NCBI GenBank assembly: GCA_900470445.1
Contig: UCAU01000003.1
Span: 1-64,000, forward strand
Direction: 5' to 3'
DNA: 64,000 bases
Source: Hyphomicrobiales bacterium
GTDB taxonomy: Bacteria > Pseudomonadota > Alphaproteobacteria > Rhizobiales > Devosiaceae
Below, in pieces: positions 1-64,000 of the stretch. Each line of letters opens with the position of its first letter. Within the stretch, counting starts at the first letter, position 1. Position numbers and translations under genes: made by a program. Under the pieces are notes generated by a model that was not told where the DNA came from, did not search any database, and saw only the letters and a program-made list of their open reading frames with translations.

Positions 1-653
1 ACAATGTCAAAAAACTGACCCAAGGACCAAATGGCCTTACGTCGGTGAGGGTGTCATGCCCTCGATAATTTCGTCAGGAAATACGATCCAGTTCCGGTTG
101 CCCGGCAGATCGTCTGCCCTGTCAGAAACCGCCATCAGTGGGAGTGCAGAGCACTCAGCGTCGTTGGCGTAAATTCGAAACCAAAATTTCTTTTCGTTTC
201 AGTGACTTGCTGCTTCGTTCGCCGCCGTTTGGCGCCGCCCTCTTCAGCGATGACCGGGTTATAGGGGGCACCCGTTTTTCTGTCAACGACCCAAATGACA
301 AAAATGACATTTTCTCGTCTGGGGACCAGCTGGTGCCGTGGAAAACTCGACTGAAGTGCCAGAGATTTCAGGCGTCACGCGCTGTTTCATCCATATGGGA
401 TTTTTTCGCCGGCGAACAAGAGCGCTAGGTTTTGGCCGCGCCTTTGATGCGGATAAATCGGCCGATGCCGATCACTTCGGCGAGCCCAAGCGCCAGCCAA
501 CGCAGTTTCGCCGCATTTTTTTTGGATTGGCAGGATGGATTGATATAGACTCCGCGCCCATGCGCTTGAGCGCGTTACGCGCATGAGTGTGCAATTCCTG
601 CTTCTATCGGCGGAATTGGCGGAGACCTACCGCAACGGACTAAGGATGGGGCG
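1..653. other. Non-coding left flank
   Basis: I find no convincing gene in this stretch. The open frames here are short, lack ribosome binding sites and have no recognisable domain. A weak hairpin (GAGGG/CCCTC, about 47-63) and an inverted repeat ATGCGC/GCGCAT (560-584) are visible. The segment probably holds the promoter of the downstream M23 peptidase gene. TTGGAT and TATAGA spaced by 16 bases just before position 553 are a possible but weak promoter. Confidence 0.5.
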
Positions 654-2645
654 TTGAACGCAGCGCAGAGAAACCGCCATGCCGCCTTGCTCAAGGCCAC
701 CGGCTTCGAGGACTGCCCGGCACTGACGGTGCAATCGACCGATGGCGAAATTCCGCATGGGCGCGAGCTGAGCTTCGCCTGGCTGAGCGGCACGGTGATG
801 ACTGGGCTGACCAGCGTTCTGTTGATGGGCGCGGCGCTTTACGTATCCTTCCAAGGCCAGGGCAATTTCTCGACCGCCTATGAAGCCCTCCAGCTTGCCG
901 CCCCCAAGCACGAAGCGCAGGCGCCCACCGACATCTCGGCCAAATCCGCCCGCATCCGGCCGGTCGCTGCCACCCGCTCCGACCTCGAAGTGATCGAAGC
1001 CTCGATCCGCCAGACGGTCGATGGCCGCGACATTATTCGCAACCAGCCTTTCGTGCGCATCCGCGCCACGCTCGCCACCGCCGCCACCGCCCTGTCGGAC
1101 GATGTACCCACCTATGATCCGGTGGCTATTCTCAATGCAACGCAGCCGATGGAGTCGGCCAATGCGGTCGACGTCAATACCGATGTCTATGGCGCGCAGG
1201 TCGAGGGCGAAGTTGCCGTCAAGCTCGCCGCCATGCCGGCAAGCTTTGTGCCGCAGGCCACTATTTCCGACCAGTCGGCCGCCGACTATGTCCGCACTGT
1301 GGTCGAATCCACCTTCTATGATGATGCCGCCGCCGGCCCGACGCTGGCCTATGCCGCGCTCGGCCCGAGTGTGCGCGATCTCAGCCCCATGCCGGGCAGT
1401 GACAGCAATGTACTGGGCGGGGTCGCCGAGAACGTCACCATCATGCCCAAGACGACCGTCGCCTCGGACACCACGCTGGGCCGTACCGAGCGCTTCCTGA
1501 CCATCCGCGAAGTGGGTCCGCTTTCCGACACCCTGGCCAAGAACGGCTTTACTGCCAATCAGATCGCCATGGTCGAGAACACGCTGAAAAACCTCATTCC
1601 GGCGACCGGCCTGCCGGCGGGCATTCGGCTGCGCATTCTCTATGGGCCGCTCAATTCCAGTTCGACCAGCCTGGTACCCTATCGCATGAGCATCTACCGG
1701 CCCGATGGCGCGACGGGCGACCCCCATATCGCCACCGTCGCGCTGACCGATACGGGTCAATATGTGGTGGGGCTGGCGCCCGACTTCGTGGCATTCCCCA
1801 AGGAAGATGCCGAGCAGATCAACGTTTCCAACCTGCCCTCGATCTATCGCTCGATCTGGGAGACGGGCCGCAAGCACGATCTGGACGATGACACGATCGA
1901 GCGGATCATCGGCATGTTTGCCTATGATGTGGATATGAATAAACGCATCACCGCCGGCGATTCCATCGAGCTGCTGGAATCGGCGCCCGATGCGAGCGGG
2001 CGCAAGCAGCTGCTTTATGTCGGGCTGACGCTGGGCTCGACGACGCGCCAGCTTTATCGCTTCGGCACCGATGACGGCATGGTGGATTTCTACGATCCCG
2101 ATGGCGAGACGGGCAAGCGCTTCCTCACCCGCCGGCCGCTCGAAGGCGGCGGCACGCTGCGCTCGCGCTTCGGCTATCGCATCCATCCCATTTTCCACAC
2201 GCGCAAGCTCCATACCGGCGTCGATCTGGCCGCGCCCTCGGGCACGCCGATCTATGCCTCGGGCGACGGCACGATCCAATTGGCCGGCTGGCAATCGGGC
2301 TATGGCAATAAGATCGAGATCAAGCACGTCAATGGCTACGAAACCGCCTATGGCCACATGTCGCGTTTTGCCGATGGCATGAAGCCGGGCGTGCGGGTGC
2401 GGCAGGGCCAGGTGATCGGCTATGTCGGCTCGACCGGCCAATCGACGGGGCCGCATCTGCATTTTGAAATGCATATCAACGGCAACCTGGTCGATCCGCT
2501 CAGCGTCAAGCTGCCCAAGGAAAATTCCCTGGCCCAGCGCTATGACGGCAAGTTCAAGGAAACCGTGGCCCAGATCAACGATCTGATGGCGCGCGATCCT
2601 GCGCCGGTGACGGTGGCGCATGCGGATACTGCCGCGGTCCGCTAG
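654..2645 (+). CDS. M23 family peptidoglycan endopeptidase
   Basis: A 663-residue envelope protein predicted to cleave peptide cross-links in peptidoglycan. A membrane-anchor segment lies near residues 43-65, so the bulk should be periplasmic. The C-terminal M23 (LytM) domain, about residues 500-630, has the zinc motif HTGVD and the HLHFE motif in GPHLHFEMH, so it looks catalytically complete. The middle part is unassigned and may serve to position the enzyme. The start is a TTG at 654 behind TAAGGA; the nearby ATG at 646 is out of frame and stops at once. Its last four bases overlap the convergent transporter gene. Confidence 0.85.
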   Translation: MNAAQRNRHAALLKATGFEDCPALTVQSTDGEIPHGRELSFAWLSGTVMTGLTSVLLMGAALYVSFQGQGNFSTAYEALQLAAPKHEAQAPTDISAKSARIRPVAATRSDLEVIEASIRQTVDGRDIIRNQPFVRIRATLATAATALSDDVPTYDPVAILNATQPMESANAVDVNTDVYGAQVEGEVAVKLAAMPASFVPQATISDQSAADYVRTVVESTFYDDAAAGPTLAYAALGPSVRDLSPMPGSDSNVLGGVAENVTIMPKTTVASDTTLGRTERFLTIREVGPLSDTLAKNGFTANQIAMVENTLKNLIPATGLPAGIRLRILYGPLNSSSTSLVPYRMSIYRPDGATGDPHIATVALTDTGQYVVGLAPDFVAFPKEDAEQINVSNLPSIYRSIWETGRKHDLDDDTIERIIGMFAYDVDMNKRITAGDSIELLESAPDASGRKQLLYVGLTLGSTTRQLYRFGTDDGMVDFYDPDGETGKRFLTRRPLEGGGTLRSRFGYRIHPIFHTRKLHTGVDLAAPSGTPIYASGDGTIQLAGWQSGYGNKIEIKHVNGYETAYGHMSRFADGMKPGVRVRQGQVIGYVGSTGQSTGPHLHFEMHINGNLVDPLSVKLPKENSLAQRYDGKFKETVAQINDLMARDPAPVTVAHADTAAVR

Positions 2646-4126
2646 GCTCGGGCGAGCAGGCTTTTGCGCTCCAGCGTCAACCAGGCGATCACTGCTGAAA
2701 GCAGGCTCAATCCGGCGGTGACATAGGCAATGGCGGCAAAGGCCGCGTCGGTTGCGGCAAGGCGCATGGCTTCTTCAGCTTCGGTCAGTCCACTCGCCGG
2801 CAGGCCGAAAAAGATCGGCAATTCGGCGGCGCTGCCCAGCGCGCGCTCGAATACCGAAGCCACCACCAAGCCCAGCAGGGCCACGGCCATCAGCCCGGCC
2901 ACACGAGCCACCGCATTGTTGACGCCCGAGGCGACGCCGGTATCGTGATCGGCCACCGAGGTCATGACCGCTGTCGACAGCGGCGAGACGACCAGCCCCA
3001 TCCCGAGCCCCAACAGAGCGACACAGGGCAGCACGGCAAACCACACATTATGCAGCGGCGTGGTGATGCCCAGCAAGAAGAAGGCCGCGGCGACGATCAG
3101 CGAACCCAAGGCAATCAATGGCGCCGGGCCGAATGTATCGGCCCATTTGCCGCTGAAGGAGGAGAGGATGGTGAGCAATACGCCCATGGGCAGCAATGCC
3201 AGGGACACATTGGCGGGGGTGACGCCCCAACCGCCGATCATGGTCATGGGCAGGAAGAACATGGCGCCGCCCAGGGCGAAATAGAGGGCAAAGGTCAGCC
3301 CGTTTGCACCCGAAAATGCTTTATTGGCAAAAAGCCGCAGCGGCAGCATGGGTGACGCGCTGCGCGCTTCCCAGATGAGAAAGATCGCGCCAAGGACCAG
3401 CCCGCCGCCAACGAACCCTGCCATATGCAGCAGGCCCGGCGTGCTCTCGCTGCCGTCGCCGGTGAGGCCATAGGCGACCAGCATCAAAGCTAGGGTGGCC
3501 AAAGCTGCGCCGACGATATCGAGCCGCCGCCCGGCCTCAGGCCGATCCGCATTGACCTTGAACCAAAGCAAAGCCAGGGCAATGCCGCCCAGCGGCAGGT
3601 TGATGGCAAAGACCAGCCGCCAGCTCCAATCCCCGAAGGCGGTCAAAACGAAGCCGCCAATGATCGGGCCGGCAATGGAGGTGAGCGAGGATGCAGCCGC
3701 CCAGATGCCGATGGCTTTGCCGCGTTCCTCGCGCGGATAGGCCTTGGCGATGATGGCGAGGCTGCCCGGCACCATGAAGGCAGCGCCGGCGCCCTGCACT
3801 GCACGGGCTATGACCAGAACCGCAGGGCTCGGCGCCAACGCACAGACCATGGAGGCCAGGACGAACACCACAATGCCCCAGCCGAAGGTGGTGCGCAGCC
3901 CAAACCGGTCGCCGGCGGCACCACCCAGCAGGATCAGCGCCGACAGGAACAGCAGATAGCCATTGCTGATCCATTGCGCATCGGCGAGCGTGGCGCCCAG
4001 ATTGGCGCGAATGGCGGGGATGGCGATCGAAATGACCGAGCCATCGATAAAGCCCATGCTCGAGGCCAGGATTGCCGCGATCAGCACGAAGTGCCGGCTT
4101 TGCGGCGCGGCAATATCCTGGCTCAT
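2642..4126 (-). CDS. MFS transporter, DHA2 (EmrB/QacA) type
   Basis: A 494-residue integral membrane protein with about 14 hydrophobic segments, as expected for the 14-helix drug:proton antiporters of the DHA2 group. The family loop motif GDRFGLR follows the second helix (about residue 66), and VPGSLAI resembles the antiporter region of helix 5. The protein probably exports a toxic compound, but the substrate cannot be read from sequence. No EmrA-type adaptor or regulator is adjacent, so it may act alone in the inner membrane. The start at 4126 has GGACCTCC-type sequence just upstream. Confidence 0.85.
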   Translation of the reverse strand: MSQDIAAPQSRHFVLIAAILASSMGFIDGSVISIAIPAIRANLGATLADAQWISNGYLLFLSALILLGGAAGDRFGLRTTFGWGIVVFVLASMVCALAPSPAVLVIARAVQGAGAAFMVPGSLAIIAKAYPREERGKAIGIWAAASSLTSIAGPIIGGFVLTAFGDWSWRLVFAINLPLGGIALALLWFKVNADRPEAGRRLDIVGAALATLALMLVAYGLTGDGSESTPGLLHMAGFVGGGLVLGAIFLIWEARSASPMLPLRLFANKAFSGANGLTFALYFALGGAMFFLPMTMIGGWGVTPANVSLALLPMGVLLTILSSFSGKWADTFGPAPLIALGSLIVAAAFFLLGITTPLHNVWFAVLPCVALLGLGMGLVVSPLSTAVMTSVADHDTGVASGVNNAVARVAGLMAVALLGLVVASVFERALGSAAELPIFFGLPASGLTEAEEAMRLAATDAAFAAIAYVTAGLSLLSAVIAWLTLERKSLLARA

Positions 4127-4156
4127 TGGAGGTCCCTCAACCCTTGGACGAACAGC

Positions 4157-4495
4157 CTATTCCCGCGCGACCCAAACGGCTAGCTCGTTTCCGCCCGGCT
4201 CGCGAAAGTGAAACCGCCGGCCGCCAGGAAAGTCGAACTGCGCCCGCGTGATGACGCCGCCCGCCTTGATCACCCGCTGCTCCGCTGCATCGAGATCATC
4301 AGTGCGCACAATGGCCATAGTCGCGGCGACCCTGCCACTGGCCTGGTCGACGCCGCCATCGATACCCGCATCATTCAGCCCATCATAATCGGGACCATAG
4401 CTGGTCATGCCCCAGCCGAAGGCCGCCTGGAAAAACGCACTGGTCTGTCCCCGATTGGTCGAGGGGAACTCGATATAGTCGATCTTGTCACGCAT
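4157..4495 (-). CDS. VOC family (glyoxalase/bleomycin-resistance-like) protein
   Basis: A 112-residue protein with the vicinal oxygen chelate fold pattern: an N-terminal IDYIEFP strand, an FFQAAFGWG helix and the C-terminal REPGGNELAVW signature. Such proteins range from dioxygenases and isomerases to antibiotic-binding proteins, and nothing here fixes the substrate. I chose the ATG at 4495, which has GAGGAG seven bases upstream; the longer open frame adds unrelated low-quality sequence. The gene lies between the transporter and clpB, separated from clpB by a terminator hairpin. Confidence 0.78.
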   Translation of the reverse strand: MRDKIDYIEFPSTNRGQTSAFFQAAFGWGMTSYGPDYDGLNDAGIDGGVDQASGRVAATMAIVRTDDLDAAEQRVIKAGGVITRAQFDFPGGRRFHFREPGGNELAVWVARE

Positions 4496-4566
4496 TTTAC
4501 ACTCCTCACTGTTCTGCATTTGTTCTTGCACGTGGAATGCCGTCGCGCAAGAGCCCAAACAGCAAA

Positions 4567-4590
4567 TGGGCCGGTCTTTCGACCGGCCCA
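4567..4590 (-). terminator. Hairpin terminator after clpB
   Basis: A perfect 10-bp stem (TGGGCCGGTC/GACCGGCCCA) with a four-base loop lies 10 bases after the clpB stop. On the minus strand it is followed by TTTGCTGTTT, a weak T-tract. Confidence 0.7.
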
Positions 4591-4600
4591 TTGCGTCTGA

Positions 4601-7207
4601 TCAGGCTGCGGCATCGGCCGTGGCCGGTCCGCCCGGCAGCAGCACGATGCCATCATCATTGGCATCGACCACCACATTGGAGCCGTCGCTGACCCGGCCG
4701 CCCAGGATTTCCTCGGCCAGGCCATCCTGCACCGAACGCTGGATCACCCGCTTGAGCGGACGCGCGCCATAGGCCGGATCATAGCCTTCATGGGCCAGCC
4801 ATTCACGAGCCCGCGGCGTCAATTCGAGATTGATATCGCGATCCCGAAGCAGCTGCTGCAGCCGGCCGAACTGGATATCGACAATGGAGCCCATATGTTC
4901 GCGGCCGAGCCGGTGGAACAGCAGGATTTCGTCGATCCGGTTGAGGAATTCGGGCCGGAACGCCGCCTTGACCATGTCGAGCACCTTGCCGCGCACCAGC
5001 TCCACCGATTCCCCGTCCTTGAGGTCGACCAGATATTCGGCCCCCAGATTGGAGGTGAGAATGATCACCGTGTTGCGGAAATCGACGGTGCGGCCCTGTC
5101 CGTCGGTGAGACGACCGTCATCGAGCACTTGCAAGAGGACATTGAACACGTCCGGATGCGCCTTCTCGATCTCGTCGAACAGCACGACCTGATACGGCCG
5201 CCGCCGCACGGCTTCGGTCAACACACCGCCTTCGTCATAGCCGACATAGCCCGGAGGCGCGCCGATCAGGCGAGCCACCGAATGCTTTTCCATGAACTCG
5301 CTCATGTCGAGCCGCACCATGGCAGTCTCGTCATCGAACAGGAATTGCGCCAGCGACTTGGTCAACTCGGTCTTGCCCACGCCGGTTGGCCCCAGGAACA
5401 TGAACGAGCCGATCGGCCGGTTCGGATCCTGCAGGCCGGCGCGCGAACGGCGCACCGCCCGAGCCACAGCGGCCACGGCCTCGGCCTGCCCGATGACGCG
5501 GGCGCCCAGCGAGGTCTCCATATGCAGCAGCTTTTCGCGCTCGCCTTCCAGCATGCGGTCGACCGGAATGCCGGTCCAGCGGGACACGACCTGGGCGATA
5601 TCGCTTGGGGTCACGACTTCCGCGGCCATCAGCGGATCATTGCCATTGGCTTCGTCGGCGCTTTTGATCTTCTTTTCGAGCTCTGGAATAACGCCATAAG
5701 CCAGCTCCCCGGCCTTGCCGAGGTCGCCGCGCCGCTGGGCGATTTCGAGCTGGCTGCGCGCCGCGTCGAGTTCTTCCTTGAGCTTCTGGCTGCCTTGCAG
5801 GCGATCTTTCTCCGCCAGCCACTTGGCCGACAGCGTCTGAGCCTGCTCTTCGAGCCCGCCCAATTCGCCTTCGAGCCGTTCGAGCCGGATGCGCGAGCCG
5901 TCATCGTCTTCCTTGCGCAGGGCCTCACGTTCGATCTTGAGCTGCATGATGCGACGATCGAGTTCGTCCAGCGCCTCGGGCTTGGAATCGACCGCCATGC
6001 GCAACCGCGCTGCCGCCTCGTCCATCAGATCGATGGCTTTGTCGGGCAGGAAACGGTCGGTGATGTAGCGATTGGACAGCGTTGCCGCGCTCACCAGGGC
6101 CGAGTCGGAAATCCGGATGCCGTGATGCAGCTCATACTTTTCCTTGAGCCCGCGCAGGATCGAGATGGTGTCTTCCACCGTCGGTTCGTCGACAAAAACC
6201 GGCTGGAATCGCCGTGCCAGGGCCGCGTCCTTCTCGATATATTTGCGATATTCATCCAGCGTCGTCGCGCCCACGCAATGCAGCTCACCGCGCGCCAAAG
6301 CGGGCTTGAGCAGATTGGACGCATCCATCGCCCCATCCGACTTGCCGGCCCCCACCAGGGTATGCATTTCGTCGATGAACAGGATGATCTGCCCATCCGA
6401 CGAGGTGACTTCGCTGAGCACACCCTTGAGGCGCTCTTCGAACTCGCCGCGATATTTCGCGCCGGCAATCAGCGAACCCATGTCGAGCGACAGCAGCGAC
6501 TTGTTTTTGAGGCTCTCGGGCACATCGCCATTGACGATGCGGATGGCCAGGCCCTCGGCAATCGCCGTCTTGCCCACGCCGGGTTCGCCGATCAGCACCG
6601 GATTGTTCTTGGTGCGACGGCTCAACACCTGAATGGTGCGGCGGATTTCCTCGTCGCGGCCAATCACCGGGTCGAGCTTGCCCTCGCGCACATCCTGGGT
6701 CAGGTCGCGCGCATATTTCTTGAGCGCATCATAGCTGTTCTCGGCCGATGCCGAATCCGCCGTGCGACCCTTGCGGATCGCCTCGATAGCCGTGTTCAGC
6801 CCCTGCGGCGTCACGCCCGCAGAGCTCAAAATCTTGCCCGCATCGGTGTCCTTCTCGACCACCAGCGCCAACAACAAGCGCTCGACGGTGACATAGCTGT
6901 CGCCCGCCTTCTGCGCCGCGCTTTCGGCGGTGTCGAAGACGCGCGCAATCTCGCGGCTCAGATAGAGCTGGCTGCCGTCGCCCGATACGGATGGAATTTT
7001 GGCCAGAGCCGCCTCGACGGCCGCCCGCGCTGCCTTGGGGTCGCCCCCGGCGCGCTCGATCAGCCCATTGGCCATGCCTTGATCGTCGTCAAGCAGTACC
7101 TTGAGCAGATGCAGCGGCGCAAATTGCTGATGCCCCTTGCCCAGTGCAATGGTCTGCGCGCTCTGGATAAAGCCGCGCGCCCGCTCGGTGTATTTTTCGA
7201 TATTCAT
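4601..7207 (-). CDS. clpB: ATP-dependent chaperone ClpB
   Basis: An 868-residue hexameric AAA+ disaggregase that works with DnaK to rescue aggregated proteins in the cytoplasm. The Clp N-terminal repeat comes first, then AAA domain 1 with Walker A GEPGVGKT near residue 204, the coiled-coil middle domain (about 410-525) that separates ClpB from ClpA/ClpC, and AAA domain 2 with GPTGVGKT near residue 607. The length is normal for the family. The ATG at 7207 begins the canonical [10 protein letters not shown] and has GGAGAG upstream; a longer frame is unlikely. A heat-shock-like -10 sits upstream (see the promoter entry). Confidence 0.97.
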
Positions 7208-7378
7208 GCAACTCTCCTGATCTCGCCCGCGGCCCGGCCCATCAAAGGCACCGAACCCACGGCGGAAGCGTCGTCTGATGAAACGCCCGGACCGGAAGAA
7301 TGGCAGCAAAAGTGGCTTTCACTTTTGTGCCTCGCCATTGACCAGCTTCAATATCGGCGCTGTTTCATCATGACAGAT

Positions 7379-7407
7379 ATATGGGGAGGCCTTTGCAAAC
7401 GAAAAGG
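7379..7407 (-). promoter_or_regulatory. Possible RpoH-type promoter of clpB
   Basis: Read on the minus strand, CCTTTTCG is followed after 13 bases by CCCCATAT. The -10 resembles the alphaproteobacterial RpoH consensus well; the -35 matches only partly. It would give a leader of roughly 165 bases before clpB. Heat-shock control of clpB is expected for the family, but the site is inference. Confidence 0.35.
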
Positions 7408-7429
7408 CCGGACATTGCTGCCCGGCCTT
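7404..7429 (-). terminator. Hairpin terminator after the DUF4167 gene
   Basis: An 8-bp stem (AAGGCCGG/CCGGCCTT), followed on the minus strand by TTCGTTT, lies just beyond the stop of the DUF4167 gene. It overlaps the possible clpB -35 element. Confidence 0.65.
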
Positions 7430-7447
7430 GGAAATTGTCGCTGCGGA

Positions 7448-8194
7448 TTATTCCGCTGCGGTTGCGGCTTTGCCGCCGGTGAGGAAGGCGGGCAATTCGC
7501 CGACATCGGGTTGCGGCGCGCCAGCCGGATCGCCGGCATCGCCACCCGCCGGACGGCGGCGGCGTGGACGGCGCGGCTTGCGGGCTTCACCCTCGGCCTG
7601 CTGTTCGGCTGCTGCTTCAGTGTCGCTCTCGACGACCGGCTCGGCGGCCACGGCGGCGATCTGGGGCTGTTCCTGCTGTTCGGGACGCTCCTGACGGGGG
7701 CGTTCCTGACGCGGCCGCTCCTGGCGGTCACGACGCTGGCGATCGCCACGATCATTGTTGCGCTCGCCCTGCTGCTGCTGTTGCGGCTGCTCGGCGCGGT
7801 CGCCTTCACCCTGCTCGTCGCCGTCACCCTGCTGGCTTGGCTGCTGGATGGGCTGGGGCGAAGCGAAGCGCGAGTTCATCTCGGGCATATCGTCGTCGAA
7901 ATCATCGTCCTGGCTCTGCCCATCCGGCCGCTGGCCGCTCTGGGCCTGCTGGGCGGCGGTGACGATGCGGAAATAATGTTCGGCGTGCTGGAGATAGTTC
8001 TCCGCCATCACCGAGTCGCCTGATGATTGCGCATCACGGGCGAGCTGGAGATATTTCTCCGCAATGTGAGCAGCGTTTCCGCGGACTTTTACGTCCGGAC
8101 CATTGCTCTCGAAATTGCGGGACAACGGGTTGACGTGCTTGCGTCCACCGTTCCGGCTACGCTGCCGGTTCTTGTTCTGATTATTGGGTCTCAT
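7448..8194 (-). CDS. DUF4167 domain-containing protein
   Basis: A 248-residue protein with the alphaproteobacterial DUF4167 domain at the N terminus (about residues 15-85; GNAAHIAEKY and NYLQHAEHYFRI are typical). The rest is low complexity: a Gln/Glu/Asp/Arg-rich stretch with repeated RQERPRQERP, then a basic RKPRRPRRRR patch. The tail is probably disordered and may bind nucleic acid, but no function is established. It lies between prmC and clpB in the same direction, a neighbourhood common in Rhizobiales. Confidence 0.85.
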   Translation of the reverse strand: MRPNNQNKNRQRSRNGGRKHVNPLSRNFESNGPDVKVRGNAAHIAEKYLQLARDAQSSGDSVMAENYLQHAEHYFRIVTAAQQAQSGQRPDGQSQDDDFDDDMPEMNSRFASPQPIQQPSQQGDGDEQGEGDRAEQPQQQQQGERNNDRGDRQRRDRQERPRQERPRQERPEQQEQPQIAAVAAEPVVESDTEAAAEQQAEGEARKPRRPRRRRPAGGDAGDPAGAPQPDVGELPAFLTGGKAATAAE

Positions 8195-8540
8195 CTGGTC
8201 GCTTTATCTAACTCTAGAAAAATAAGCGTCACACGTCTGGCGGACCGGCATCTGCCTGGTCTGGCCACTCCCTGGCCAAGCTCGCGCTCGAAACATGGGG
8301 TTCTATCTGGCTTCATGAAGACCGACACCGTCGTGCAGCGTCGCCATATGATCCTGATCTATCCTGCGTCGCTCCAGCCTCTGCCGGAACCGCGCTGCAC
8401 CTTGCAGCCTCAGGAAATGATCGGGTGGCGTGTCGCCGTGGCGCCCATGATGCGCCGTTGACAGCAAGGGCAAGCTATATTGTTCGGCCGGTCTTTGCCA
8501 GCATTAATTGCGCGGCGCACTTTATCGCCTGACTGGCCGT
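8195..8540. other. Intergenic gap, DUF4167 gene to prmC
   Basis: About 345 bases without a convincing gene. It should contain the promoter of the DUF4167 gene on the minus strand, but I could not identify clear -35 and -10 boxes. No repeat or strong hairpin was seen. Confidence 0.5.
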
Positions 8541-9374
8541 CTAAACATGGTGTGCACTGACCACCCGGTCAAGGCCGTTAAGGTCTTTGTGAAGCGTGAC
8601 GTCGGTAAATCCGGCGGCCTCGAACAAGCCGGTGACGGCCTCGCCCTGGTCATGGCCGATCTCGACCAGCACACGCCCGTCCCGCTTGAGCCATTTGCCA
8701 GCCTCCTGGGCAATCACCCGGTAAGGCGCCAGTCCATCGGGCCCACCATCCAGCGCCAGTCGGGGATCGAAGCTTTTGACCTCGTCGGCCAGGGTTTCGA
8801 TCACGGCGGAATTGATATAGGGCGGATTGGAGACGATCAGGTCGAAGGTCTCTCCCCTGGAGGCGAGAGCCTCAAACCAGCTCCCCTGCAGGAACGCCAG
8901 CCGTTCGGCCACACCGTGTCGCTCGGCATTGCTCCGCGCGGCCACCAGAGCGTCGGCACTCAAATCACTTGCCACGCCACTCGCGTCGGCGCGATTGACC
9001 AGCACTGCGATGGGAATACACCCCGTGCCGGTGCCCAGATCGAGCAGCTGCCCGCCCTGGGGCAGGGCGTCCAGCGCCATATCCACCAGCAGTTCGGTTT
9101 CCGGTCGCGGCTCGAGCGTGGCGCCATTGAGCGCAAAGGGCAGGCCGTAAAATTCCCGCTCGCCGATGATCCGCGCCACCGACTCGCCGCGCAGGCGCCG
9201 CTGCATCAGCCCGGCAATCCGCTCGGCGGCTCCAGCCTCGACCGGCTCATTTTCGCGCAGCGCCATATCGAGCGCCGTCAGCCCCAGCCCGTAGCTGGCC
9301 AGCAACTTGGCGTCGAGCGCCGGGGAGCCAAAACCCTGCCGGTCCAAGGCATCGCGCCAGCCGCGCCATAGCAT
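8541..9374 (-). CDS. prmC: Release factor glutamine methyltransferase PrmC
   Basis: A 277-residue cytoplasmic enzyme that transfers a methyl group from S-adenosylmethionine to the glutamine of the GGQ motif in release factors RF1 and RF2. The SAM-binding motif LDLGTGTG lies near residue 120 and the substrate-glutamine motif NPPY near residue 187, after the usual N-terminal helical domain. The gene follows prfA by 20 bases in the same direction, placing the enzyme directly behind its substrate, RF1. Confidence 0.95.
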   Translation of the reverse strand: MLWRGWRDALDRQGFGSPALDAKLLASYGLGLTALDMALRENEPVEAGAAERIAGLMQRRLRGESVARIIGEREFYGLPFALNGATLEPRPETELLVDMALDALPQGGQLLDLGTGTGCIPIAVLVNRADASGVASDLSADALVAARSNAERHGVAERLAFLQGSWFEALASRGETFDLIVSNPPYINSAVIETLADEVKSFDPRLALDGGPDGLAPYRVIAQEAGKWLKRDGRVLVEIGHDQGEAVTGLFEAAGFTDVTLHKDLNGLDRVVSAHHV

Positions 9375-9394
9375 CCCGATCGTGGGTGTGGCGC

Positions 9395-10471
9395 TCAGTT
9401 GGACTGCTCCATCGCCGCCAATTGTTCGGCCTGGCTTTCGGTGATCAGCGCTTCGATCAATTCGTCCAGCGCTTCACCTGATATCACCTTGTCGAGCTTG
9501 TAGAGCGTCAGATTGATGCGGTGATCGGTGACCCGCCCTTGCGGGAAATTATAGGTGCGGATGCGTTCGGAACGATCGCCCGACCCCACCTGCCCCTTGC
9601 GCTCGGCCGAGCGGGCGCTGTCGCGTTCTTCGCGCTGCATTTCATAGAGCCGTGAGCGCAGCACCAGCATGGCCTGGGCGCGGTTCTGGTGTTGGCTCTT
9701 CATCGCCGAGGTGACGACCAGGCCCGAGGGAATATGGGTGATCCGCACCGCCGAATCGGTGGTGTTGACGTGCTGCCCGCCGGCGCCCGAGGCCCGCATC
9801 GTATCGATGCGAATATCCTCGTTGCGGATTTCGATATCGATATCTTCGACTTCCGGCAGCACCGCCACAGTGGCCGCCGAAGTATGGATGCGGCCCGAGC
9901 CTTCCGTCGCCGGCACGCGCTGTACGCGATGCACGCCCGATTCAAACTTCATCCGCGCATAAACGCCCTTGCCCGAGACATTGGCGATGATTTCCTTGAA
10001 GCCCCCCATTTCGCCGGGGCTTTCTTCCATCACGGAGACCTTCCAGCCGTGATTGGCGGCGTAGCGCTCATACATGCGGAACAGATCGCCCGCGAACAAA
10101 GCCGCCTCATCGCCACCCGTGCCGCCACGGATTTCGAGAATGATCGACTTCTCATCCGCTTCGTCCTTGGGCAGCAGCAGAATGCGCACGGCCTGGAACA
10201 AAGCCTCGATCTTTTCGTCGAGCTCTTCGATCTCCGCCTGGGCCATTTCGGCCAGGTCCTTGTCGCCGCTCTTGAGCAATTCCTCGGCCTCGGCGCGATC
10301 CTTCAGGGCCTTGTTATAGGCCCGGATCTCGCCGACGATTGGCGCTAGTTCGGCATGCTCCTTGCTGAATTTGACGAATTCATCCGGCCCGGCCCCACCC
10401 GACAAAGCCGCCTCGACATACTGAAACCGCGTCTCGAGCGCGTCGAGCTTGTCCTGGGGAAGAGATGCCAT
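9395..10471 (-). CDS. prfA: Peptide chain release factor 1
   Basis: A 358-residue class I release factor that reads UAA and UAG and triggers peptide release on the ribosome. The stop-codon-reading PAT motif (VPATEGSGR) and the catalytic GGQ (GAGGQHVNT) are present in the expected order, GGQ near residue 230. The ATG at 10471 starts [10 protein letters not shown], which fits the family; a GTG ten codons upstream is an alternative. It forms a unit with prmC. A repeat element lies in the gap between this gene and ptsP. Confidence 0.96.
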
Positions 10472-10544
10472 GAGGAATGCTTTCAAGTCTGGAACAGGCA
10501 CGCTTTAGGGATAACGCAGCGGGATCGCAAGGGTGCCGGCCTAA

Positions 10545-10676
10545 TGGAGGGCACTAGCGTGCGCCGAGATTCATGTCAGGCCGAGCCGAAAATGGTGCCT
10601 TTCGAGAACCGGAGCGGAGCGTACATGAGTACGTGAGCACCGGAAGCGCAGAAAGGCGCCATTTGCAGGCCGGCAT
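10545..10676 (-). repeat. GTAC-centred hairpin repeat, copy A
   Basis: An imperfect hairpin of about 100-130 bases downstream of ptsP. The loop region is GTACATGAGTAC, flanked by the conserved GAGAACCGGAGCGGAGC on the left and GAGCACCGGAAGCGC on the right. Outside this core, AAATGGTGCCTTTC pairs with GAAAGGCGCCATTT. The same core occurs at 34561 and 39458 with different but still paired arms. It starts about 20 bases after the ptsP stop when read on the minus strand. It may be a terminator or 3'-end stabiliser. Confidence 0.8.
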
Positions 10677-10695
10677 GGCGTGGAGATCGGGCGCG

Positions 10696-12963
10696 CTAGA
10701 CGGGCAGGTTCTGCTTGTCGATCCACTCTTGCAGCAATTGGCGGATCGTCACCCCATCGGCGCCCTCGCTCAGCGCCGCACCCACCGATTGCTGGATCGG
10801 CTTGAGATCGAGATTGAGCACCATTTCCTTGATCGGTCCGATCGAGGCCGGCCCCATGGAGAGCCGCGTCATGCCAATCGCCATCAGCGCCAGCGCCTCG
10901 AGCGGCTTGCCGGCCAGCTCGCCGCACATGGTGATGGGAATATTGTAGCGCTTGGCCGCTTCCACAACCATGCGGATGGCCCGCAGGCGCGGCAGCGCAA
11001 TCGGATCGTAATTCTTGGACACGCGCGGATTGGCCCGGTCCGACGCGGTCAGGAACTGCACCAGATCGTTGGAGCCGATGGAGACGAAATCGGCCTCGGG
11101 CAACAATTGATCGAGCTCGAACAGCAGCGATGGCACTTCCACCATGGCGCCCAGCTCCAGCCGTGACGGCGTCGGCTTGCCGGCGCGCCGCAGCCGCTCG
11201 ATTTCCTTTTGCACCACCATGCGGGTCTGCAGGAACTCGAACGTCTCGGTGACCATGGGCACCAATATCTTGAGCGGCCGCCCATTGGCCGCCATCAGCA
11301 GCGCGCGGATTTGCGTGCGCAACAGGCCCGGCCGATCCAGCCCCAGCCGGATCGAACGGTAGCCCATGGCCGGGTTTTCCTCCTGCGCCGAGCGCAGATA
11401 GGGCAGCACCTTGTCGCCGCCGATATCGAGCAGGCGGAACACCACGGGCCGATCCCCGGCAATGGCCATGGCCTCGGCATAAAGCTCCATCTGCTCGGGC
11501 AGGCGTGGCAGGCGCGAGGCGATCATGAATTGCAATTCGGTGCGGAACAGCCCCACGCCCGAAGCGCCGGTATCGTCCAGCATGGGCAGATCGGCCACCA
11601 GGCCCGAATTGTGCAGTAGCGTGATTTCCACGCCATCCTTGGTGATCGAGGGCTTGTCCTTGAGCGCGGCATAATGCGCCCGGCGCCGGGCTGAAACCCG
11701 CACCTTGTCGACATAGGCCTGCTCGATATCGGGCGTCGGCCGCAGATGCACGATGCCGGCCGTGCCATCGATGATGATCTCGTCGCCGGTCTCGCACATC
11801 GAGACGATCGACTGCGCCTGCCCGACAGCCACCAGCCCCAGCGACCGCGCGACGATAGCCACATGCGCCGTCGCGCCGCCCTCTTCGAGCACGACGCCGC
11901 GCAGCTTGGTACGGTCATATTCGAGCAGTTCGGCCGGCCCCATATTGCGGGCGACCAGAATCGCGTTTTCGGGCAATTCCTTGCGCCCCAGCGCATGGCC
12001 ATCCCCGGTCAGCACCCGCAACAGGCGATTGGCCAGGTCATCCAGATCGTGCAGGCGGTCGCGAATATAGGGATCGGTCTGGCGCAGCATGCGCGCACGC
12101 GTATCGTTCTGCACCCGCTCGACCGCGGCTTCCGCCGAAAGCCCGTTATCGATCGCCTCGGTCAGCCGGTGCACCCAGCCCCGGTCATTGGCGAACATGC
12201 GATAGGTTTCCAGAATCTCCCGGTGATCCGAGCTGGGCTGCATATCGCCATGGTCGAGCATGGCATCGATCGAGACGCGCATCTTTTCCAGCGCCGATTC
12301 GAGCCGCAGCTTTTCCTGCTCGGTATCCTCGGCGATGAAATTGGTCACGACGACACGCGGGTCGTGCAGAACCACGGTGCCCAGGGCAATGCCGTCGGTG
12401 AAGCTGACGCCGGTATACATGCGGGGACGCCTGAGATCGATATCGGAGCCCGGCTTGATCAGATTGTCGAAGTCGGAAGTGGCGATCATCTCGGCCAGGA
12501 TTGTGGCCGTAGTCAGCATCGCCTCGGTTTCATCCTCGCCATATTTGCGCCGCTCGACATTCTGCACGACGAGCACGCCCAGGGTCTGCCCGGCACGCAA
12601 AACCGGCACACCGAGGAAGGCGAAATAGCGGTCTTCCCCGGTTTCGGGGCGATAAGCAAAGGCGGGATGGGAGGGCGCATCGTCCAGCGACAGCGGCTCG
12701 GCTTCGGCCGCGATCAGCCCGACCAGCCCTTCGCCCAGCCGGAGCGTCGTCATATGGACGGATTCTTTGGCAAGGCCCTTGGTGGCGAACAGTTCCAGCG
12801 CGCCGTCATCGCGCAGCACATAGAACGAGCACACATCGGCGCGCATATTTTCGGCGATCAGCGAGACGATCTTGTCCAGCCGCTCCTGGCTTGCCAGGGG
12901 CTCCGCCATCGTCTCGCGCAATTGCCGCAGCAGCACCCTCGGGCCGCCTATGGACGTAACCAT
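10696..12963 (-). CDS. ptsP: PEP-protein phosphotransferase PtsP (EI-Ntr)
   Basis: A 755-residue first enzyme of the nitrogen phosphotransferase system. It autophosphorylates from phosphoenolpyruvate and passes the phosphate to NPr and on to EIIA-Ntr. An N-terminal GAF domain (about residues 20-160) is a likely nitrogen-state sensor. The swivelling domain carries the active-site histidine in GGATAHVAIVAR, and the C-terminal TIM barrel contains CGELAG and the conserved end. The length is normal. lysC-ptsP-prfA is a standard rhizobial order. Confidence 0.95.
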   Translation of the reverse strand: MVTSIGGPRVLLRQLRETMAEPLASQERLDKIVSLIAENMRADVCSFYVLRDDGALELFATKGLAKESVHMTTLRLGEGLVGLIAAEAEPLSLDDAPSHPAFAYRPETGEDRYFAFLGVPVLRAGQTLGVLVVQNVERRKYGEDETEAMLTTATILAEMIATSDFDNLIKPGSDIDLRRPRMYTGVSFTDGIALGTVVLHDPRVVVTNFIAEDTEQEKLRLESALEKMRVSIDAMLDHGDMQPSSDHREILETYRMFANDRGWVHRLTEAIDNGLSAEAAVERVQNDTRARMLRQTDPYIRDRLHDLDDLANRLLRVLTGDGHALGRKELPENAILVARNMGPAELLEYDRTKLRGVVLEEGGATAHVAIVARSLGLVAVGQAQSIVSMCETGDEIIIDGTAGIVHLRPTPDIEQAYVDKVRVSARRRAHYAALKDKPSITKDGVEITLLHNSGLVADLPMLDDTGASGVGLFRTELQFMIASRLPRLPEQMELYAEAMAIAGDRPVVFRLLDIGGDKVLPYLRSAQEENPAMGYRSIRLGLDRPGLLRTQIRALLMAANGRPLKILVPMVTETFEFLQTRMVVQKEIERLRRAGKPTPSRLELGAMVEVPSLLFELDQLLPEADFVSIGSNDLVQFLTASDRANPRVSKNYDPIALPRLRAIRMVVEAAKRYNIPITMCGELAGKPLEALALMAIGMTRLSMGPASIGPIKEMVLNLDLKPIQQSVGAALSEGADGVTIRQLLQEWIDKQNLPV

Positions 12964-13031
12964 GCCTTATTGGCGGCCCGCAAAAGCCACCCCCCTGCTT
13001 AAAGGAGCGGCCGAGATCCCCTCAACTGATC

Positions 13032-14297
13032 TCAGGCGTCCTTCTTGTCCAAACCGTAATAGGTGTGCAACGCGCGAACCGCAAGCTCAGCATATTGCTC
13101 ATCAATCAGCACCGAGGTCTTGATTTCCGAAGTGGTGATCAGCTGTATGTTGATGCCCTTGTCGGCCAAGGCCTTGAACATCGAGCTCGCAACGCCCGCA
13201 TGGCTACGCATGCCCACGCCCACGACCGAGACCTTTGCCCCGCCCTTTGAGCCGGAAATCCGCGCATATTCGATGCGATCGCCCGCATCTTTCAGCGTCT
13301 TGATCGCCTTGTCATATTCGCTATCGGGCACGGTGAAGGTGATGTCGGTGGTCGCCCCATCATCGGCAATGTTCTGCACGATCATGTCAACGATAATGCC
13401 CTGATCGGCCAGCGTGCCGAAAATGGCGGCGGCCACACCGGGATTGTCCTTGACGTCGCGCAGGGTGATCTTGGCCTCTGCCTTGGCGAGCGTCACGCCC
13501 GAAACGATCTGCTTTTCCATGATCTCTTCCTCATCGCATACCAGCGTGCCGGGAACGCCCGGGCTCCCGTCCGGCGCCAGCTGTGGCGCGTCCGGGTCAT
13601 CAAAGGTCGACCGCACCAGAAGGCGCACCTTATGCGCCATTGCCATTTCAACCGAGCGGATCATCAGCACCTTGGCGCCGAGCGAGGCCATTTCCAGCAT
13701 TTCCTCAAAGGAAATCTTGGTCAGCCGCTGCGCCTTGGGCACGATGCGCGGATCGGTCGTGTAAACACCGTCCACATCCGTATAGATATCGCAACGATCC
13801 GCCTTGATCGCTGCCGCCACGGCCACTGCCGAGGTGTCCGAGCCGCCCCGGCCCAGCGTCGTCACCCGGCCATGCGGGGAAATGCCCTGGAACCCGGTGA
13901 TCACCGGCACCCAACCATCGGTAAGGCGCTTGTTGAGCTCGGTCGGATCGATCTCGGTGATCCGCGCCGCGCCATGCGCGTCATCGGTATGGATCGGCAC
14001 CTGCCAGCCGGCAAAAGAGCGCGACTGGATGCCCATTTCGCTCAGCACAATGGCCATCAGGCCCGCAGTCACCTGCTCGCCCGAAGCCACGACCGCGTCA
14101 TATTCACGCGCATCATGCAGCGGGCTGGCTTCATTGACCCAGCCGACCAGTTCATTGGTCTTGCCCGACATGGCCGAGACGACGACCGCCACCTCGTTGC
14201 CGGCCTCGACTTCGCGCTTCACATGGCGCGCGGCCTGGCGAATACGTTCGACAGTGGCCACTGATGTGCCACCGAACTTGACGACTATGCGGGCCAA
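13032..14297 (-). CDS. lysC: Aspartate kinase
   Basis: A 421-residue enzyme that phosphorylates aspartate, the first step toward lysine, threonine, methionine and diaminopimelate. The kinase motif KFGGTS is at residues 8-13, and two ACT domains (about 265-410) provide feedback control by end products. It is monofunctional, with no homoserine dehydrogenase part. It lies upstream of ptsP with a 68-base gap. Next to it on the other side is the BrnTA pair, where ubiG would usually be the direct neighbour. Confidence 0.96.
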   Translation of the reverse strand: MARIVVKFGGTSVATVERIRQAARHVKREVEAGNEVAVVVSAMSGKTNELVGWVNEASPLHDAREYDAVVASGEQVTAGLMAIVLSEMGIQSRSFAGWQVPIHTDDAHGAARITEIDPTELNKRLTDGWVPVITGFQGISPHGRVTTLGRGGSDTSAVAVAAAIKADRCDIYTDVDGVYTTDPRIVPKAQRLTKISFEEMLEMASLGAKVLMIRSVEMAMAHKVRLLVRSTFDDPDAPQLAPDGSPGVPGTLVCDEEEIMEKQIVSGVTLAKAEAKITLRDVKDNPGVAAAIFGTLADQGIIVDMIVQNIADDGATTDITFTVPDSEYDKAIKTLKDAGDRIEYARISGSKGGAKVSVVGVGMRSHAGVASSMFKALADKGINIQLITTSEIKTSVLIDEQYAELAVRALHTYYGLDKKDA

Positions 14298-14397
14298 GAC
14301 CCCTACCCCGTTCCTCCGGCAGAACCCGCCGGTACGCTCTGAATTCGCGCCGGGACATACGACAAAGCCGGGGCGCGATCAACTAAAGAACGTGTGC

Positions 14398-14712
14398 CTA
14401 CTCGGCGGCGTCGGGGTGGCGGTTGCCGTGCTTTTTCTTGCGCATCTCAGCCTGCACATAGGCCTTGAGCACATTCTGCATATGCGTAAGGTGCCCTTTG
14501 CCCTGCTGCTTGAACCAGGCAAAGACCAGCGGATCGAGCTTGAGGTGGACCGAGGTCGGCTCGCGATAGTCCACGAGAACAGCATTCTCCCAAAACTCGT
14601 CAGGCAAATCTTCCCCGGGCTGGACATTAGGATTTTGCGGCGGCAGTTCACCGCGCTCTTTCATCCGAATGATCTCGTCCAGCGAAATACGTGTGATATT
14701 TTCTTTGGTCAC
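14398..14712 (-). CDS. brnA: BrnA family antitoxin
   Basis: A 104-residue protein matching the BrnA antitoxin pattern: an N-terminal region ending in DEFWENAVLV and a C-terminal DNA-binding part with DPLVFAWFKQQGKG followed by an Ala/Lys-rich helix. BrnA neutralises BrnT and represses the operon. It starts with GTG behind a perfect AGGAGGT ribosome binding site. Its first 65 bases overlap the end of brnT, so the antitoxin is the second gene, the reverse of most type II pairs but normal for this family. Confidence 0.85.
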   Translation of the reverse strand: MTKENITRISLDEIIRMKERGELPPQNPNVQPGEDLPDEFWENAVLVDYREPTSVHLKLDPLVFAWFKQQGKGHLTHMQNVLKAYVQAEMRKKKHGNRHPDAAE

Positions 14713-14950
14713 GCCGACCTCCTATTCTGGCAGAGATGATCCGCAGCACATCCACTCGCTTGGTGTACACAAGCACGTAGCAATCCGCGTCGATGAAACC
14801 GATCGAAATCCTACGGGCCTCGCCATAGTCGAAGCGATCATCTGCAAAATCTGCGACCGGCTCCGCAAAGATCGCCACGGCACGTATGAAATCGACACCA
14901 TGCTTGCTCAAATTGACCAGACGTTTTTCCTCGTCCCACTCAAACTCCAA
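14648..14950 (-). CDS. brnT: BrnT family ribonuclease toxin
   Basis: A 100-residue protein with the BrnT signatures EFEWDEEK at the start, LSKHGVDF near residue 15 and LRIISAR near residue 69. BrnT is a RelE-fold ribonuclease that stops translation when free of BrnA. The start is a TTG preceded by AAGGGGGG. The C-terminal part past ISAR aligns in type with other BrnT proteins, then runs on about 15 residues through the overlap with brnA. The toxin appears intact. Confidence 0.85.
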   Translation of the reverse strand: MEFEWDEEKRLVNLSKHGVDFIRAVAIFAEPVADFADDRFDYGEARRISIGFIDADCYVLVYTKRVDVLRIISARIGGRRDQRKYHTYFAGRDHSDERAR

Positions 14951-14979
14951 AGCAAAGCCCCCCTTGCCTCAAGTACAAA

Positions 14980-14995
14980 GTACACAAAAGTGTAC
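14980..14995. promoter_or_regulatory. Probable operator of the brnTA operon
   Basis: A perfect inverted repeat GTACAC-AAAA-GTGTAC lies 30 bases upstream of the brnT start, with an extra half-site GTACAAA just beside it. BrnT-BrnA complexes are known to repress their own operon, and this palindrome is the only good candidate site. Confidence 0.55.
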
Positions 14996-15075
14996 ACTTG
15001 CGCAACCTGCGACCCCACGCGCCTTGCCTGCCTCACCTCGAACGGGGCATATGGAGAACCAAACGGAGCCGCCCC

Positions 15076-15813
15076 ATGACCCAGACCACGATCAACGACG
15101 CCGAGATCGCCAAGTTTACCGCGATGGCCGAAGAATGGTGGGACCCCAAGGGCAAGTTCAAGCCGCTGCACAAATTCAGCCCCGTGCGCCTGGATTATAT
15201 TCGCGATCACCTGCTGACCCGTTTCGGTCGCGATGGCGGCGCCATGCGGCCCTTCGAGGGCCTGACGATACTCGACGTCGGTTGCGGCGGTGGCCTGCTC
15301 TGCGAGCCCCTGGCCCGGCTGGGCGCGACGGTCACCGGCATTGATGCTGCCGAGCGCAATATCACCATTGCCAAGCTGCATGCCGAGCAGTCGGGCCTCG
15401 ATATCGACTATCAGACGACCACCAGCGAGGCCCTCGCCGCCACGGGCAAAAAATACGACATGGTGCTCAATATGGAAGTGGTCGAGCATGTCGATAACGT
15501 GCCGCTTTACATGAAAAGCTGCGCCGACCTGGTCAAGCCCGGCGGCCTCATGCTGACCGCCACCCTCAACCGCACCGCCCGCGCCTATGCCCTGGCGATT
15601 ATCGGCGCCGAACGCGTGCTGCGCTGGCTGCCGGTGGGCACCCATGACTGGAACAAATTCCTCACCCCCGACGAGATCAAGGCGCTGCTGACCCGCAATG
15701 GGCTCAAGGTCACCGGGGAAACCGGCGTGGTCTATCACCCCCTGGCCGACGAATGGCGCGCCTCGCGCGACATGGGCGTCAATTATATGATCATGGCCGA
15801 GCGGCCTTTGTGA
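15076..15813 (+). CDS. ubiG: Ubiquinone biosynthesis O-methyltransferase UbiG
   Basis: A 245-residue S-adenosylmethionine-dependent enzyme that methylates the two ring hydroxyls during ubiquinone synthesis at the membrane surface. The N terminus has the family motif EWWDPKG, the SAM site is LDVGCGGGLL near residue 58, and HDWNKF appears near the C terminus. I chose the ATG at 15076 (MTQTTINDAE), which has ACGGAG upstream, over a longer frame that enters the brnTA control region. It is divergent from lysC and brnTA. Confidence 0.94.
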   Translation: MTQTTINDAEIAKFTAMAEEWWDPKGKFKPLHKFSPVRLDYIRDHLLTRFGRDGGAMRPFEGLTILDVGCGGGLLCEPLARLGATVTGIDAAERNITIAKLHAEQSGLDIDYQTTTSEALAATGKKYDMVLNMEVVEHVDNVPLYMKSCADLVKPGGLMLTATLNRTARAYALAIIGAERVLRWLPVGTHDWNKFLTPDEIKALLTRNGLKVTGETGVVYHPLADEWRASRDMGVNYMIMAERPL

Positions 15814-15842
15814 CACCGGACTCGTTCATCCGAGGAGATTTC

Positions 15843-16283
15843 ATGCGCATTCTTGCTGCCATTCTGCTGCTGGCCTTTGCCGCGAGCCCCGCCCTCGCCC
15901 AAACCGACGACGATGTCTTTGCCGCCCTTGAAGGCGTCTATGGCATCGAAGCGGCAGGCAATTTCGACGCCTATTTCACCACCATCACCACCGCCTTTGC
16001 CGAAGGCGATAGCGAGGCGCTGGCCGACATGGGCAGCTATCCTTTCGAGGTCGCCGCCAATGGGGAGCTCTACGACATTTTCACGCCGCAGGATTTCACC
16101 GGCAATTTCGATGCCCTGCTGCTGCCTGAAACCATCGATGCCATCGCCAATCAGGATTATGCCGATCTGATCGTCACCGATGAAGGCGTTGGCTTTGCCA
16201 ATGGCGCCTTGTGGCTTGCCAATGTCTGCTCTGACGACAGCTGCAGCACCAGCGACTGGCTGATCACCCGCATCAATAACTGA
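15843..16283 (+). CDS. Uncharacterised secreted protein
   Basis: A 146-residue protein starting 29 bases after ubiG with GAGGAG upstream. A clear signal peptide (about residues 1-20, ending ALAQ) sends it to the periplasm. The mature part is acidic, with repeated Asp/Glu, and has two cysteines six residues apart near the C terminus (CSDDSC region) that could form a disulfide. I recognise no domain. Location suggests possible co-transcription with ubiG, but the function is unknown. Confidence 0.7.
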   Translation: MRILAAILLLAFAASPALAQTDDDVFAALEGVYGIEAAGNFDAYFTTITTAFAEGDSEALADMGSYPFEVAANGELYDIFTPQDFTGNFDALLLPETIDAIANQDYADLIVTDEGVGFANGALWLANVCSDDSCSTSDWLITRINN

Positions 16284-16466
16284 CGCGCAGGACAGTGTTG
16301 CACAAAGTCCGCTTCCCCGCGGCCGCTTGCGGCTATACTGCGGTTCAATCCATTTCCGCCCCACACTAGACACATTTTTTTAATGTGGTGCGGCCACCTT
16401 GGCATGCTGGCGCAAGCTGTTGCCCGCGCCCAGCCTGCCCTGTCGTCACCCAGTCTGGAATCCGTC

Positions 16467-17063
16467 GTGTTGAAGATCGCCCTGCCCCTAGCCTGCGCTC
16501 TGCTGGCAAGCATTGCTCCTGTGGCTCAAGCCCAGGAAGCGAACGACTCCGTCGAACGCAACGTCTTCGTCATGGGCGGACCGTTTTCGGAGGGCTATTT
16601 CGGGGACACGCTGGCCTTCTGGAACGTCAACTATGAAAGCAATTTCTTCGTTGGCATGGGCTATCAGCAATTCTTCCACCAAGTCCCACAGGGTCTCAAA
16701 TTCGGTGTCGAAGCCGGTTTCGGCGCCCGCCTGGGCGATAAAAGCTCGGCCGAGGCATGGGCCGGCGCCGTGATCCGCTATGATGGCTGGCAATTGGGCG
16801 ATTTCCGCATCGCCACATCGATCACGGGGGGCTTCTCCGTAGTGACCGGCCTGATCGGCGCCGAAGCGACCCGCGCCGAGCAGAATGGCGAGGATGGTGC
16901 GCCCTTCCTCTATTATCTCGGCCCCGAAATCGCCATTTCTCACGCCGCGGCGCCCAATTGGGAAGTGCTCGGCCGCGTCCAGCACCGCTCCGGCGGCTTC
17001 AGCACCATCGCCAATCTCGACGGCTCCAACGCCGCCACCCTGGGCCTGCGCTACAAGTTCTAG
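16467..17063 (+). CDS. Outer-membrane beta-barrel protein, PagL-like
   Basis: A protein of about 198 residues with a signal peptide (cleavage near VAQAQ) and alternating strands ending in the aromatic LGLRYKF, as in outer-membrane barrels. The C-terminal part, RVQHRSGGFS, resembles the H-x-S catalytic region of lipid A 3-O-deacylases (PagL). The expected glutamate about 12 residues after the serine is absent, with an aspartate nearby instead, so activity is doubtful. The start is uncertain: GTG 16467 or TTG 16470 gives a proper signal peptide, while the ATG at 16383 adds an unlikely leader. Confidence 0.6.
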   Translation: MLKIALPLACALLASIAPVAQAQEANDSVERNVFVMGGPFSEGYFGDTLAFWNVNYESNFFVGMGYQQFFHQVPQGLKFGVEAGFGARLGDKSSAEAWAGAVIRYDGWQLGDFRIATSITGGFSVVTGLIGAEATRAEQNGEDGAPFLYYLGPEIAISHAAAPNWEVLGRVQHRSGGFSTIANLDGSNAATLGLRYKF

Positions 17064-17144
17064 TTTTTTGACGCTGCCCGCAGCGCCATCGCCTCCCTCC
17101 GGCTTGAGCGGGAGTGTTCGTTCGGGACTCGTACCACCCACAAT

Positions 17145-17243
17145 GTCATTCCGGCGGAGGCCGGAATCCATGTCGGTAGCGTCCCACACGCATCCAGCTT
17201 GAGGATGATCTTCAGCATGGATTCCGGCCTCCGCCGGAATGAC
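17145..17243. repeat. Composite palindromic element, copy 1
   Basis: Two perfect inverted 28-base copies (17145-17172 and 17216-17243, beginning GTCATTCCGGC) flank a 43-base spacer. Each arm is itself a palindrome. The element at 31876-31972 has the same arms and a clearly related spacer (both end ...TCTTCAG), so the whole unit moves or is copied as one piece. Confidence 0.85.
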
Positions 17244-17290
17244 GCCGCGATGGATTGAACGGTTGTCTCCAATCTCCCCTCCCCACCGCT

Positions 17291-17367
17291 CTCCCTCGGG
17301 CTTGACCCGAGGGCCACTCGTCACTTGCGCCAGATTGAGAAAGACCCTCGGGTCAAGCCCGAGGGAG
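17291..17367. repeat. Inverted palindromic repeat (CTCGGG type)
   Basis: A 23-base arm starting CTCCCTCGGGCTTGACCC is repeated in inverse at 17345-17367 with a 31-base spacer. Each arm also contains an internal palindrome CCCTCGGG..CCCGAGGG. It is a different sequence class from the neighbouring GTCATTCC units. Confidence 0.75.
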
Positions 17368-17423
17368 ATGCGGTGATATTGGGAGCAATGGTGGCATGCA
17401 CCAACTCGCCCCCCACCCACAAC

Positions 17424-17451
17424 GTCATTCCGGCGCAGGCCGGAATCCATG
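17424..17451. repeat. Single GTCATTCCGGC palindromic unit
   Basis: One 28-base arm of the element seen at 17145 and 31876, with GCAGG in place of GGAGG at the centre. No inverse partner follows, so this is a solo unit. Confidence 0.7.
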
Positions 17452-17520
17452 CTGCGCGCTATCCCCACGCCGGACGCCAAAGGTCTTTCCGGCCCTCCGT
17501 GGCTCCCTCTACCCCACAAT

Positions 17521-17548
17521 GTCATTCCCGCGCAGGCGGGAACCTCTG
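17521..17548. repeat. Diverged single palindromic unit
   Basis: GTCATTCCCGCGCAGGCGGG is a variant of the same 28-base arm, in which both sides of the palindrome have changed together (CCGGC/GCCGG to CCCGC/GCGGG), keeping the pairing. Confidence 0.65.
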
Positions 17549-17602
17549 TTTTCTCGGGTCGGCAGGGGGATTCGTTGCCTCTCCCCAAAGCCAGTTTCCA
17601 CC

Positions 17603-17682
17603 GTCATTGCCCGGCTCGTCCGGGCAATCCATGCTGCCGCTGGTGCCCAGACATGGATCACCCGGACAAGCCGGGTGATGAC
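17603..17682. repeat. Composite palindromic element, variant
   Basis: GTCATTGCCCGG..CCGGGCAAT at 17603 is followed by an inverted, diverged copy ending GGGTGATGAC at 17682. The architecture matches the 17145 element, with different paired bases in the arms. Confidence 0.65.
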
Positions 17683-17916
17683 GATAATTGGAGGAACAGC
17701 GACCCCCCACACAAACTTATCCCCCACCCAGATCCCCCCGCATACTCCCTCCATCTTCCGGGATACGGGCGGCGCTGCAGCGACGAGCGTCCGGAGGCCA
17801 GCCGGGGGAGGGGAGGTCGCGCTCCGCTCCGGGTCGAGCGGACGAGGCAATCGGGCGGGCGCTACGGCAAACGCTGGGGTCTGCGATCGCGCCGTCCGAA
17901 AAAGTCCCGGCACCCC

Positions 17917-17940
17917 GAGACGGCTTCCGTCTCATTTTTT
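17917..17940 (+). terminator. Hairpin terminator upstream of ilvD
   Basis: A perfect 7-bp stem GAGACGG-CTT-CCGTCTC is followed by ATTTTTT. The left arm can also pair, over 14 bases, with 17957-17970 (AAGCCGTCTCGGGG). No gene is recognised directly upstream, so the transcript ended here may be a small RNA or a leader. Confidence 0.65.
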
Positions 17941-18033
17941 ATCCCTTACGAGGCGAAAGCCGTCTCGGGGTCCGTCCGTCTCTTCGATAACCGCGCCAGG
18001 CGGCGCTTTGTCATGCCCCCATCCAACACCATC

Positions 18034-18071
18034 AAAACCTATCCGTACCGTACGGTACGGTACGGTTTTTT
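18034..18071 (+). terminator. Second hairpin with T-tract before ilvD
   Basis: An 18-base perfect palindrome CCGTACCGTACGGTACGG (18043-18060) is enclosed by AAAACC and GGTTTTTT arms. It ends 78 bases before the ilvD start. It could stop upstream transcription or act as an attenuator for ilvD; no leader peptide rich in Ile, Leu or Val codons was found. Confidence 0.6.
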
Positions 18072-18148
18072 ATTGATCCTGTCCTGGAATGGGTCTAAAG
18101 AAGATCAACCATCGTCGGCCAAACCGGCGCCAAGCCCGAGGAAGTGTC

Positions 18149-19993
18149 ATGCCTGCCTATCGTTCCCGCACCACCACCCATGGCCGCAACATGGCCGGCG
18201 CCCGCGGGCTCTGGCGGGCAACGGGCATGAAGGATGGCGACTTCGGCAAGCCCATCATTGCCGTGGTCAATAGCTTCACCCAATTCGTGCCCGGCCACGT
18301 CCATCTCAAGGATCTCGGCCAGCTCGTGGCACGCGAAATCGAGGCCGCCGGCGGCGTTGCCAAGGAATTCAACACCATCGCGGTCGATGACGGCATCGCC
18401 ATGGGCCATGACGGCATGCTCTATTCCCTGCCCAGCCGCGACCTGATCGCCGACTCGGTGGAATATATGGTCAACGCGCATTGCGCCGACGCCATGGTGT
18501 GCATTTCCAATTGCGACAAGATCACCCCCGGCATGCTGAACGCCGCCATGCGCATCAACATCCCCGTGGTGTTCGTGTCGGGCGGCCCGATGGAAGCCGG
18601 CAAGGCCATGCTCAAGGGCAAGCTGCAGGCGCTCGATCTGGTCGACGCCATGGTGATGGCTGCCGACGATCATTATACCGATGCGGAAGTGCAGGCCGTC
18701 GAAGAAGCCGCCTGCCCTACCTGCGGCTCCTGCTCGGGCATGTTCACCGCCAATTCGATGAATTGCCTCACCGAAGCGCTTGGCCTCAGCCTGCCCGGCA
18801 ATGGCTCGACCCTGGCGACGCACTCCGATCGCAAGCGCCTGTTCCAGGAAGCCGGCCACCTGATCGTCGACCTGGCCAAGCGCTGGTACGAGCAGGACGA
18901 CGCCTCGGCGCTGCCGCGCTCCATCGCCACCAAGGCCGCCTTCGAAAACGCCATGGCGCTCGATATCTCCATGGGCGGCTCGACCAATACCGTGCTGCAC
19001 ATCCTGGCCGCGGCCCATGAAGGCGGCGTCGATTTCACCATGGACGACATCAACCGGCTCAGCCTGAAAGTGCCGGTGCTCTCCAAGGTCGCGCCCGCCA
19101 AATCGGACGTGCACATGGAAGACGTGCACCGCGCCGGCGGCATTTTCGCCATTCTCGGCCAGCTCGACCGCGCCGGCCTGATCAATCGCAGCGAACCCAC
19201 GGTTCATGCGGCGACCATGGGCGACGCCATCGACAAGTGGGACATTTCCCGTACCAATTCGGAGAGCGTGCGCCAATTCTACATGGCCGCCCCCGGCGGC
19301 GTGCGCACCACCCAGGCCTTTTCGCAGTCCAACCGCTGGGCCGAGCTTGATCTGGACCGCCAGAACGGGGTCATCCGCTCGGCCGAAAACCCCTTCTCCA
19401 AGGATGGGGGCCTGGCCGTGCTCAAGGGCAATATCGCCATCGATGGCTGCATCGTGAAGACGGCCGGCGTCGATGACTCGATCCTCAAATTCACCGGCCC
19501 GGCCCGTGTGTTCGAGAGCCAGGACGATACGGTCAAGGCAATCCTCTCCAATCAGATCAAGGAGGGCGACGTCCTCGTCATCCGCTACGAAGGCCCGCGC
19601 GGCGGCCCCGGCATGCAGGAAATGCTCTATCCAACGAGCTATCTGAAGTCCAAGGGCCTGGGCAAAGCCTGCGCTCTGCTCACCGACGGCCGCTTCTCCG
19701 GCGGCACCTCGGGCCTCTCCATCGGCCACGTCTCCCCCGAAGCGGCCGAAGGCGGCACGATCGGCCTGGTCCGTGAAGGCGACACGATCGAAATCGACAT
19801 CCCCAACCGCACGATCACGCTGCTGGTGACCGACGACGAACTGGTCCAGCGCCGCCACGATCAGGATGCGCTCGGCTGGAAGCCGGCCCACCCGCGCAAG
19901 CGCAATGTGACCCAGGCCCTACGCGCCTACGCCGCCTTCGCGACGTCCGCCGCCCGCGGCGCCGTGCGCGACCTCGGCAAGCTGGATTTCTAA
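18149..19993 (+). CDS. ilvD: Dihydroxy-acid dehydratase
   Basis: A 614-residue iron-sulfur enzyme that dehydrates dihydroxy acids to the 2-keto acids of valine, leucine, isoleucine and pantothenate synthesis. Cluster cysteines are seen in [10 protein letters not shown] and [13 protein letters not shown], and the C-terminal DGRFSGG motif is present. The length matches the family. The ATG at 18149 ([10 protein letters not shown]) follows CGAGGAAG; a frame opening at 18089 adds a non-family stretch. It stands alone, with strong hairpins upstream and a repeat directly downstream. Confidence 0.96.
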
Positions 19994-20066
19994 GCCACTT
20001 GCGCTGAACGCGGCGTACTGACAAGTACGCCGCCTCGCTCACATGCCATTAAGATGGCTTTAGCTG
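19990..20066. repeat. GTAC-centred hairpin, distant copy D
   Basis: Between the convergent stops of ilvD and the glycosyltransferase gene. The inner hairpin is GCGGCGTAC-TGACAA-GTACGCCGC. The outer arms are CTAAGCCA, which contains the ilvD stop codon, and TGGCTTTAG. The order of arm, TGCGCT, GTAC hairpin, CGCTC, arm parallels the copies at 10.6, 34.6 and 39.5 kb. It is likely a two-way terminator. Confidence 0.6.
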
Positions 20067-21381
20067 CTAGTCTGGAAAGGCGCGATCGAGCGCCTGCGTA
20101 AGAGCAGTATCGCGACGAAGAGCCTTGTTCGCGCTGATTTCAACCGGCCTGTCATATTTCCAACTCGTGGAAATGCCACGAAAATGCGCAATGAACGCAT
20201 TGTTGGGCTTATGCCGCGTCAGCATCGGACGGTTTTCAACCGCATGTGTTTGTGGTTGAATTTTCAATGCTCGCATCCAGCGCCGCTTGGGCGTCAGTGC
20301 CCATTTGGTCGTCGGACCCGCCATATAATCAGCCTCAGCAGCAATGTTCTTGAAATCGCGATGGCGATATCCGGTGGGACGCCTCCGGTACGGGCTCGAC
20401 CCAGCAGAAGCGATAATACACTGTGCCCGAGCGGGACCTATTGGCGGCCTCAAACACCGTCTCTTGTGTCAAAGGCACCGCCAGCTCGTCTATATCGCAG
20501 TTCAGAATTCCGTTCGCCAGCATCCCAAACCGCCGAAACATGTCAACGATTACCGAGCGCTGCAAGAAATCTGCCCAGAAGATATTTCGCGGATAGGCCT
20601 CGTCCTCACGCGGAAACGTAAATGGCACAGCGACAACGGCAACCTTTTTCAGACCCGGAACCGCTAGTAGCGTGGCCTGAATCTCGTCTAGTCCGTAGCG
20701 TGTCGAATTATTGTCGAACAGCAGAACTGCGTCCACGCCCTGGTTGACCACGTGAAACTGCGCCCAATCACGTATCCAAGCTAGATCGTTATTTTTGGAC
20801 TGCGTGAAAAGGAGGTTGTTTCCGGCGAAAAATTCGCTGTGATTGGGACCAACCGCCACCTGCTGCGCTACACCAGCAAATGTAACTTCAATATGCGTGG
20901 TCCCCTTGGGAGCGCGTAACGACAACACGTGGACCCACGAGCTACGGTGCCATTTTGCTCCAAGCTTGTCATTTGACGGAAGCGCTCTAAATACCGCCTC
21001 CCGGTATGACCCGCCAAGATCGATGGGTGGCGGCCCAATCAGAATGACATCCCGCGCGTGCACGTCCCAGAATGCATCGTAGAACAGCACATCCCGCTCA
21101 TAGCTCGACAGAAACACTTCGCTCCGCGGCCAAGGCGTTGGGAGCAGACCGCGACGCGGCGTGCCCTCCGGCAGCATTAAAGCACTCATCGTCGGTCGTG
21201 TAAGCAATTGGGCCTGCTCGGAAACTGATTGGGGCAAAGCGATCTCTTGACGATGAATTTCTCGTCTTAGAAACTTTGCTTGGGGCTGTCCAGCGCCGTC
21301 GAACCGTGCTAGAGGCTCGCTCAGCCCTCGAGCGGTCTGCCAAGATTGCTCGTTGGTCAGGTTCGATAGCGGGGATTCCAC
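20067..21381 (-). pseudogene. Frameshifted glycosyltransferase (GT92/GT2-like)
   Basis: Two frames join to one protein of about 435 residues. The upstream frame (20335-21381) carries DWAQFHVVNQGVDAVLLFDN, a nucleotide-sugar-binding start, and the DxD-like NCDIDEL. It runs to YYRFCWVEPVPEASHR and then stops. The next frame (ending at 20067) continues with YRHRDFKNIAAEADYMAG and a plausible C-terminal domain. The shift is one base, near 20370. Either the gene is broken or this is a sequencing error. Base composition is visibly poorer in G+C than the neighbours, suggesting transfer. The true start may be GTG 21381 or ATG 21189. Confidence 0.65.
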
Positions 21382-21459
21382 CCTCCCTATCGAACCGACC
21401 TAATCCCCCCAAATCGCCGGACAACTGCAACAGCCGCTTTTGCTCGCCCAAACGAGCAA

Positions 21460-21486
21460 GGCCGGCAGCGCATTGCGCTGCCGGCC
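21460..21486 (-). terminator. Hairpin terminator after the aldo/keto reductase gene
   Basis: A perfect 12-bp stem GGCCGGCAGCGC/GCGCTGCCGGCC with a three-base loop lies 28 bases after the stop, followed on the minus strand by TTGCTCGTTT. Confidence 0.7.
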
Positions 21487-21513
21487 CCGGAATAGTCTCG
21501 AACCAGGCTTGGA

Positions 21514-22383
21514 TCAGCCTTTGCTGGCCACGGCGTCCAGCGTGGCGAAGTCCTCGTCGCTAAGCTGGATGCCAGCCGCGGCGACATTGTCTTCCAGGTG
21601 CTTGACCTTGCCCGTGCCCGGAATGGGCAGCATGACCGGACTGCGCTTGAGCAGCCAGGCCAGCGCGATCTGGCTGGGCGAGGCATTGTGCTTGGCGACG
21701 ACCGCCTTGGCTTCGGCGTGGCCCTCGACCAGATCACCACCGGCCAGCGGGAACCACGGAATGAAGCCGATGCCCTGCTGCTCGCAATAATCGAGCACGT
21801 CCTCGCTCTCGCGATTGGCGAAATTGTAGAGGTTCTGAACCGTCGTGACCTTGAAGTACTTCTGGGCTTCCTTGATCTCGGCCACGCTCACCTGGCTGAG
21901 GCCGGCATGGCGGATAATGCCTTCCTTCTGCAGCTCGGCAATGGTCTCGAACTGCTCGCGGGCTGGCACCTTGGCGTCGATGCGATGCAGCTGCCACAGA
22001 TCGATCCGCTCGATCTTGAGCCGGCGCAGGCTCAGGATCGCGCCCTGACGCAGGAATTCCGGCCGACCCAGTTGCGGCCATTCATTGGGCCCGGTACGGG
22101 TCAGTCCGCCCTTGGTGGCGACGATCGTGCCCTTGGCATAGGGGGCCAGCACCTCACCGATCAGCTCTTCGCTGATATAGGGGCCGTAGCTTTCTGCCGT
22201 GTCTATAAAATCGACATTGAGATCCGGCAGGCGCCGCAGCGTGGCCTTGGCCTCTTCGACATCGGCGGGCGGCCCCCAGATGCCGGGGCCGGTAATGCGC
22301 ATCGCGCCAAAACCGAGCCGGTTGACCTTGAGGTCCCCACCAATGGCAAAGCTGCCCGAAAGAGCTGCGTCAAGTTTCGTCAT
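21514..22383 (-). CDS. Aldo/keto reductase
   Basis: A 289-residue NADPH-dependent oxidoreductase of the TIM-barrel AKR family. The catalytic set is visible: Asp and Tyr in DTAESYGPY (about residues 61-69), Lys in VATKGGL and His in WQLHRID. The C-terminal cofactor region has [16 protein letters not shown]. It probably reduces an aldehyde or ketone of unknown identity. It is a single gene with its own terminator. Confidence 0.88.
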
Positions 22384-22515
22384 TTTGAAGTCTCCGTGTG
22401 AATGCGCCAGAACAGCGCCGGAAGGGTAGGCAGCATCACTGAAAAGATGCCGACAAGTCCTCGCCCTTCGCCAAGCTCGGGGTGAAGTATATTGTTCGAT
22501 CAGGCGCCGATGGCG

Positions 22516-22941
22516 CTAATTGTGTTCTTCGGGTAGGTCCGGCAGCGGCATGAATTCAATGCCTTCTTCAGCCAGTGCAACCACCTCGTCACGGGTGGCC
22601 TCGCCGTAAATGCCCCGCGCCTCGGCTTCCTCGAAATGGATCTTGCGCGCTTCTTCGGCAAATTTGTCGCCGACATAATCGGCTTCGCTCACCACCTTCT
22701 GGCGATAGGCGCGCAGCAGCTCGCGGAATTTGGCGGCTTCGGGATGGCTGGAACTGAGGGAAATCTTTTGCTGGTCGGTGCGCGCCACAGCCGGCGCCAT
22801 GGGCGCCTTGCTGACCTTGCCCGAACCACACACGGCGCAGCTGACGATGCCGCGCGCTTGCTGTTCGTCGAACGCCGCCGCGTTCCTGAACCACGCGTCG
22901 TAATGGTGGCCCTTGTCGCAATTGAGGGAATACTGAATCAC
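22516..22941 (-). CDS. DUF1178 family protein
   Basis: A 141-residue protein of a family widespread in Alphaproteobacteria. The N terminus, MIQYSLNCDKGHHYDAWF, and a CxxC pair near residue 35 (SCAVCGSG) suggest a small zinc-binding domain like those of putative regulatory proteins. The C-terminal half, with GDKFAEEARKIHFEE, is the DUF1178 core. The function is unknown. It is downstream of the amidase, grxC and comF genes in the same direction, a conserved order. Confidence 0.88.
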   Translation of the reverse strand: MIQYSLNCDKGHHYDAWFRNAAAFDEQQARGIVSCAVCGSGKVSKAPMAPAVARTDQQKISLSSSHPEAAKFRELLRAYRQKVVSEADYVGDKFAEEARKIHFEEAEARGIYGEATRDEVVALAEEGIEFMPLPDLPEEHN

Positions 22942-22998
22942 AGAACCGTCCTTGGCGCCCGCGCGGCGCCCGTCTGTTCAATGATATAAGTCATAAGA

Positions 22999-23829
22999 TT
23001 AGTCCTGCAATGTATCGGGCAGGGTAAAATCACGCGCATTGACCAAAGCCGGAATGCGGCCGCGCACCTCAGTCACCAGGTCAGGAGTGATATCGGCCAG
23101 CAATACACCCGGCTCGTCATGCGCCAGCTGCGCCACGATCCGCCCCCATGGGTCGATCACGATGGAGTGCCCGTAGGTTGCCCGCCCATTTTCATGCTGC
23201 CCGCCCTGCGCCGCCGCGATCACATAGGAGCCGGTCTCGATCGCCCGCGCCCGCAGCAGCACTTCCCAATGCGCCTGCCCCGTCGGCACGGTGAAGGCCG
23301 CGGGCACCGCAATCAGCGTCGCGCCTGCATTGGCCAAGCCATTGTAGAGCCTGGGGAAGCGCATGTCGTAGCAGATGGAAAAGCCCAGGGTGATTTCCCC
23401 CAGCGGCGCCGTCACCGCCGCCTCGCCGCCTCTATAGGTGGCGCTTTCCTTATAGGCATTGAGCCCCGCAATATCGGCGTCGAACAGATGGATTTTGTCA
23501 TAAGTGGCAACGATCGCCCCATCGGGCCCAAACAGCACGCTGCGATTGGCAAAGCGGCCATCCTCGAGCGGCACGGCGAGCGAACCGATATGGATATGAA
23601 TGCCGTATTGCCGCGCCAATGCCCCGATCCGCGCCAATTGCGGGTGGCCCTCGAACGGCGCCGCGACCTTGGCCAGTCCCTCGCGATTCTCCGCAAAGAT
23701 CATGGTGACTTCGGGCGTCAGCACATAGGACGCGCCCGCTGCAGCCGCCTCGGCGATCATGGGTTCAAGCGCAGCAAGATTGGCGTCGGGGTCCATGCCC
23801 GAACGCATCTGAATGGCAGCGATTTTCAT
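22999..23829 (-). CDS. Carbon-nitrogen hydrolase (Nit2-like omega-amidase)
   Basis: A 276-residue nitrilase-superfamily hydrolase. The Glu-Lys-Cys triad is seen in LTPEVTM, YDKIHLFD and FSICYDMRFP. The closest familiar group is Nit1/Nit2, which hydrolyses deaminated glutathione or alpha-keto acid monoamides. The gene begins 38 bases after grxC, so co-expression with a glutathione-linked protein fits that role (inference). The ATG at 23829 (MKIAAIQM) is the family start; the longer frame overlaps grxC. Confidence 0.88.
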   Translation of the reverse strand: MKIAAIQMRSGMDPDANLAALEPMIAEAAAAGASYVLTPEVTMIFAENREGLAKVAAPFEGHPQLARIGALARQYGIHIHIGSLAVPLEDGRFANRSVLFGPDGAIVATYDKIHLFDADIAGLNAYKESATYRGGEAAVTAPLGEITLGFSICYDMRFPRLYNGLANAGATLIAVPAAFTVPTGQAHWEVLLRARAIETGSYVIAAAQGGQHENGRATYGHSIVIDPWGRIVAQLAHDEPGVLLADITPDLVTEVRGRIPALVNARDFTLPDTLQD

Positions 23830-23866
23830 TTTTTTTGGGTCCGGGGTGCCACGCCGTGGCGAAATA

Positions 23867-24121
23867 TTAGTCCGCCAGCAAGGGGTCCAGCCCGCCCTGC
23901 CGGTCAAGCGCGGCCATGTCGTCATAGCCACCCACATGGGTTCCCCCGATGAAGATTTGCGGCACGGTGCGGCGGCCGTGGGCGCGCTCGGTCATGGCCG
24001 CGCGCAGGTCCGGATCGAGCACCGTGATCTCGGTATAATCCACGCCCTTGTCGCTCAGCAGCGCCTTGGCCGCATGGCAATAGGGACAGGTCGGGGTGGT
24101 GTAGATCTCGATCTTGCTCAT
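23867..24121 (-). CDS. grxC: Glutaredoxin 3
   Basis: An 84-residue dithiol glutaredoxin with the active site CPYC at residues 12-15 and the TVPQIFI and GG motifs that bind glutathione. It reduces protein disulfides and mixed disulfides in the cytoplasm using glutathione. The length is standard. It lies between comF and the Nit2-like gene. Confidence 0.95.
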   Translation of the reverse strand: MSKIEIYTTPTCPYCHAAKALLSDKGVDYTEITVLDPDLRAAMTERAHGRRTVPQIFIGGTHVGGYDDMAALDRQGGLDPLLAD

Positions 24122-24153
24122 CTGCGCTCTCCGAAAGCTGCGGTGGTTTCCTA

Positions 24154-24951
24154 CTATATGGGCATTTCCGCCGCGATCACAACGCGCGCAAAGCTCATCA
24201 CATCGATATGTTCGACGCCGCTTTTCTTGAGCGCCCGCACCAAGGCCTTGCAGGTCGCCCCGGTGGTATAGACATCGTCGATCAAAACCAGCCGCCGTCC
24301 TGCCCGTCGCGCCAGCCGCTCAATATCCACGGCAAAGGCCCCCGCCACATTGCGGGCCCGCCCGTCGCCGCTCAACCCCACCTGTTGCCGCGTTTTCTTG
24401 ACGCGCCGCACCAATCCCATTTCGCAGTCAAGCCCGGTGAGCTTGGCCAGCTGCAGCGCCAGTTCTGCCGATTGATTATAGCGCCGTTCGCGCAATCGCG
24501 CCGGATGCAGCGGCACCGGCACCAGGATGGGCTTTTCAGCCCATAATTCATGGCCCGCCCCCGCCATCAGCCGCGCGCAGAACCGCGCCAGCTCTGGCCG
24601 ATCGCCATATTTGAGGCGCGACACCAGCGTTCCCGCCAGATCATTATAGACCAAAGCCGCCCGCGCCCGCTCAAAAGGCGGCGGATCGGCAATCGCCTCA
24701 GCCGACAGGGTATCGGGACCCAGCGTCACCTCGAAAGGCAGGCCCAGCACCGGGCAGAGCGGCGCCGTAATCGGCCGCAGCGCGGCAAAACATTTGGCAC
24801 AGAGCGTATCCGCCGTGCCCGTGGGGGCGTCACAAGAGAGGCAAACCGGGGGATAGAGCTGATCGAGCAGGACCTGCCCGGCGCGCCTCACGCCCAGGGC
24901 AAGCCGGCGATGTAAAGGCGTGGTTTTGACAAGCTCGTCCTGGCTCTCCAT
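24154..24951 (-). CDS. comF: ComF family phosphoribosyltransferase-like protein
   Basis: A 265-residue ComF-type protein. An N-terminal zinc finger (CLSCDAPTG...CAKC, about residues 36-58) is followed by a PRTase domain with the PRPP-binding motif LIDDVYTTGAT near residue 223. ComF proteins aid single-stranded DNA handling during natural transformation in some bacteria; the role here is unproven. The ATG at 24951 is preferred to an upstream frame start. It is divergent from the methyltransferase gene with a 44-base gap. Confidence 0.87.
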   Translation of the reverse strand: MESQDELVKTTPLHRRLALGVRRAGQVLLDQLYPPVCLSCDAPTGTADTLCAKCFAALRPITAPLCPVLGLPFEVTLGPDTLSAEAIADPPPFERARAALVYNDLAGTLVSRLKYGDRPELARFCARLMAGAGHELWAEKPILVPVPLHPARLRERRYNQSAELALQLAKLTGLDCEMGLVRRVKKTRQQVGLSGDGRARNVAGAFAVDIERLARRAGRRLVLIDDVYTTGATCKALVRALKKSGVEHIDVMSFARVVIAAEMPI

Positions 24952-24995
24952 AACGAGCCATCCTGCCACGCGCGCAAAACCCGGCAATCCCCTTT

Positions 24996-25826
24996 ATGGC
25001 CAATCCGCCCAAAATCTTCGACACCGCGCTGATCGCAGCCCATTTGGCGCGCCGCGCGCCCGGCGCCAACAATTTCGTCCTGGACCTGGTGCTGGGCGAT
25101 CTCGAGGATCGGATCGGGACGCTGATCCGCGATTTTCCCCGCGCGCTGATCATCGGCCCCGACATCGACGCTCTGCCAACTATTGGCCAATCCGCCAGCG
25201 CCAGTTTCACCTATCAGCGGCTTGCGGCCTTTGCCGGCCCCGACGACCTGGCCGATCTGCCCGAAAGCCCGTTCGATCTCATCGTCTCCCTGCTCCATCT
25301 GCAGGCCGTCAACGATGTGCCCGGCTATATCGCCCGCCTGCGCGCCATTCTGGCGCCCGATGGCCTGCTGACCATTGCCGCTTTGGGCGGCGACACCCTC
25401 ACCGAATTGCGCGAAGCCTTCCTCGCCGCCGATAGTCTGGTCACCGGCGGCGCCTCGGCCCGCGTGGCGCCGATGATCCAGGTCCGCGATGCCGGCGGAT
25501 TGCTGCAACGCGCGGGGCTCGCTTTGCCGGTCGCCGACGTCGAAACCCACATCGTGCGCTATGCCAATCCCTTCGCGCTGATGGCCGAGCTCAAATCCCT
25601 GGGCGCCGCCAATCCCCTGGCCGACCGCCCTCGGCGCCTCGCCACGCCCGCTTTGCTCGCCGCCGCCGCCAGCGCCTATGGCGAGCGCGACGCCGACCCT
25701 GATGGCCGCATCCGCGCCACGCTCGACATCATCTGGCTCTCCGGCTGGGCCCCGCACGAAAACCAGCAAAAACCGCTCAAGCCCGGCAGCGCCACCAGTC
25801 GGCTTGGTGACGTGCTCAAGGGCTAG
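24996..25826 (+). CDS. SAM-dependent methyltransferase, NDUFAF5/BioC-like
   Basis: A 276-residue class I methyltransferase. The N terminus, KIFDTALIAAHLARR, and the SAM region resemble the alphaproteobacterial relatives of human NDUFAF5, a complex I assembly factor. FDLIVSLLHLQAVND matches motif III, and the C-terminal VETHIVRYANPFALMAELK is family-like. The glycine-rich SAM loop is weak (ALIIGPDI). It ends at a two-way terminator shared with carD. Confidence 0.8.
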   Translation: MANPPKIFDTALIAAHLARRAPGANNFVLDLVLGDLEDRIGTLIRDFPRALIIGPDIDALPTIGQSASASFTYQRLAAFAGPDDLADLPESPFDLIVSLLHLQAVNDVPGYIARLRAILAPDGLLTIAALGGDTLTELREAFLAADSLVTGGASARVAPMIQVRDAGGLLQRAGLALPVADVETHIVRYANPFALMAELKSLGAANPLADRPRRLATPALLAAAASAYGERDADPDGRIRATLDIIWLSGWAPHENQQKPLKPGSATSRLGDVLKG

Positions 25827-25877
25827 GACCCCAAGCGAGGGCCCGCCCTCACCAAGTCCAAGCGCACGTCCAAACAA

Positions 25878-25903
25878 AAAGGCCGGTGTCTCCACCGGCC
25901 TTT
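25878..25903. terminator. Two-way terminator between the methyltransferase gene and carD
   Basis: An 11-bp stem AAAGGCCGGTG/CACCGGCCTTT with a four-base loop, bounded by A and T runs on either side, serves the convergent genes on both strands. Confidence 0.75.
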
Positions 25904-25926
25904 CCGTATTTCCTTGAAGCATCCGC

Positions 25927-26490
25927 TTAGGCGGCAGCTTCCTCGTCGCTTTCGGCGGCGTCGGCCTTGGTGCGCTTGGGCGACTTGGCCAGATTCTTTT
26001 CGATCAGCTGCACGGCCTCGGTCAGCGTCAGGCGATTGACCGCGCCGATTTCGCGGCTCATGCGATCCATCGCCTGCTCGAACAGCTGGCGTTCCGAATA
26101 GGACTGCTCGGGCTGCTCTTCGGAGCGATAGAGATCGCGCACGACTTCGGAGATGGCGATCAGATCGCCCGAATTGATCTTGGCTTCATATTCCTGAGCG
26201 CGGCGCGACCACATGGTCCGCTTGACGCGTGCACGACCGGTCACGGTGGTCAGCGCCTGGGTGACCATGTCCTCTTCGGCCAGCTTGCGCATACCGACGG
26301 ATTTGATCTTGGCGACGGGCACGCGAAGGGTCAGCTTGTCTTGCTCGAAACTGATGACGAACAACTCAAGGGTCAGGCCGGCGACTTCTTGTTCCTCGAT
26401 CGAGACGATCACGCCGACGCCATGCGCCGGATAGACAACATACTCGCCCGTCTTGAAACCCAGCCGTGTCTGTACCTTCTTGGCTACCAT
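25927..26490 (-). CDS. carD: CarD family transcriptional regulator
   Basis: A 187-residue RNA-polymerase-binding regulator. The N-terminal Tudor-like domain (FKTGEYVVYPAHGVGVI) contacts the polymerase beta subunit, and the helical C-terminal domain (WSRRAQEYEAKI onward) touches promoter DNA to stabilise open complexes, often at rRNA promoters. The end is acidic and Ala-rich. The ATG at 26490 has AGGAG upstream; an upstream frame adds non-family sequence. Proximity to fdxA is conserved in Rhizobiales. Confidence 0.94.
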   Translation of the reverse strand: MVAKKVQTRLGFKTGEYVVYPAHGVGVIVSIEEQEVAGLTLELFVISFEQDKLTLRVPVAKIKSVGMRKLAEEDMVTQALTTVTGRARVKRTMWSRRAQEYEAKINSGDLIAISEVVRDLYRSEEQPEQSYSERQLFEQAMDRMSREIGAVNRLTLTEAVQLIEKNLAKSPKRTKADAAESDEEAAA

Positions 26491-26999
26491 AGTCTTGGAA
26501 CTCCTTGTTGACGCCCCAAATGGACAATTCCCTGCGGGAAGGATCGTCCACTCCAAACTCATAAACGCCCAAATCGTGGGCGCTGCGCGCAGCAAAAACC
26601 CCATGGCTTTCCAGGTCCGCTTTCCCCGGAGGCCAGGCAACACACCAATGTCGGTCAAAAAAATCGTGCCATCAGGCACGGGTTGGTGACGGGCTCAACT
26701 GCATATAGTGAGACCATAGCACAAAATTTCAGCAAAATCAAAAACTACGAATCAATGACGGATTCATGCCGCCGCGGGACGGCGGTCAATGTGACCGGGA
26801 TATGGCCTTGGCTCGTCAGATAAGCATCAACACACTCGATGTCACCCCGGCGTAGGCCGGGGCCCATCCTGAGATGCTTGGTCTCAGCGTTGAAGGTCTT
26901 ACCAACACCTTGCGGCAACGGCCATATCTCGAGATGGGTCCCGGCCTACGCCGGGATGACACCGTGGATATGCTTGGATGGAGCGCTCGACAGAGTTCC
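26491..26999. other. Intergenic gap, carD to fdxA
   Basis: About 510 bases. The carD-proximal part should contain its promoter; no clear boxes were assigned. 26700-26760 is A/T-rich. 26841-26960 holds a composite palindrome listed separately. No gene is seen. Confidence 0.6.
26841..26960. repeat. Composite palindromic element, copy 3
   Basis: GTCACCCCGGCGTAGGCCGG at 26841 and its near-inverse, ending GCCGGGATGAC at 26960, flank a spacer of about 65 bases. The architecture matches the 17145 and 31876 elements, but the spacer is unrelated and the arm centre is GCGTAGGC. Confidence 0.75.
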
Positions 27000-27338
27000 T
27001 TAGTCGCCTTCGCCGGGGGCCTCTGAGAAGTACTTGGCCAGCTTGCCTTCTTCGCCGTCCTTTTCCTTGGCCTGGGGCAGAGGATCGCGCCGTTCGGTCA
27101 GGTTGGGCCACATGGAGGCAAACTTGGTATTGAGCGCCAGCCATTCGTCCAGCCCGCTTTCGGTATCGGGCTTGATCGCTTCGGCCGGGCATTCAGGCTC
27201 GCACACGCCGCAGTCGATGCACTCGTCCGGGTGGATGACCAGCATATTCTCGCCTTCGTAGAAACAGTCCACCGGACACACTTCGACGCAGTCGGTATAT
27301 TTGCAGGCAATGCAATTATCGGTGACGATATAGGTCAT
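27000..27338 (-). CDS. fdxA: Ferredoxin FdxA (3Fe-4S/4Fe-4S)
   Basis: A 112-residue seven-iron ferredoxin. The N-terminal half has [17 protein letters not shown] and [12 protein letters not shown], giving the cysteine pattern for one 3Fe-4S and one 4Fe-4S cluster. The C-terminal extension, with [12 protein letters not shown], is typical of FdxA. It carries electrons in the cytoplasm; partners are not evident from the neighbours. The start ATG (MTYIVTDNC) is clear. Confidence 0.95.
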
Positions 27339-27501
27339 CTATTGGGCAGTCCCGAACGATGGTCCGGCGCCGGGAGGGACGGGGCCGGATGGTCTCAACG
27401 GCTGCGGTGCTAAACCCTTTTGGCTTTCCCTGCAAGATCGTGCGGGGGCAGGGTTTGGCCCGCATTGGGCAATGGCCAGCAAATTTTCCCGCGCCGGCCG
27501 A

Positions 27502-28011
27502 TCATCCTGCCACATGGCGATAGACCAGATCCTCTTTGTCCTGCCTTGGTGCATCCGGATCGAGCCGGGCGCCCAGCTTTTCGGCCAGCGTCCGCGACCG
27601 TGCATTGTCCTGATCGACATAGCTCACCAGCGTCGGCAGCTTCAGCACCGCAAAGGCCCAGTCCCGCATGGCGCGCGCGGCTTCCAGCGCATAGCCCTTC
27701 CCCTCGAAGGGCGCATAGATCAGCCAGCCTAGTTCTTTTTCGGGAAAGAGCGGACCATGATTGATCCCCACCTGCCCGACGCACTCGCCCGTTGACCGCA
27801 GATCGATCATCAGCGCCCCATGCCCGAACAGCTCCCAGCAGGCAATATCGTGGCAGAATGTGAGCCAGGCGCCCCTGGTGTCGAAGGGCCCGCCCATATA
27901 GCGCGACCGCGGCGAGCCCAGAAACTGCGCATAATCAGCAAAGTCGTCCAGCGCCGGTGCGCGCAGCACCAGTCGCTCGGTGGTGAGGGTTGGAATGTCG
28001 CCGAAGGGCAT
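27502..28011 (-). CDS. GNAT family N-acetyltransferase
   Basis: A 169-residue acetyltransferase of the RimJ/RimL-like group: an N-terminal TERLVLRAP strand, a central VGQVGINHG, and the acetyl-CoA region with GKGYALEAARAM near residue 107. The substrate could be a ribosomal protein, an amino acid or a small molecule. It begins two bases after the stop of the S4-domain gene, so the two are almost certainly co-transcribed. Confidence 0.85.
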   Translation of the reverse strand: MPFGDIPTLTTERLVLRAPALDDFADYAQFLGSPRSRYMGGPFDTRGAWLTFCHDIACWELFGHGALMIDLRSTGECVGQVGINHGPLFPEKELGWLIYAPFEGKGYALEAARAMRDWAFAVLKLPTLVSYVDQDNARSRTLAEKLGARLDPDAPRQDKEDLVYRHVAG

Positions 28012-28013
28012 AT

Positions 28014-28421
28014 TTATGCCTCTCCATCCTTGAGCCGGTCCGTATCGCGCCGCTGCTTCTTGGTCGGACGCCCCGCTCCTTCGTCGCGCGGCGCGATGGC
28101 GGCCTCATAGGGCGAACGCTCGGCCTTGGGCAAGCTGGGCGGCGACAGGTCCTCGTAGAGCGTCATTGCCTCGCTGGCCGGTCCCCGTCGCACCCCGGCA
28201 TCGAGGATTTTCCAGACCACGATGCGGCCATGGATCGCCATGGTCAGCACGTCGCCCGCGCCAACCTTGTAATCGCTTTTATCGGTCCGCTCGGAATTGA
28301 CGCGGATGGCGCCGGTCTCGATGACCTTTTGCGCCAGCGTGCGCGATTTGAGGGCGCGCGAGAAAAACAGGAACTTGTCGAGCCGTTCCTTGCGGACGGG
28401 TGTCGGGCTCGTTCCTGTCAA
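28014..28421 (-). CDS. S4 domain RNA-binding protein (HslR-like)
   Basis: A 135-residue protein with an S4 RNA-binding domain at residues 10-70 (RLDKFLFFSRALKSRT, then GAIRVNSERTDKSDYKV). It resembles Hsp15/HslR, which binds 50S subunits carrying stalled nascent chains. The basic C-terminal tail (RPTKKQRRDTDRL) should also bind RNA. It follows the helicase gene by three bases, an arrangement conserved in Rhizobiales. Confidence 0.88.
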   Translation of the reverse strand: MTGTSPTPVRKERLDKFLFFSRALKSRTLAQKVIETGAIRVNSERTDKSDYKVGAGDVLTMAIHGRIVVWKILDAGVRRGPASEAMTLYEDLSPPSLPKAERSPYEAAIAPRDEGAGRPTKKQRRDTDRLKDGEA

Positions 28422-28424
28422 TCG

Positions 28425-31412
28425 CTACTCCGCACTCTTGTTGCGCAAGGCCGCCAGCTTGGCGAAGGGGCTGTCTGGATCGAACTTGGCCTCGCGCTGC
28501 TCGGGCCGCGGCTTGTCGAATTTGGGCCGCTCGTCGCGGGGCCTTTCATTCTTCCGGTTGTCATTGCGCCCGCGCGGCTCGAATTTCGGCTTGGGGTTGA
28601 GATGCTGGGCCTTGCTCAGGTCCTGCACTTCGCCCTCGGGGCGGCGCTTGGCCACTGGCCGCTGCTGCCGGTTCTCGCCCTCGGGACGGCGGCGATGCTC
28701 ATGCCGCTTGGTCTCGGGCCGCTTGCCGCCAGGGAACCAGATTTCATCGAATTCGGGCTCGGCGGGGGTCGCATCTGCAACCACAGCCGGCTCAGATTCG
28801 ACGATGGTCGTCGCCGGAATTTCGGCTTCAAGCGCCACAGGAACCACTTCCGCCTCGGCCGCGACGGCCTCCAGCGGCGCTTCGGCAACAGCATCGACCG
28901 ATACCGGATTCTCCGCCAGCACTTCCCCAAGCGCCGGCGCTTCCGCACTGGCTTCAGCGGCCACGGGCGCCGCGACCTTGGGCGTGCGTTTGACGCGATA
29001 GCCGAGCGAGCTCAGGATCGAGGCGAAATCCTCGCCCGAACACCCCAGCAGCGACGTCATCTCGACCGTCACGCGGAACCCGTTGCCCTCGGCCGCGCCC
29101 ACCGGCACATCGCCCTGATGACGGGTCGGATCGAGCGCAATCAGCGGCCGGATGATATCGGCCAGCCGTTCCAGAATATCGACGCGCACCGCCCGCTTGC
29201 CGGCCACCTTGAAGCCGGCGATCTCATAGAGCCTGGTATCGACCTCGGGATCGACCAAGAAGGAGGTGCGGCCCGAGAGCACGATATGGGGAATGTCGGT
29301 GACGCCCGGCTGGCGAATGCCGCCATGCTTCAGCGCAAACAGAATCAGCGCCAGTTCGCGCGGCGCCGGCTTCAGCGCCAGCGGCAGGAAAATGTGATAG
29401 GCGCCGAACTTGATGCCCAGCTTGCGCATCTTGCCGCGCACATCCTGGTCGAGCGCCTTGACCTCGTCGGCCACCTGCGCCCGCGGCAACAGCCCCAGAT
29501 GCTCATAGAGCTGGAAGGCAATACCCCGCGCAGCGCCCTCGATATCGGCCGGCGCTTCCAGCGCCATGACGCTTTCGAGCACGGTATTGATGTGATGGCG
29601 CAGCCACAGGCTCAACCGGTCCTGCACGCGTTCCAGGTCCACCCCGGTCAGTGTCTCATCGGCAAGAATCAGGATGCGCGGGCGATAGAGCGCATCGCCC
29701 TCGATCAGCTCGGCGACGACATCGCCCTTCCAGCGCAGCTTGCCATCGGTCGCCAGCACGAACTCCTCGTTCGGCGCCCCGGCCAGTCGGTCGGCCCGAT
29801 TGTGAATTTCGGGCGCCACCACGTGATCGGCGGCCGCCCGCAAGCCCTTGGTATCGACGTCCCCGTCATTGCGGGAAAGGGTAAAGCGGAAGCCTTCGAG
29901 TGTGCCGATCAGATGGCCTTCCAGCCGAACTTCGCCACGCTCATTGATCTCGGGAGATGCCATACGTTTGTCTTTCAGGTGGCGAAGCAAGACGCTCGTG
30001 CGCCGGTCGACGAACCGCTGAGTGAGCCTTTCATGCAGGGCATCGCTCAGGCGGTCTTCAATGTCTCGGGTCTTTTCGCGCCAATGTGAAGGGTCTGCAA
30101 GCCAGTTTTTCCGATTGGCGACAAACGTCCAGGTGCGGATTTGCTTGATCCGATTGCTGAGCGTATCGATGTCCCCACTGGCATTGTCGCAAAAGCGAAC
30201 CTGCTCGGCAATCCAGTCCTGGTCGACCGTTCCATTTCGTTTCAAATCCGAGTAAATTCGGGTGACGATTTCCCCGTGATTGGCCGGCGAAATCCCCTGA
30301 TAATCAGGGATTTGGCAGCATTCCCACAACAGCCGAGCCCCGTCCAGACCGCGCGCCAGCTTGCCCGCTTCGTTGCGCGCTACAAATTCGAGCGCCCGCT
30401 GGTCCGTGGCCACCGGAACCCGCGTCAAACTGCGGTTTTCCGGGCTCTGTTCGAGGCTGTCTAGCAGTGCGGGGATGGATGAATAATCTAGCCTATTGTT
30501 GCGCCATTGCAGCACTTTGACGGGTTCGAAATCGTGGGTTTCGAGCGCCACGACCATTTCTTCCTCGAATCCCTCGGTGCCCCCGGTCACCCCGAACGTG
30601 CCATTGCGCGCGTGACGACCCGCCCGGCCGGCAATCTGCCCCAATTCTGCCGCAGTTAAGGGCCGGCTCTGATGCCCATCGAATTTGGTGTCGTCGGCGA
30701 AGGCGACATGGTGGATATCGAGGTTCAGCCCCATGCCGATGGCATCGGTTGCCACCAGGAAATCCACGTCGCCATTCTGATAAAGCTCGACCTGCGCATT
30801 GCGCGTGCGGGGCGACAGCGCCCCCATCACCACCGCAGCCCCGCCCCGCTCGCGCCGGATCAGTTCGGCGATGGCATAGACCTGCCGCGCCGAGAAGGCG
30901 ACGATGGCTGAGCGCGTCGGCTGGCGCGAAATCTTCTTGGACCCTGCATAGGTGAGCTGGGAAAAGCGCGGCCGATCCACGATATCGGCATTGGGCAGGA
31001 GCCTGCGGATCACCGGCGCCATGGTCGCCGCGCCCAGCAACAGGGTTTCCTGGCGGCCCCGCGCATTCAAGATCCGGTCGGTAAATACATGTCCGCGGTC
31101 AAAATCGATCGCCGTCTGGATTTCGTCGATCGCCACGCAATCGACATGGATATCGAGCGGCATGGCCTCGACCGTGCACACCCAATAGCGCGGCCGCGCC
31201 GGCACGATTCGCTCTTCCCCGGTCACCAAGGCCACGGCCTGCTCGCCGACCCGCTCGACCACCCGCGTATAGACCTCGCGCGCCAGCAAACGCAGCGGCA
31301 GCCCGATCATCCCGCTCGGATGGGCCAGCATTCGCTCGATGGCGAAATAGGTCTTGCCGGTATTGGTCGGGCCAAGAATCGCCTTGACCGATTGGTAGGG
31401 TGTAAAAGTCAT
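28425..31412 (-). CDS. SUV3-like DEAD/DEAH-type RNA helicase
   Basis: A protein of about 995 residues. The helicase core comes first, with Walker A GPTNTGKTYFA near residue 14 and the DEIQ box (VAIDEIQTA), followed by a C-terminal helicase domain containing GRAGRHARNG. It is related to mitochondrial SUV3 and alphaproteobacterial MgpS-type helicases. The last 250 residues are low complexity, Ala/Glu-rich then Arg/Lys/Pro-rich, and likely bind RNA. The start is the ATG before TFTPYQ; a TTG three codons upstream is possible. It heads the S4-GNAT unit. Confidence 0.9.
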   Translation of the reverse strand: MTFTPYQSVKAILGPTNTGKTYFAIERMLAHPSGMIGLPLRLLAREVYTRVVERVGEQAVALVTGEERIVPARPRYWVCTVEAMPLDIHVDCVAIDEIQTAIDFDRGHVFTDRILNARGRQETLLLGAATMAPVIRRLLPNADIVDRPRFSQLTYAGSKKISRQPTRSAIVAFSARQVYAIAELIRRERGGAAVVMGALSPRTRNAQVELYQNGDVDFLVATDAIGMGLNLDIHHVAFADDTKFDGHQSRPLTAAELGQIAGRAGRHARNGTFGVTGGTEGFEEEMVVALETHDFEPVKVLQWRNNRLDYSSIPALLDSLEQSPENRSLTRVPVATDQRALEFVARNEAGKLARGLDGARLLWECCQIPDYQGISPANHGEIVTRIYSDLKRNGTVDQDWIAEQVRFCDNASGDIDTLSNRIKQIRTWTFVANRKNWLADPSHWREKTRDIEDRLSDALHERLTQRFVDRRTSVLLRHLKDKRMASPEINERGEVRLEGHLIGTLEGFRFTLSRNDGDVDTKGLRAAADHVVAPEIHNRADRLAGAPNEEFVLATDGKLRWKGDVVAELIEGDALYRPRILILADETLTGVDLERVQDRLSLWLRHHINTVLESVMALEAPADIEGAARGIAFQLYEHLGLLPRAQVADEVKALDQDVRGKMRKLGIKFGAYHIFLPLALKPAPRELALILFALKHGGIRQPGVTDIPHIVLSGRTSFLVDPEVDTRLYEIAGFKVAGKRAVRVDILERLADIIRPLIALDPTRHQGDVPVGAAEGNGFRVTVEMTSLLGCSGEDFASILSSLGYRVKRTPKVAAPVAAEASAEAPALGEVLAENPVSVDAVAEAPLEAVAAEAEVVPVALEAEIPATTIVESEPAVVADATPAEPEFDEIWFPGGKRPETKRHEHRRRPEGENRQQRPVAKRRPEGEVQDLSKAQHLNPKPKFEPRGRNDNRKNERPRDERPKFDKPRPEQREAKFDPDSPFAKLAALRNKSAE

Positions 31413-31509
31413 CGCCGCCAATGTAGGGGCAGTTCTGTCCGGTTACGAGCCCCCAGCGGGCTGTCCCACAAATGCACACTCAATGCGACGGAAATGTCAT
31501 CTGGCTTAA

Positions 31510-31735
31510 GGGCGGGAACACCCGGGGAACGAAACAGAACCGAATCGGCGCGACTCACTGAATCCCGTTTTGTTCTCCACCACTGGTAGTAGGTCGCGGC
31601 ACCCCGCCCCACCAGACGCGAATGCGGCAACCAGGGTTTGGCCGCCAACGGAACTTTCCCGTTCAACTCCGCTACCAAACCATGAAAATCCGCGATTTTT
31701 CGCGATCCATGAAGCAAAGGTAAATCGCGTGGGTT
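31510..31735. repeat. Diverged direct repeat, copy 1
   Basis: Shares TTTGTTCTCCACCAC (31569) and CCCGTTCAACTCC (31658), plus partial matches to ACCAAA.CATGAA and ATCGC, with the copy at 32053. Both exact blocks are offset by 543-544 bases, so they align as one unit. Confidence 0.6.
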
Positions 31736-31875
31736 CTCAGTTTTTTGCCCCGTAGAGATTTCGCCGCCCCATCTCTGCGGGTCTCAGCGGCAAGATTGAG
31801 GATATTCCCCATTGACCGTCCCATCCAGGGACAGAGGCGGTCCTCCCCGTCCACAATGCCATTCCCAGCCACCGT

Positions 31876-31972
31876 GTCATTCCGGCGCAGGCCGGAATCC
31901 ATGTCCGTGGCCATCCGCATACATCCAGCGCCGGGATGGTCTTCAGCATGGATTCCGGCCTGCCGGAATGAC
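31876..31972. repeat. Composite palindromic element, copy 2
   Basis: Arms at 31876-31903 (GTCATTCCGGCGCAGGCCGG start) and 31947-31972 are inverse of each other. The spacer contains CATCCAGC and GATGGTCTTCAG, matching the spacer of the 17145 element. One arm has lost two central bases. Confidence 0.85.
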
Positions 31973-32052
31973 GCCGTGGCTGGCTTGGTCACTCGGGCAT
32001 CCTCCCGTCCCGAAACGGCACAATTCCGCGCCATCACCCCCGTCCCCGTTCA

Positions 32053-32280
32053 CCTCTGAACCAAACCCGGAACGAACAGGGAAGAAACGGCAGAGAATCA
32101 ACCAATGCGGCTTTGTTCTCCACCACATCTGGTGGCCCACCACATCGCTCGTCCACTAGCCGGCGACGCCAGCGCCAAAAACCTACCCGCTCCCCGCCAA
32201 ACCCGTTCAACTCCATCACCAAAGCATGAAGATTGCTCGTTTTCGGCCAGGTCTGAACGAAACGCTAATCGCAAAAAAGC
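32053..32280. repeat. Diverged direct repeat, copy 2
   Basis: The partner of 31510-31735: TTTGTTCTCCACCAC at 32112 and CCCGTTCAACTCC at 32202, in the same order and spacing. Confidence 0.6.
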
Positions 32281-32383
32281 ACGAGGGCCGCACTGACTTA
32301 ACAGCGCAGCCCCCAAAAATGCCCGGTGTCGGGCCGCGATCTTGGCAAAAAACCCGTTGACCGTATCGAAACGGGACGAAGCG

Positions 32384-33160
32384 TCAGGGTTTCATACTGG
32401 TCAGCACCATGGAGAGATCCCCCATATTGGTGCCCAGCAGCACCCGATAGGGCACGAAATAGCCCGTCTGGCCCAGCGGCGCATACCACATCAGGATACG
32501 GCTCTTGTCGGCCAGGTAATTGGTGATTTCGGACTCGGTGAAATGCCCCGAGATCGGCTGGTAATCGAGGCTGCAGACCACGACCGGCCCCTGATAGCCC
32601 GTGCGTGGCGAGGTGGCTTCATCTTCGCCGGCATAGCTCATGGCGATGTTGAAGCGCTCGACCCCGGTAAAGATATTGAGCTTGCGCTGGCACAGCCCCT
32701 TGTCGAGCGTTCCGCCCTTGACCACAAAGGCCGAGAGGAAATCGCCGACGCCCGTCAGATGCCGGCGTTCCAGCGGTACCCGGTCATAGGTATCGGTGAT
32801 CGGCGGCTCGACCTTGAAGGCGCTGACCTCGCCGCCGGCAAAGGTCACATCCACGCTAAAGGCTTCGCCATTGGCCCGGGTCTTGAGATTAAAGCTTTGC
32901 GACACCAGCCCATTGGCCGAACTGCCCGAGGCATGGGCGCTGGCCGTGCCGCTGGCCACCACGGCGCCCATCCCCGCTACATTGGCCGTGAGATCAAGGG
33001 CATAGCGCGAGCCGGTGTCGCTGAGCTCGACATCCATCATGGCGATATTGATGCCGCCCAGGGTCAGCACATAGCTGGCGCGGGCATCCACCTGTTGGGC
33101 AAGAGCGGGCGTCGCGGCCATAAGGGCCATTGCGGCGAAAGCGGAACGGAAATAGGTCAC
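32384..33160 (-). CDS. DUF3108 domain-containing periplasmic protein
   Basis: A 258-residue protein with a signal peptide (cleavage near PALAQ, residue 22) and a DUF3108 domain across most of the mature part (YVLTLGGINIAMMDVEL through FLSAFVVKGG). The family is predicted to form a beta-rich periplasmic fold; no activity is established. It lies divergent from rpmB with about 245 bases between starts, as is common in Rhizobiales. Confidence 0.87.
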   Translation of the reverse strand: MTYFRSAFAAMALMAATPALAQQVDARASYVLTLGGINIAMMDVELSDTGSRYALDLTANVAGMGAVVASGTASAHASGSSANGLVSQSFNLKTRANGEAFSVDVTFAGGEVSAFKVEPPITDTYDRVPLERRHLTGVGDFLSAFVVKGGTLDKGLCQRKLNIFTGVERFNIAMSYAGEDEATSPRTGYQGPVVVCSLDYQPISGHFTESEITNYLADKSRILMWYAPLGQTGYFVPYRVLLGTNMGDLSMVLTSMKP

Positions 33161-33293
33161 GGGCGCGTCGTCTCAACACTTTGGGGGCGAGCAGGCAGGC
33201 CCGGACGCCGCAGCGAATCACTATTAATGATGAAATTGCCGTGCCCTTGTGGCCCATGCAAGGCAATCACGGGCGTTTGCGGGCGCTGTCTTC

Positions 33294-33320
33294 TTGACGC
33301 GCCCCCCCCTTTTCTCTAAA
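33294..33320 (+). promoter_or_regulatory. Possible rpmB promoter
   Basis: TTGACG and TCTAAA are separated by 15 bases, most of it a run of C followed by T. The site lies about 90 bases before rpmB. The spacing is slightly short, so it is only a candidate housekeeping promoter. Confidence 0.4.
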
Positions 33321-33406
33321 GAGCGGCCAAGATTTCACAACAATCGAGGCCCGTCGCGGTATTGAGCCGCCACGTAGGACCTTTACACAAATTAGGATAT
33401 CTCCAA

Positions 33407-33694
33407 ATGGCACGTCGCTGTGAACTGACTGGCAAGGGCGTAATGACCGGGAACAACGTGTCCCACGCGCTCAACCGCACCCGCCGCCGCTTTCTCCCCA
33501 ACCTGCTCAACGTGACGTTGATTTCGGACGCGCTGAACCGTCCGGTCAAGCTGCGCATCTCGGCTGCGGCCCTGCGCACCGTCGAGCACCGCGGTGGCCT
33601 CGACGCCTTCCTGCTCAAGCAGGACGACGCGACCCTGTCGACCCTGGCCCAGGGCATCAAAAAGGAAGTCCGCGCCGCTCTCGCTGCTGCCTAA
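33407..33694 (+). CDS. rpmB: 50S ribosomal protein L28
   Basis: A 95-residue ribosomal protein of the large subunit, with the family start [11 protein letters not shown] and [15 protein letters not shown]. It has the longer alphaproteobacterial form. It is a single gene with a strong terminator, not adjacent to rpmG. The ATG at 33407 is preceded by TTAGGA; an upstream in-frame start would add residues foreign to the family. Confidence 0.96.
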
Positions 33695-33721
33695 GCGAAA
33701 CGGTCGGCCTATAAGAATTAG

Positions 33722-33750
33722 CCGCGTGGATGACGTGTCCACGCGGTTTT
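33722..33750 (+). terminator. Terminator of rpmB
   Basis: A perfect 9-bp stem CCGCGTGGA/TCCACGCGG with a seven-base loop is followed by TTTTGTTTT. Confidence 0.85.
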
Positions 33751-33827
33751 GTTTTGCGCTATGATGGCCAAGACGAACATCCGCGCCGGTCTGCTGCCGG
33801 GCCGCGGTTACATTGAGGTGCATTCTG

Positions 33828-34514
33828 ATGCTTGCTCGTTTCCTGGCGGCCGTTGCCGCCATGGTCGTGGTCGTCGCCGCGTCCAATATTCTGGTGCTGT
33901 TTCCGCTGCAGGTCCAGCTTGGCTCGGTCAATCTGGCCGATCTGTTGACCTGGGGCGCCTTCACCTTCCCCTTTGCCTTCCTCGTTACCGACCTCACCAA
34001 CCGCTATGACGGCCCGCGCAATGCACGGCTCGTCGTTCTGGTCGGCTTCCTGGTCGGCCTAGGGCTCTCATTCTATCTCAGCTATCATCCGCTGCCCTGG
34101 AATGCCGAAGGCGGCCCCGCCACCACCCAGCGCATTGCCCTGGCCTCCGCTGCGGCTTTCCTCACCGGCCAATTGCTCGATATCGCTGTCTTCTCGCGCC
34201 TGCGCGCTGCCAAAGCCTGGTTCCTGCCCCCGCTGGCCGGCTCGCTGTTCGGCTCGATGATCGATACAGCGATCTTCTTCACGGTCGCCTTCGCGCCCGC
34301 ACTCGTCGGCATCGACCTGCTGTTCGGCCTCGAAGATGGCTCGCTGGCCTTCCCCGCCCCCTGGCTGGGCGTCGGCCCCGAAGTCCCGCTCTGGATCTCC
34401 CTGGCCTCCGGCGATTTCCTGGTAAAATTCCTCGCCGCCCTGCTGCTATTGGCCCCCTACCGGGCCCTGATGGGCCGGATCATGCCCCTCCCGCCGCTGG
34501 GCGCGCGGGCCTGA
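33828..34514 (+). CDS. yhhQ: Queuosine precursor transporter, YhhQ/VUT family
   Basis: A 228-residue inner-membrane protein with about six hydrophobic segments. The family motif FAFLVTDLTNRYDGPR is near residue 48, and helix 4 has GQLLDIAVFSRLR. YhhQ-type proteins import preQ0/preQ1 for tRNA queuosine synthesis. I preferred the ATG at 33828, which has GAGGTG upstream, over a TTG five codons earlier. No other queuosine gene is nearby. Confidence 0.88.
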   Translation: MLARFLAAVAAMVVVVAASNILVLFPLQVQLGSVNLADLLTWGAFTFPFAFLVTDLTNRYDGPRNARLVVLVGFLVGLGLSFYLSYHPLPWNAEGGPATTQRIALASAAAFLTGQLLDIAVFSRLRAAKAWFLPPLAGSLFGSMIDTAIFFTVAFAPALVGIDLLFGLEDGSLAFPAPWLGVGPEVPLWISLASGDFLVKFLAALLLLAPYRALMGRIMPLPPLGARA

Positions 34515-34532
34515 CGACTATACCTGATCTGG

Positions 34533-34682
34533 TGGAGGGCACTGAGGTGCCGAGACGGCGGTCAGGCCGAGCCGAAAGGCGTAGCTTTCGAGAACCGGAG
34601 CGGAGCGTACATCGGTACGTGAGCACCGGAAGCGCAGAAAGCTGCGGCTTGCAGGCCGGCATCACCGCTGTATCGGCGCCTC
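34533..34682 (-). repeat. GTAC-centred hairpin repeat, copy B
   Basis: The core (GAGAACCGGAGCGGAGC, GTACATCGGTAC, GAGCACCGGAAGCGC) matches copies A and C except for two loop bases. The inner arm GTAGCTTTC pairs with GAAAGCTGC, a sequence different from the other copies. The outer arm CCGAGACGGCGGT pairs with the ACCGC and TCGG blocks that fall inside the last codons of the phytase-like gene. It lies between convergent genes. Confidence 0.8.
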
Positions 34683-35669
34683 AGGCAGGCCAAATTCCAG
34701 CAACAAGCTCCGCTGCCAATCATTGAAATTATTGTCCGAGCCAATAACGATCCGCGTTTCCCCATCTTTCGCCGTATAAACCGCCATCGACTCCATATTG
34801 TCGACCTCCCCGCCGCCGGCCGACAGCAGCACTTCGCCCGCCATCACATTGCCGGCTCGCACCTCGGCGGCCGGCACGCGGCGCAAGGCCATGGAAAAAC
34901 TCAGGAACGACACGCCGCGCTCCAGCACCAGCAGGTCCCCATTGGGCAGGAAAGCGCATTCGGTAGGGTCGGTCGCCGCGCTCGAACGATAGCTCACCGG
35001 CCCCTTGTCACTCTGCCCCAACAGCCACCCGCGGTGATTGCCGTCCGCATCGAAGGCCCCCTCGGCGAGCAACAGCGTCGAACCGGCAATCGGGGAGCCG
35101 GCCGGCGCCACGCACACCGATTCCACTGTTCTATTGGTGCGCAACTCGCTGAGCCAATCAGGGATCGGCACCTCGCGCGCGGCGCCACCCGGCACGCCAT
35201 TGCTGAGCGCAAAATCGGCCACCCGGGTCAAATTCTCGAATCCCACCCGCACCGCCACCGGTAGCCCTTCGCGATAAACGGTATCCACTGACTCGGCATC
35301 CCGTGCATATTGCCGGGGCAGCAAATCACCCTTGGAATTGCGCATGGGCTCGATACTGACACCGATAAAGCCGAACAGCCGGTTCGCGTCATCATAGGCC
35401 AATTGCCCGGAGACGAAATTGCCGCGATCGCTGACAAACACCGCACGGTGATCCGCCCCGGTGAAAGTCAGCCCCGACAGGCCCCCGAAAGTATCCTCCT
35501 GGCTGACCATGGCGATACCGCCACGCCAGATCAGCTTGTCCACGGGCTGGTCGAGCGCGCTATCCTTGAAACGGGTGATCTGGACGGCGCTGACGGTTAC
35601 CTCGGCGGCTGCGGCGGGCTGTATGCCCGCCAGCAGCGCCATGATCCCGGCAGCAGCGAGCAATCTCAT
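34662..35669 (-). CDS. Phytase-like esterase family secreted protein
   Basis: A 335-residue protein with a signal peptide (cleavage near AAAAE, residue 22). The fold pattern is that of the esterase-like phytase beta-propeller family: [25 protein letters not shown] near residue 60, [15 protein letters not shown] near residue 245 and DNMESMAVY near residue 295. The substrate is unknown; a phosphoester is likely. Its start overlaps the cobT stop by four bases, so the two are translationally linked. Confidence 0.82.
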
Positions 35670-37555
35670 CCGCGGCCGCGCCGGCGCGATTGAGCCGGAG
35701 GCTCTTCATCGAACAGCGCCGCCAATTCATCCGTCAGCGCCCCGGCCAGCTCTTCGGCATCGAGCAGCGTCACCGCCCGGCGGTAATAGCGGGTCACGTC
35801 ATGCCCGATACCCACGGCCACCAGTTGGATGGGTGAGCGCGTTTCGATATCCTCGATCACCTGCCGCAGATGGGCTTCCAGATAATTGCCGGCATTGACG
35901 CTCTGGGTTGAGTCATCGACCGGCGCGCCATCGGAAATCACCATCAGGATGCGGCGGGCTTCCGGCCGCGCCATCAGCCGCTTGCGCGCCCATTCGAGCG
36001 CCTCGCCATCGATGTTTTCCTTGAGCAGCCCCTCGCGCATCATCAGGCCGAGATTCCGCCGCGCATGCCGCCACGGCTCGTCCGCTGCCTTGTAGATGAT
36101 GTGGCGCACGTCGTTGACACGCCCCGGATTGGCCGGCCGATTGGCCTCAAGCCACGCCTCGCGGCTCTTGCCGCCCTTCCAGGCGCGGGTGGTAAAGCCC
36201 AGGATCTCGACCTTGACGCCGCAGCGCTCCAGGGTGCGGGCAAGAATATCGCCACAGATCGCCGCAATAGTGATCGGCCGCCCGCGCATCGAGCCCGAAT
36301 TGTCGATCAGGAGCGTCACGATCGTGTCGCGGAAATCGGTGTCATTCTCGACCTTGAAGCTGAGCGCCTGCATCGGATCGGTCACCACGCGGGTCAACCG
36401 CGCCGTGTCCAGCAGCCCCTCTTCGAGGTCGAACTGCCAGCTGCGATTCTGCTTGGCCATCAACCGCCGCTGCAGCTTATTGGCCAGGCGCGCCACCGCA
36501 CCCGCCAGGTTTTCCAGCTGCTTGTCGAGCAGCGCCCGCAATTGATCCAGTTCGTCCGGCGGGCACAATTCGGCCGCCTTGACGATCTCGTCGAACTTGG
36601 TGGTGAACACCTTGTACTGGAACTGGTTGGACAGGCGCTCCCCACCATCCTTGGCAGGCGGGGGCATGGGCGCGTCTTCGCCGGCTTCGGCGGCCGCGTC
36701 CTCATCGGTATCGGCCATGTCCGATTCCATGCCTTCGACGTCGCCGGTTTCTTCCGACTCGCCGGCCTGCTGGTCCTGATCGGCATCCGAGCTTTCGTTT
36801 TCGCCCTCGCCCTGCTCCGGCGCCTTGTCCGAGCTGTCCCCGGCATCGGGCTCCTGATTGTCGTCGCTCTCCTCATCGGAGGCATCCGGATCATCCAGCT
36901 CGCTTTCGGGCACCAGGTTGAGGTCACGCAGCAGCGCCTTGGCGGCCTTGGAAAACTCGTCCTGGTTCTCGTAGCGCGTCAACAGATCCTCGAGCGACTT
37001 GCCGCCCTTGTCCTCGATTTCCTTGCGCCACAGATCGACCAGCGCATGCCCCGAAGGCGGCACCGGCACGCCGGCCAGCTTCTCGCGCAGCAACAGGCCA
37101 AGCGCCTCGGCAATGGGCGCATCGCCCTTGTCATCGACCTCGGCAAAATTGGCGCGGAACAACCGGTCTTCCAGCATTTCCCCGATATTGCCGACCATGC
37201 CCGGCATGCGCACGCAGCCCAAAGCCTCGACGCGCGCCTGTTCCAGCGCATCGAATGCCGCCCGCGCCATGGGGTCCACGGGGCTACGCTTACGATGGGT
37301 TTCCGGATCATGGCTGGCCAGCCGCATCGCCATGGCATCGCCCTGCCCGCGGGCAATGGCCACGTCGCGGCGGGTCGGCAGGCGCGGCAGATTGGCGAGA
37401 CGCGCCTTGTCCGAGGTCAGCAGCGGCCGGTCGGAGGTGAAGGTCACTTCCAGATCCGCCTTGCCGCCAATGGCTCGCACGGTCGCACCCATGGCCGATT
37501 TGAAGACCTGGGTCTGGTCGGGTCTATTGGCTTTGCTGCGAGGAGGCTGTGCCAT
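35666..37555 (-). CDS. cobT: Cobaltochelatase subunit CobT
   Basis: A 629-residue partner of CobS and CobN in ATP-dependent cobalt insertion into hydrogenobyrinic acid diamide (aerobic cobalamin route). A very acidic middle (about residues 210-310, Asp/Glu/Ser-rich) separates the N-terminal domain from a C-terminal von Willebrand A domain with the metal site DNSGSMRG near residue 418. CobN is not in this window. The methyltransferase gene next to it splits the usual cobS-cobT pair. Confidence 0.93.
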
Positions 37556-37570
37556 GAGGTTCGGTCCGGC

Positions 37571-38311
37571 TTAGTGTTCTTGGTCTGGCTTGTGTGCTGC
37601 CATCAACAGCAGCATGGGCCGTATTATTTCGTCGGCAAGGCCGGGCATGGCCTTGAGATCATCCGCGCTGGGCGACCATTCATCCATGGCATCGATGACA
37701 AAGCCCGCCACCAGCAATGCAGTGACCATGGTCGACATCTTGCGGTGGTATTTGACGATGCCCTCGACCACCCAATTGGTCACCCGCTCGCCTTCGCGCG
37801 CATAATCGCTCAGCGCAAAGACCCGCTTGCCGCCCGAATCGAGCCATTCCGGCTCGCCTCGCGCCGCAAAAATCGGATGCTCCATCGAAAAGACGAAGGC
37901 GCCGCCCGGCACCAGCGCATCGCTCACCTTGGCCGCAAAAGCATCGAAGTCGCTGAGGTAATGCACGGCCAACGAGGAGAAGACGAGATCATACGCCCCC
38001 TTCTGGGGCACATAAGTCTCAAGGTCAGCCTGCTCATAGCGGATCGGCAGGCCCGGCCCCCGCTCTTTGGCGCTGGCGATCATCTTTTCGGAGAGATCGA
38101 CACCCACCACTTCGGCCGCGCCCGCCTCCACCGCAAAGCGGCAAAAGGCGCCAAAGCCCGACCCCAGATCAAGCACATGGCTGCCCGTCAGCTCCGGCAA
38201 CATGGCTTTAAGCGACGCCCATTCGGGAGCCCCAGCCAGTCCCTGGCGCGAACGCGGGAACTGGCTGTAACCCTCAAAGAATTTGGCGTCGTCATAGATA
38301 TTCTGGGCCAT
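37571..38311 (-). CDS. Class I SAM-dependent methyltransferase
   Basis: A 246-residue enzyme with the SAM-binding loop LDLGSGFGAFCRF near residue 45, the acidic GVDLSEKM near residue 69 and the DLVFSSLAVHYL motif near residue 105. It is of the UbiE/BioC type, substrate unknown. It lies between cobS and cobT in the same direction (15 bases before cobT and 37 after cobS), so it is likely in the operon. A link to cobalamin is possible but unproven. Confidence 0.82.
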   Translation of the reverse strand: MAQNIYDDAKFFEGYSQFPRSRQGLAGAPEWASLKAMLPELTGSHVLDLGSGFGAFCRFAVEAGAAEVVGVDLSEKMIASAKERGPGLPIRYEQADLETYVPQKGAYDLVFSSLAVHYLSDFDAFAAKVSDALVPGGAFVFSMEHPIFAARGEPEWLDSGGKRVFALSDYAREGERVTNWVVEGIVKYHRKMSTMVTALLVAGFVIDAMDEWSPSADDLKAMPGLADEIIRPMLLLMAAHKPDQEH

Positions 38312-38348
38312 GAGCCGATCCAGTCTGCCACGACCTCTGGGGCGTGGA

Positions 38349-39332
38349 TTAAGCCGTCACCGCCAGATTGGCGGACGACTCGGGCAGGTCTTCCCCGAAC
38401 ACGCGCTGATAGAACTCGGCCACCACCGGGCGCTCGAGCTCGTCGCATTTGTTGAGGAAGGTCAGCCGGAACGCAAAACCGGTATCGCCGCCGAAAATCT
38501 GCGTGTTCTCGGCCCAGGTGATCACCGTACGCGGGCTCATCACGGTGGAGAGGTCCCCATTGATGAACGCCTGGCGCGTCAAATCGGCCAGTCGCACCAT
38601 GTTGGAAATGAGCTTCTTGCCCTTTTCGGTCTCGCCATAAGCCTTGTTCTTGGCCAGGACGATGCCGACTTCCTTATCATGCGGCAGGTAATTCAGCGTC
38701 GTCACCAGGCTCCAGCGGTCCATCTGGCCCTGGTTGATCTGCTGGGTGCCATGATAGAGCCCCGACGTATCGCCCAGACCAATCGTATTGGTGGTCGAGA
38801 ACAGCCGGAACGCCGGATGGGGCACGATGACGCGGTTCTGGTCGAGCAGGGTCAGCCGACCCGCGACTTCCAGCACGCGCTGGATCACGAACATCACGTC
38901 GGGACGGCCCGCGTCATATTCGTCGAACACCAGTGCGACATTGTTCTGCACCGCCCATGGCAGGATGCCATCGCGGAATTCGGTGATCTGCTTGCCATCC
39001 TTGAGCACGATCGCGTCCTTACCGACGAGATCGATACGCGACACGTGGCTATCGAGGTTCACGCGCACCAGCGGCCAGTTCAGCCGCGCCGCAACCTGCT
39101 CGATATGGGTCGATTTGCCCGTGCCGTGATAGCCCTGCACCATGACGCGGCGGTTGAACGCAAAGCCGGCCAGGATCGCCAAAGTGGTATTGCGGTCGAA
39201 CAGGTAATCCGGGTCGATCGGGGGCACGTGGCTGGTGCGTTCGGCATAGCCCTTGACCACCATGTCCGTGTCGATCCCGAACAGGTCCCGGGCCTTGTAG
39301 TCGGTGTCGGGCAGATTGCTGAATTCACTCAT
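38349..39332 (-). CDS. cobS: Cobaltochelatase subunit CobS
   Basis: A 327-residue AAA+ ATPase of the MoxR/CobS class that drives cobalt insertion together with CobT and CobN. Walker A is GYHGTGKST near residue 79, Walker B is [13 protein letters not shown] near residue 138, and the sensor region is [11 protein letters not shown]. The length is normal. It lies downstream of the J-domain gene, as in many Rhizobiales. Confidence 0.95.
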
Positions 39333-39451
39333 TGGAGGGCTCTTGCAGGAAGGAGAGAAAATCGAGGCGGGAGAACGAAAAGACGGGCGCTCTATAGCAG
39401 CAATGTGACAAGGGGGGTAGCCGTGGATTGCTCACCCCTGCCTCTCGTGAC

Positions 39452-39570
39452 GAGTTCGGTCAGGGAGAGTCGAAAATGGTGGTTTTCGAGAACCGGAGCG
39501 GAGCGTACATGAGTACGTGAGCACCGGAAGCGCAGAAAACTGCCATTTGCAGGCCACCATTACCGAACTC
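39452..39570 (-). repeat. GTAC-centred hairpin repeat, copy C
   Basis: Same core as copies A and B, with loop GTACATGAGTAC. The inner arm ATGGTGGTTTTC pairs with GAAAACTGCCAT through two G-U pairs. The outer arms are a perfect GAGTTCGGT/ACCGAACTC, beginning two bases after the J-protein stop on the minus strand. It lies between the J-domain gene and cobS. Confidence 0.8.
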
Positions 39571-39572
39571 AA

Positions 39573-40193
39573 CTATTTCGCGACGAAGCCCGCCTTCTTG
39601 AGATGCGAATAGGCCGCGATGATCGTGCGCAGCCGGTCCTCGGATGATTTGTCGCCGCCATTGGCATCGGGGTGGTGGATCTTGACCAGCGTCTTGTAGG
39701 CCCGCTTGATCTCGTCCGATTTGGCGTGGCCCATAATGCCCAGCGTTTCCAGCGCCCGCCGGTCCGGCTCATGCAGCGGCTTGACGCGTTCGGAGGCCGG
39801 CGTCTGCGCCTGCCGGTGCCGGTAGCGCGCAAACACGCCGAACGGATCGCCATATTTGTCTCCGGGCCGCAGGCCCGCCGTGCTGGCCGGCCGTGCGCCC
39901 GCCTGACCCGTCGCAAAACTCTTGCGGGTATCAGCCTTGGGCGGCGCATGCAGCGCCTCTTCCAGCTCGTCCTTCTCCATGCCGGCGAAGAAATTGAAGG
40001 CGGTATTGTAGTGGCGCACATGCTCGAGGCAGAAATGATGATACTGCCCCTCGCTGCGATGCCCCTTGGGTGCCTTGTGCGTACCGGGCCGGTCACAGCC
40101 TTCCCAGTCGCAGATCTGCTCCACCGGCGCAGGCTTCTCTTCCCGGCGCGGCCTGATGCGAATGTTATCGAACAGCTTGGATTGCAGTTTCAT
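39573..40193 (-). CDS. J domain-containing protein (DnaJ-like)
   Basis: A 206-residue co-chaperone with its J domain at the C terminus (about residues 130-200). IKRAYKTLVKIHHPDANGG contains the HPD tripeptide that stimulates DnaK. The N-terminal half has a cysteine-bearing CDWEGCDRPGTH segment and is typical of the alphaproteobacterial form found upstream of cobS. It may assist folding of the cobaltochelatase or simply share the neighbourhood. It is separated from cobS by repeat copy C. Confidence 0.88.
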   Translation of the reverse strand: MKLQSKLFDNIRIRPRREEKPAPVEQICDWEGCDRPGTHKAPKGHRSEGQYHHFCLEHVRHYNTAFNFFAGMEKDELEEALHAPPKADTRKSFATGQAGARPASTAGLRPGDKYGDPFGVFARYRHRQAQTPASERVKPLHEPDRRALETLGIMGHAKSDEIKRAYKTLVKIHHPDANGGDKSSEDRLRTIIAAYSHLKKAGFVAK

Positions 40194-40236
40194 TCTCGCC
40201 TAGTTACTTGCCAATAGACCAAGGGAACCTGCCACG

Positions 40237-40509
40237 ATGTCCGCCAGACAGACCATCATAGCCAAGCTCACCGCTAAATTTGCCCCCGCTTTCCTCGATG
40301 TGATCGACGAGTCGAGCCAGCATCATGGTCACGCCGGGTGGCGGGAGGGTGGTGAAACCCATTTTCGTGTCAGAATCGCGACCCGTCATTTTGACGGTCT
40401 GAGCCGCGTCGCGCAACACCGCGCGGTCATGGACGCGCTCGAAACCGAACTCAAAGGCCCCGTACACGCCCTGGCCATCGATGTTCTGCCTGCCGAAGGG
40501 CCGTTCTAG
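40237..40509 (+). CDS. bolA: BolA family protein
   Basis: A 90-residue BolA-like protein, divergent from the J-protein gene. The conserved core has SSQHHGHAG near residue 26 and THFRVRIATRHFDGLSRVAQHR, with the histidines that bind an iron-sulfur cluster together with a monothiol glutaredoxin. It probably acts in iron-sulfur trafficking or stress response. The length and motif order are normal. Confidence 0.93.
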   Translation: MSARQTIIAKLTAKFAPAFLDVIDESSQHHGHAGWREGGETHFRVRIATRHFDGLSRVAQHRAVMDALETELKGPVHALAIDVLPAEGPF

Positions 40510-40558
40510 CCACAAGGTCGGGGCCGCAAGATACAGCATTATCGGTCGGGATGGGCGT

Positions 40559-41671
40559 CTATCTGCGCATCTCATCCAAAAATGCTGATACCGCCTCCGG
40601 CGCCACGCCTTTTTCGATGAAGGCCTTGCCGATACCGCGCGTCAGAATGAAGGTCAGCGCCCCACGCGAGACCTTCTTGTCCTGCGCAATGGCTGCCATC
40701 AGCGTCTCGGTTGAGCCGAGCCCGCCTTCGATATCACCCAATATGGTTGGCAGGCCCGCGTTTTTCAAATGCGCCGCAATCCGCCCGGTATCCTGGCTTG
40801 GCGCCAAGCCCAGTCTGGCGGAAAAACCATGCGCCAGCACCATGCCGATAGCGACCCCTTCGCCATGCAGCAGGCGGTCGGAATAGCCGGTGTCCTTTTC
40901 CAGCGCATGCCCGAAAGTATGCCCCAGATTGAGCAGCGCGCGGACACCTAATTCCTTTTCGTCTTCGATCACCACCCGCGCCTTGTGCGCGCAGCAGCGG
41001 GCAATCGCCTCGCCCCGGGCCGGCCCGCCGGCAAAAATCTCTTCGCGCTTTTCCTCAAGCCAGAAGAAGAAATCTTCGTCGTCGATCAGCCCATATTTTA
41101 CCACTTCGGCATAGCCCGAGGCAAATTGGCGGGGTGCTAAAGTGTCGAGTGTCGATAAATCGGCCAGCACCAGCCGGGGCTGGTGAAACGCCCCGATCAA
41201 ATTCTTGCCATGCGGCGAATTGATCCCGGTCTTGCCGCCCACCGAGCTATCGACCTGCGCCAGCAGCGAAGTCGGCATCTGCACGAAATCCATGCCGCGC
41301 CGCGCGATCGAGGCGGCAAATCCGGCCAGATCCCCAATCACCCCGCCGCCCAGCGCGATCACCAGATCGCCGCGCTCCAGCCGCGCCGCCAATATGCCCT
41401 CGACCGCTGCCTGCAGCCCGGGCCAGCCCTTGGTGCTTTCCCCCGCCGGCAGCACGATCTCGCTATGCCCCAGCCCGGCTGCATCCATCGAAGCGATCAG
41501 CCGCGGCAATTGCGCCTTGGCCACGTTTTCATCGGTGATGATGCCAAAGCGCCTGCCGGGAAAGCGCTCGGCCAGTATCGCCCCGGCCTCATCAAGCAGC
41601 CGGTCGCCGATCAGAATGTCATAGGCGCGCTCGCCCAGTGCAACGTGAACCTTGTGGGCGATATCGGCCAT
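40559..41671 (-). CDS. aroB: 3-dehydroquinate synthase
   Basis: A 370-residue NAD- and metal-dependent enzyme that cyclises DAHP to 3-dehydroquinate, the second step of the shikimate pathway. Motifs include LALGGGVIGDLAGFAAS-like residues near 104, STDSSVGGK-type DSSVGGKTGIN near 142, and the zinc ligands in LNLGHTFGHALE. The length is normal. It starts 12 bases after the aroK stop, so the two shikimate genes form an operon. Confidence 0.96.
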   Translation of the reverse strand: MADIAHKVHVALGERAYDILIGDRLLDEAGAILAERFPGRRFGIITDENVAKAQLPRLIASMDAAGLGHSEIVLPAGESTKGWPGLQAAVEGILAARLERGDLVIALGGGVIGDLAGFAASIARRGMDFVQMPTSLLAQVDSSVGGKTGINSPHGKNLIGAFHQPRLVLADLSTLDTLAPRQFASGYAEVVKYGLIDDEDFFFWLEEKREEIFAGGPARGEAIARCCAHKARVVIEDEKELGVRALLNLGHTFGHALEKDTGYSDRLLHGEGVAIGMVLAHGFSARLGLAPSQDTGRIAAHLKNAGLPTILGDIEGGLGSTETLMAAIAQDKKVSRGALTFILTRGIGKAFIEKGVAPEAVSAFLDEMRR

Positions 41672-41683
41672 GAGCGAACAGTC

Positions 41684-42262
41684 CTAATTCTTGAGATGGG
41701 CCAGCACGGCCTCGATCACATCGGCAGCCACCACATCCTGCGGCACATCGCGCGACAGCACGGTCACATGCGCGTCGGCATAGATGGGATAGCGTTCGGC
41801 GATCAATTTTTCGAGCGTCTGGCGCGGATTGGCCGTCTTGAGCAGGGGGCGATTGGAGCGCCGCGACACCCGCTCGAACAGAATATCAGCCTCGGCCTTG
41901 AGCCAGATTGAGATGGCTTCGGCATTGACCAGCGCTCGCGTTTCCGCGCTGACAAAGGCGCCGCCGCCCGTCGCCAGAATAATATCGGGGTCCTTGAGCA
42001 CGCGGGCAATCACCCTTGCCTCCCCGGCGCGGAATTCGGCCTCGCCGCGCTGCTCGAAGATTTCCGGAATGCTCATCTGCGCGGCTTTTTCGATCTCTTC
42101 ATCGCTATCGAGAAACAGCCGATTGAGCTTGGCGGCCAGCCGCCGCCCCACCGTCGTCTTGCCCGCCCCCATCATGCCGACAAGCACGATCGGCCTGCCG
42201 GCCAACAGGGCGGCAAGTTCCTCGGCGCGGGCCTGCCGCTTTGCCGGATCGGATCGGCTCAA
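41684..42262 (-). CDS. aroK: Shikimate kinase
   Basis: A 192-residue kinase that phosphorylates shikimate with ATP. Walker A is GMMGAGKTTVGRRLA near residue 33, the shikimate-binding DSDEEIE lies near residue 53, and LATGGGAF is near residue 97. It has a short basic N-terminal extension, common in Alphaproteobacteria. It is operonic with aroB and divergent from the small membrane protein and xerD genes. Confidence 0.95.
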   Translation of the reverse strand: MSRSDPAKRQARAEELAALLAGRPIVLVGMMGAGKTTVGRRLAAKLNRLFLDSDEEIEKAAQMSIPEIFEQRGEAEFRAGEARVIARVLKDPDIILATGGGAFVSAETRALVNAEAISIWLKAEADILFERVSRRSNRPLLKTANPRQTLEKLIAERYPIYADAHVTVLSRDVPQDVVAADVIEAVLAHLKN

Positions 42263-42434
42263 TTGGGGCTCCAGGTCTATCTGCGCGCTATCAAGCCGTC
42301 CCGGTCCTGCCTGTCAAGAACATGCAGGCGCTTCCCGCATTTCGAGGAGGCAAAATTGGCAAACTGGACTATGCCTACCAGATGGAAACCATTTGCAGGC
42401 AATTTTACGCAAAGAGTTCAACCGCCGGATCGCC

Positions 42435-42638
42435 ATGCCCACGCTCATCCGCCTGATCATCATTCTGCTGTTTCTCGCTGGCCTGGTCTATGGCGGCATG
42501 ATTGCGCTGGTGACCTATGTGCAGCCCAATCCCAAGGAAACCACGATCCGCATTCCCCAGCGCGACCTGCTTGGCGGCGGCGAGCCCACCCTGCCCGGCC
42601 AGGCACCAACGCCCACCGATGCGGCGCCCACGCCGTGA
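42435..42638 (+). CDS. Small single-helix membrane protein
   Basis: A 67-residue protein with one hydrophobic segment (residues 5-29) and a Pro/Thr-rich C-terminal tail (PGQAPTPTDAAP). It probably sits in the inner membrane with the tail in the periplasm. Its TGA overlaps the GTG start of xerD (GTGA), indicating translational coupling. Similar small frames precede xerD in related genomes, but the function is unknown. Confidence 0.65.
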   Translation: MPTLIRLIIILLFLAGLVYGGMIALVTYVQPNPKETTIRIPQRDLLGGGEPTLPGQAPTPTDAAPTP

Positions 42639-43549
42639 CCGGGGATCATCTTATCGGCTCATTCCTTGAAATGATGTCAGCCGAACGCGGCGCCGCCAAA
42701 AACACCATTGACGCCTATCGCCGCGACCTGACAGACTATGCCGGCTTCGTCAAAGCCCAAAAGCAGACCCTGCTCACTGCGCCCCGCGAAACCGTCACCG
42801 CCTATCTCGACGACCTGCGCAGCCAGGGCCTATCGGCGTCCTCAAGCGCCCGCCGCCTCTCCGCTATCCGCCAGTTTCATCGCTTCCTGTGCGCCGACAA
42901 TCTGCGTGGCGACGATCCAACCCGCATTGTTTCGAGCCCCAAAAGCCGCCGCGCCTTGCCCAAAGTGCTGTCCATCGCTGAGGTGGATAAGCTCCTGACC
43001 ACCGCCGAAGCCGAAGCCAATACCCCCGCCACTCCGCCAAAGCAGGCCGCCGCCCTGCGGCTCTATCTGCTGCTTGAACTGCTCTACGCCACCGGCATGC
43101 GCGTGTCCGAACTGGTCAGCCTGAAGCGCTCCGCCGTCATGCGCGACGCCAGTTTCATCACCATTATCGGCAAGGGCAACAAGGAGCGCATCGTGCCGGT
43201 CAATGACCGTGCCCGCGACGCCATCCGCGTCTATCTCAAGACACTGGAGCCCGGCGCCTATCTTTTCCCCGCCACCGGCGCCGAGAGTTATCTTTCCCGC
43301 CAGGTCTTTGCTCGCGATCTCAAGCTGCTCGCCGGCCGCGCCGGTATCAGTTCGGCTCGCGTCGCGCCCCACGTGCTGCGCCACGCCTTTGCCAGTCACC
43401 TGCTGGGTGGTGGCGCCGACCTAAGGGTGGTGCAGATGTTGCTGGGCCATGCCGATATCTCGACCACCCAGATTTACACCCATGTGCTCGACGAAAAGCT
43501 GCGCAGCCTTGTGGAGCAGCACCATCCCCTGAGCGATTCCGCGAAATAG
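42635..43549 (+). CDS. xerD: Tyrosine recombinase XerD
   Basis: A 304-residue site-specific recombinase that, with XerC, resolves chromosome dimers at dif. The N-terminal SAM-like DNA-binding domain is followed by the catalytic set: Arg in ATGMRVSEL, Lys in GKGNKERIVP, HxxR in HVLRHAFASHLL, His in LGHADIST and Tyr in QIYTHV. The GTG at 42635 fits the family N terminus and couples to the preceding gene; a longer frame has no support. Confidence 0.93.
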   Translation: MTGDHLIGSFLEMMSAERGAAKNTIDAYRRDLTDYAGFVKAQKQTLLTAPRETVTAYLDDLRSQGLSASSSARRLSAIRQFHRFLCADNLRGDDPTRIVSSPKSRRALPKVLSIAEVDKLLTTAEAEANTPATPPKQAAALRLYLLLELLYATGMRVSELVSLKRSAVMRDASFITIIGKGNKERIVPVNDRARDAIRVYLKTLEPGAYLFPATGAESYLSRQVFARDLKLLAGRAGISSARVAPHVLRHAFASHLLGGGADLRVVQMLLGHADISTTQIYTHVLDEKLRSLVEQHHPLSDSAK

Positions 43550-43717
43550 GTGGCTGCGCGTTGCTTGAAATGTTAGCCAGATGTGCACCGATTAAGCGCA
43601 TTAGCGTTGTAGTCTTGACTCGGAGGTGATCGGTCGCCACTTTCCGGCCACTTTGGGGCGCAAGAGCAGCCCCCTACTTCTACGGTCGCAGCAAAACGAC
43701 CCCAAACGGGCGGTGGG

Positions 43718-44671
43718 ATGCAGTCTTATCTCGATTTCGAAAAGCCGGTAGCCGATCTTGAAGGCAAGATCGCCGAACTCAAGTCGCTCGCGGCGACCGA
43801 CCAGGCTGTGTCCATCGATGAGGAAGTCAACCGCCTGTCGAGCCGCGCCGACGAGGCGCTGGTCGAGATCTATAAAAAGCTGACGCCCTGGCAGAAAACG
43901 CAGGTTGCCCGCCACCCTCAGCGCCCCCATTTTTCCGATTACATCACCGGCCTGATCACCGAGTGGAGCCCGCTTTCGGGTGACCGCAAATTCGGCGAAG
44001 ACGCCGCTGTGCAGGCCGGTTTCGGGCGCTTCAACGGCCAGCCCGTCGCCATTCTCGGCCAGGAAAAAGGCAATTCCACCGAAAGCCGCCTCAAGCACAA
44101 TTTCGGCATGGCCCGCCCCGAAGGCTATCGCAAGGCCGTCCGCATCATGGACATGGCCGACCGTTTCAATATCCCGGTCATCTCCTTCGTTGATACCGCC
44201 GGCGCCTATCCCGGCATCGGCGCCGAAGAGCGCGGCCAGGCTGAAGCCATCGCGCGTTCCACCGAAAAATCGCTCGAACTGGGCGTTCCCAACCTCGCCA
44301 TCATCATCGGCGAAGGCGGCTCGGGCGGCGCCATCGCCATCGCCACCACCAATCGCGTGCTCATGCTCGAACACGCCATCTATTCGGTGATTTCCCCCGA
44401 AGGCGGCGCTTCCATCCTGTGGAAAGACGCGGCCAAGGCCCAGGACGCCGCCACCACCATGAAGATCACCTCGGCCGATCTTCTGGCCTTCGGTGTGGTC
44501 GATGGCATCATTCCCGAGCCCACCGGCGGCGCTCATCGCCATCCCGAGCAGATCATGGCCTCGACCAGCGCGGCCATCGACAAGTTCCTCGCCGACTTTG
44601 CCGGCAAGGGGCGGCTGGAAACTCGCGAGCATCGCCGCGAAAAATTCCTAGCCATCGGCACGACGCTCTAA
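43718..44671 (+). CDS. accA: Acetyl-CoA carboxylase carboxyltransferase, alpha subunit
   Basis: A 317-residue subunit that, with AccD, moves the carboxyl group from biotin to acetyl-CoA in fatty acid synthesis. It starts with the family MQSYLDFEKPVADLE, has a glycine-rich IGEGGSGGAIAIA near residue 196, and ends with the usual alpha-subunit C terminus. The length is normal. It stands 168 bases after xerD, probably with its own promoter. Confidence 0.96.
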   Translation: MQSYLDFEKPVADLEGKIAELKSLAATDQAVSIDEEVNRLSSRADEALVEIYKKLTPWQKTQVARHPQRPHFSDYITGLITEWSPLSGDRKFGEDAAVQAGFGRFNGQPVAILGQEKGNSTESRLKHNFGMARPEGYRKAVRIMDMADRFNIPVISFVDTAGAYPGIGAEERGQAEAIARSTEKSLELGVPNLAIIIGEGGSGGAIAIATTNRVLMLEHAIYSVISPEGGASILWKDAAKAQDAATTMKITSADLLAFGVVDGIIPEPTGGAHRHPEQIMASTSAAIDKFLADFAGKGRLETREHRREKFLAIGTTL

Positions 44672-44815
44672 CAAGCCATCACATCTTCGCGTGAACGGCC
44701 CGCTTCCAGCCAATTTTTCGGCATGGTAAGGAATCGTTCACCGCGAATACTCATGCTGCGGTAACTATGGCCCGCTAAGGGTCACTCCAATTATCGCATC
44801 ATCTGGCGGCTCCCG

Positions 44816-45823
44816 GTGTCCACGCTTCTGCGCAATATCTGCTCGCTGATCATCCTGCTGTGGCTGGCTTTCGGCCTTGCCGCCTGCACGACCTTCGTCA
44901 AGGGCGGCAATGAAAAGGCCAATCGGCCGCTCTCGAGCGAAACGCTCGCGGGCCTGGCGCGCATCGGCTCCTCGCCGTCCGAGCCCATGGTCATCCGCGT
45001 CTTCAAGCAGGAAGAAGTGCTCGAGGTGTGGAAACGCACCAAATCGGGCCAATATGCGCTGTTCAAGCAATACGCCATCTGCGCCTATTCGGGCGGACTG
45101 GGGCCGAAGGTCAAGGAAGGCGATTATCAGAGCCCCGAGGGTTTTTACACCATCACTCCCGGCCTGATGAACCCGAACTCGTCCTATTACCTGGCCTTCA
45201 ATGTCGGCTTCCCCAACAAGTTCGACCGCGCCCTTGGCCGTACCGGCTCCAACCTGATGGTGCATGGCGATTGCAAATCGGTAGGCTGTTTCGCCATGAC
45301 CGATGCCGGCATTGCCGAAATCTATGCGCTGGCGCGCGAAACCTTCAAGGGCGGCAACCCGAGCTTCCAGATCCAGATCCTGCCCTATCGCATGAGCAGC
45401 GCCAAGCTGGCCCAGAACGTAGCCAGCCCGCATCTCGATTTCTGGCGCAATATCAAGGAAGGCTCCGACATTTTCGAGCTAACCAAGACCCCGCCCGTCT
45501 GGGATGTCTGCGAAGGGCGCTATATTTTCAACGCCAACAATCGCACCCCGCTCGATGCGCTGGGCCCCTGCCCATCGGTGAGCCGCAGCCCGCAATTGCT
45601 GGCGCTGCAGGCCGCTGACACTACGGCCATTGAAAGCCATCAGACCAGCGCCCAGCGCAAGGCCAGTGAGCAGGCCGCCATCAAGGCCCGCGGCGAGGCG
45701 ATCAATGGCGCCGTCACGGGACTGTTTGGCGGCCTGGGCAATGTATTTGGCGGCGGCAAGGATGCCGATGTCGTGCCAGTGATGAGCGGAAAAATCGCCC
45801 CGATCCCCGCTATTCGCCCTTGA
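44816..45823 (+). CDS. L,D-transpeptidase (YkuD) family lipoprotein
   Basis: A 335-residue YafK-like murein transpeptidase. A lipoprotein signal ends in LAAC (residue 24). The YkuD active site is HGDCKSVGCFAMTD near residue 155, with the catalytic cysteine in SVGCF. It should form or trim L,D cross-links, or attach proteins to peptidoglycan, in the periplasm. The C-terminal 90 residues are Ala/Gly-rich and lack a known domain. The start is GTG at 44816. Confidence 0.87.
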   Translation: MSTLLRNICSLIILLWLAFGLAACTTFVKGGNEKANRPLSSETLAGLARIGSSPSEPMVIRVFKQEEVLEVWKRTKSGQYALFKQYAICAYSGGLGPKVKEGDYQSPEGFYTITPGLMNPNSSYYLAFNVGFPNKFDRALGRTGSNLMVHGDCKSVGCFAMTDAGIAEIYALARETFKGGNPSFQIQILPYRMSSAKLAQNVASPHLDFWRNIKEGSDIFELTKTPPVWDVCEGRYIFNANNRTPLDALGPCPSVSRSPQLLALQAADTTAIESHQTSAQRKASEQAAIKARGEAINGAVTGLFGGLGNVFGGGKDADVVPVMSGKIAPIPAIRP

Positions 45824-45873
45824 AGCGCGGCTAACGGGCGCCGACATCAGCGCGAGCGATTTGGCTGAGCATC

Positions 45874-46596
45874 ATGCTTGGGCCGCATTCCGGCGCAATG
45901 ACAACGCTGGCGCATGATGGAGACCTGGCAGTGCAAGACACCTGGACACTGGGCGGCGTTTCCAAGGAGGAGCCGGCCACGGCTTCTCCTCCCGGGACCC
46001 AAAAACCGCCCCGCCAGCCGGTCACGGGCCGGGTGCTGAGCTTCGTCGTGGGCCTGGTCGGCGTGGCTGCCATTGCGGCCGCCGGCTGGGTCTATACCGA
46101 GACCCAGCGCGATATCGCCCGCATCTCCACCGACATCGCGCAAATCCGCCTGAGCCTGGCGCTCTATGGCCAGCAAGGCACAACCGCACCCGCAGCAGCG
46201 CCGGCCGGCAATGACGGGGCCTTGCGGGACCTGGCCAACCGCCTGGCCATCCTCGAACAGAACTGGCGCAGCGGCACGGCGTCGGCCGCCCTGCCGGCCG
46301 TTCCTGCGGCCCCCGATGCAGCGCCCACGGGCCCGGCAGCCAGCGCCGCCAATGCCGATTGCCTGCCCGATGGCATGCGCATCCTGGTTTCGGCGGGCGA
46401 CAGCTACCCGATCTGCAACAACACCGCCAAGGTGGATATCGCCGTGGTGGACAATGGCTTCATCACCCTGGCTGGCGGCACCACCATCGCCTCGGGCGCC
46501 ACCATTCCCCTGCCCGACAGCACCTGCAATATCAGCGTCATGTCCTCCGGCGACGGCGGCACCACCGGCTTCGCCGAAATCCGCGTGAAGTGCTGA
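45874..46596 (+). CDS. Uncharacterised membrane-anchored protein
   Basis: A 240-residue protein with one hydrophobic segment (about residues 50-70), followed by a coiled-coil-like stretch (TDIAQIRLSLALYG) and an Ala/Pro-rich linker. The C-terminal 75 residues, with CLPDGMRILVSAGDSYPIC and a later CNISVMS and terminal C, form a small beta-rich domain with four cysteines. The topology is probably periplasmic. No family is recognised. The start is 45874 or the ATG eight codons downstream. It ends at a terminator shared with secA. Confidence 0.65.
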   Translation: MLGPHSGAMTTLAHDGDLAVQDTWTLGGVSKEEPATASPPGTQKPPRQPVTGRVLSFVVGLVGVAAIAAAGWVYTETQRDIARISTDIAQIRLSLALYGQQGTTAPAAAPAGNDGALRDLANRLAILEQNWRSGTASAALPAVPAAPDAAPTGPAASAANADCLPDGMRILVSAGDSYPICNNTAKVDIAVVDNGFITLAGGTTIASGATIPLPDSTCNISVMSSGDGGTTGFAEIRVKC

Positions 46597-46630
46597 GCGG
46601 GTTGCGCACAATCCCATTCCGCACAAACAA

Positions 46631-46658
46631 AAAGCCCGGGCATCGCTGCCCGGGCTTT
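46631..46658. terminator. Two-way terminator between the orphan gene and secA
   Basis: A perfect 10-bp stem AAAGCCCGGG/CCCGGGCTTT with an eight-base loop and A/T runs on both sides serves both convergent genes. Confidence 0.8.
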
Positions 46659-46681
46659 TATCTATCCAGCCGAACCGGCGC

Positions 46682-49426
<2,745 letters not shown>

Positions 49427-49836
49427 ATGTCAGGTCCTTTTTTTGATCACCGGCGCGGGCGCGCAGGGCCTAGGCGGTCTCGGTCGGGCACCTTACCCGG
49501 CTGGCCTCGTCGGCGCGATGACAAAGCCGTTGCGGCTTCACGATCTCGTTTGTTCCCGCGGCAAGTCAGGACGTCATTGTCCATTGCCTTGCCAGGGGCC
49601 TTGAAAAGCGCGTGAGATGTAAGAGCGAGCCATTGTCTTGTCAACGCCGCCGAAATGGGCGACACCTCCTGCGCCCGCCGGAAACCCGGCCCAAACCGGC
49701 AATTAGGCCTCTCTTCTGCCGCCGTCTCCTCACAAGTAGCGGCGCGGCACATTTTGGCCCCGATGCCGTGTGAGGGCAGGCCGACCAGTAACGAGCCCAG
49801 GCGCCACCGGATGCGCCGGCCAAGGAGAATGTCCTG
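49427..49836. other. Divergent control region, secA and parvulin gene
   Basis: 410 bases between divergent starts. No gene, repeat or strong hairpin is seen. It must hold the promoters of both genes, but I could not assign boxes with confidence. Confidence 0.55.
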
Positions 49837-50796
49837 ATGTCCTTTTCGACCCTGCGCCTTGCCACGACTGCCAGCGTGCTGGCGCTGCTCATGGCGGCCA
49901 ATGCTGTCGCTCCCGCTTTCGCGCAGGACGCAGCTCCCGCTCCCGCCACCGAGGCGCCTGCTGCCGAGGCACCTGCGCCTGTATCTCCCGATGCCGTGGT
50001 CGCAACGGTTGGTGGGGAAACCATCACCGAAGCCGATCTGAGCTTTGCGGCCGAAGACCTGACCCAGGAACTCAGCCAGATGCCGGCCGACCAGCGCCGT
50101 CCATTCCTGCTGCGAGTGCTGATCGACATGAAGGTCATGGCCAAGGCCGGCCGCGATGCCGGCATGGGCGACACGCCCCTGTTCAAGCAGCGCCTGGCCT
50201 ATCTTGAAGAACGCGCCCTGCGCCGCGCCTACTTCGCTGACGCCATCGCCAATTCGGTGACGGAAGAAGCCGTGCGCGCCGAATATGACAAGCTCGTCGC
50301 CGACTTCAAGCCGGCCGAGGAAATCCGCGCCAGCCACATCCTGGTCGCCACCGAAGAAGAAGCCAAGGCAATCAAGGCCGAGCTCGATGGCGGCGCCGAT
50401 TTCGCCACCATCGCCAAGGAAAAGTCGATCGATCCGGGTGCAGCCAATGGCGGCGATCTCGGCTTTTTCGGCAAGGGCATGATGGTCGCTCCCTTCGAGG
50501 AAGCTGCCTACGCCCTGACCGAAATCGGTCAGGTCTCCGACCCGGTGCAGTCCCAGTTCGGCTGGCACATCATCAAGCTCGAGGAAAAGCGCGAATCCGC
50601 TCCGCCCACCTTCGAGCAGGTCGCTAGCCAGCTGCAGCAGCAATTGTTGATGACCACTTTTGACGGCACCGTTGCCAAGCTGATGGAAGGCGTCACCATC
50701 GACATCCCCGACGCGGCCCTCGACGCCGCTGTCAAGGCACAGTCCGAGCCGGCCGCCGCTGCTGGCGAAGGCGAAGCGGCTCCCGCCGCACAGTAA
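49837..50796 (+). CDS. Periplasmic parvulin-type peptidyl-prolyl isomerase
   Basis: A 319-residue SurA/PpiD-like protein. A signal peptide (residues 1-28, cleavage near AFAQD) leads to an Ala/Pro-rich linker, an N-terminal chaperone helix region, a PpiC domain (about residues 160-250; EIRASHILVATEEEAKAI, GGDLGFFGKGMMVAPFE) and a C-terminal helix. It should assist folding of exported proteins. In many relatives argJ follows; here the next gene is an unrelated TetR regulator on the other strand. Confidence 0.92.
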   Translation: MSFSTLRLATTASVLALLMAANAVAPAFAQDAAPAPATEAPAAEAPAPVSPDAVVATVGGETITEADLSFAAEDLTQELSQMPADQRRPFLLRVLIDMKVMAKAGRDAGMGDTPLFKQRLAYLEERALRRAYFADAIANSVTEEAVRAEYDKLVADFKPAEEIRASHILVATEEEAKAIKAELDGGADFATIAKEKSIDPGAANGGDLGFFGKGMMVAPFEEAAYALTEIGQVSDPVQSQFGWHIIKLEEKRESAPPTFEQVASQLQQQLLMTTFDGTVAKLMEGVTIDIPDAALDAAVKAQSEPAAAAGEGEAAPAAQ

Positions 50797-50801
50797 GCAT
50801 C

Positions 50802-51416
50802 CTATGGTCCGGGGGTTAACAGCCCCCGGACCAATTGCCGAGCCGCCTGCCGCATCTCGTCCGGATCCGCTATCAGCCGCCCGCTCAGCAGCCGGTGCCA
50901 GGCAAAACCCGCCAGCATGTCCGCAGCCAGCCCCGTATCGATATCGGCCGCCAGCTCGCCCCGCGCCACGCCCCGCTCGAAAATTTGCCCGGATTGCTGG
51001 CGCCGCTCAAGCGCATAGGCCCGCAGCGACGCAGCGGCCGCCTCATCGCGCTGGGCCTCGGCCACGATAAAGCGGAACACCTGCCCGGCGCCGGTATTGC
51101 CCCAATGGGCGAAAACGCCGGTGAAGAAGGCGACCACGTCGCCCTCCACGCTGCCGGTATCCATATGCACATTTGCCGGCTTATGCCGATGATAGACCTC
51201 GAGCAGCAAAGCCGTGCGGCCCGGCCACCACTTATAGATGGTCGGCTTGCCGGCTCGTGCCCGCTTGGCCACTGCCTCGATGGAAAAGCCCGCAATGCCT
51301 TCCTCTTCCACGATGGCCTCAGCCGCGTCGAGAATGGCCTCCTGGGTATCGGGATTGCGCCGCGCCCCAATGGATCGGCGGCGTTCCTCGCTGTCGTCTG
51401 CGCTCGGCTCTGTCAT
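50802..51416 (-). CDS. TetR/AcrR family regulator
   Basis: A 204-residue repressor with an N-terminal helix-turn-helix (residues 22-70; AILDAAEAIVEEEG, KPTIYKWWPGRTALL) and a C-terminal ligand-binding domain. It is transcribed away from a two-helix membrane protein, and two operator-like palindromes lie between them. It probably represses both and responds to an unknown small molecule. The ATG at 51416 is clear. Confidence 0.88.
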   Translation of the reverse strand: MTEPSADDSEERRRSIGARRNPDTQEAILDAAEAIVEEEGIAGFSIEAVAKRARAGKPTIYKWWPGRTALLLEVYHRHKPANVHMDTGSVEGDVVAFFTGVFAHWGNTGAGQVFRFIVAEAQRDEAAAASLRAYALERRQQSGQIFERGVARGELAADIDTGLAADMLAGFAWHRLLSGRLIADPDEMRQAARQLVRGLLTPGP

Positions 51417-51456
51417 ATCAGCAATATCGGACAGAACGTGTCGAAAGAAAAGACTT

Positions 51457-51474
51457 GAACGAAACGTGTCGTTC
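51457..51474. promoter_or_regulatory. TetR operator candidate 1
   Basis: The inverted repeat GAACGA-AACGTG-TCGTTC lies between the divergent TetR gene and the small membrane protein gene. Its half-site resembles that of the second palindrome 11 bases on. Confidence 0.55.
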
Positions 51475-51485
51475 TCATATATAAC

Positions 51486-51500
51486 GAAACGTACCGTTTC
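51486..51500. promoter_or_regulatory. TetR operator candidate 2
   Basis: The palindrome GAAACG-TAC-CGTTTC lies 14 bases before the start of the membrane protein gene. With candidate 1 it gives two AACG-type sites, as expected for a repressor that controls both directions. Confidence 0.6.
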
Positions 51501-51514
51501 AATGGAGCTTGGAA

Positions 51515-51760
51515 ATGAAGCCCTCTCTCGCTGCGCGTCTGCGCATGGCCGCAGTCATGACTCTGGCCGTCTATCCAGTCGTGACCCTTTATCTCTATAT
51601 CCTGATGCCGCTCACCACTGGTTGGGAAATCTGGCAGCGAAGCCTCGTGCTGGTGCCCTTCATGGCAACCACCATCGTCCTGCTGATCGTGCCGCTGATT
51701 ACCCGCTATTTCGGCGCTTTCATCGCCGGCCGTAAGCCCGTAGCCGCCCAGGCGGCGTGA
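51515..51760 (+). CDS. Small two-helix membrane protein
   Basis: An 81-residue protein with two hydrophobic segments (about residues 11-33 and 43-65) and a basic N terminus. It looks like small DUF2798-type or accessory membrane proteins found beside TetR regulators. The ATG at 51515 has GGAG and TTGGAA upstream. Its position next to the operators makes it the likely target of the TetR repressor. The function is unknown. Confidence 0.72.
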   Translation: MKPSLAARLRMAAVMTLAVYPVVTLYLYILMPLTTGWEIWQRSLVLVPFMATTIVLLIVPLITRYFGAFIAGRKPVAAQAA

Positions 51761-51783
51761 GGCCGCACCAACGTGAACAATGA

Positions 51784-51816
51784 AAAATCCTGCCGGTGAA
51801 AGCCCGGCGGGATTTT
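51784..51816 (-). terminator. Hairpin terminator near the HNH gene
   Basis: A 13-bp stem AAAATCCTGCCGG/CCGGCGGGATTTT with one G-U pair lies between the convergent membrane protein and HNH genes and is suited to both strands. Confidence 0.75.
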
Positions 51817-51821
51817 CGTTA

Positions 51822-52379
51822 TTACGGCTCGAGCTCGATGTCCCAATAGAGATAGTCGAGCCAGCTCTGGTGCAAATGGTTGGGCGGGAAGGCCCGGCCA
51901 TTATTGTGCAGATCATGCACACTGGGGTGATAGGGCGCCTGATGAGGATACATCTTGATTTCGCTGGGCAGCCGATTGGCCTTGCGCAGATTGCACGGCG
52001 CGCAGGCGGCCACGACATTGTCCCAGGTGGTCAGCCCGCCCTTGGAGCGCGGAATGACGTGATCGAAGGTCAGGTCATCCTTGGAGCCGCAATATTGGCA
52101 CTGGAAGCGATCGCGCAGGAACACGTTGAAGCGGGTAAACGCGGGATGCCGTGCCGGCTTCACATAATCCTTGAGCGACACCACGCTGGGCAGCTGCATT
52201 TCGAAGCTGGGCGAGTGGATGACCGTGTCATAGTGGCTGACGATGTTGACCCGATCCAGGCACACAGCCTTGATCGCATCCTGCCAAGACCACAATGACA
52301 AGGGATAGTAACTGAGCGGCCGGAAGTCGGCGTTCAGAACGAGTGCGGGACAGGCCTCAGGCGACACGTGGATCGTCAC
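51822..52379 (-). CDS. HNH endonuclease
   Basis: A 185-residue protein with an HNH nuclease domain (about residues 90-145). Zinc cysteines in CQYCGS and CAPCN bracket the catalytic FDHVIPRSKGG. The N-terminal VLNADFRPLSYYPLSLWSW matches the widespread bacterial stand-alone HNH group of unknown role. It is not next to a methyltransferase or phage genes, so a restriction role is unlikely. Confidence 0.88.
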   Translation of the reverse strand: MTIHVSPEACPALVLNADFRPLSYYPLSLWSWQDAIKAVCLDRVNIVSHYDTVIHSPSFEMQLPSVVSLKDYVKPARHPAFTRFNVFLRDRFQCQYCGSKDDLTFDHVIPRSKGGLTTWDNVVAACAPCNLRKANRLPSEIKMYPHQAPYHPSVHDLHNNGRAFPPNHLHQSWLDYLYWDIELEP

Positions 52380-52479
52380 TTGAGTCTCCCGGATCGGGAA
52401 TCGAGTAAGTCCATAGCCCCCTTATACTAGGCCCTTTGTGTCAGGCCTGTGAAGCGGGCACGTGCAGAGGCACGCGTGA

Positions 52480-53142
52480 TTATTTTTCGAGCTGGCTGGC
52501 GATGAATGCGCTGGCGAAAGCCAGACCGTCCGGCGCAATGCCATGTCCCACGCCGGGGCTGACATGATAGGCCACATCATAGCCGGCCAATCGCAAGGCC
52601 ACATCGGCATCGGCGCTCAGTTCAGGATCGACCACCGGGTCCATGTCGCCATGCACGAGACACACCGGCGGCCGGGCAAACTTTCCCTCGGCAAACCCTT
52701 CTGCCGGCAGAAAGGCGCCTGAACAGGCAATGATCCCCATCAGCGGCTCGGGCAGCGACAGGCCCACATGCAGCGCCATCATCGCGCCCTGGCTGAAGCC
52801 GGCGAGAATGGTCCGTTGCGGCGTTACCCCGGTCTGGCGCCATAGATCGTTGAGAAACTCGACCAGCACCGGCCGCGCCTGCGCCACGCCCATTTGCCGG
52901 CTGGCCAGTCGATCGCCTTCATAGTCGATGTCGAACCACTGGTAGCCCGCTGCATTGACCCGGCACGCCTCGGGCGCATTGGGCGACACGAATAGCGCAT
53001 CGGGCAAAATGTCCTGCCAATGCGGCGCGAGCCCGATCAGATCGGCACCATCGCTGCCATAGCCATGCAGCAACACCACGGCATGGCTGGGCTGGGCGCC
53101 CGATTTGGGCGCAAGCATGGGACCGGAGAGTTTTGCGGACAT
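52480..53142 (-). CDS. Carboxylesterase/phospholipase-like alpha/beta hydrolase
   Basis: A 220-residue hydrolase of the carboxylesterase/dienelactone type. The nucleophile elbow GFSQGAMM is near residue 110, the acid in HGDMDPVVD near 160, and the histidine in GVGHGIAPDG near 200. The oxyanion segment LLHGYGSDG is near residue 27. The substrate is unknown. The ATG at 53142 (MSAKLSGPM) is the family start, nine codons after an upstream frame start. Confidence 0.88.
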   Translation of the reverse strand: MSAKLSGPMLAPKSGAQPSHAVVLLHGYGSDGADLIGLAPHWQDILPDALFVSPNAPEACRVNAAGYQWFDIDYEGDRLASRQMGVAQARPVLVEFLNDLWRQTGVTPQRTILAGFSQGAMMALHVGLSLPEPLMGIIACSGAFLPAEGFAEGKFARPPVCLVHGDMDPVVDPELSADADVALRLAGYDVAYHVSPGVGHGIAPDGLAFASAFIASQLEK

Positions 53143-53207
53143 GGCAATTTCCAAAAATGACCGGCGCACCCTGCCCCGCCATGGCGCAAAAATCCAGCCG
53201 CCAGGCC

Positions 53208-54329
53208 TTACATCTGCGGCAATGGCTCCACGGCCAGTAGCAGGGACACCAACTGGCTCTGCTGCCGGGTATCGGTCTTGCGGAACAGATGCCCTAATTG
53301 CGTGCGCACCGTCAGGATCGACACACCATTGCTGCGCGCGACATCGCCCAGCGCCCGCCCGCTCGCCAAAGCCGCCGCCAACGCCGCTTCCTTGGGCGTC
53401 AGGTCGAACATAGCGCGGATCCGATCTTCAAACCCCGGCGGCAGGCGCTCGGACAGGTCGCGTATCGCGATATGGGCGCCCTGCAGCGCGGGGAGGCCCT
53501 GCACGAAGAGATTGCGCGCCGGGATGATCGACAATGCGACGGCATTGCCGGTCTCGGGATGCGTGGCGATCATGTCGGTGCCAATGCTGCCCGCCGGCGC
53601 ATTGGCGCGCTGCAAGGCCGCCACGAATTCTCGCATCTGCAGGGGATGAACCACGCGCAAAGCGCCCAACCGCCCGCTGATGGCCGAACCCGGCTCGGCC
53701 AGCAGAGCCTCGGCAGCGTCATTGGCCCAGATCAGCTTACCCGTGCCGGACACGGCCACCCAGCCGATGCCGCGCCCGCCCAGTTCTTGCCCCGTCTGCG
53801 CCATGGTACGCGCACCGAACCGTACGCGCAGGGTGACCGCGTGCGCCAGCGTCGAACTGATTTCATCGATCACCAGCAACTCACGCCGGTCATACTTGCC
53901 GCCCTTGCCGCCGCGATTGAGCGCCAGATAGCCATTGATGCGATCGCGCGTGCTGATCTTGTGCATCATGGCGCTATGCATCTGCTGTGGCCGCATCCAT
54001 AGGTCAAAGAAAGCGGAGCGCTCGAAATCACCGTGGGCCACCACCTGCTGGTCTACCAGCGCAGTACCCAGCGCCATTGCCTGCATCGGGCGAGCCAGGG
54101 GATTGATATCCACCAGATCGCGATAGCTATGTTCAAACTCGGGCTCGCAATCGCCATGCAGCATGGATTGCTGCCGCGTTTGATAGTCGAAGAAGCCCAG
54201 CGCGACATGCTGGCTATTGGTGGCGCGGCGCACCACCTCGGCCGCCTTGGCCCACATCGCGTCGTCGAACACCGCGCCATAGAGGTAGTTCGACAGATCC
54301 GTCAGATCCTGCGGAGAAGTCTCAGCCAT
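53208..54329 (-). CDS. LuxR-type HTH transcriptional regulator
   Basis: A 373-residue regulator. The C-terminal LuxR helix-turn-helix is seen in FDLTPKEAALAAALASGRAL followed by NGVSILTVRTQLGHLFRKT (about residues 305-360). The N-terminal 200 residues resemble a PAS/GAF-like sensory region (WVAVSGTGKLIWANDAAEALL). No autoinducer synthase or response-regulator receiver is present. Targets are unknown. The ATG at 54329 (MAETSPQDL) is preferred. Confidence 0.83.
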   Translation of the reverse strand: MAETSPQDLTDLSNYLYGAVFDDAMWAKAAEVVRRATNSQHVALGFFDYQTRQQSMLHGDCEPEFEHSYRDLVDINPLARPMQAMALGTALVDQQVVAHGDFERSAFFDLWMRPQQMHSAMMHKISTRDRINGYLALNRGGKGGKYDRRELLVIDEISSTLAHAVTLRVRFGARTMAQTGQELGGRGIGWVAVSGTGKLIWANDAAEALLAEPGSAISGRLGALRVVHPLQMREFVAALQRANAPAGSIGTDMIATHPETGNAVALSIIPARNLFVQGLPALQGAHIAIRDLSERLPPGFEDRIRAMFDLTPKEAALAAALASGRALGDVARSNGVSILTVRTQLGHLFRKTDTRQQSQLVSLLLAVEPLPQM

Positions 54330-54487
54330 TTGCAACCACCCGCGTCCATCGACGCTGTGTTTGCCGCACTGCCATATCATCCATGCGGATGCCATTGTGG
54401 CAAGACGGAAAAAGCCCGGCGACGGCTTTACGGGGTCGCCGGGGTCAAGTTCAGCTGGCGATGAGGCACAGCTGCATCAGGAAGATG

Positions 54488-55312
54488 CTAGAAATGATAT
54501 TTGAGCGTGCCCTTGAGCACATGGATGCTGGAGGTGACTTCAATCGGGTCCGAACCGCCGCCAATGCCTAGCAGGCCCCCACCAATGCCGCTCGCCTGCG
54601 GGATCGTGACGTCGGGCAGTCCGACATAGCTATATTCAGCGCCCAGCGAAATGTTCGATGTCAGCATCTTTTCGACGCCAAGGCCGAATGTCGGCCCGAA
54701 TAGAAGCTGGCTGGTATTGGCCGAGGATGAATAAGACCCCGCCGGTAGCGGCATATCCTCGGGGGGAAGGTTGGATGCAACCGTGAAATTTGAGGTCGAA
54801 TTGGACGAAACATTGCCGACCGCCGCGCCCATTTTGGCATAGACCAGCCAGCCATCGAAGGTGACGCCGGCCCGCAGCGCAAAGGTGCTGTACCAATCGA
54901 TGCCATAGGTCGTGTCACTGCCCTGACCCAGCTCGAAGACCTCGCCATCTTCCCGATCGTCAATGGTGAGCGAACCAAATGCGCTGGTGGTCTTGTCCAG
55001 ATCACCGAAATTGATATCGCCATCGACGCCCAGCACAAACTGGTTGTGTTGGAAATTGTAGCCCGCGCCGACGCCGCCCAGCAGCCCCTCGATCCGCTCC
55101 TGCGAGAACCGGCTGCTGCCTGAGTAGAATACGTCGTCATCAGCTTCGACTGGCGGTATGATTGACGAGGTCGACTCGGTCTGGGTCCGGTCCATCCCAT
55201 AGCCGACCAGCACTCCGGCGTAAAAGCCGCTCCAATCGGTAATGTCCTGCGCCTGTGCGCTGCTCGCCAATAGTGAAAAGCTGGCCCCAACCAGCAAAAT
55301 TGCGCTCCGCAT
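54488..55312 (-). CDS. Omp25/31-like outer-membrane beta-barrel protein
   Basis: A 274-residue porin-family protein. It has a signal peptide (cleavage near AQAQD, residue 20), the family start DWSGFYAGVLVGYG, alternating amphipathic strands such as AGAGYNFQHNQFVLGVDGDINFGD-type segments, and a terminal aromatic, LKGTLKYHF. It should form an eight-stranded barrel in the outer membrane, as Omp25/Omp31 do in Brucella. The ATG at 55312 starts the signal peptide; a longer frame is not supported. Confidence 0.86.
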   Translation of the reverse strand: MRSAILLVGASFSLLASSAQAQDITDWSGFYAGVLVGYGMDRTQTESTSSIIPPVEADDDVFYSGSSRFSQERIEGLLGGVGAGYNFQHNQFVLGVDGDINFGDLDKTTSAFGSLTIDDREDGEVFELGQGSDTTYGIDWYSTFALRAGVTFDGWLVYAKMGAAVGNVSSNSTSNFTVASNLPPEDMPLPAGSYSSSANTSQLLFGPTFGLGVEKMLTSNISLGAEYSYVGLPDVTIPQASGIGGGLLGIGGGSDPIEVTSSIHVLKGTLKYHF

Positions 55313-55463
55313 CAAAATTCCCTCATCCTCGCCGAAACAACCGCGGCGCAAGATGAGCAAAGCTGATCTTTCTCCACATCATTCATTTGAATGATTTAAT
55401 GGGGTCCATTCCCAGTAAGGAAATTTCTGTGGCGCATCCGCCACATGCCTCAAAGCCAAACCC

Positions 55464-56114
55464 TCAGCTCAACACGCCTTCGCGGTTACGGCGAACCGCA
55501 TAATAGCGCCAGAACAGCAGTGCCGCTGCCGAACGGTGAGGCGCCCAGTTTCGTGCCAGATTGGCCAGTTCGCTGATTTCGGGCAGCCGATCAAGTCCAA
55601 GCCCATCCTGCACCGCCTTGCGCAGCGCTAGGTCCCCGGCCGGGAAGATATCAGGATGCCCGGCGCAGAACATAAGATAGACCTGCGCAGTCCAGGGACC
55701 GATCCCCTTATGGGCGGTCAGGTAGCCTACTGCCGCATCCGCCGGCAGGGTCTCGAGATGGTCGAAATCCAGCGTGCCGGACGCCATGGCTTCGGCAATC
55801 GCCCGCACGGTTCTATACTTGCCGCCTGAAAAGCCGACGGCGCGGATCGCCGCCTCATCGAGGTTCAGAAAGCCGATGGGATCGAGCGCCCCCTCGACCT
55901 TTATGTAGCGCGCCCAGATTGCAGCGGCACTCGCCACCGACAGCAATTGTCCGCAGACAATGCGCGAAATCCCCACAAAACCGGCCGCGTCGATGCGCGG
56001 GTAAACGTCCCCGGTCACCGCCCTGATGGCGGCCAGTCGCGGATCGATCCCGACCAGCACGTCGAGATGGGCGGCAATGGTTTCAACACTATCAATGCGC
56101 GGTGACGGAGACAT
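55464..56114 (-). CDS. DNA-3-methyladenine glycosylase (AlkA-type)
   Basis: A 216-residue HhH-GPD base-excision enzyme that removes alkylated purines from DNA. The helix-hairpin-helix, HKGIGPWTAQVYLMF, lies near residue 130 and is followed by the catalytic aspartate in FPAGDLALRK. It lacks the iron-sulfur cysteines of MutY/Nth and the AraC-like part of Ada. The ATG at 56114 leaves only 23 bases to the divergent gluQRS start. Confidence 0.9.
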   Translation of the reverse strand: MSPSPRIDSVETIAAHLDVLVGIDPRLAAIRAVTGDVYPRIDAAGFVGISRIVCGQLLSVASAAAIWARYIKVEGALDPIGFLNLDEAAIRAVGFSGGKYRTVRAIAEAMASGTLDFDHLETLPADAAVGYLTAHKGIGPWTAQVYLMFCAGHPDIFPAGDLALRKAVQDGLGLDRLPEISELANLARNWAPHRSAAALLFWRYYAVRRNREGVLS

Positions 56115-56137
56115 TTGTCTGCTGTACACAAGCTGCA

Positions 56138-56995
56138 ATGTCTTCGCCATCGTCCAAACCCATCCTGCGTTTTGCCCCCAGCCCCAATGGAAGGCTGCAT
56201 CTGGGCCATGCCTTCTCAGCGCTCTACACCTGGCAGGCGGCAGCACTGCTGGGCGGCACGGCCCTGCTGCGCATGGAGGACACCGACCCCGAGCGCTGTA
56301 AACCCGAATTTGCCCAGGCCATTATCGATGACCTGCATTGGCTGGGTCTGGATTGGCCCGAGCCCGTCATGGTTCAGTCCGAGCGCTTCCCCATCTATGC
56401 CGAGGCGGCCAATCGCCTGCGCGATGCGGATCTGCTCTATCCCTGCTTCTGCTCGCGCAGCGATATCGCCGCCAAAGCCGACGGCACCGACCCCGATGGC
56501 GCCCCGCTTTATCCCGGCACTTGCCGGCATCTGCATCGCGGCGAAGAGATCGAACGCCTGCAACGCGGCGATCCCGTGCAATTCCGCCTTGACACCGAAA
56601 AAGCCCTCGCCCGGACCGGCGCGCTGACCTTTACCATCGTCGGTCCGCTGGTCACCGACCGCCCTCAGGTGCGTTACGCCCGCCCCGAACGCTGGGGCGA
56701 TGTGGTGCTGCAGCGCAAGGGTACGCCCACCAGCTATCACCTCAGCGTCGTCGTGGACGACGCCGCCCAGGCCATCACCCACGTCACCCGCGGTCGCGAC
56801 ATGGAAGCAGCAACCGACCTACATGTCCTGCTGCAATTCCTGCTCGGCCTGCCCTCGCCCATCTATAATTTCCACCGGCTGATCCTCGACGCCGAGGGCA
56901 AGAAACTCAGCAAGTCGAAAGGCTCGCCCAATCTGGCGAGCCTGCGGGACGCTGGCTGGACACAACAGGACGTTCGCCGGGAGTTGGGCTTTTAG
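56138..56995 (+). CDS. gluQRS: Glutamyl-Q tRNA(Asp) synthetase
   Basis: A 285-residue truncated glutamyl-tRNA synthetase that attaches glutamate to the queuosine at position 34 of tRNA-Asp. The HIGH-type motif is PSPNGRLHLGHAFS near residue 12 and the KMSKS-type motif is KKLSKSKGSPN near residue 252. The zinc cysteines are in YPCFCSR and GTCRHLH. It lacks the anticodon-binding domain of GltX. It fits the YhhQ queuosine-precursor transporter at 33.8 kb. Confidence 0.93.
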   Translation: MSSPSSKPILRFAPSPNGRLHLGHAFSALYTWQAAALLGGTALLRMEDTDPERCKPEFAQAIIDDLHWLGLDWPEPVMVQSERFPIYAEAANRLRDADLLYPCFCSRSDIAAKADGTDPDGAPLYPGTCRHLHRGEEIERLQRGDPVQFRLDTEKALARTGALTFTIVGPLVTDRPQVRYARPERWGDVVLQRKGTPTSYHLSVVVDDAAQAITHVTRGRDMEAATDLHVLLQFLLGLPSPIYNFHRLILDAEGKKLSKSKGSPNLASLRDAGWTQQDVRRELGF

Positions 56996-57936
56996 GCCGC
57001 CTCGTCAGCAAAAAACGGTTTGGTTGACGCCGCCACGGCTTCGGCGAATGGCGTGCCGAAATCCTTGCCCAGAATGGCATCCAAGCGCGGGTCGACCAGC
57101 TCCATCGGATTGTTCCAGAGATAGCGCATCTTGACGATCTCGCGCATCATCGGCATTGCCAGCCCCATGGCTTGCAGCACGATCCAGGGCAATTGCGCTG
57201 CCTGGAGCGGAACCGGTGCTGCCGCCTGAATGGCTGCCAGCATGGCGCCATGCGTTTCAAAGTGCCCGGCAAAGTGGAACGTCTCGAAGGCACCAAGGCC
57301 GTGCCGCTGCTCGGCCACCTTGACGAATGCCCGGCCCAGGTCGGGCAAATAGGCCCAGGCGTGGCGCACATCGAGATCAGCCATATGATAGACCTTGCCC
57401 TTTTTGGCATCCATCAGCATGGCCTGATCGAACCAGTCGCCAACATTGCCCGGCGCGTAGAAATCCCCAGCCCGGATGATGATAGTCTGGAACTTGCCGG
57501 CCTTGGATGCCGCCGCCAGCATCGCCTCCTGCCGCACCCGGATCGCGCCGCGCGGCGTCTGCGGATGCTGGGCCATGCCGGGGGTCATGTGCCGGTCCGT
57601 CGCTGCATAATTATAGACATTGCCCGGATACATCATGGTCCTGCCGCTATCACCCATGGCGGCAATCACGCCAGCCAGTTGCGCCTCGGCACGGCCCTTG
57701 TCCCATTTGTCATAGGGCAGGTTGAGCGCATTCACCACGATATCGGCATCGGCAATCGCCGCCGCGACCTCGGCAATATTGCCCGCATCACCCTTGACGA
57801 AGGTGACGCCCTCGATCGGCATCCGATTGCTCCGGCCAAAGCCGGTGACGTCATAACCCGCGTCGCGAAACGCCTTGGCCGCGTAATGGCCGATATGGCC
57901 GTTAATACCTAGAACCGTGATCTTTGCCGTGTTCAT
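56992..57936 (-). CDS. NmrA-like NAD(P)-dependent dehydrogenase/epimerase
   Basis: A 314-residue extended short-chain-dehydrogenase-type protein. The nucleotide loop GINGHIGHYAAKAF is near residue 9. The catalytic YxxxK is not obvious; instead NVYNYAATDRHMTP lies near residue 117, so it may be a regulator-like NmrA protein. It is divergent from the LysR gene, which is its likely regulator. The ATG at 57936 has AAGGAGA upstream. Its last four bases overlap the gluQRS stop. Confidence 0.82.
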   Translation of the reverse strand: MNTAKITVLGINGHIGHYAAKAFRDAGYDVTGFGRSNRMPIEGVTFVKGDAGNIAEVAAAIADADIVVNALNLPYDKWDKGRAEAQLAGVIAAMGDSGRTMMYPGNVYNYAATDRHMTPGMAQHPQTPRGAIRVRQEAMLAAASKAGKFQTIIIRAGDFYAPGNVGDWFDQAMLMDAKKGKVYHMADLDVRHAWAYLPDLGRAFVKVAEQRHGLGAFETFHFAGHFETHGAMLAAIQAAAPVPLQAAQLPWIVLQAMGLAMPMMREIVKMRYLWNNPMELVDPRLDAILGKDFGTPFAEAVAASTKPFFADEAA

Positions 57937-58022
57937 CCTGCATCTCCTTTGCTGATGGACACAACATCGTCCATTCACTATCGTGGATAAATCTGCCATT
58001 ATCTTCGGATCGCCATTCATAA

Positions 58023-58922
58023 ATGAATAGAGAACCCGACTGGGCGTTATGGCGAAGTTTTTCTGCCGTTGTCGCCAATGGTTCGCTTTCCGCCGCAGCG
58101 CGCGAACTGGGCATCAGCCAGCCCACGGTCGGCCGCCATATCGAAACCCTCGAATATGATCTGGGCCTGTCGTTGTTCGAGCGTACCCTGAGCGGCCTCA
58201 AGCCCAATGTGGCGGCGCTGCGCATTTACGAGGCCGTTGCCGCCGCCCAGGCCTCTTTGGCGCAGGCCGCGATCCTGGCCGAAGGCGCTCAAGCCGAATT
58301 CGGCGGCACGGTCCGCATCACCGCCAGCACGATGGTGTCCAATTACGTGCTGCCCGATCTGCTGGTCGCCATCCGCCAACGTTACCCCGCCATCGCGCTT
58401 GAGCTGGTCCCAACCGATTCGGCTGAGAATCTACTGCTGCGCGAAGCCGATATCGCCATTCGCATGTTCCGGCCCAACCAGCTCGACCTGGTCACCAAAA
58501 AGCTCGGCGAAATCCCCATGGTCCCGGTCGCCCATCAGGACTATCTCGATCGGCGCGGCACGCCAAAAACGCCGGCCGATCTCTACGACCACGATCTCAT
58601 CGGGCTGGACCGCTCCGATCTCATCATCGCTCACGCGCAGAAGGTTGGCTTCCCACTCAAGCGCGAGCATTTCCTCTTGCGTTCGGATAGCCAGACCCAG
58701 CTCTGGGAATTGCTGCGCGCGGGCCTGGGCGTGGGCTTTGCCCAGGCCGGGCTGGTCGCGCAAACGCCCGGCATGGTGGCCCTGCCAATTGATCTTGCGA
58801 TCCCTCCGCTCGAAGTCTGGCTCACCACGCACAGGGAATTGTTCACCAGCCACCGGATTCGTGCCATCTATGATGCGCTGGCCGAGGGGCTTTCGGTCTA
58901 TATCGGCACTACGGATTCGTAG
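58023..58922 (+). CDS. LysR family transcriptional regulator
   Basis: A 299-residue regulator with an N-terminal winged helix-turn-helix (residues 8-66; SLSAAARELGISQPTVGRHI) and a C-terminal periplasmic-binding-protein-like effector domain. The divergent dehydrogenase gene 87 bases away is the expected target. The inducer is unknown. Confidence 0.9.
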   Translation: MNREPDWALWRSFSAVVANGSLSAAARELGISQPTVGRHIETLEYDLGLSLFERTLSGLKPNVAALRIYEAVAAAQASLAQAAILAEGAQAEFGGTVRITASTMVSNYVLPDLLVAIRQRYPAIALELVPTDSAENLLLREADIAIRMFRPNQLDLVTKKLGEIPMVPVAHQDYLDRRGTPKTPADLYDHDLIGLDRSDLIIAHAQKVGFPLKREHFLLRSDSQTQLWELLRAGLGVGFAQAGLVAQTPGMVALPIDLAIPPLEVWLTTHRELFTSHRIRAIYDALAEGLSVYIGTTDS

Positions 58923-58955
58923 GGGCGCCAGCCCCTGAACGCTTGCAGGACTTTC

Positions 58956-59153
58956 ATGGAAACCCTTCTCAATATCGCCATTGCGCTCGCTTTGATCTTT
59001 GTCGTCATCGTGCTGGGCATGGGTCTGTGGAATATGCTCAAGGGCGGTCCGGGCAATACCAGCCAGAAACTGATGCGCCTGCGCGTCATCGGCCAGGCCG
59101 TGGCGCTGGTGCTGCTGCTCGGCGCGCTCTACTTCTTCGGCGGCCGGGGCTAA
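58956..59153 (+). CDS. Twin transmembrane helix small protein (HIG1-type)
   Basis: A 65-residue protein with two hydrophobic helices (residues 5-26 and 43-62) joined by GGPGNTSQKLMRLRV. The Q-(I)-x-x-x-R-like SQKLMRLR is the HIG1 signature, known from mitochondrial Rcf1 and alphaproteobacterial relatives that associate with cytochrome oxidase. It is followed after two bases by the PduO-type gene, a pair common in Rhizobiales. Confidence 0.85.
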   Translation: METLLNIAIALALIFVVIVLGMGLWNMLKGGPGNTSQKLMRLRVIGQAVALVLLLGALYFFGGRG

Positions 59154-59155
59154 AA

Positions 59156-59752
59156 ATGGTCAAGCTCAACCGCATCTATACCAAGACCGGCGATGACGGC
59201 ACGACCGGGCTGGTGCGTGGCCCCCGCCGCCCCAAATTCGATCCGCGCGTCGAGGCCTATGGTACGGTGGACGAAGCCAACGCCTTTATCGGTCACGCGC
59301 GGCTGCAAACCAACTCCATGCCCAAGATCGATATGCTGCTCTCCCGCGTGCAGAACGACCTCTTCGATGTCGGCTCCGATCTGGCGACCCCCGGCGCCGA
59401 CGATCCCGCGGCCGAGCACCCAACCCTGCGCGTCCGCGCCGTGCAGACGGCATGGCTGGAAAAGCAGATCGACCATTTCAACGCCGATATCAGCCCACTC
59501 AAAAGCTTCGTGCTGCCCGGCGGCACGCCGCTGGCTTCGGCGCTCCATATCGCGCGCACCGTCACGCGCCGTGCCGAACGCCTGACCGTGCAGTTGGCGG
59601 CCGCCGAACCCGATACCAATCCCGAAGCCGTGCGCTACCTCAACCGCCTCTCCGACCTGCTCTTCGTGCTAGCGCGCGTGGCCAATGCCAATGGGGCCAA
59701 GGACGTGCTATGGGTGCCCGGCAATCACGGCGACGTGGCGAAAGGCGACTGA
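59156..59752 (+). CDS. Cob(I)alamin adenosyltransferase, PduO type
   Basis: A 198-residue enzyme that transfers the adenosyl group of ATP to cob(I)alamin, making coenzyme B12. The ATP loop YTKTGDDGTTGL is at residues 8-19, and LPGGTPLASALHIARTVTRRAER contains the conserved Arg residues near 135. It complements cobS and cobT at 35.7-39.3 kb. The ATG at 59156 is the family start. Confidence 0.93.
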   Translation: MVKLNRIYTKTGDDGTTGLVRGPRRPKFDPRVEAYGTVDEANAFIGHARLQTNSMPKIDMLLSRVQNDLFDVGSDLATPGADDPAAEHPTLRVRAVQTAWLEKQIDHFNADISPLKSFVLPGGTPLASALHIARTVTRRAERLTVQLAAAEPDTNPEAVRYLNRLSDLLFVLARVANANGAKDVLWVPGNHGDVAKGD

Positions 59753-59755
59753 CCC

Positions 59756-60439
59756 ATGTTCCTGCCGCTGCATGACACCAATCCTCTAAGGCATGTGCGG
59801 TTTCCCTATGTGACCTATGGGCTGATGGCCGTAACGATCATCTGCTTCCTGTTTCAGTCCGTGCTTCCGCCTGCAGCCTTTGATCAGGCCACCATCGATT
59901 TCGGCATGATCCCCATCGTCGTGCGCAATCTTTATCCCCAGCCTGTGCCCTGGCTGCCCGATTGGGCGACGTTGATCACCTACGCGTTCCTCCACGCCGA
60001 CTGGCTGCATCTGCTCAGCAACATGCTGTTCCTGTGGATTTTCGGCGACAATATCGAAGACGCCATGGGCCATGTCCGGTTCCTGGCCTTCTATCTGATC
60101 TGCGCCATCTGCGCGGCCCTGGCTCATATGGCGTTCAACCTCGACGCCAATGGCCCGCTGATCGGCGCGTCGGGCGCCGTGGCCGGCGTCATGGGCGCCT
60201 ATATCCTGCTCTTCCCCCATGCCCGGGTTTTCGTCCTGGCCCGCATCATCATCCCCATTCCCCTGCCCGTACCGGCGTTCTGGATGCTGGGTTTCTGGGT
60301 CGCCACCCAGCTGTTCTATGTAGTGATCGGCTCGACCGAATCGGTCGCTTGGTGGGCCCATCTGGGCGGCTTTGTCACTGGCATCATCCTGGCGGCCGGC
60401 CTCAAACGGCGCGAAGTGGTGTTCTGGGGTGGCCGCTGA
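59756..60439 (+). CDS. Rhomboid family intramembrane serine protease
   Basis: A 227-residue membrane protease with about six helices. The catalytic serine is in GASGAVAGVMGAY near residue 141 and the histidine in WAHLGGFVTGI near residue 200, with the usual WLHLLSNMLFLWIFG before it. It starts three bases after the PduO-type gene. Its substrates are unknown. Confidence 0.93.
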   Translation: MFLPLHDTNPLRHVRFPYVTYGLMAVTIICFLFQSVLPPAAFDQATIDFGMIPIVVRNLYPQPVPWLPDWATLITYAFLHADWLHLLSNMLFLWIFGDNIEDAMGHVRFLAFYLICAICAALAHMAFNLDANGPLIGASGAVAGVMGAYILLFPHARVFVLARIIIPIPLPVPAFWMLGFWVATQLFYVVIGSTESVAWWAHLGGFVTGIILAAGLKRREVVFWGGR

Positions 60440-60538
60440 CCTCGGCGGCAATTTCACCAAATCGCCACAATATTCCAAGTCTTTGTTTACCGCCCAAGCG
60501 CTAGTCTACACCTTCATTGACCCAGAAGGGACGGTCCA

Positions 60539-60721
60539 TTGGATAGCGATCTGGCCATGCAAATGGTGACCATGCGGGCTGCGGTAACGCAGAATTCCGT
60601 GCAGATGGCCGTGCTCAAGAAGACCCACGACCTGGAGGCGACCCTTCTCAATACCCTGCTGCAATCCGCCCCCGCCGCGCCGCCGCCGGGTCAGGGTCTC
60701 AGGATAGACAAGCAGGCCTGA
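60539..60721 (+). CDS. YjfB-like putative motility protein
   Basis: A 60-residue protein resembling the YjfB family: a short helical VTQNSVQMAVLKKTHDLEAT followed by LLNTLLQSAP and a Pro-rich end. The family is linked to motility by name only. It starts with TTG at 60539. The next small gene begins two bases later, so the two are co-transcribed. No flagellar genes are nearby. Confidence 0.65.
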   Translation: MDSDLAMQMVTMRAAVTQNSVQMAVLKKTHDLEATLLNTLLQSAPAAPPPGQGLRIDKQA

Positions 60722-60722
60722 T

Positions 60723-60944
60723 ATGAGCAACTCCATCGGCACCAGCCCACCGGCCATGATCAACCGCATCGTTGATCGCGCCGGCACGCCAGCGGTGGCT
60801 CAGCTCGCCAAGGTCGCCGAACTCACCGCGCAATTGCGCATCGCTGCCGCCGAAGAACAGGCCAAGGCCGCCTTGCTCAATCCCCAAGCGGACACAAAGG
60901 CGCCGGTGATCAATTCGGGCGCCGTGGTGGATCGGCTGATCTAG
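60723..60944 (+). CDS. Small uncharacterised helical protein
   Basis: A 73-residue protein, Ala/Glu-rich in the middle ([20 protein letters not shown]), likely helical and soluble. No domain is recognised. It follows the YjfB-like gene by one base and overlaps the convergent tlpA by four bases. It may act with its upstream neighbour. Confidence 0.5.
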
Positions 60945-61603
60945 CTCTTCAACCCCACCAGCGCCTCGACCACAGCCTCGCCATCAGGGGTGTGCCACTC
61001 GGCTGGCCCCTGCAACACGGCCAGCTCGCAGCCATTTTCATCCAGCACCAGCGTCACTGGCAGGCCCACGGCCACCGCCTCGCGCTTCAGCCGTTCAAAG
61101 GCGGCAAAGCTGCTATCGGCATAGAGCGGCAGGTTCTTGAACTGGTTTTCGTCGAGGAAGCCCTTAGCCTTTTCCAGGCCACCTTCCCCGATATCCAGAT
61201 TAATCGGCAGCACCATGAAGGCGTCCGAATTGTATTTGGTGGCGATGGCATCGAGCGCTGGCATCTCCGCCCGGCACGGCACGCACCAGCTGGCCCAGAA
61301 ATTGACCAGCAGCGCCTTGCCGGAAAAATCGGCAATGCTCACGTCCTTGCCCGTAGCGTCCTTGAACGCCATGGTCTTGTAGCCGCGTCCTTCCCCGGTC
61401 CCCATCAGCGCTGCCAGCTCGCCCTTGGCGGCATTGTCGATGGTTGCGGCAGCCTCTGCCTGCACCGGACACTCCTTGGCGCCGGCAGCATTGCCGAGAT
61501 AGGTCCACGCCGCTATAGCTACGGCCACTCCCGCCACAGCCAGCGTGATGAACAGCCGCGAGCGGTTTGGTGCTGGTTGGTGGGGTGCGCTATTGTCAGA
61601 CAT
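60941..61603 (-). CDS. tlpA: TlpA family thiol:disulfide reductase
   Basis: A 220-residue membrane-anchored thioredoxin-like protein. An N-terminal helix (about residues 16-35) holds the domain in the periplasm, and the active site WCVPC lies near residue 112 in [14 protein letters not shown]. TlpA reduces cytochrome oxidase assembly factors in Rhizobiales. It is divergent from argH with a 21-base gap, a conserved order. Confidence 0.92.
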
Positions 61604-61624
61604 GCAATCTCCAGGAAACCAGCG

Positions 61625-63073
61625 ATGAGCAACAAGATGTGGGGCGGCCGGTTCGCCACTGGCCCCGACGCCATCATGGAAGAAATCAACGCTTCGATCG
61701 GATTCGATCAGCGCCTCTTCCGCCAGGATATTGCCGGATCAATCGCCCATGCCACAATGCTCGCCGAGACGGGCATTCTGACGCAGGAAGATCGCGACGC
61801 CATCGTGGCCGGTCTAAATGAGGTGCTGGCGGAAATCGAGAGCGGCAGCTTCACGTTCTCGCGTGCACTTGAAGACATTCACATGAATGTCGAATCCCGG
61901 CTACGCGAAAAGATCGGCGACGCCGCCGGGCGCCTCCACACCGCCCGCTCGCGGAACGACCAGGTGGCGACCGATTTCAAGCTCTATGTCCGCGACACCA
62001 TCGATACGCTGGTGGTGCAGGTCCATACCCTGCAGCTCGCGCTGGTGACCAAGGCCGAAGACGAAGCCCAAACCATCATGCCCGGCTTCACCCATCTGCA
62101 AAGCGCCCAGCCGGTGACCTTTGGCCATCATCTGCTCGCCTATGTCGAAATGCTAGGCCGCGACGCTGGCCGCTTGCTCGACGCGCGCAAGCGTTTGAAC
62201 GAAAGCCCGCTCGGCTCGGCCGCCCTGGCCGGCACGCCCTATCCGATCAATCGGGAACGGACTGCCGAACAGCTGGGCTTTGATCGCCCCACCGCCAATT
62301 CTCTTGATGCCGTCTCCGACCGCGATTTCATCCTCGAAACCCTGGCCGCCGCCTCGATCTGCGCCATGCATCTTTCCCGCTTTGCCGAGGAAATGGTGAT
62401 CTGGAGCTCCGCCCAATTTGGTTTCGTGCGCCTCTCCGACAAATTCACCACCGGCAGCTCGATCATGCCGCAAAAGCGCAATCCCGACGCTGCCGAGCTG
62501 GTTCGCGCCAAGATCGGCCGGATTATCGGCGCACTGACTTCGCTGATCGTGGTGATGAAGGGCCTGCCGCTCGCCTATTCCAAGGATATGCAGGAAGACA
62601 AGGAAGTCGCCTTCGACGCGCTCGACGCCCTCTCGCTGTCCCTGGCCGCGATGACCGGCATGGTGGGCGACATGGTGCCCAATCGCGAACGCATGCGCGT
62701 CTCGGCCGCGGCCGGCTTTTCCACCGCCACCGACATTGCCGATTGGCTGGTGCGCGAGCTCAATATCCCCTTCCGCGATGCCCACCACATTACCGGGCAG
62801 ATCGTCGCCTTGGCCGAGCAGAAGAATTGCGGCCTGGAAGGCCTCACCATCGAGGACTTCAAATTCATTGACCAGCGCATCGATAGCCGCATCCACAAGG
62901 TGCTGACGGTCGAGGCCTCGGTCGCGGCCCGCCAGTCCTATGGCGGCACGGCGCCCGCCAATGTGCTGATCCAGGCCGCCCGCTGGAAGACCATTCTCAC
63001 CGGTGAGCCGCATGATCCGAAGCCGCTGCAAAAGAAAAAGCATGGCGGCCATGGCGATGGCGGGGTTGAATAA
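61625..63073 (+). CDS. argH: Argininosuccinate lyase
   Basis: A 482-residue enzyme that splits argininosuccinate to arginine and fumarate, the last step of arginine synthesis. The signature loop [12 protein letters not shown] is near residue 279, and TAMSSH-type residues precede it. The C terminus is about 15-20 residues longer than usual and ends in [15 protein letters not shown], a Lys/His/Gly-rich tail. The ATG at 61625 ([10 protein letters not shown]) is the family start. Confidence 0.95.
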
Positions 63074-63123
63074 CCCCGCTGCTGGCCCCACCATATCGGT
63101 GTTGAACTGATTTGGACGGAGCG

Positions 63124-63843
63124 ATGCGAGCCAAAATCCGACAGATGCGCCTTTCCGAGCGTCATGTCGCCCTCGTGCAGCACGCTTCGCTTTCCGACGA
63201 AATGCCCCCGCCCCCGGAAGGGATGCGGGCGGCCACGTCAGACGATCACAACGCCACCATCCACGACCTGCTGGGCGCCGAGCCCCATAGCGGCGAAGTC
63301 TGGTTCTTTGCTTATGGCTCGCTGATCTGGAAGCCGGCCTGCGATTTCGTCGAAATGCGCACCGGCGTGGTGCGTGGCTGGCACCGTGCTTTTTGCCTGG
63401 GCTGGAACAACCGCTTCCGCGGCAGCGACGAAAATCCCGGCCTCATGCTGGCGCTCGATCGCGGCGGCGCCTGCAAGGGCGTGCTCTATCGCCTGCCCGC
63501 CGATAAGATCGACGAAAACCTGACCAAGCTGCTCGAGCGCGAAATGGGCTGGCTGCCCTCTGCTTTTCCGCCACGCTGGGTCAATGTGCAAAGCGGCGAG
63601 CGCAGTATCCGCGCCATCACCTTCTGCATCGACCGCCGTTCGGGCCGCTACGTCTCGGGCCTTACCGTCGATGCCATTGCCGATGTGCTGGCCAAAGCGG
63701 TCGGCAATCGCGGCTCCATGGCCGAATATCTCTTCGCCACCGTGCGGCATCTGGAAGATATGGGCATTCATGACCCCCATCTCTGGCAGTTGCAAAACCT
63801 CGTCGCCGAGCGGATCGAAGCCGCTTATGCGGTGAATCGATAA
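63124..63843 (+). CDS. Gamma-glutamylcyclotransferase, ChaC type
   Basis: A 239-residue protein of the ChaC group, which breaks glutathione to 5-oxoproline and Cys-Gly. The substrate-binding motif VWFFAYGSLIWKP is near residue 58, and the catalytic glutamate is expected in LLEREMGW near residue 140. It lies between argH and lysA, where related genomes usually keep a small lipoprotein gene. The ATG at 63124 has GGACGGAG upstream. Confidence 0.88.
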   Translation: MRAKIRQMRLSERHVALVQHASLSDEMPPPPEGMRAATSDDHNATIHDLLGAEPHSGEVWFFAYGSLIWKPACDFVEMRTGVVRGWHRAFCLGWNNRFRGSDENPGLMLALDRGGACKGVLYRLPADKIDENLTKLLEREMGWLPSAFPPRWVNVQSGERSIRAITFCIDRRSGRYVSGLTVDAIADVLAKAVGNRGSMAEYLFATVRHLEDMGIHDPHLWQLQNLVAERIEAAYAVNR

Positions 63844-63940
63844 GTCTTGCTTTCGTTTTTCCAAGCGGTGCCGTAGAGGTCGTCGCCAGACGGGCAACAC
63901 CCACCGCGTCCTTGTGGATGCGGGACGACCGGGAACTAAA

Positions 63941-64000
63941 ATGGTCCACCATTTCGAACACCGCGACGGCACCCTTTTTGCCGAGGACGTCAATCTCAAC
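63941..64000 (+). CDS. lysA: Diaminopimelate decarboxylase, N-terminal fragment
   Basis: The first 20 codons (MVHHFEHRDGTLFAEDVNLN), cut by the window edge. The HHF-x-RDG-x-L-x-AEDV pattern and the position after tlpA-argH match lysA of Rhizobiales. The full enzyme would be a PLP-dependent decarboxylase making lysine from meso-diaminopimelate, linking to lysC at 13 kb. Confidence 0.8.
   Translation, partial: MVHHFEHRDGTLFAEDVNLN

Follow-up and report, generated by a model that had tools for sequence, protein, structure and literature searches.

Bacterial interspersed palindromes tend to be classed as REPs or MITEs and taken no further. ERIC, an enterobacterial repeat, is an imperfect intergenic palindrome of about 127 bp with a conserved centre and a TA insertion site. 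Insertion sequences of the IS630 and IS5 types have TA or YTAR targets, and the IS200/IS605 and RAYT systems recognise hairpins in a strand-specific manner and insert without target duplication. In the Alphaproteobacteria, CGTC type REPs predominate and are described, in the part of the source available, as lacking a dedicated transposase (PMC3733652). The Bru-RS1 and Bru-RS2 repeats of Brucella are intergenic palindromes of 103–106 bp, for which the accessible sections give 35–40 copies from the literature (PMC10800456, PMC2267715) and a family table of 222 copies (PMC2267715). The available text on Br-REP1 and Br-REP2 of Bradyrhizobium describes transcribed 3'-UTR palindromic repeats, with about 200 and at least 50 sites, respectively, in one genome (PMC5082802).

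The window, by which we mean the whole 64,000-nucleotide stretch analysed, contains three copies of a palindromic element (Table 1), each forming one hairpin on the + strand with its first base paired to its last. These copies share, on the + strand, a 46-base core that differs only in the apical loop (ATGA, ATCG and ATGA). The first 21 core bases, GAGAACCGGAGCGGAGCGTAC, matched the window exactly three times, whereas 100 dinucleotide shuffles gave a mean of 0.00 with up to three mismatches allowed, so the near-identical cores noted in the first-pass annotation were borne out. The three arm pairs quoted there were also found and are complementary, G-U pairs included. Copies 1, 2 and 3 folded better than 200 shuffles each (z of −8.1, −5.7 and −5.7), with energies on the + and − strands of −88.0 and −62.6, −87.5 and −68.3, and −54.7 and −43.4 kcal/mol, respectively. 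The bounds first proposed for copy 1 (10545–10676) stopped short of the right arm's terminus, which extends into the stop codon of ptsP: the A and G of this stop are the outermost bases of the element on the − strand. The genes flanking copy 1, named from a reading of their proteins, are both on the − strand. At copy 2, the gene that takes its stop from the element has the C-terminus ..LPEAPIQR, versus ..LEFGLPQ* in G318, a genome of the same species (read from DNA).

Table 1. Positions of the three elements, their cores and the adjoining stop codons in the window
Feature	Position	Strand	Basis or context
Copy 1, whole palindromic element, 142 nt	10556..10697	+	closed hairpin, between ptsP and prfA
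Copy 1 core	10604..10649	+	exact pattern match
ptsP TAG stop codon	10696..10698	-	ORF 10696-12963 and element boundary
Copy 2 (L013), whole element, 139 nt	34544..34682	+	closed hairpin
Copy 2 core	34590..34635	+	exact pattern match
TGA stop of 34662-35669 gene	34662..34664	-	from inside copy 2, in another frame
Copy 3, whole element, 119 nt	39452..39570	+	closed hairpin, downstream of DnaJ-like gene (named by eye)
Copy 3 core	39488..39533	+	exact pattern match
Native TAG stop, DnaJ-like gene	39573..39575	-	2 nt from the end of copy 3

No described family matched this element in the collections searched. At gathering score, Rfam gave no match in the window and none on a copy; the four matches obtained with 20 copy-bearing loci (tmRNA twice, 6S and tRNA) all lay off the copies, and low stringency yielded for copy 1 a single weak lncRNA match far below the gathering score. 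Beside one copy, at L401, an alphaproteobacterial tmRNA gene occupies positions 536–881. A topic search of the open-access literature (subscription journals fall mostly outside it) returned no description of the element, and six core strings searched in the text of 5.39 million open-access papers matched only four, all unrelated by title. By size and host class, and compared by description only, Bru-RS1 and Bru-RS2 are the nearest named candidates. Both they and the present element are alphaproteobacterial intergenic palindromes, and the latter has members in Ochrobactrum and in one record with the title Brucella grignonensis; a seat at stop codons is not mentioned for Bru-RS in the available parts of the sources. 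The consensus printed for Br-REP (about 20–40 nt, in the accessible part of the paper) has, by eye, no core in common with our element. ERIC is similar in being an intergenic imperfect palindrome with a conserved centre, but differs in its enterobacterial hosts and TA site.

CGTC- and GTAG-tagged REPs are likewise interspersed palindromes, and some of the post-stop sites of the present element hold, in close strains, palindromes that look (by eye) like CGTC REPs. However, REPs are 20–40 bp long with a terminal tag, whereas the present element, about 119–145 bp long, is conserved in its centre, varies at its ends and joins the gene at a stop codon; it ends RR..YY behind a T and has no constant tag. 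Strand specificity is shared with IS200/IS605 and RAYT, but no Y1 transposase (PF01797, E 0.001) was detected in 25 genomes of the genus, including the 24-copy genome of the window; elsewhere, this domain was found in five of the 41 relatives-set genomes, all of other genera, and in five of 14 control genomes. A RAYT origin was not supported, no Y1_Tnp match having been found in the genus and the element having no GTAG/CGTC foot-tag on a 20–40 bp hairpin, and the element also departs from a terminal-repeat MITE in lacking conserved terminal inverted repeats. It is REP- or MITE-like in being a short, non-autonomous, interspersed palindrome, but lacks these defining features of RAYT-associated REPs and terminal-repeat MITEs.

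The three copies first reported are all those of the window, but a covariance model (R1) raised the count to 24 for the genome as a whole (4.8 Mb, 108 contigs), with one extra weak match on the opposite strand of a called copy. The element occurs in many Alphaproteobacteria. It was present in 22 of the 41 relatives-set genomes (own included), with 0 to 49 copies within the genus, and in 30 of 297 genomes and 11 of 122 genera of the order, where at most 14 candidates were scored per genome, so that copy counts are lower bounds. The class scan, of evenly drawn genomes with our own included, located it in 29 of 385 genomes and 27 of 277 genera; some of these genomes measure 1.3–2 Mb, and some copies lie in AT-richer surroundings (nine loci, 42–59% G+C). 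A pattern scan of named genomes gave at least 118 stretches with the element, and the hosts among the 80 titles listed include Mesorhizobium, Devosia, Phyllobacterium, Ochrobactrum, Agrobacterium, Bosea, Stappia, Sphingobium, Sphingopyxis, Novosphingobium and Asticcacaulis. The arms of a copy from Devosia sp. LC5 (L117) match one subfamily of the window's genome, so that the genus of the window is probably Devosia. Among plasmids, 34 of 72,556 records carry the element, 30 of them without an annotated gene under the match, and a blastn search of 50,697 phage records with one query (threshold 1e-5) found none.

Some copies have unusual arrangements. Same-orientation neighbours stand 126–142 nt apart, in the manner of a tandem array, in G153 (contig C8, 39307/39449/39591), G122 (C4, 295224/295365) and G226 (C27, 17592/17718). 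By eye, the same LolA-like gene stands between two copies at L127 (Mesorhizobium hawassense) and at L187. A second palindrome, of the CCTACGCCGGCCGTAGCC type, is nested in the core or an arm at L090 (M. hawassense), L182 and L205, giving a mosaic. Extra blocks in one arm, with no visible partner opposite, were seen at L024, L031 and L033 of the window's genome (GGTCCGCGCCAGCGAA) and, with slight variants, at L089 and L092 (Mesorhizobium), L183 and L187 (GGAGTCGAAGACGGGC..).

The element is mobile between strains. Five copies of our genome were compared with G318, in which the flanks are 93–98% identical. Copies L015 and L031 are absent from G318, where an intact TAG stands at each insertion point and a duplication of up to 3 nt is possible; at the L018 site the element is absent and a stop lies just upstream; at the L016 site the stop is in the same place and is followed by another palindromic repeat; and a different palindromic repeat occupies the site of copy 2. 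Copy L025, also looked for in G318, was not at the expected place. The copy 1 site is filled in G318 and also in G202, another genome of the genus, where the element stands behind a ptsP whose protein ends ..LLQEWIEKQQLPV* (L212). With 26 of 30 ptsP loci readable by their C-terminus pattern, the core was seen behind ptsP in our own genome and in that of the same species, and G020 has a truncated element there (L250). For the DnaJ-like gene, three of 30 loci have the core (G000, G318 and G329), and the remaining 27 showed none within 257 nt downstream. Eight comparisons of filled and empty sites comprised two clean pairs from Agrobacterium vitis, one probable loss and four without a usable junction. 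The clean junction is that of one locus on A. vitis plasmids: between S4 and VAT03-9 or F2/5, ..ATCTGA/CCGTTTG.. becomes ..ATCTGA-(142 nt)-CCGTTTG.., with 0–1 nt duplicated. A third A. vitis comparison, with VAR03-1, has the same 142-nt gap and more diverged flanks. Sphingobium TomTYG72 was rejected as an empty site, since it looks more like a loss that left TAGGATGTG. The suggestion that structure was selected here rather than a mobile repeat retained was therefore wrong in its second half: presence and absence between strains and plasmids at definable junctions, together with the range in copy number, are those of a mobile element, and the structure is selected as well.

Other palindromes were observed at the same post-stop sites, at L321 (G318, copy 2 site), L323 (G318, L016 site) and L233 (G329, ptsP), as if such positions were hot spots shared by CGTC-REP-like repeats (by eye) and the present ones. 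On two Sphingobium plasmids (TomTYG73, L384, and TomTYG64, L385), a different palindromic element stands behind the same stop, with an inner segment that looks to be inverted in one plasmid relative to the other.

The element is seated at gene ends, for the most part in one orientation. Our ORF caller placed 105 of 124 copies (the other 19 lie near a locus edge): 38 between convergent genes, 59 between tandem genes, eight between divergent genes and none inside a called gene, against 31, 176 and 100, respectively, for background gaps of at least 100 bp. Between tandem genes the element is antisense in 50 cases and sense in nine. The 24 copies of our own genome are divided into 11 convergent, nine antisense tandem, two sense tandem, one divergent and one at an edge, and in the 20 that are convergent or antisense tandem the opposite-strand gene ends 26–54 nt past the core on its 3' side. 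Over 190 copies, the nearest opposite-strand stop falls at 52–54 nt from the core in 83, at 40–44 nt in 25 and at 32 nt in 14, with none in 27; the largest stop peak on the other side of the element, an internal control, is 16 at 51–52 nt. Because the element has stops in three frames, entering ORFs end at fixed distances by construction, and this feeds the smaller peaks, which the 52–54 peak still exceeds. In all, 103 of the 190 copies have an opposite-strand stop 50–57 nt from the core and 87 have no qualifying stop there, so the copies are not scattered at random with respect to gene ends; random scatter would have counted against the first-pass reading. The stop was at 51–60 nt in nine of 19 distant copies whose core could be recognised and at 40–43 nt in six, with none found in the other four, and in annotated plasmids the opposite-strand CDS ends at the boundary of the element, 19–23 nt past the BLAST match, in five of the eight records opened and not in three.

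Copies in a genome also tend to share a strand: 19 on − and three on + in G318 (contig C2), 11 on + and two on − in G009 (C1), seven on + and none on − in contig C41 of our own genome, and 20 on − and five on + among the 25 of 43 matches listed in G738 (C1), with G022 more mixed over its contigs (14 on +, seven on −). The C-rich strand carries the + strand of the element in 143 of 190 copies, a figure in which effects of replication and gene orientation are confounded. The stop-codon seat may partly reflect survivorship, since insertions elsewhere damage genes and an element-supplied stop makes loss harmful.

At 95 aligned junctions (eight of the 103 copies were too weakly paired), the third base of the stop is complementary to the first base of the far end in 82 cases and the second base pairs in 62, whereas the base opposite the first stop base is A in 35, G in 28, C in 19 and T in 13. 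The second and third bases of the stop therefore belong to the palindrome, whose far end mirrors the type of stop. These junctions bear on the best surviving alternative, an ordinary MITE carried by a DDE transposase of the IS630 or IS5 type, with terminal inverted repeats and a TA or YTAR target. Many ends do read CTAG..CTAG or TTAG..CTAA, and the L015 and L031 sites would allow a duplication of TA or TAG. However, such a MITE is unlikely, given that the centre of the element is its most conserved part and the ends, paired as they are, are the most variable, with arms differing between copies and clades. Furthermore, TGA stops mostly face TCA or TCG at the far end, with no direct repeat (three of 25 show TGA), the A. 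vitis junction has the minimal duplication given above, and our own genome has no orphan right half, all 23 right-half matches belonging to full copies.

Selection on a folded structure, proposed in the first-pass annotation, is supported by the alignments. In 23 copies of our genome, 94.4% of cells are standard pairs, against 89.4% in shuffled and 30–42% in slid controls, and 13 pairs have changed on both sides against 4.8 in controls. Covariation, the absence of which would have counted against the first-pass reading, was also strong in a wider set: 111 matches from 100 loci (of the at least 118 named-genome loci) are 95.5% paired, against 84.9% when shuffled and 31–38% when slid, with 303 double-changed cells against 70 in shuffles; since the model served to fit this alignment, more weight attaches to the controls than to the raw pairing figure. 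Among distant copies, in which one of 40 loci had no core match, the core helix CCGG/CCGG is replaced by ACGG/CCGT or CCGT/ACGG, and GCGTAC/GTACGT by GTGGAC/GTCCAT, GCGACC/GGTCGT or GCGGAC/GTCCGT, and most unpaired purines are unchanged despite these compensated helices. The purine loops read GAGAA in 150, AAGCGCA in 140, AGCGGAG or AGCGCAG in 171 and GAGCA in 183 of 190 copies, which were gathered with the core pattern or the model, so that conserved cores are favoured.

Pairing is strand specific. Of 190 copies, 173 have the better fold on the + strand (means of −81.1 kcal/mol on + and −70.1 kcal/mol on −). At 14 inner-arm positions in the 187 of 190 copies passing a pairing filter, there are 269 G-T combinations (G-U on +) and 36 A-C (G-U on −), or 164 and 33 without one mostly T-G position, with other mismatches numbering 145 and 136; a cruder count of 271 to 149 includes an unpaired position with 110 C-A. 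The outer arms, with 22 of the 190 copies below the outer-palindrome score, have 247 G-U on + against 86 A-C and 575 other mismatches, and 67 non-redundant copies have 100 against 29, with 209 others (binomial 2e-10). These data show that the + strand, antisense to the abutting gene, is the strand favoured for folding.

The abutting gene's mRNA is therefore not the molecule under pairing selection, and the favoured strand, being antisense to that gene, is not a conventional 3'-UTR structure of it. A vertically inherited 3'-UTR structure of this kind, a terminator or mRNA-stabilising hairpin, was implied by the first-pass annotation, and it would suit an element that stands at or directly behind stop codons and folds strongly on both strands. 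We nevertheless consider it quite improbable, because the mRNA strand is the weaker folder in the same 173 copies and has A-C where the opposite strand has G-U, and because the element is polymorphic within species and absent from most of the orthologous loci read. An intrinsic terminator was rejected: T-rich tracts follow the ends in one and four of 190 copies, against 10 of 950 random positions, so the hairpin is followed by no U-tract excess.

The core is constrained after insertion. Thirteen orthologous copy pairs (own versus G318 or G329) have core changes at 5 of 563 sites (0.9%), apical loop changes at 8 of 57 (14%) and arm changes at 36 of 1277, compared with 501 of 4616 third codon positions (10.9%), 21 of 4615 second positions and 52 of 1596 other intergenic sites. 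The core thus evolves more slowly than the apical loop of the same elements (p = 3e-6) and other intergenic sequence (p = 0.002), and the arms are no slower than the latter (p 0.52). These are 13 of 16 pairs (L012/L212, L022/L311 and L021/L308 were left out), representing 12 own copies with L014 used twice; windows below 70% identity were skipped, which lowers the rates outside conserved sequence, and only copies identifiable in each of the two genomes could be compared, although the model goes as low as 48 bits in the matches that it reports. Had copies been converting one another, the apical loop would probably have been homogenised as well. Among 26 changed inner-arm pairs in the 16 comparisons, eight went from Watson-Crick to mismatch and four the reverse way, nine moved between Watson-Crick and G-U, and one was a double compensated change, so broken pairs and wobble changes were about equally common. 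In-place selection is therefore clear for the core only, and weak for arm pairing. Constraint on the core points to a bound factor or to altered folds being costly.

In quasipalindromes, template-switch correction can yield paired changes without selection, and the weak in-place evidence for arm pairing is in line with a neutral palindrome, its arms kept complementary by such correction with no selection on a folded strand. However, correction gives perfect pairs and not a one-strand excess of G-U (about 3:1 in the outer arms), and it leaves unexplained the conserved unpaired purine loops and a core that is slower than its own apical loop, so this reading is very unlikely. Least probable of all is an antisense regulatory RNA gene with its own promoter and a 3' end meeting the neighbour's stop codon, which the antisense favoured strand and the in-place constraint on the core might recommend, but which fits poorly with sequence that varies by copy outside the palindrome, with no shared upstream promoter by eye, and with losses, gains and other repeats at the same site.

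We conclude that the repeat is probably of a new type, a non-autonomous mobile imperfect palindrome of about 120–145 bp that rebuilds the stop codon it enters and is constrained in its core afterwards. The element would enter a stop codon, or the bases beside it, without sizeable target duplication, and its terminal purine pair (AG, GA or AA) would rebuild the stop behind the T of the host. In the usual orientation, the strand with the purine loops (GAGAA, GGA, GAGCA and AAGCGCA) would lie antisense to the gene and fold into a long hairpin, the RNA or single-stranded DNA form on which structural selection would act. Both the missing clear target duplication and the strand asymmetry would be in keeping with a single-strand mechanism, and spread could depend on a hairpin-recognising enzyme supplied in trans; no transposase was seen between neighbouring copies, where the genes look host-like or ordinary by eye. 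A factor of the host or of the element may bind the purine-loop core and keep inserted copies intact. Function after insertion is the least certain step. Any host function is a tentative possibility, the likeliest being a 3'-boundary device that limits antisense transcription or nuclease entry at the gene end. It is rather unlikely that the full sequence of events holds, in which a parasitic, horizontally spreading hairpin splits the stop codon, rebuilds it from its purine end and is then maintained by the host as a 3'-end boundary through its antisense fold.

The proposal is directly testable, since it specifies an insertion point (the stop codon), an active strand (the antisense strand) and a core constrained in place. 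As the element occurs in the class genomes at the frequency reported above, the covariance model would annotate many genomes, and it could explain some 3'-end sequences and changed C-termini. Covariation is often read as the signature of a regulatory RNA, but the present family shows that a mobile element can have it too. If the proposed mechanism is true, selfish spread and site-by-site domestication would run together across a whole bacterial class.
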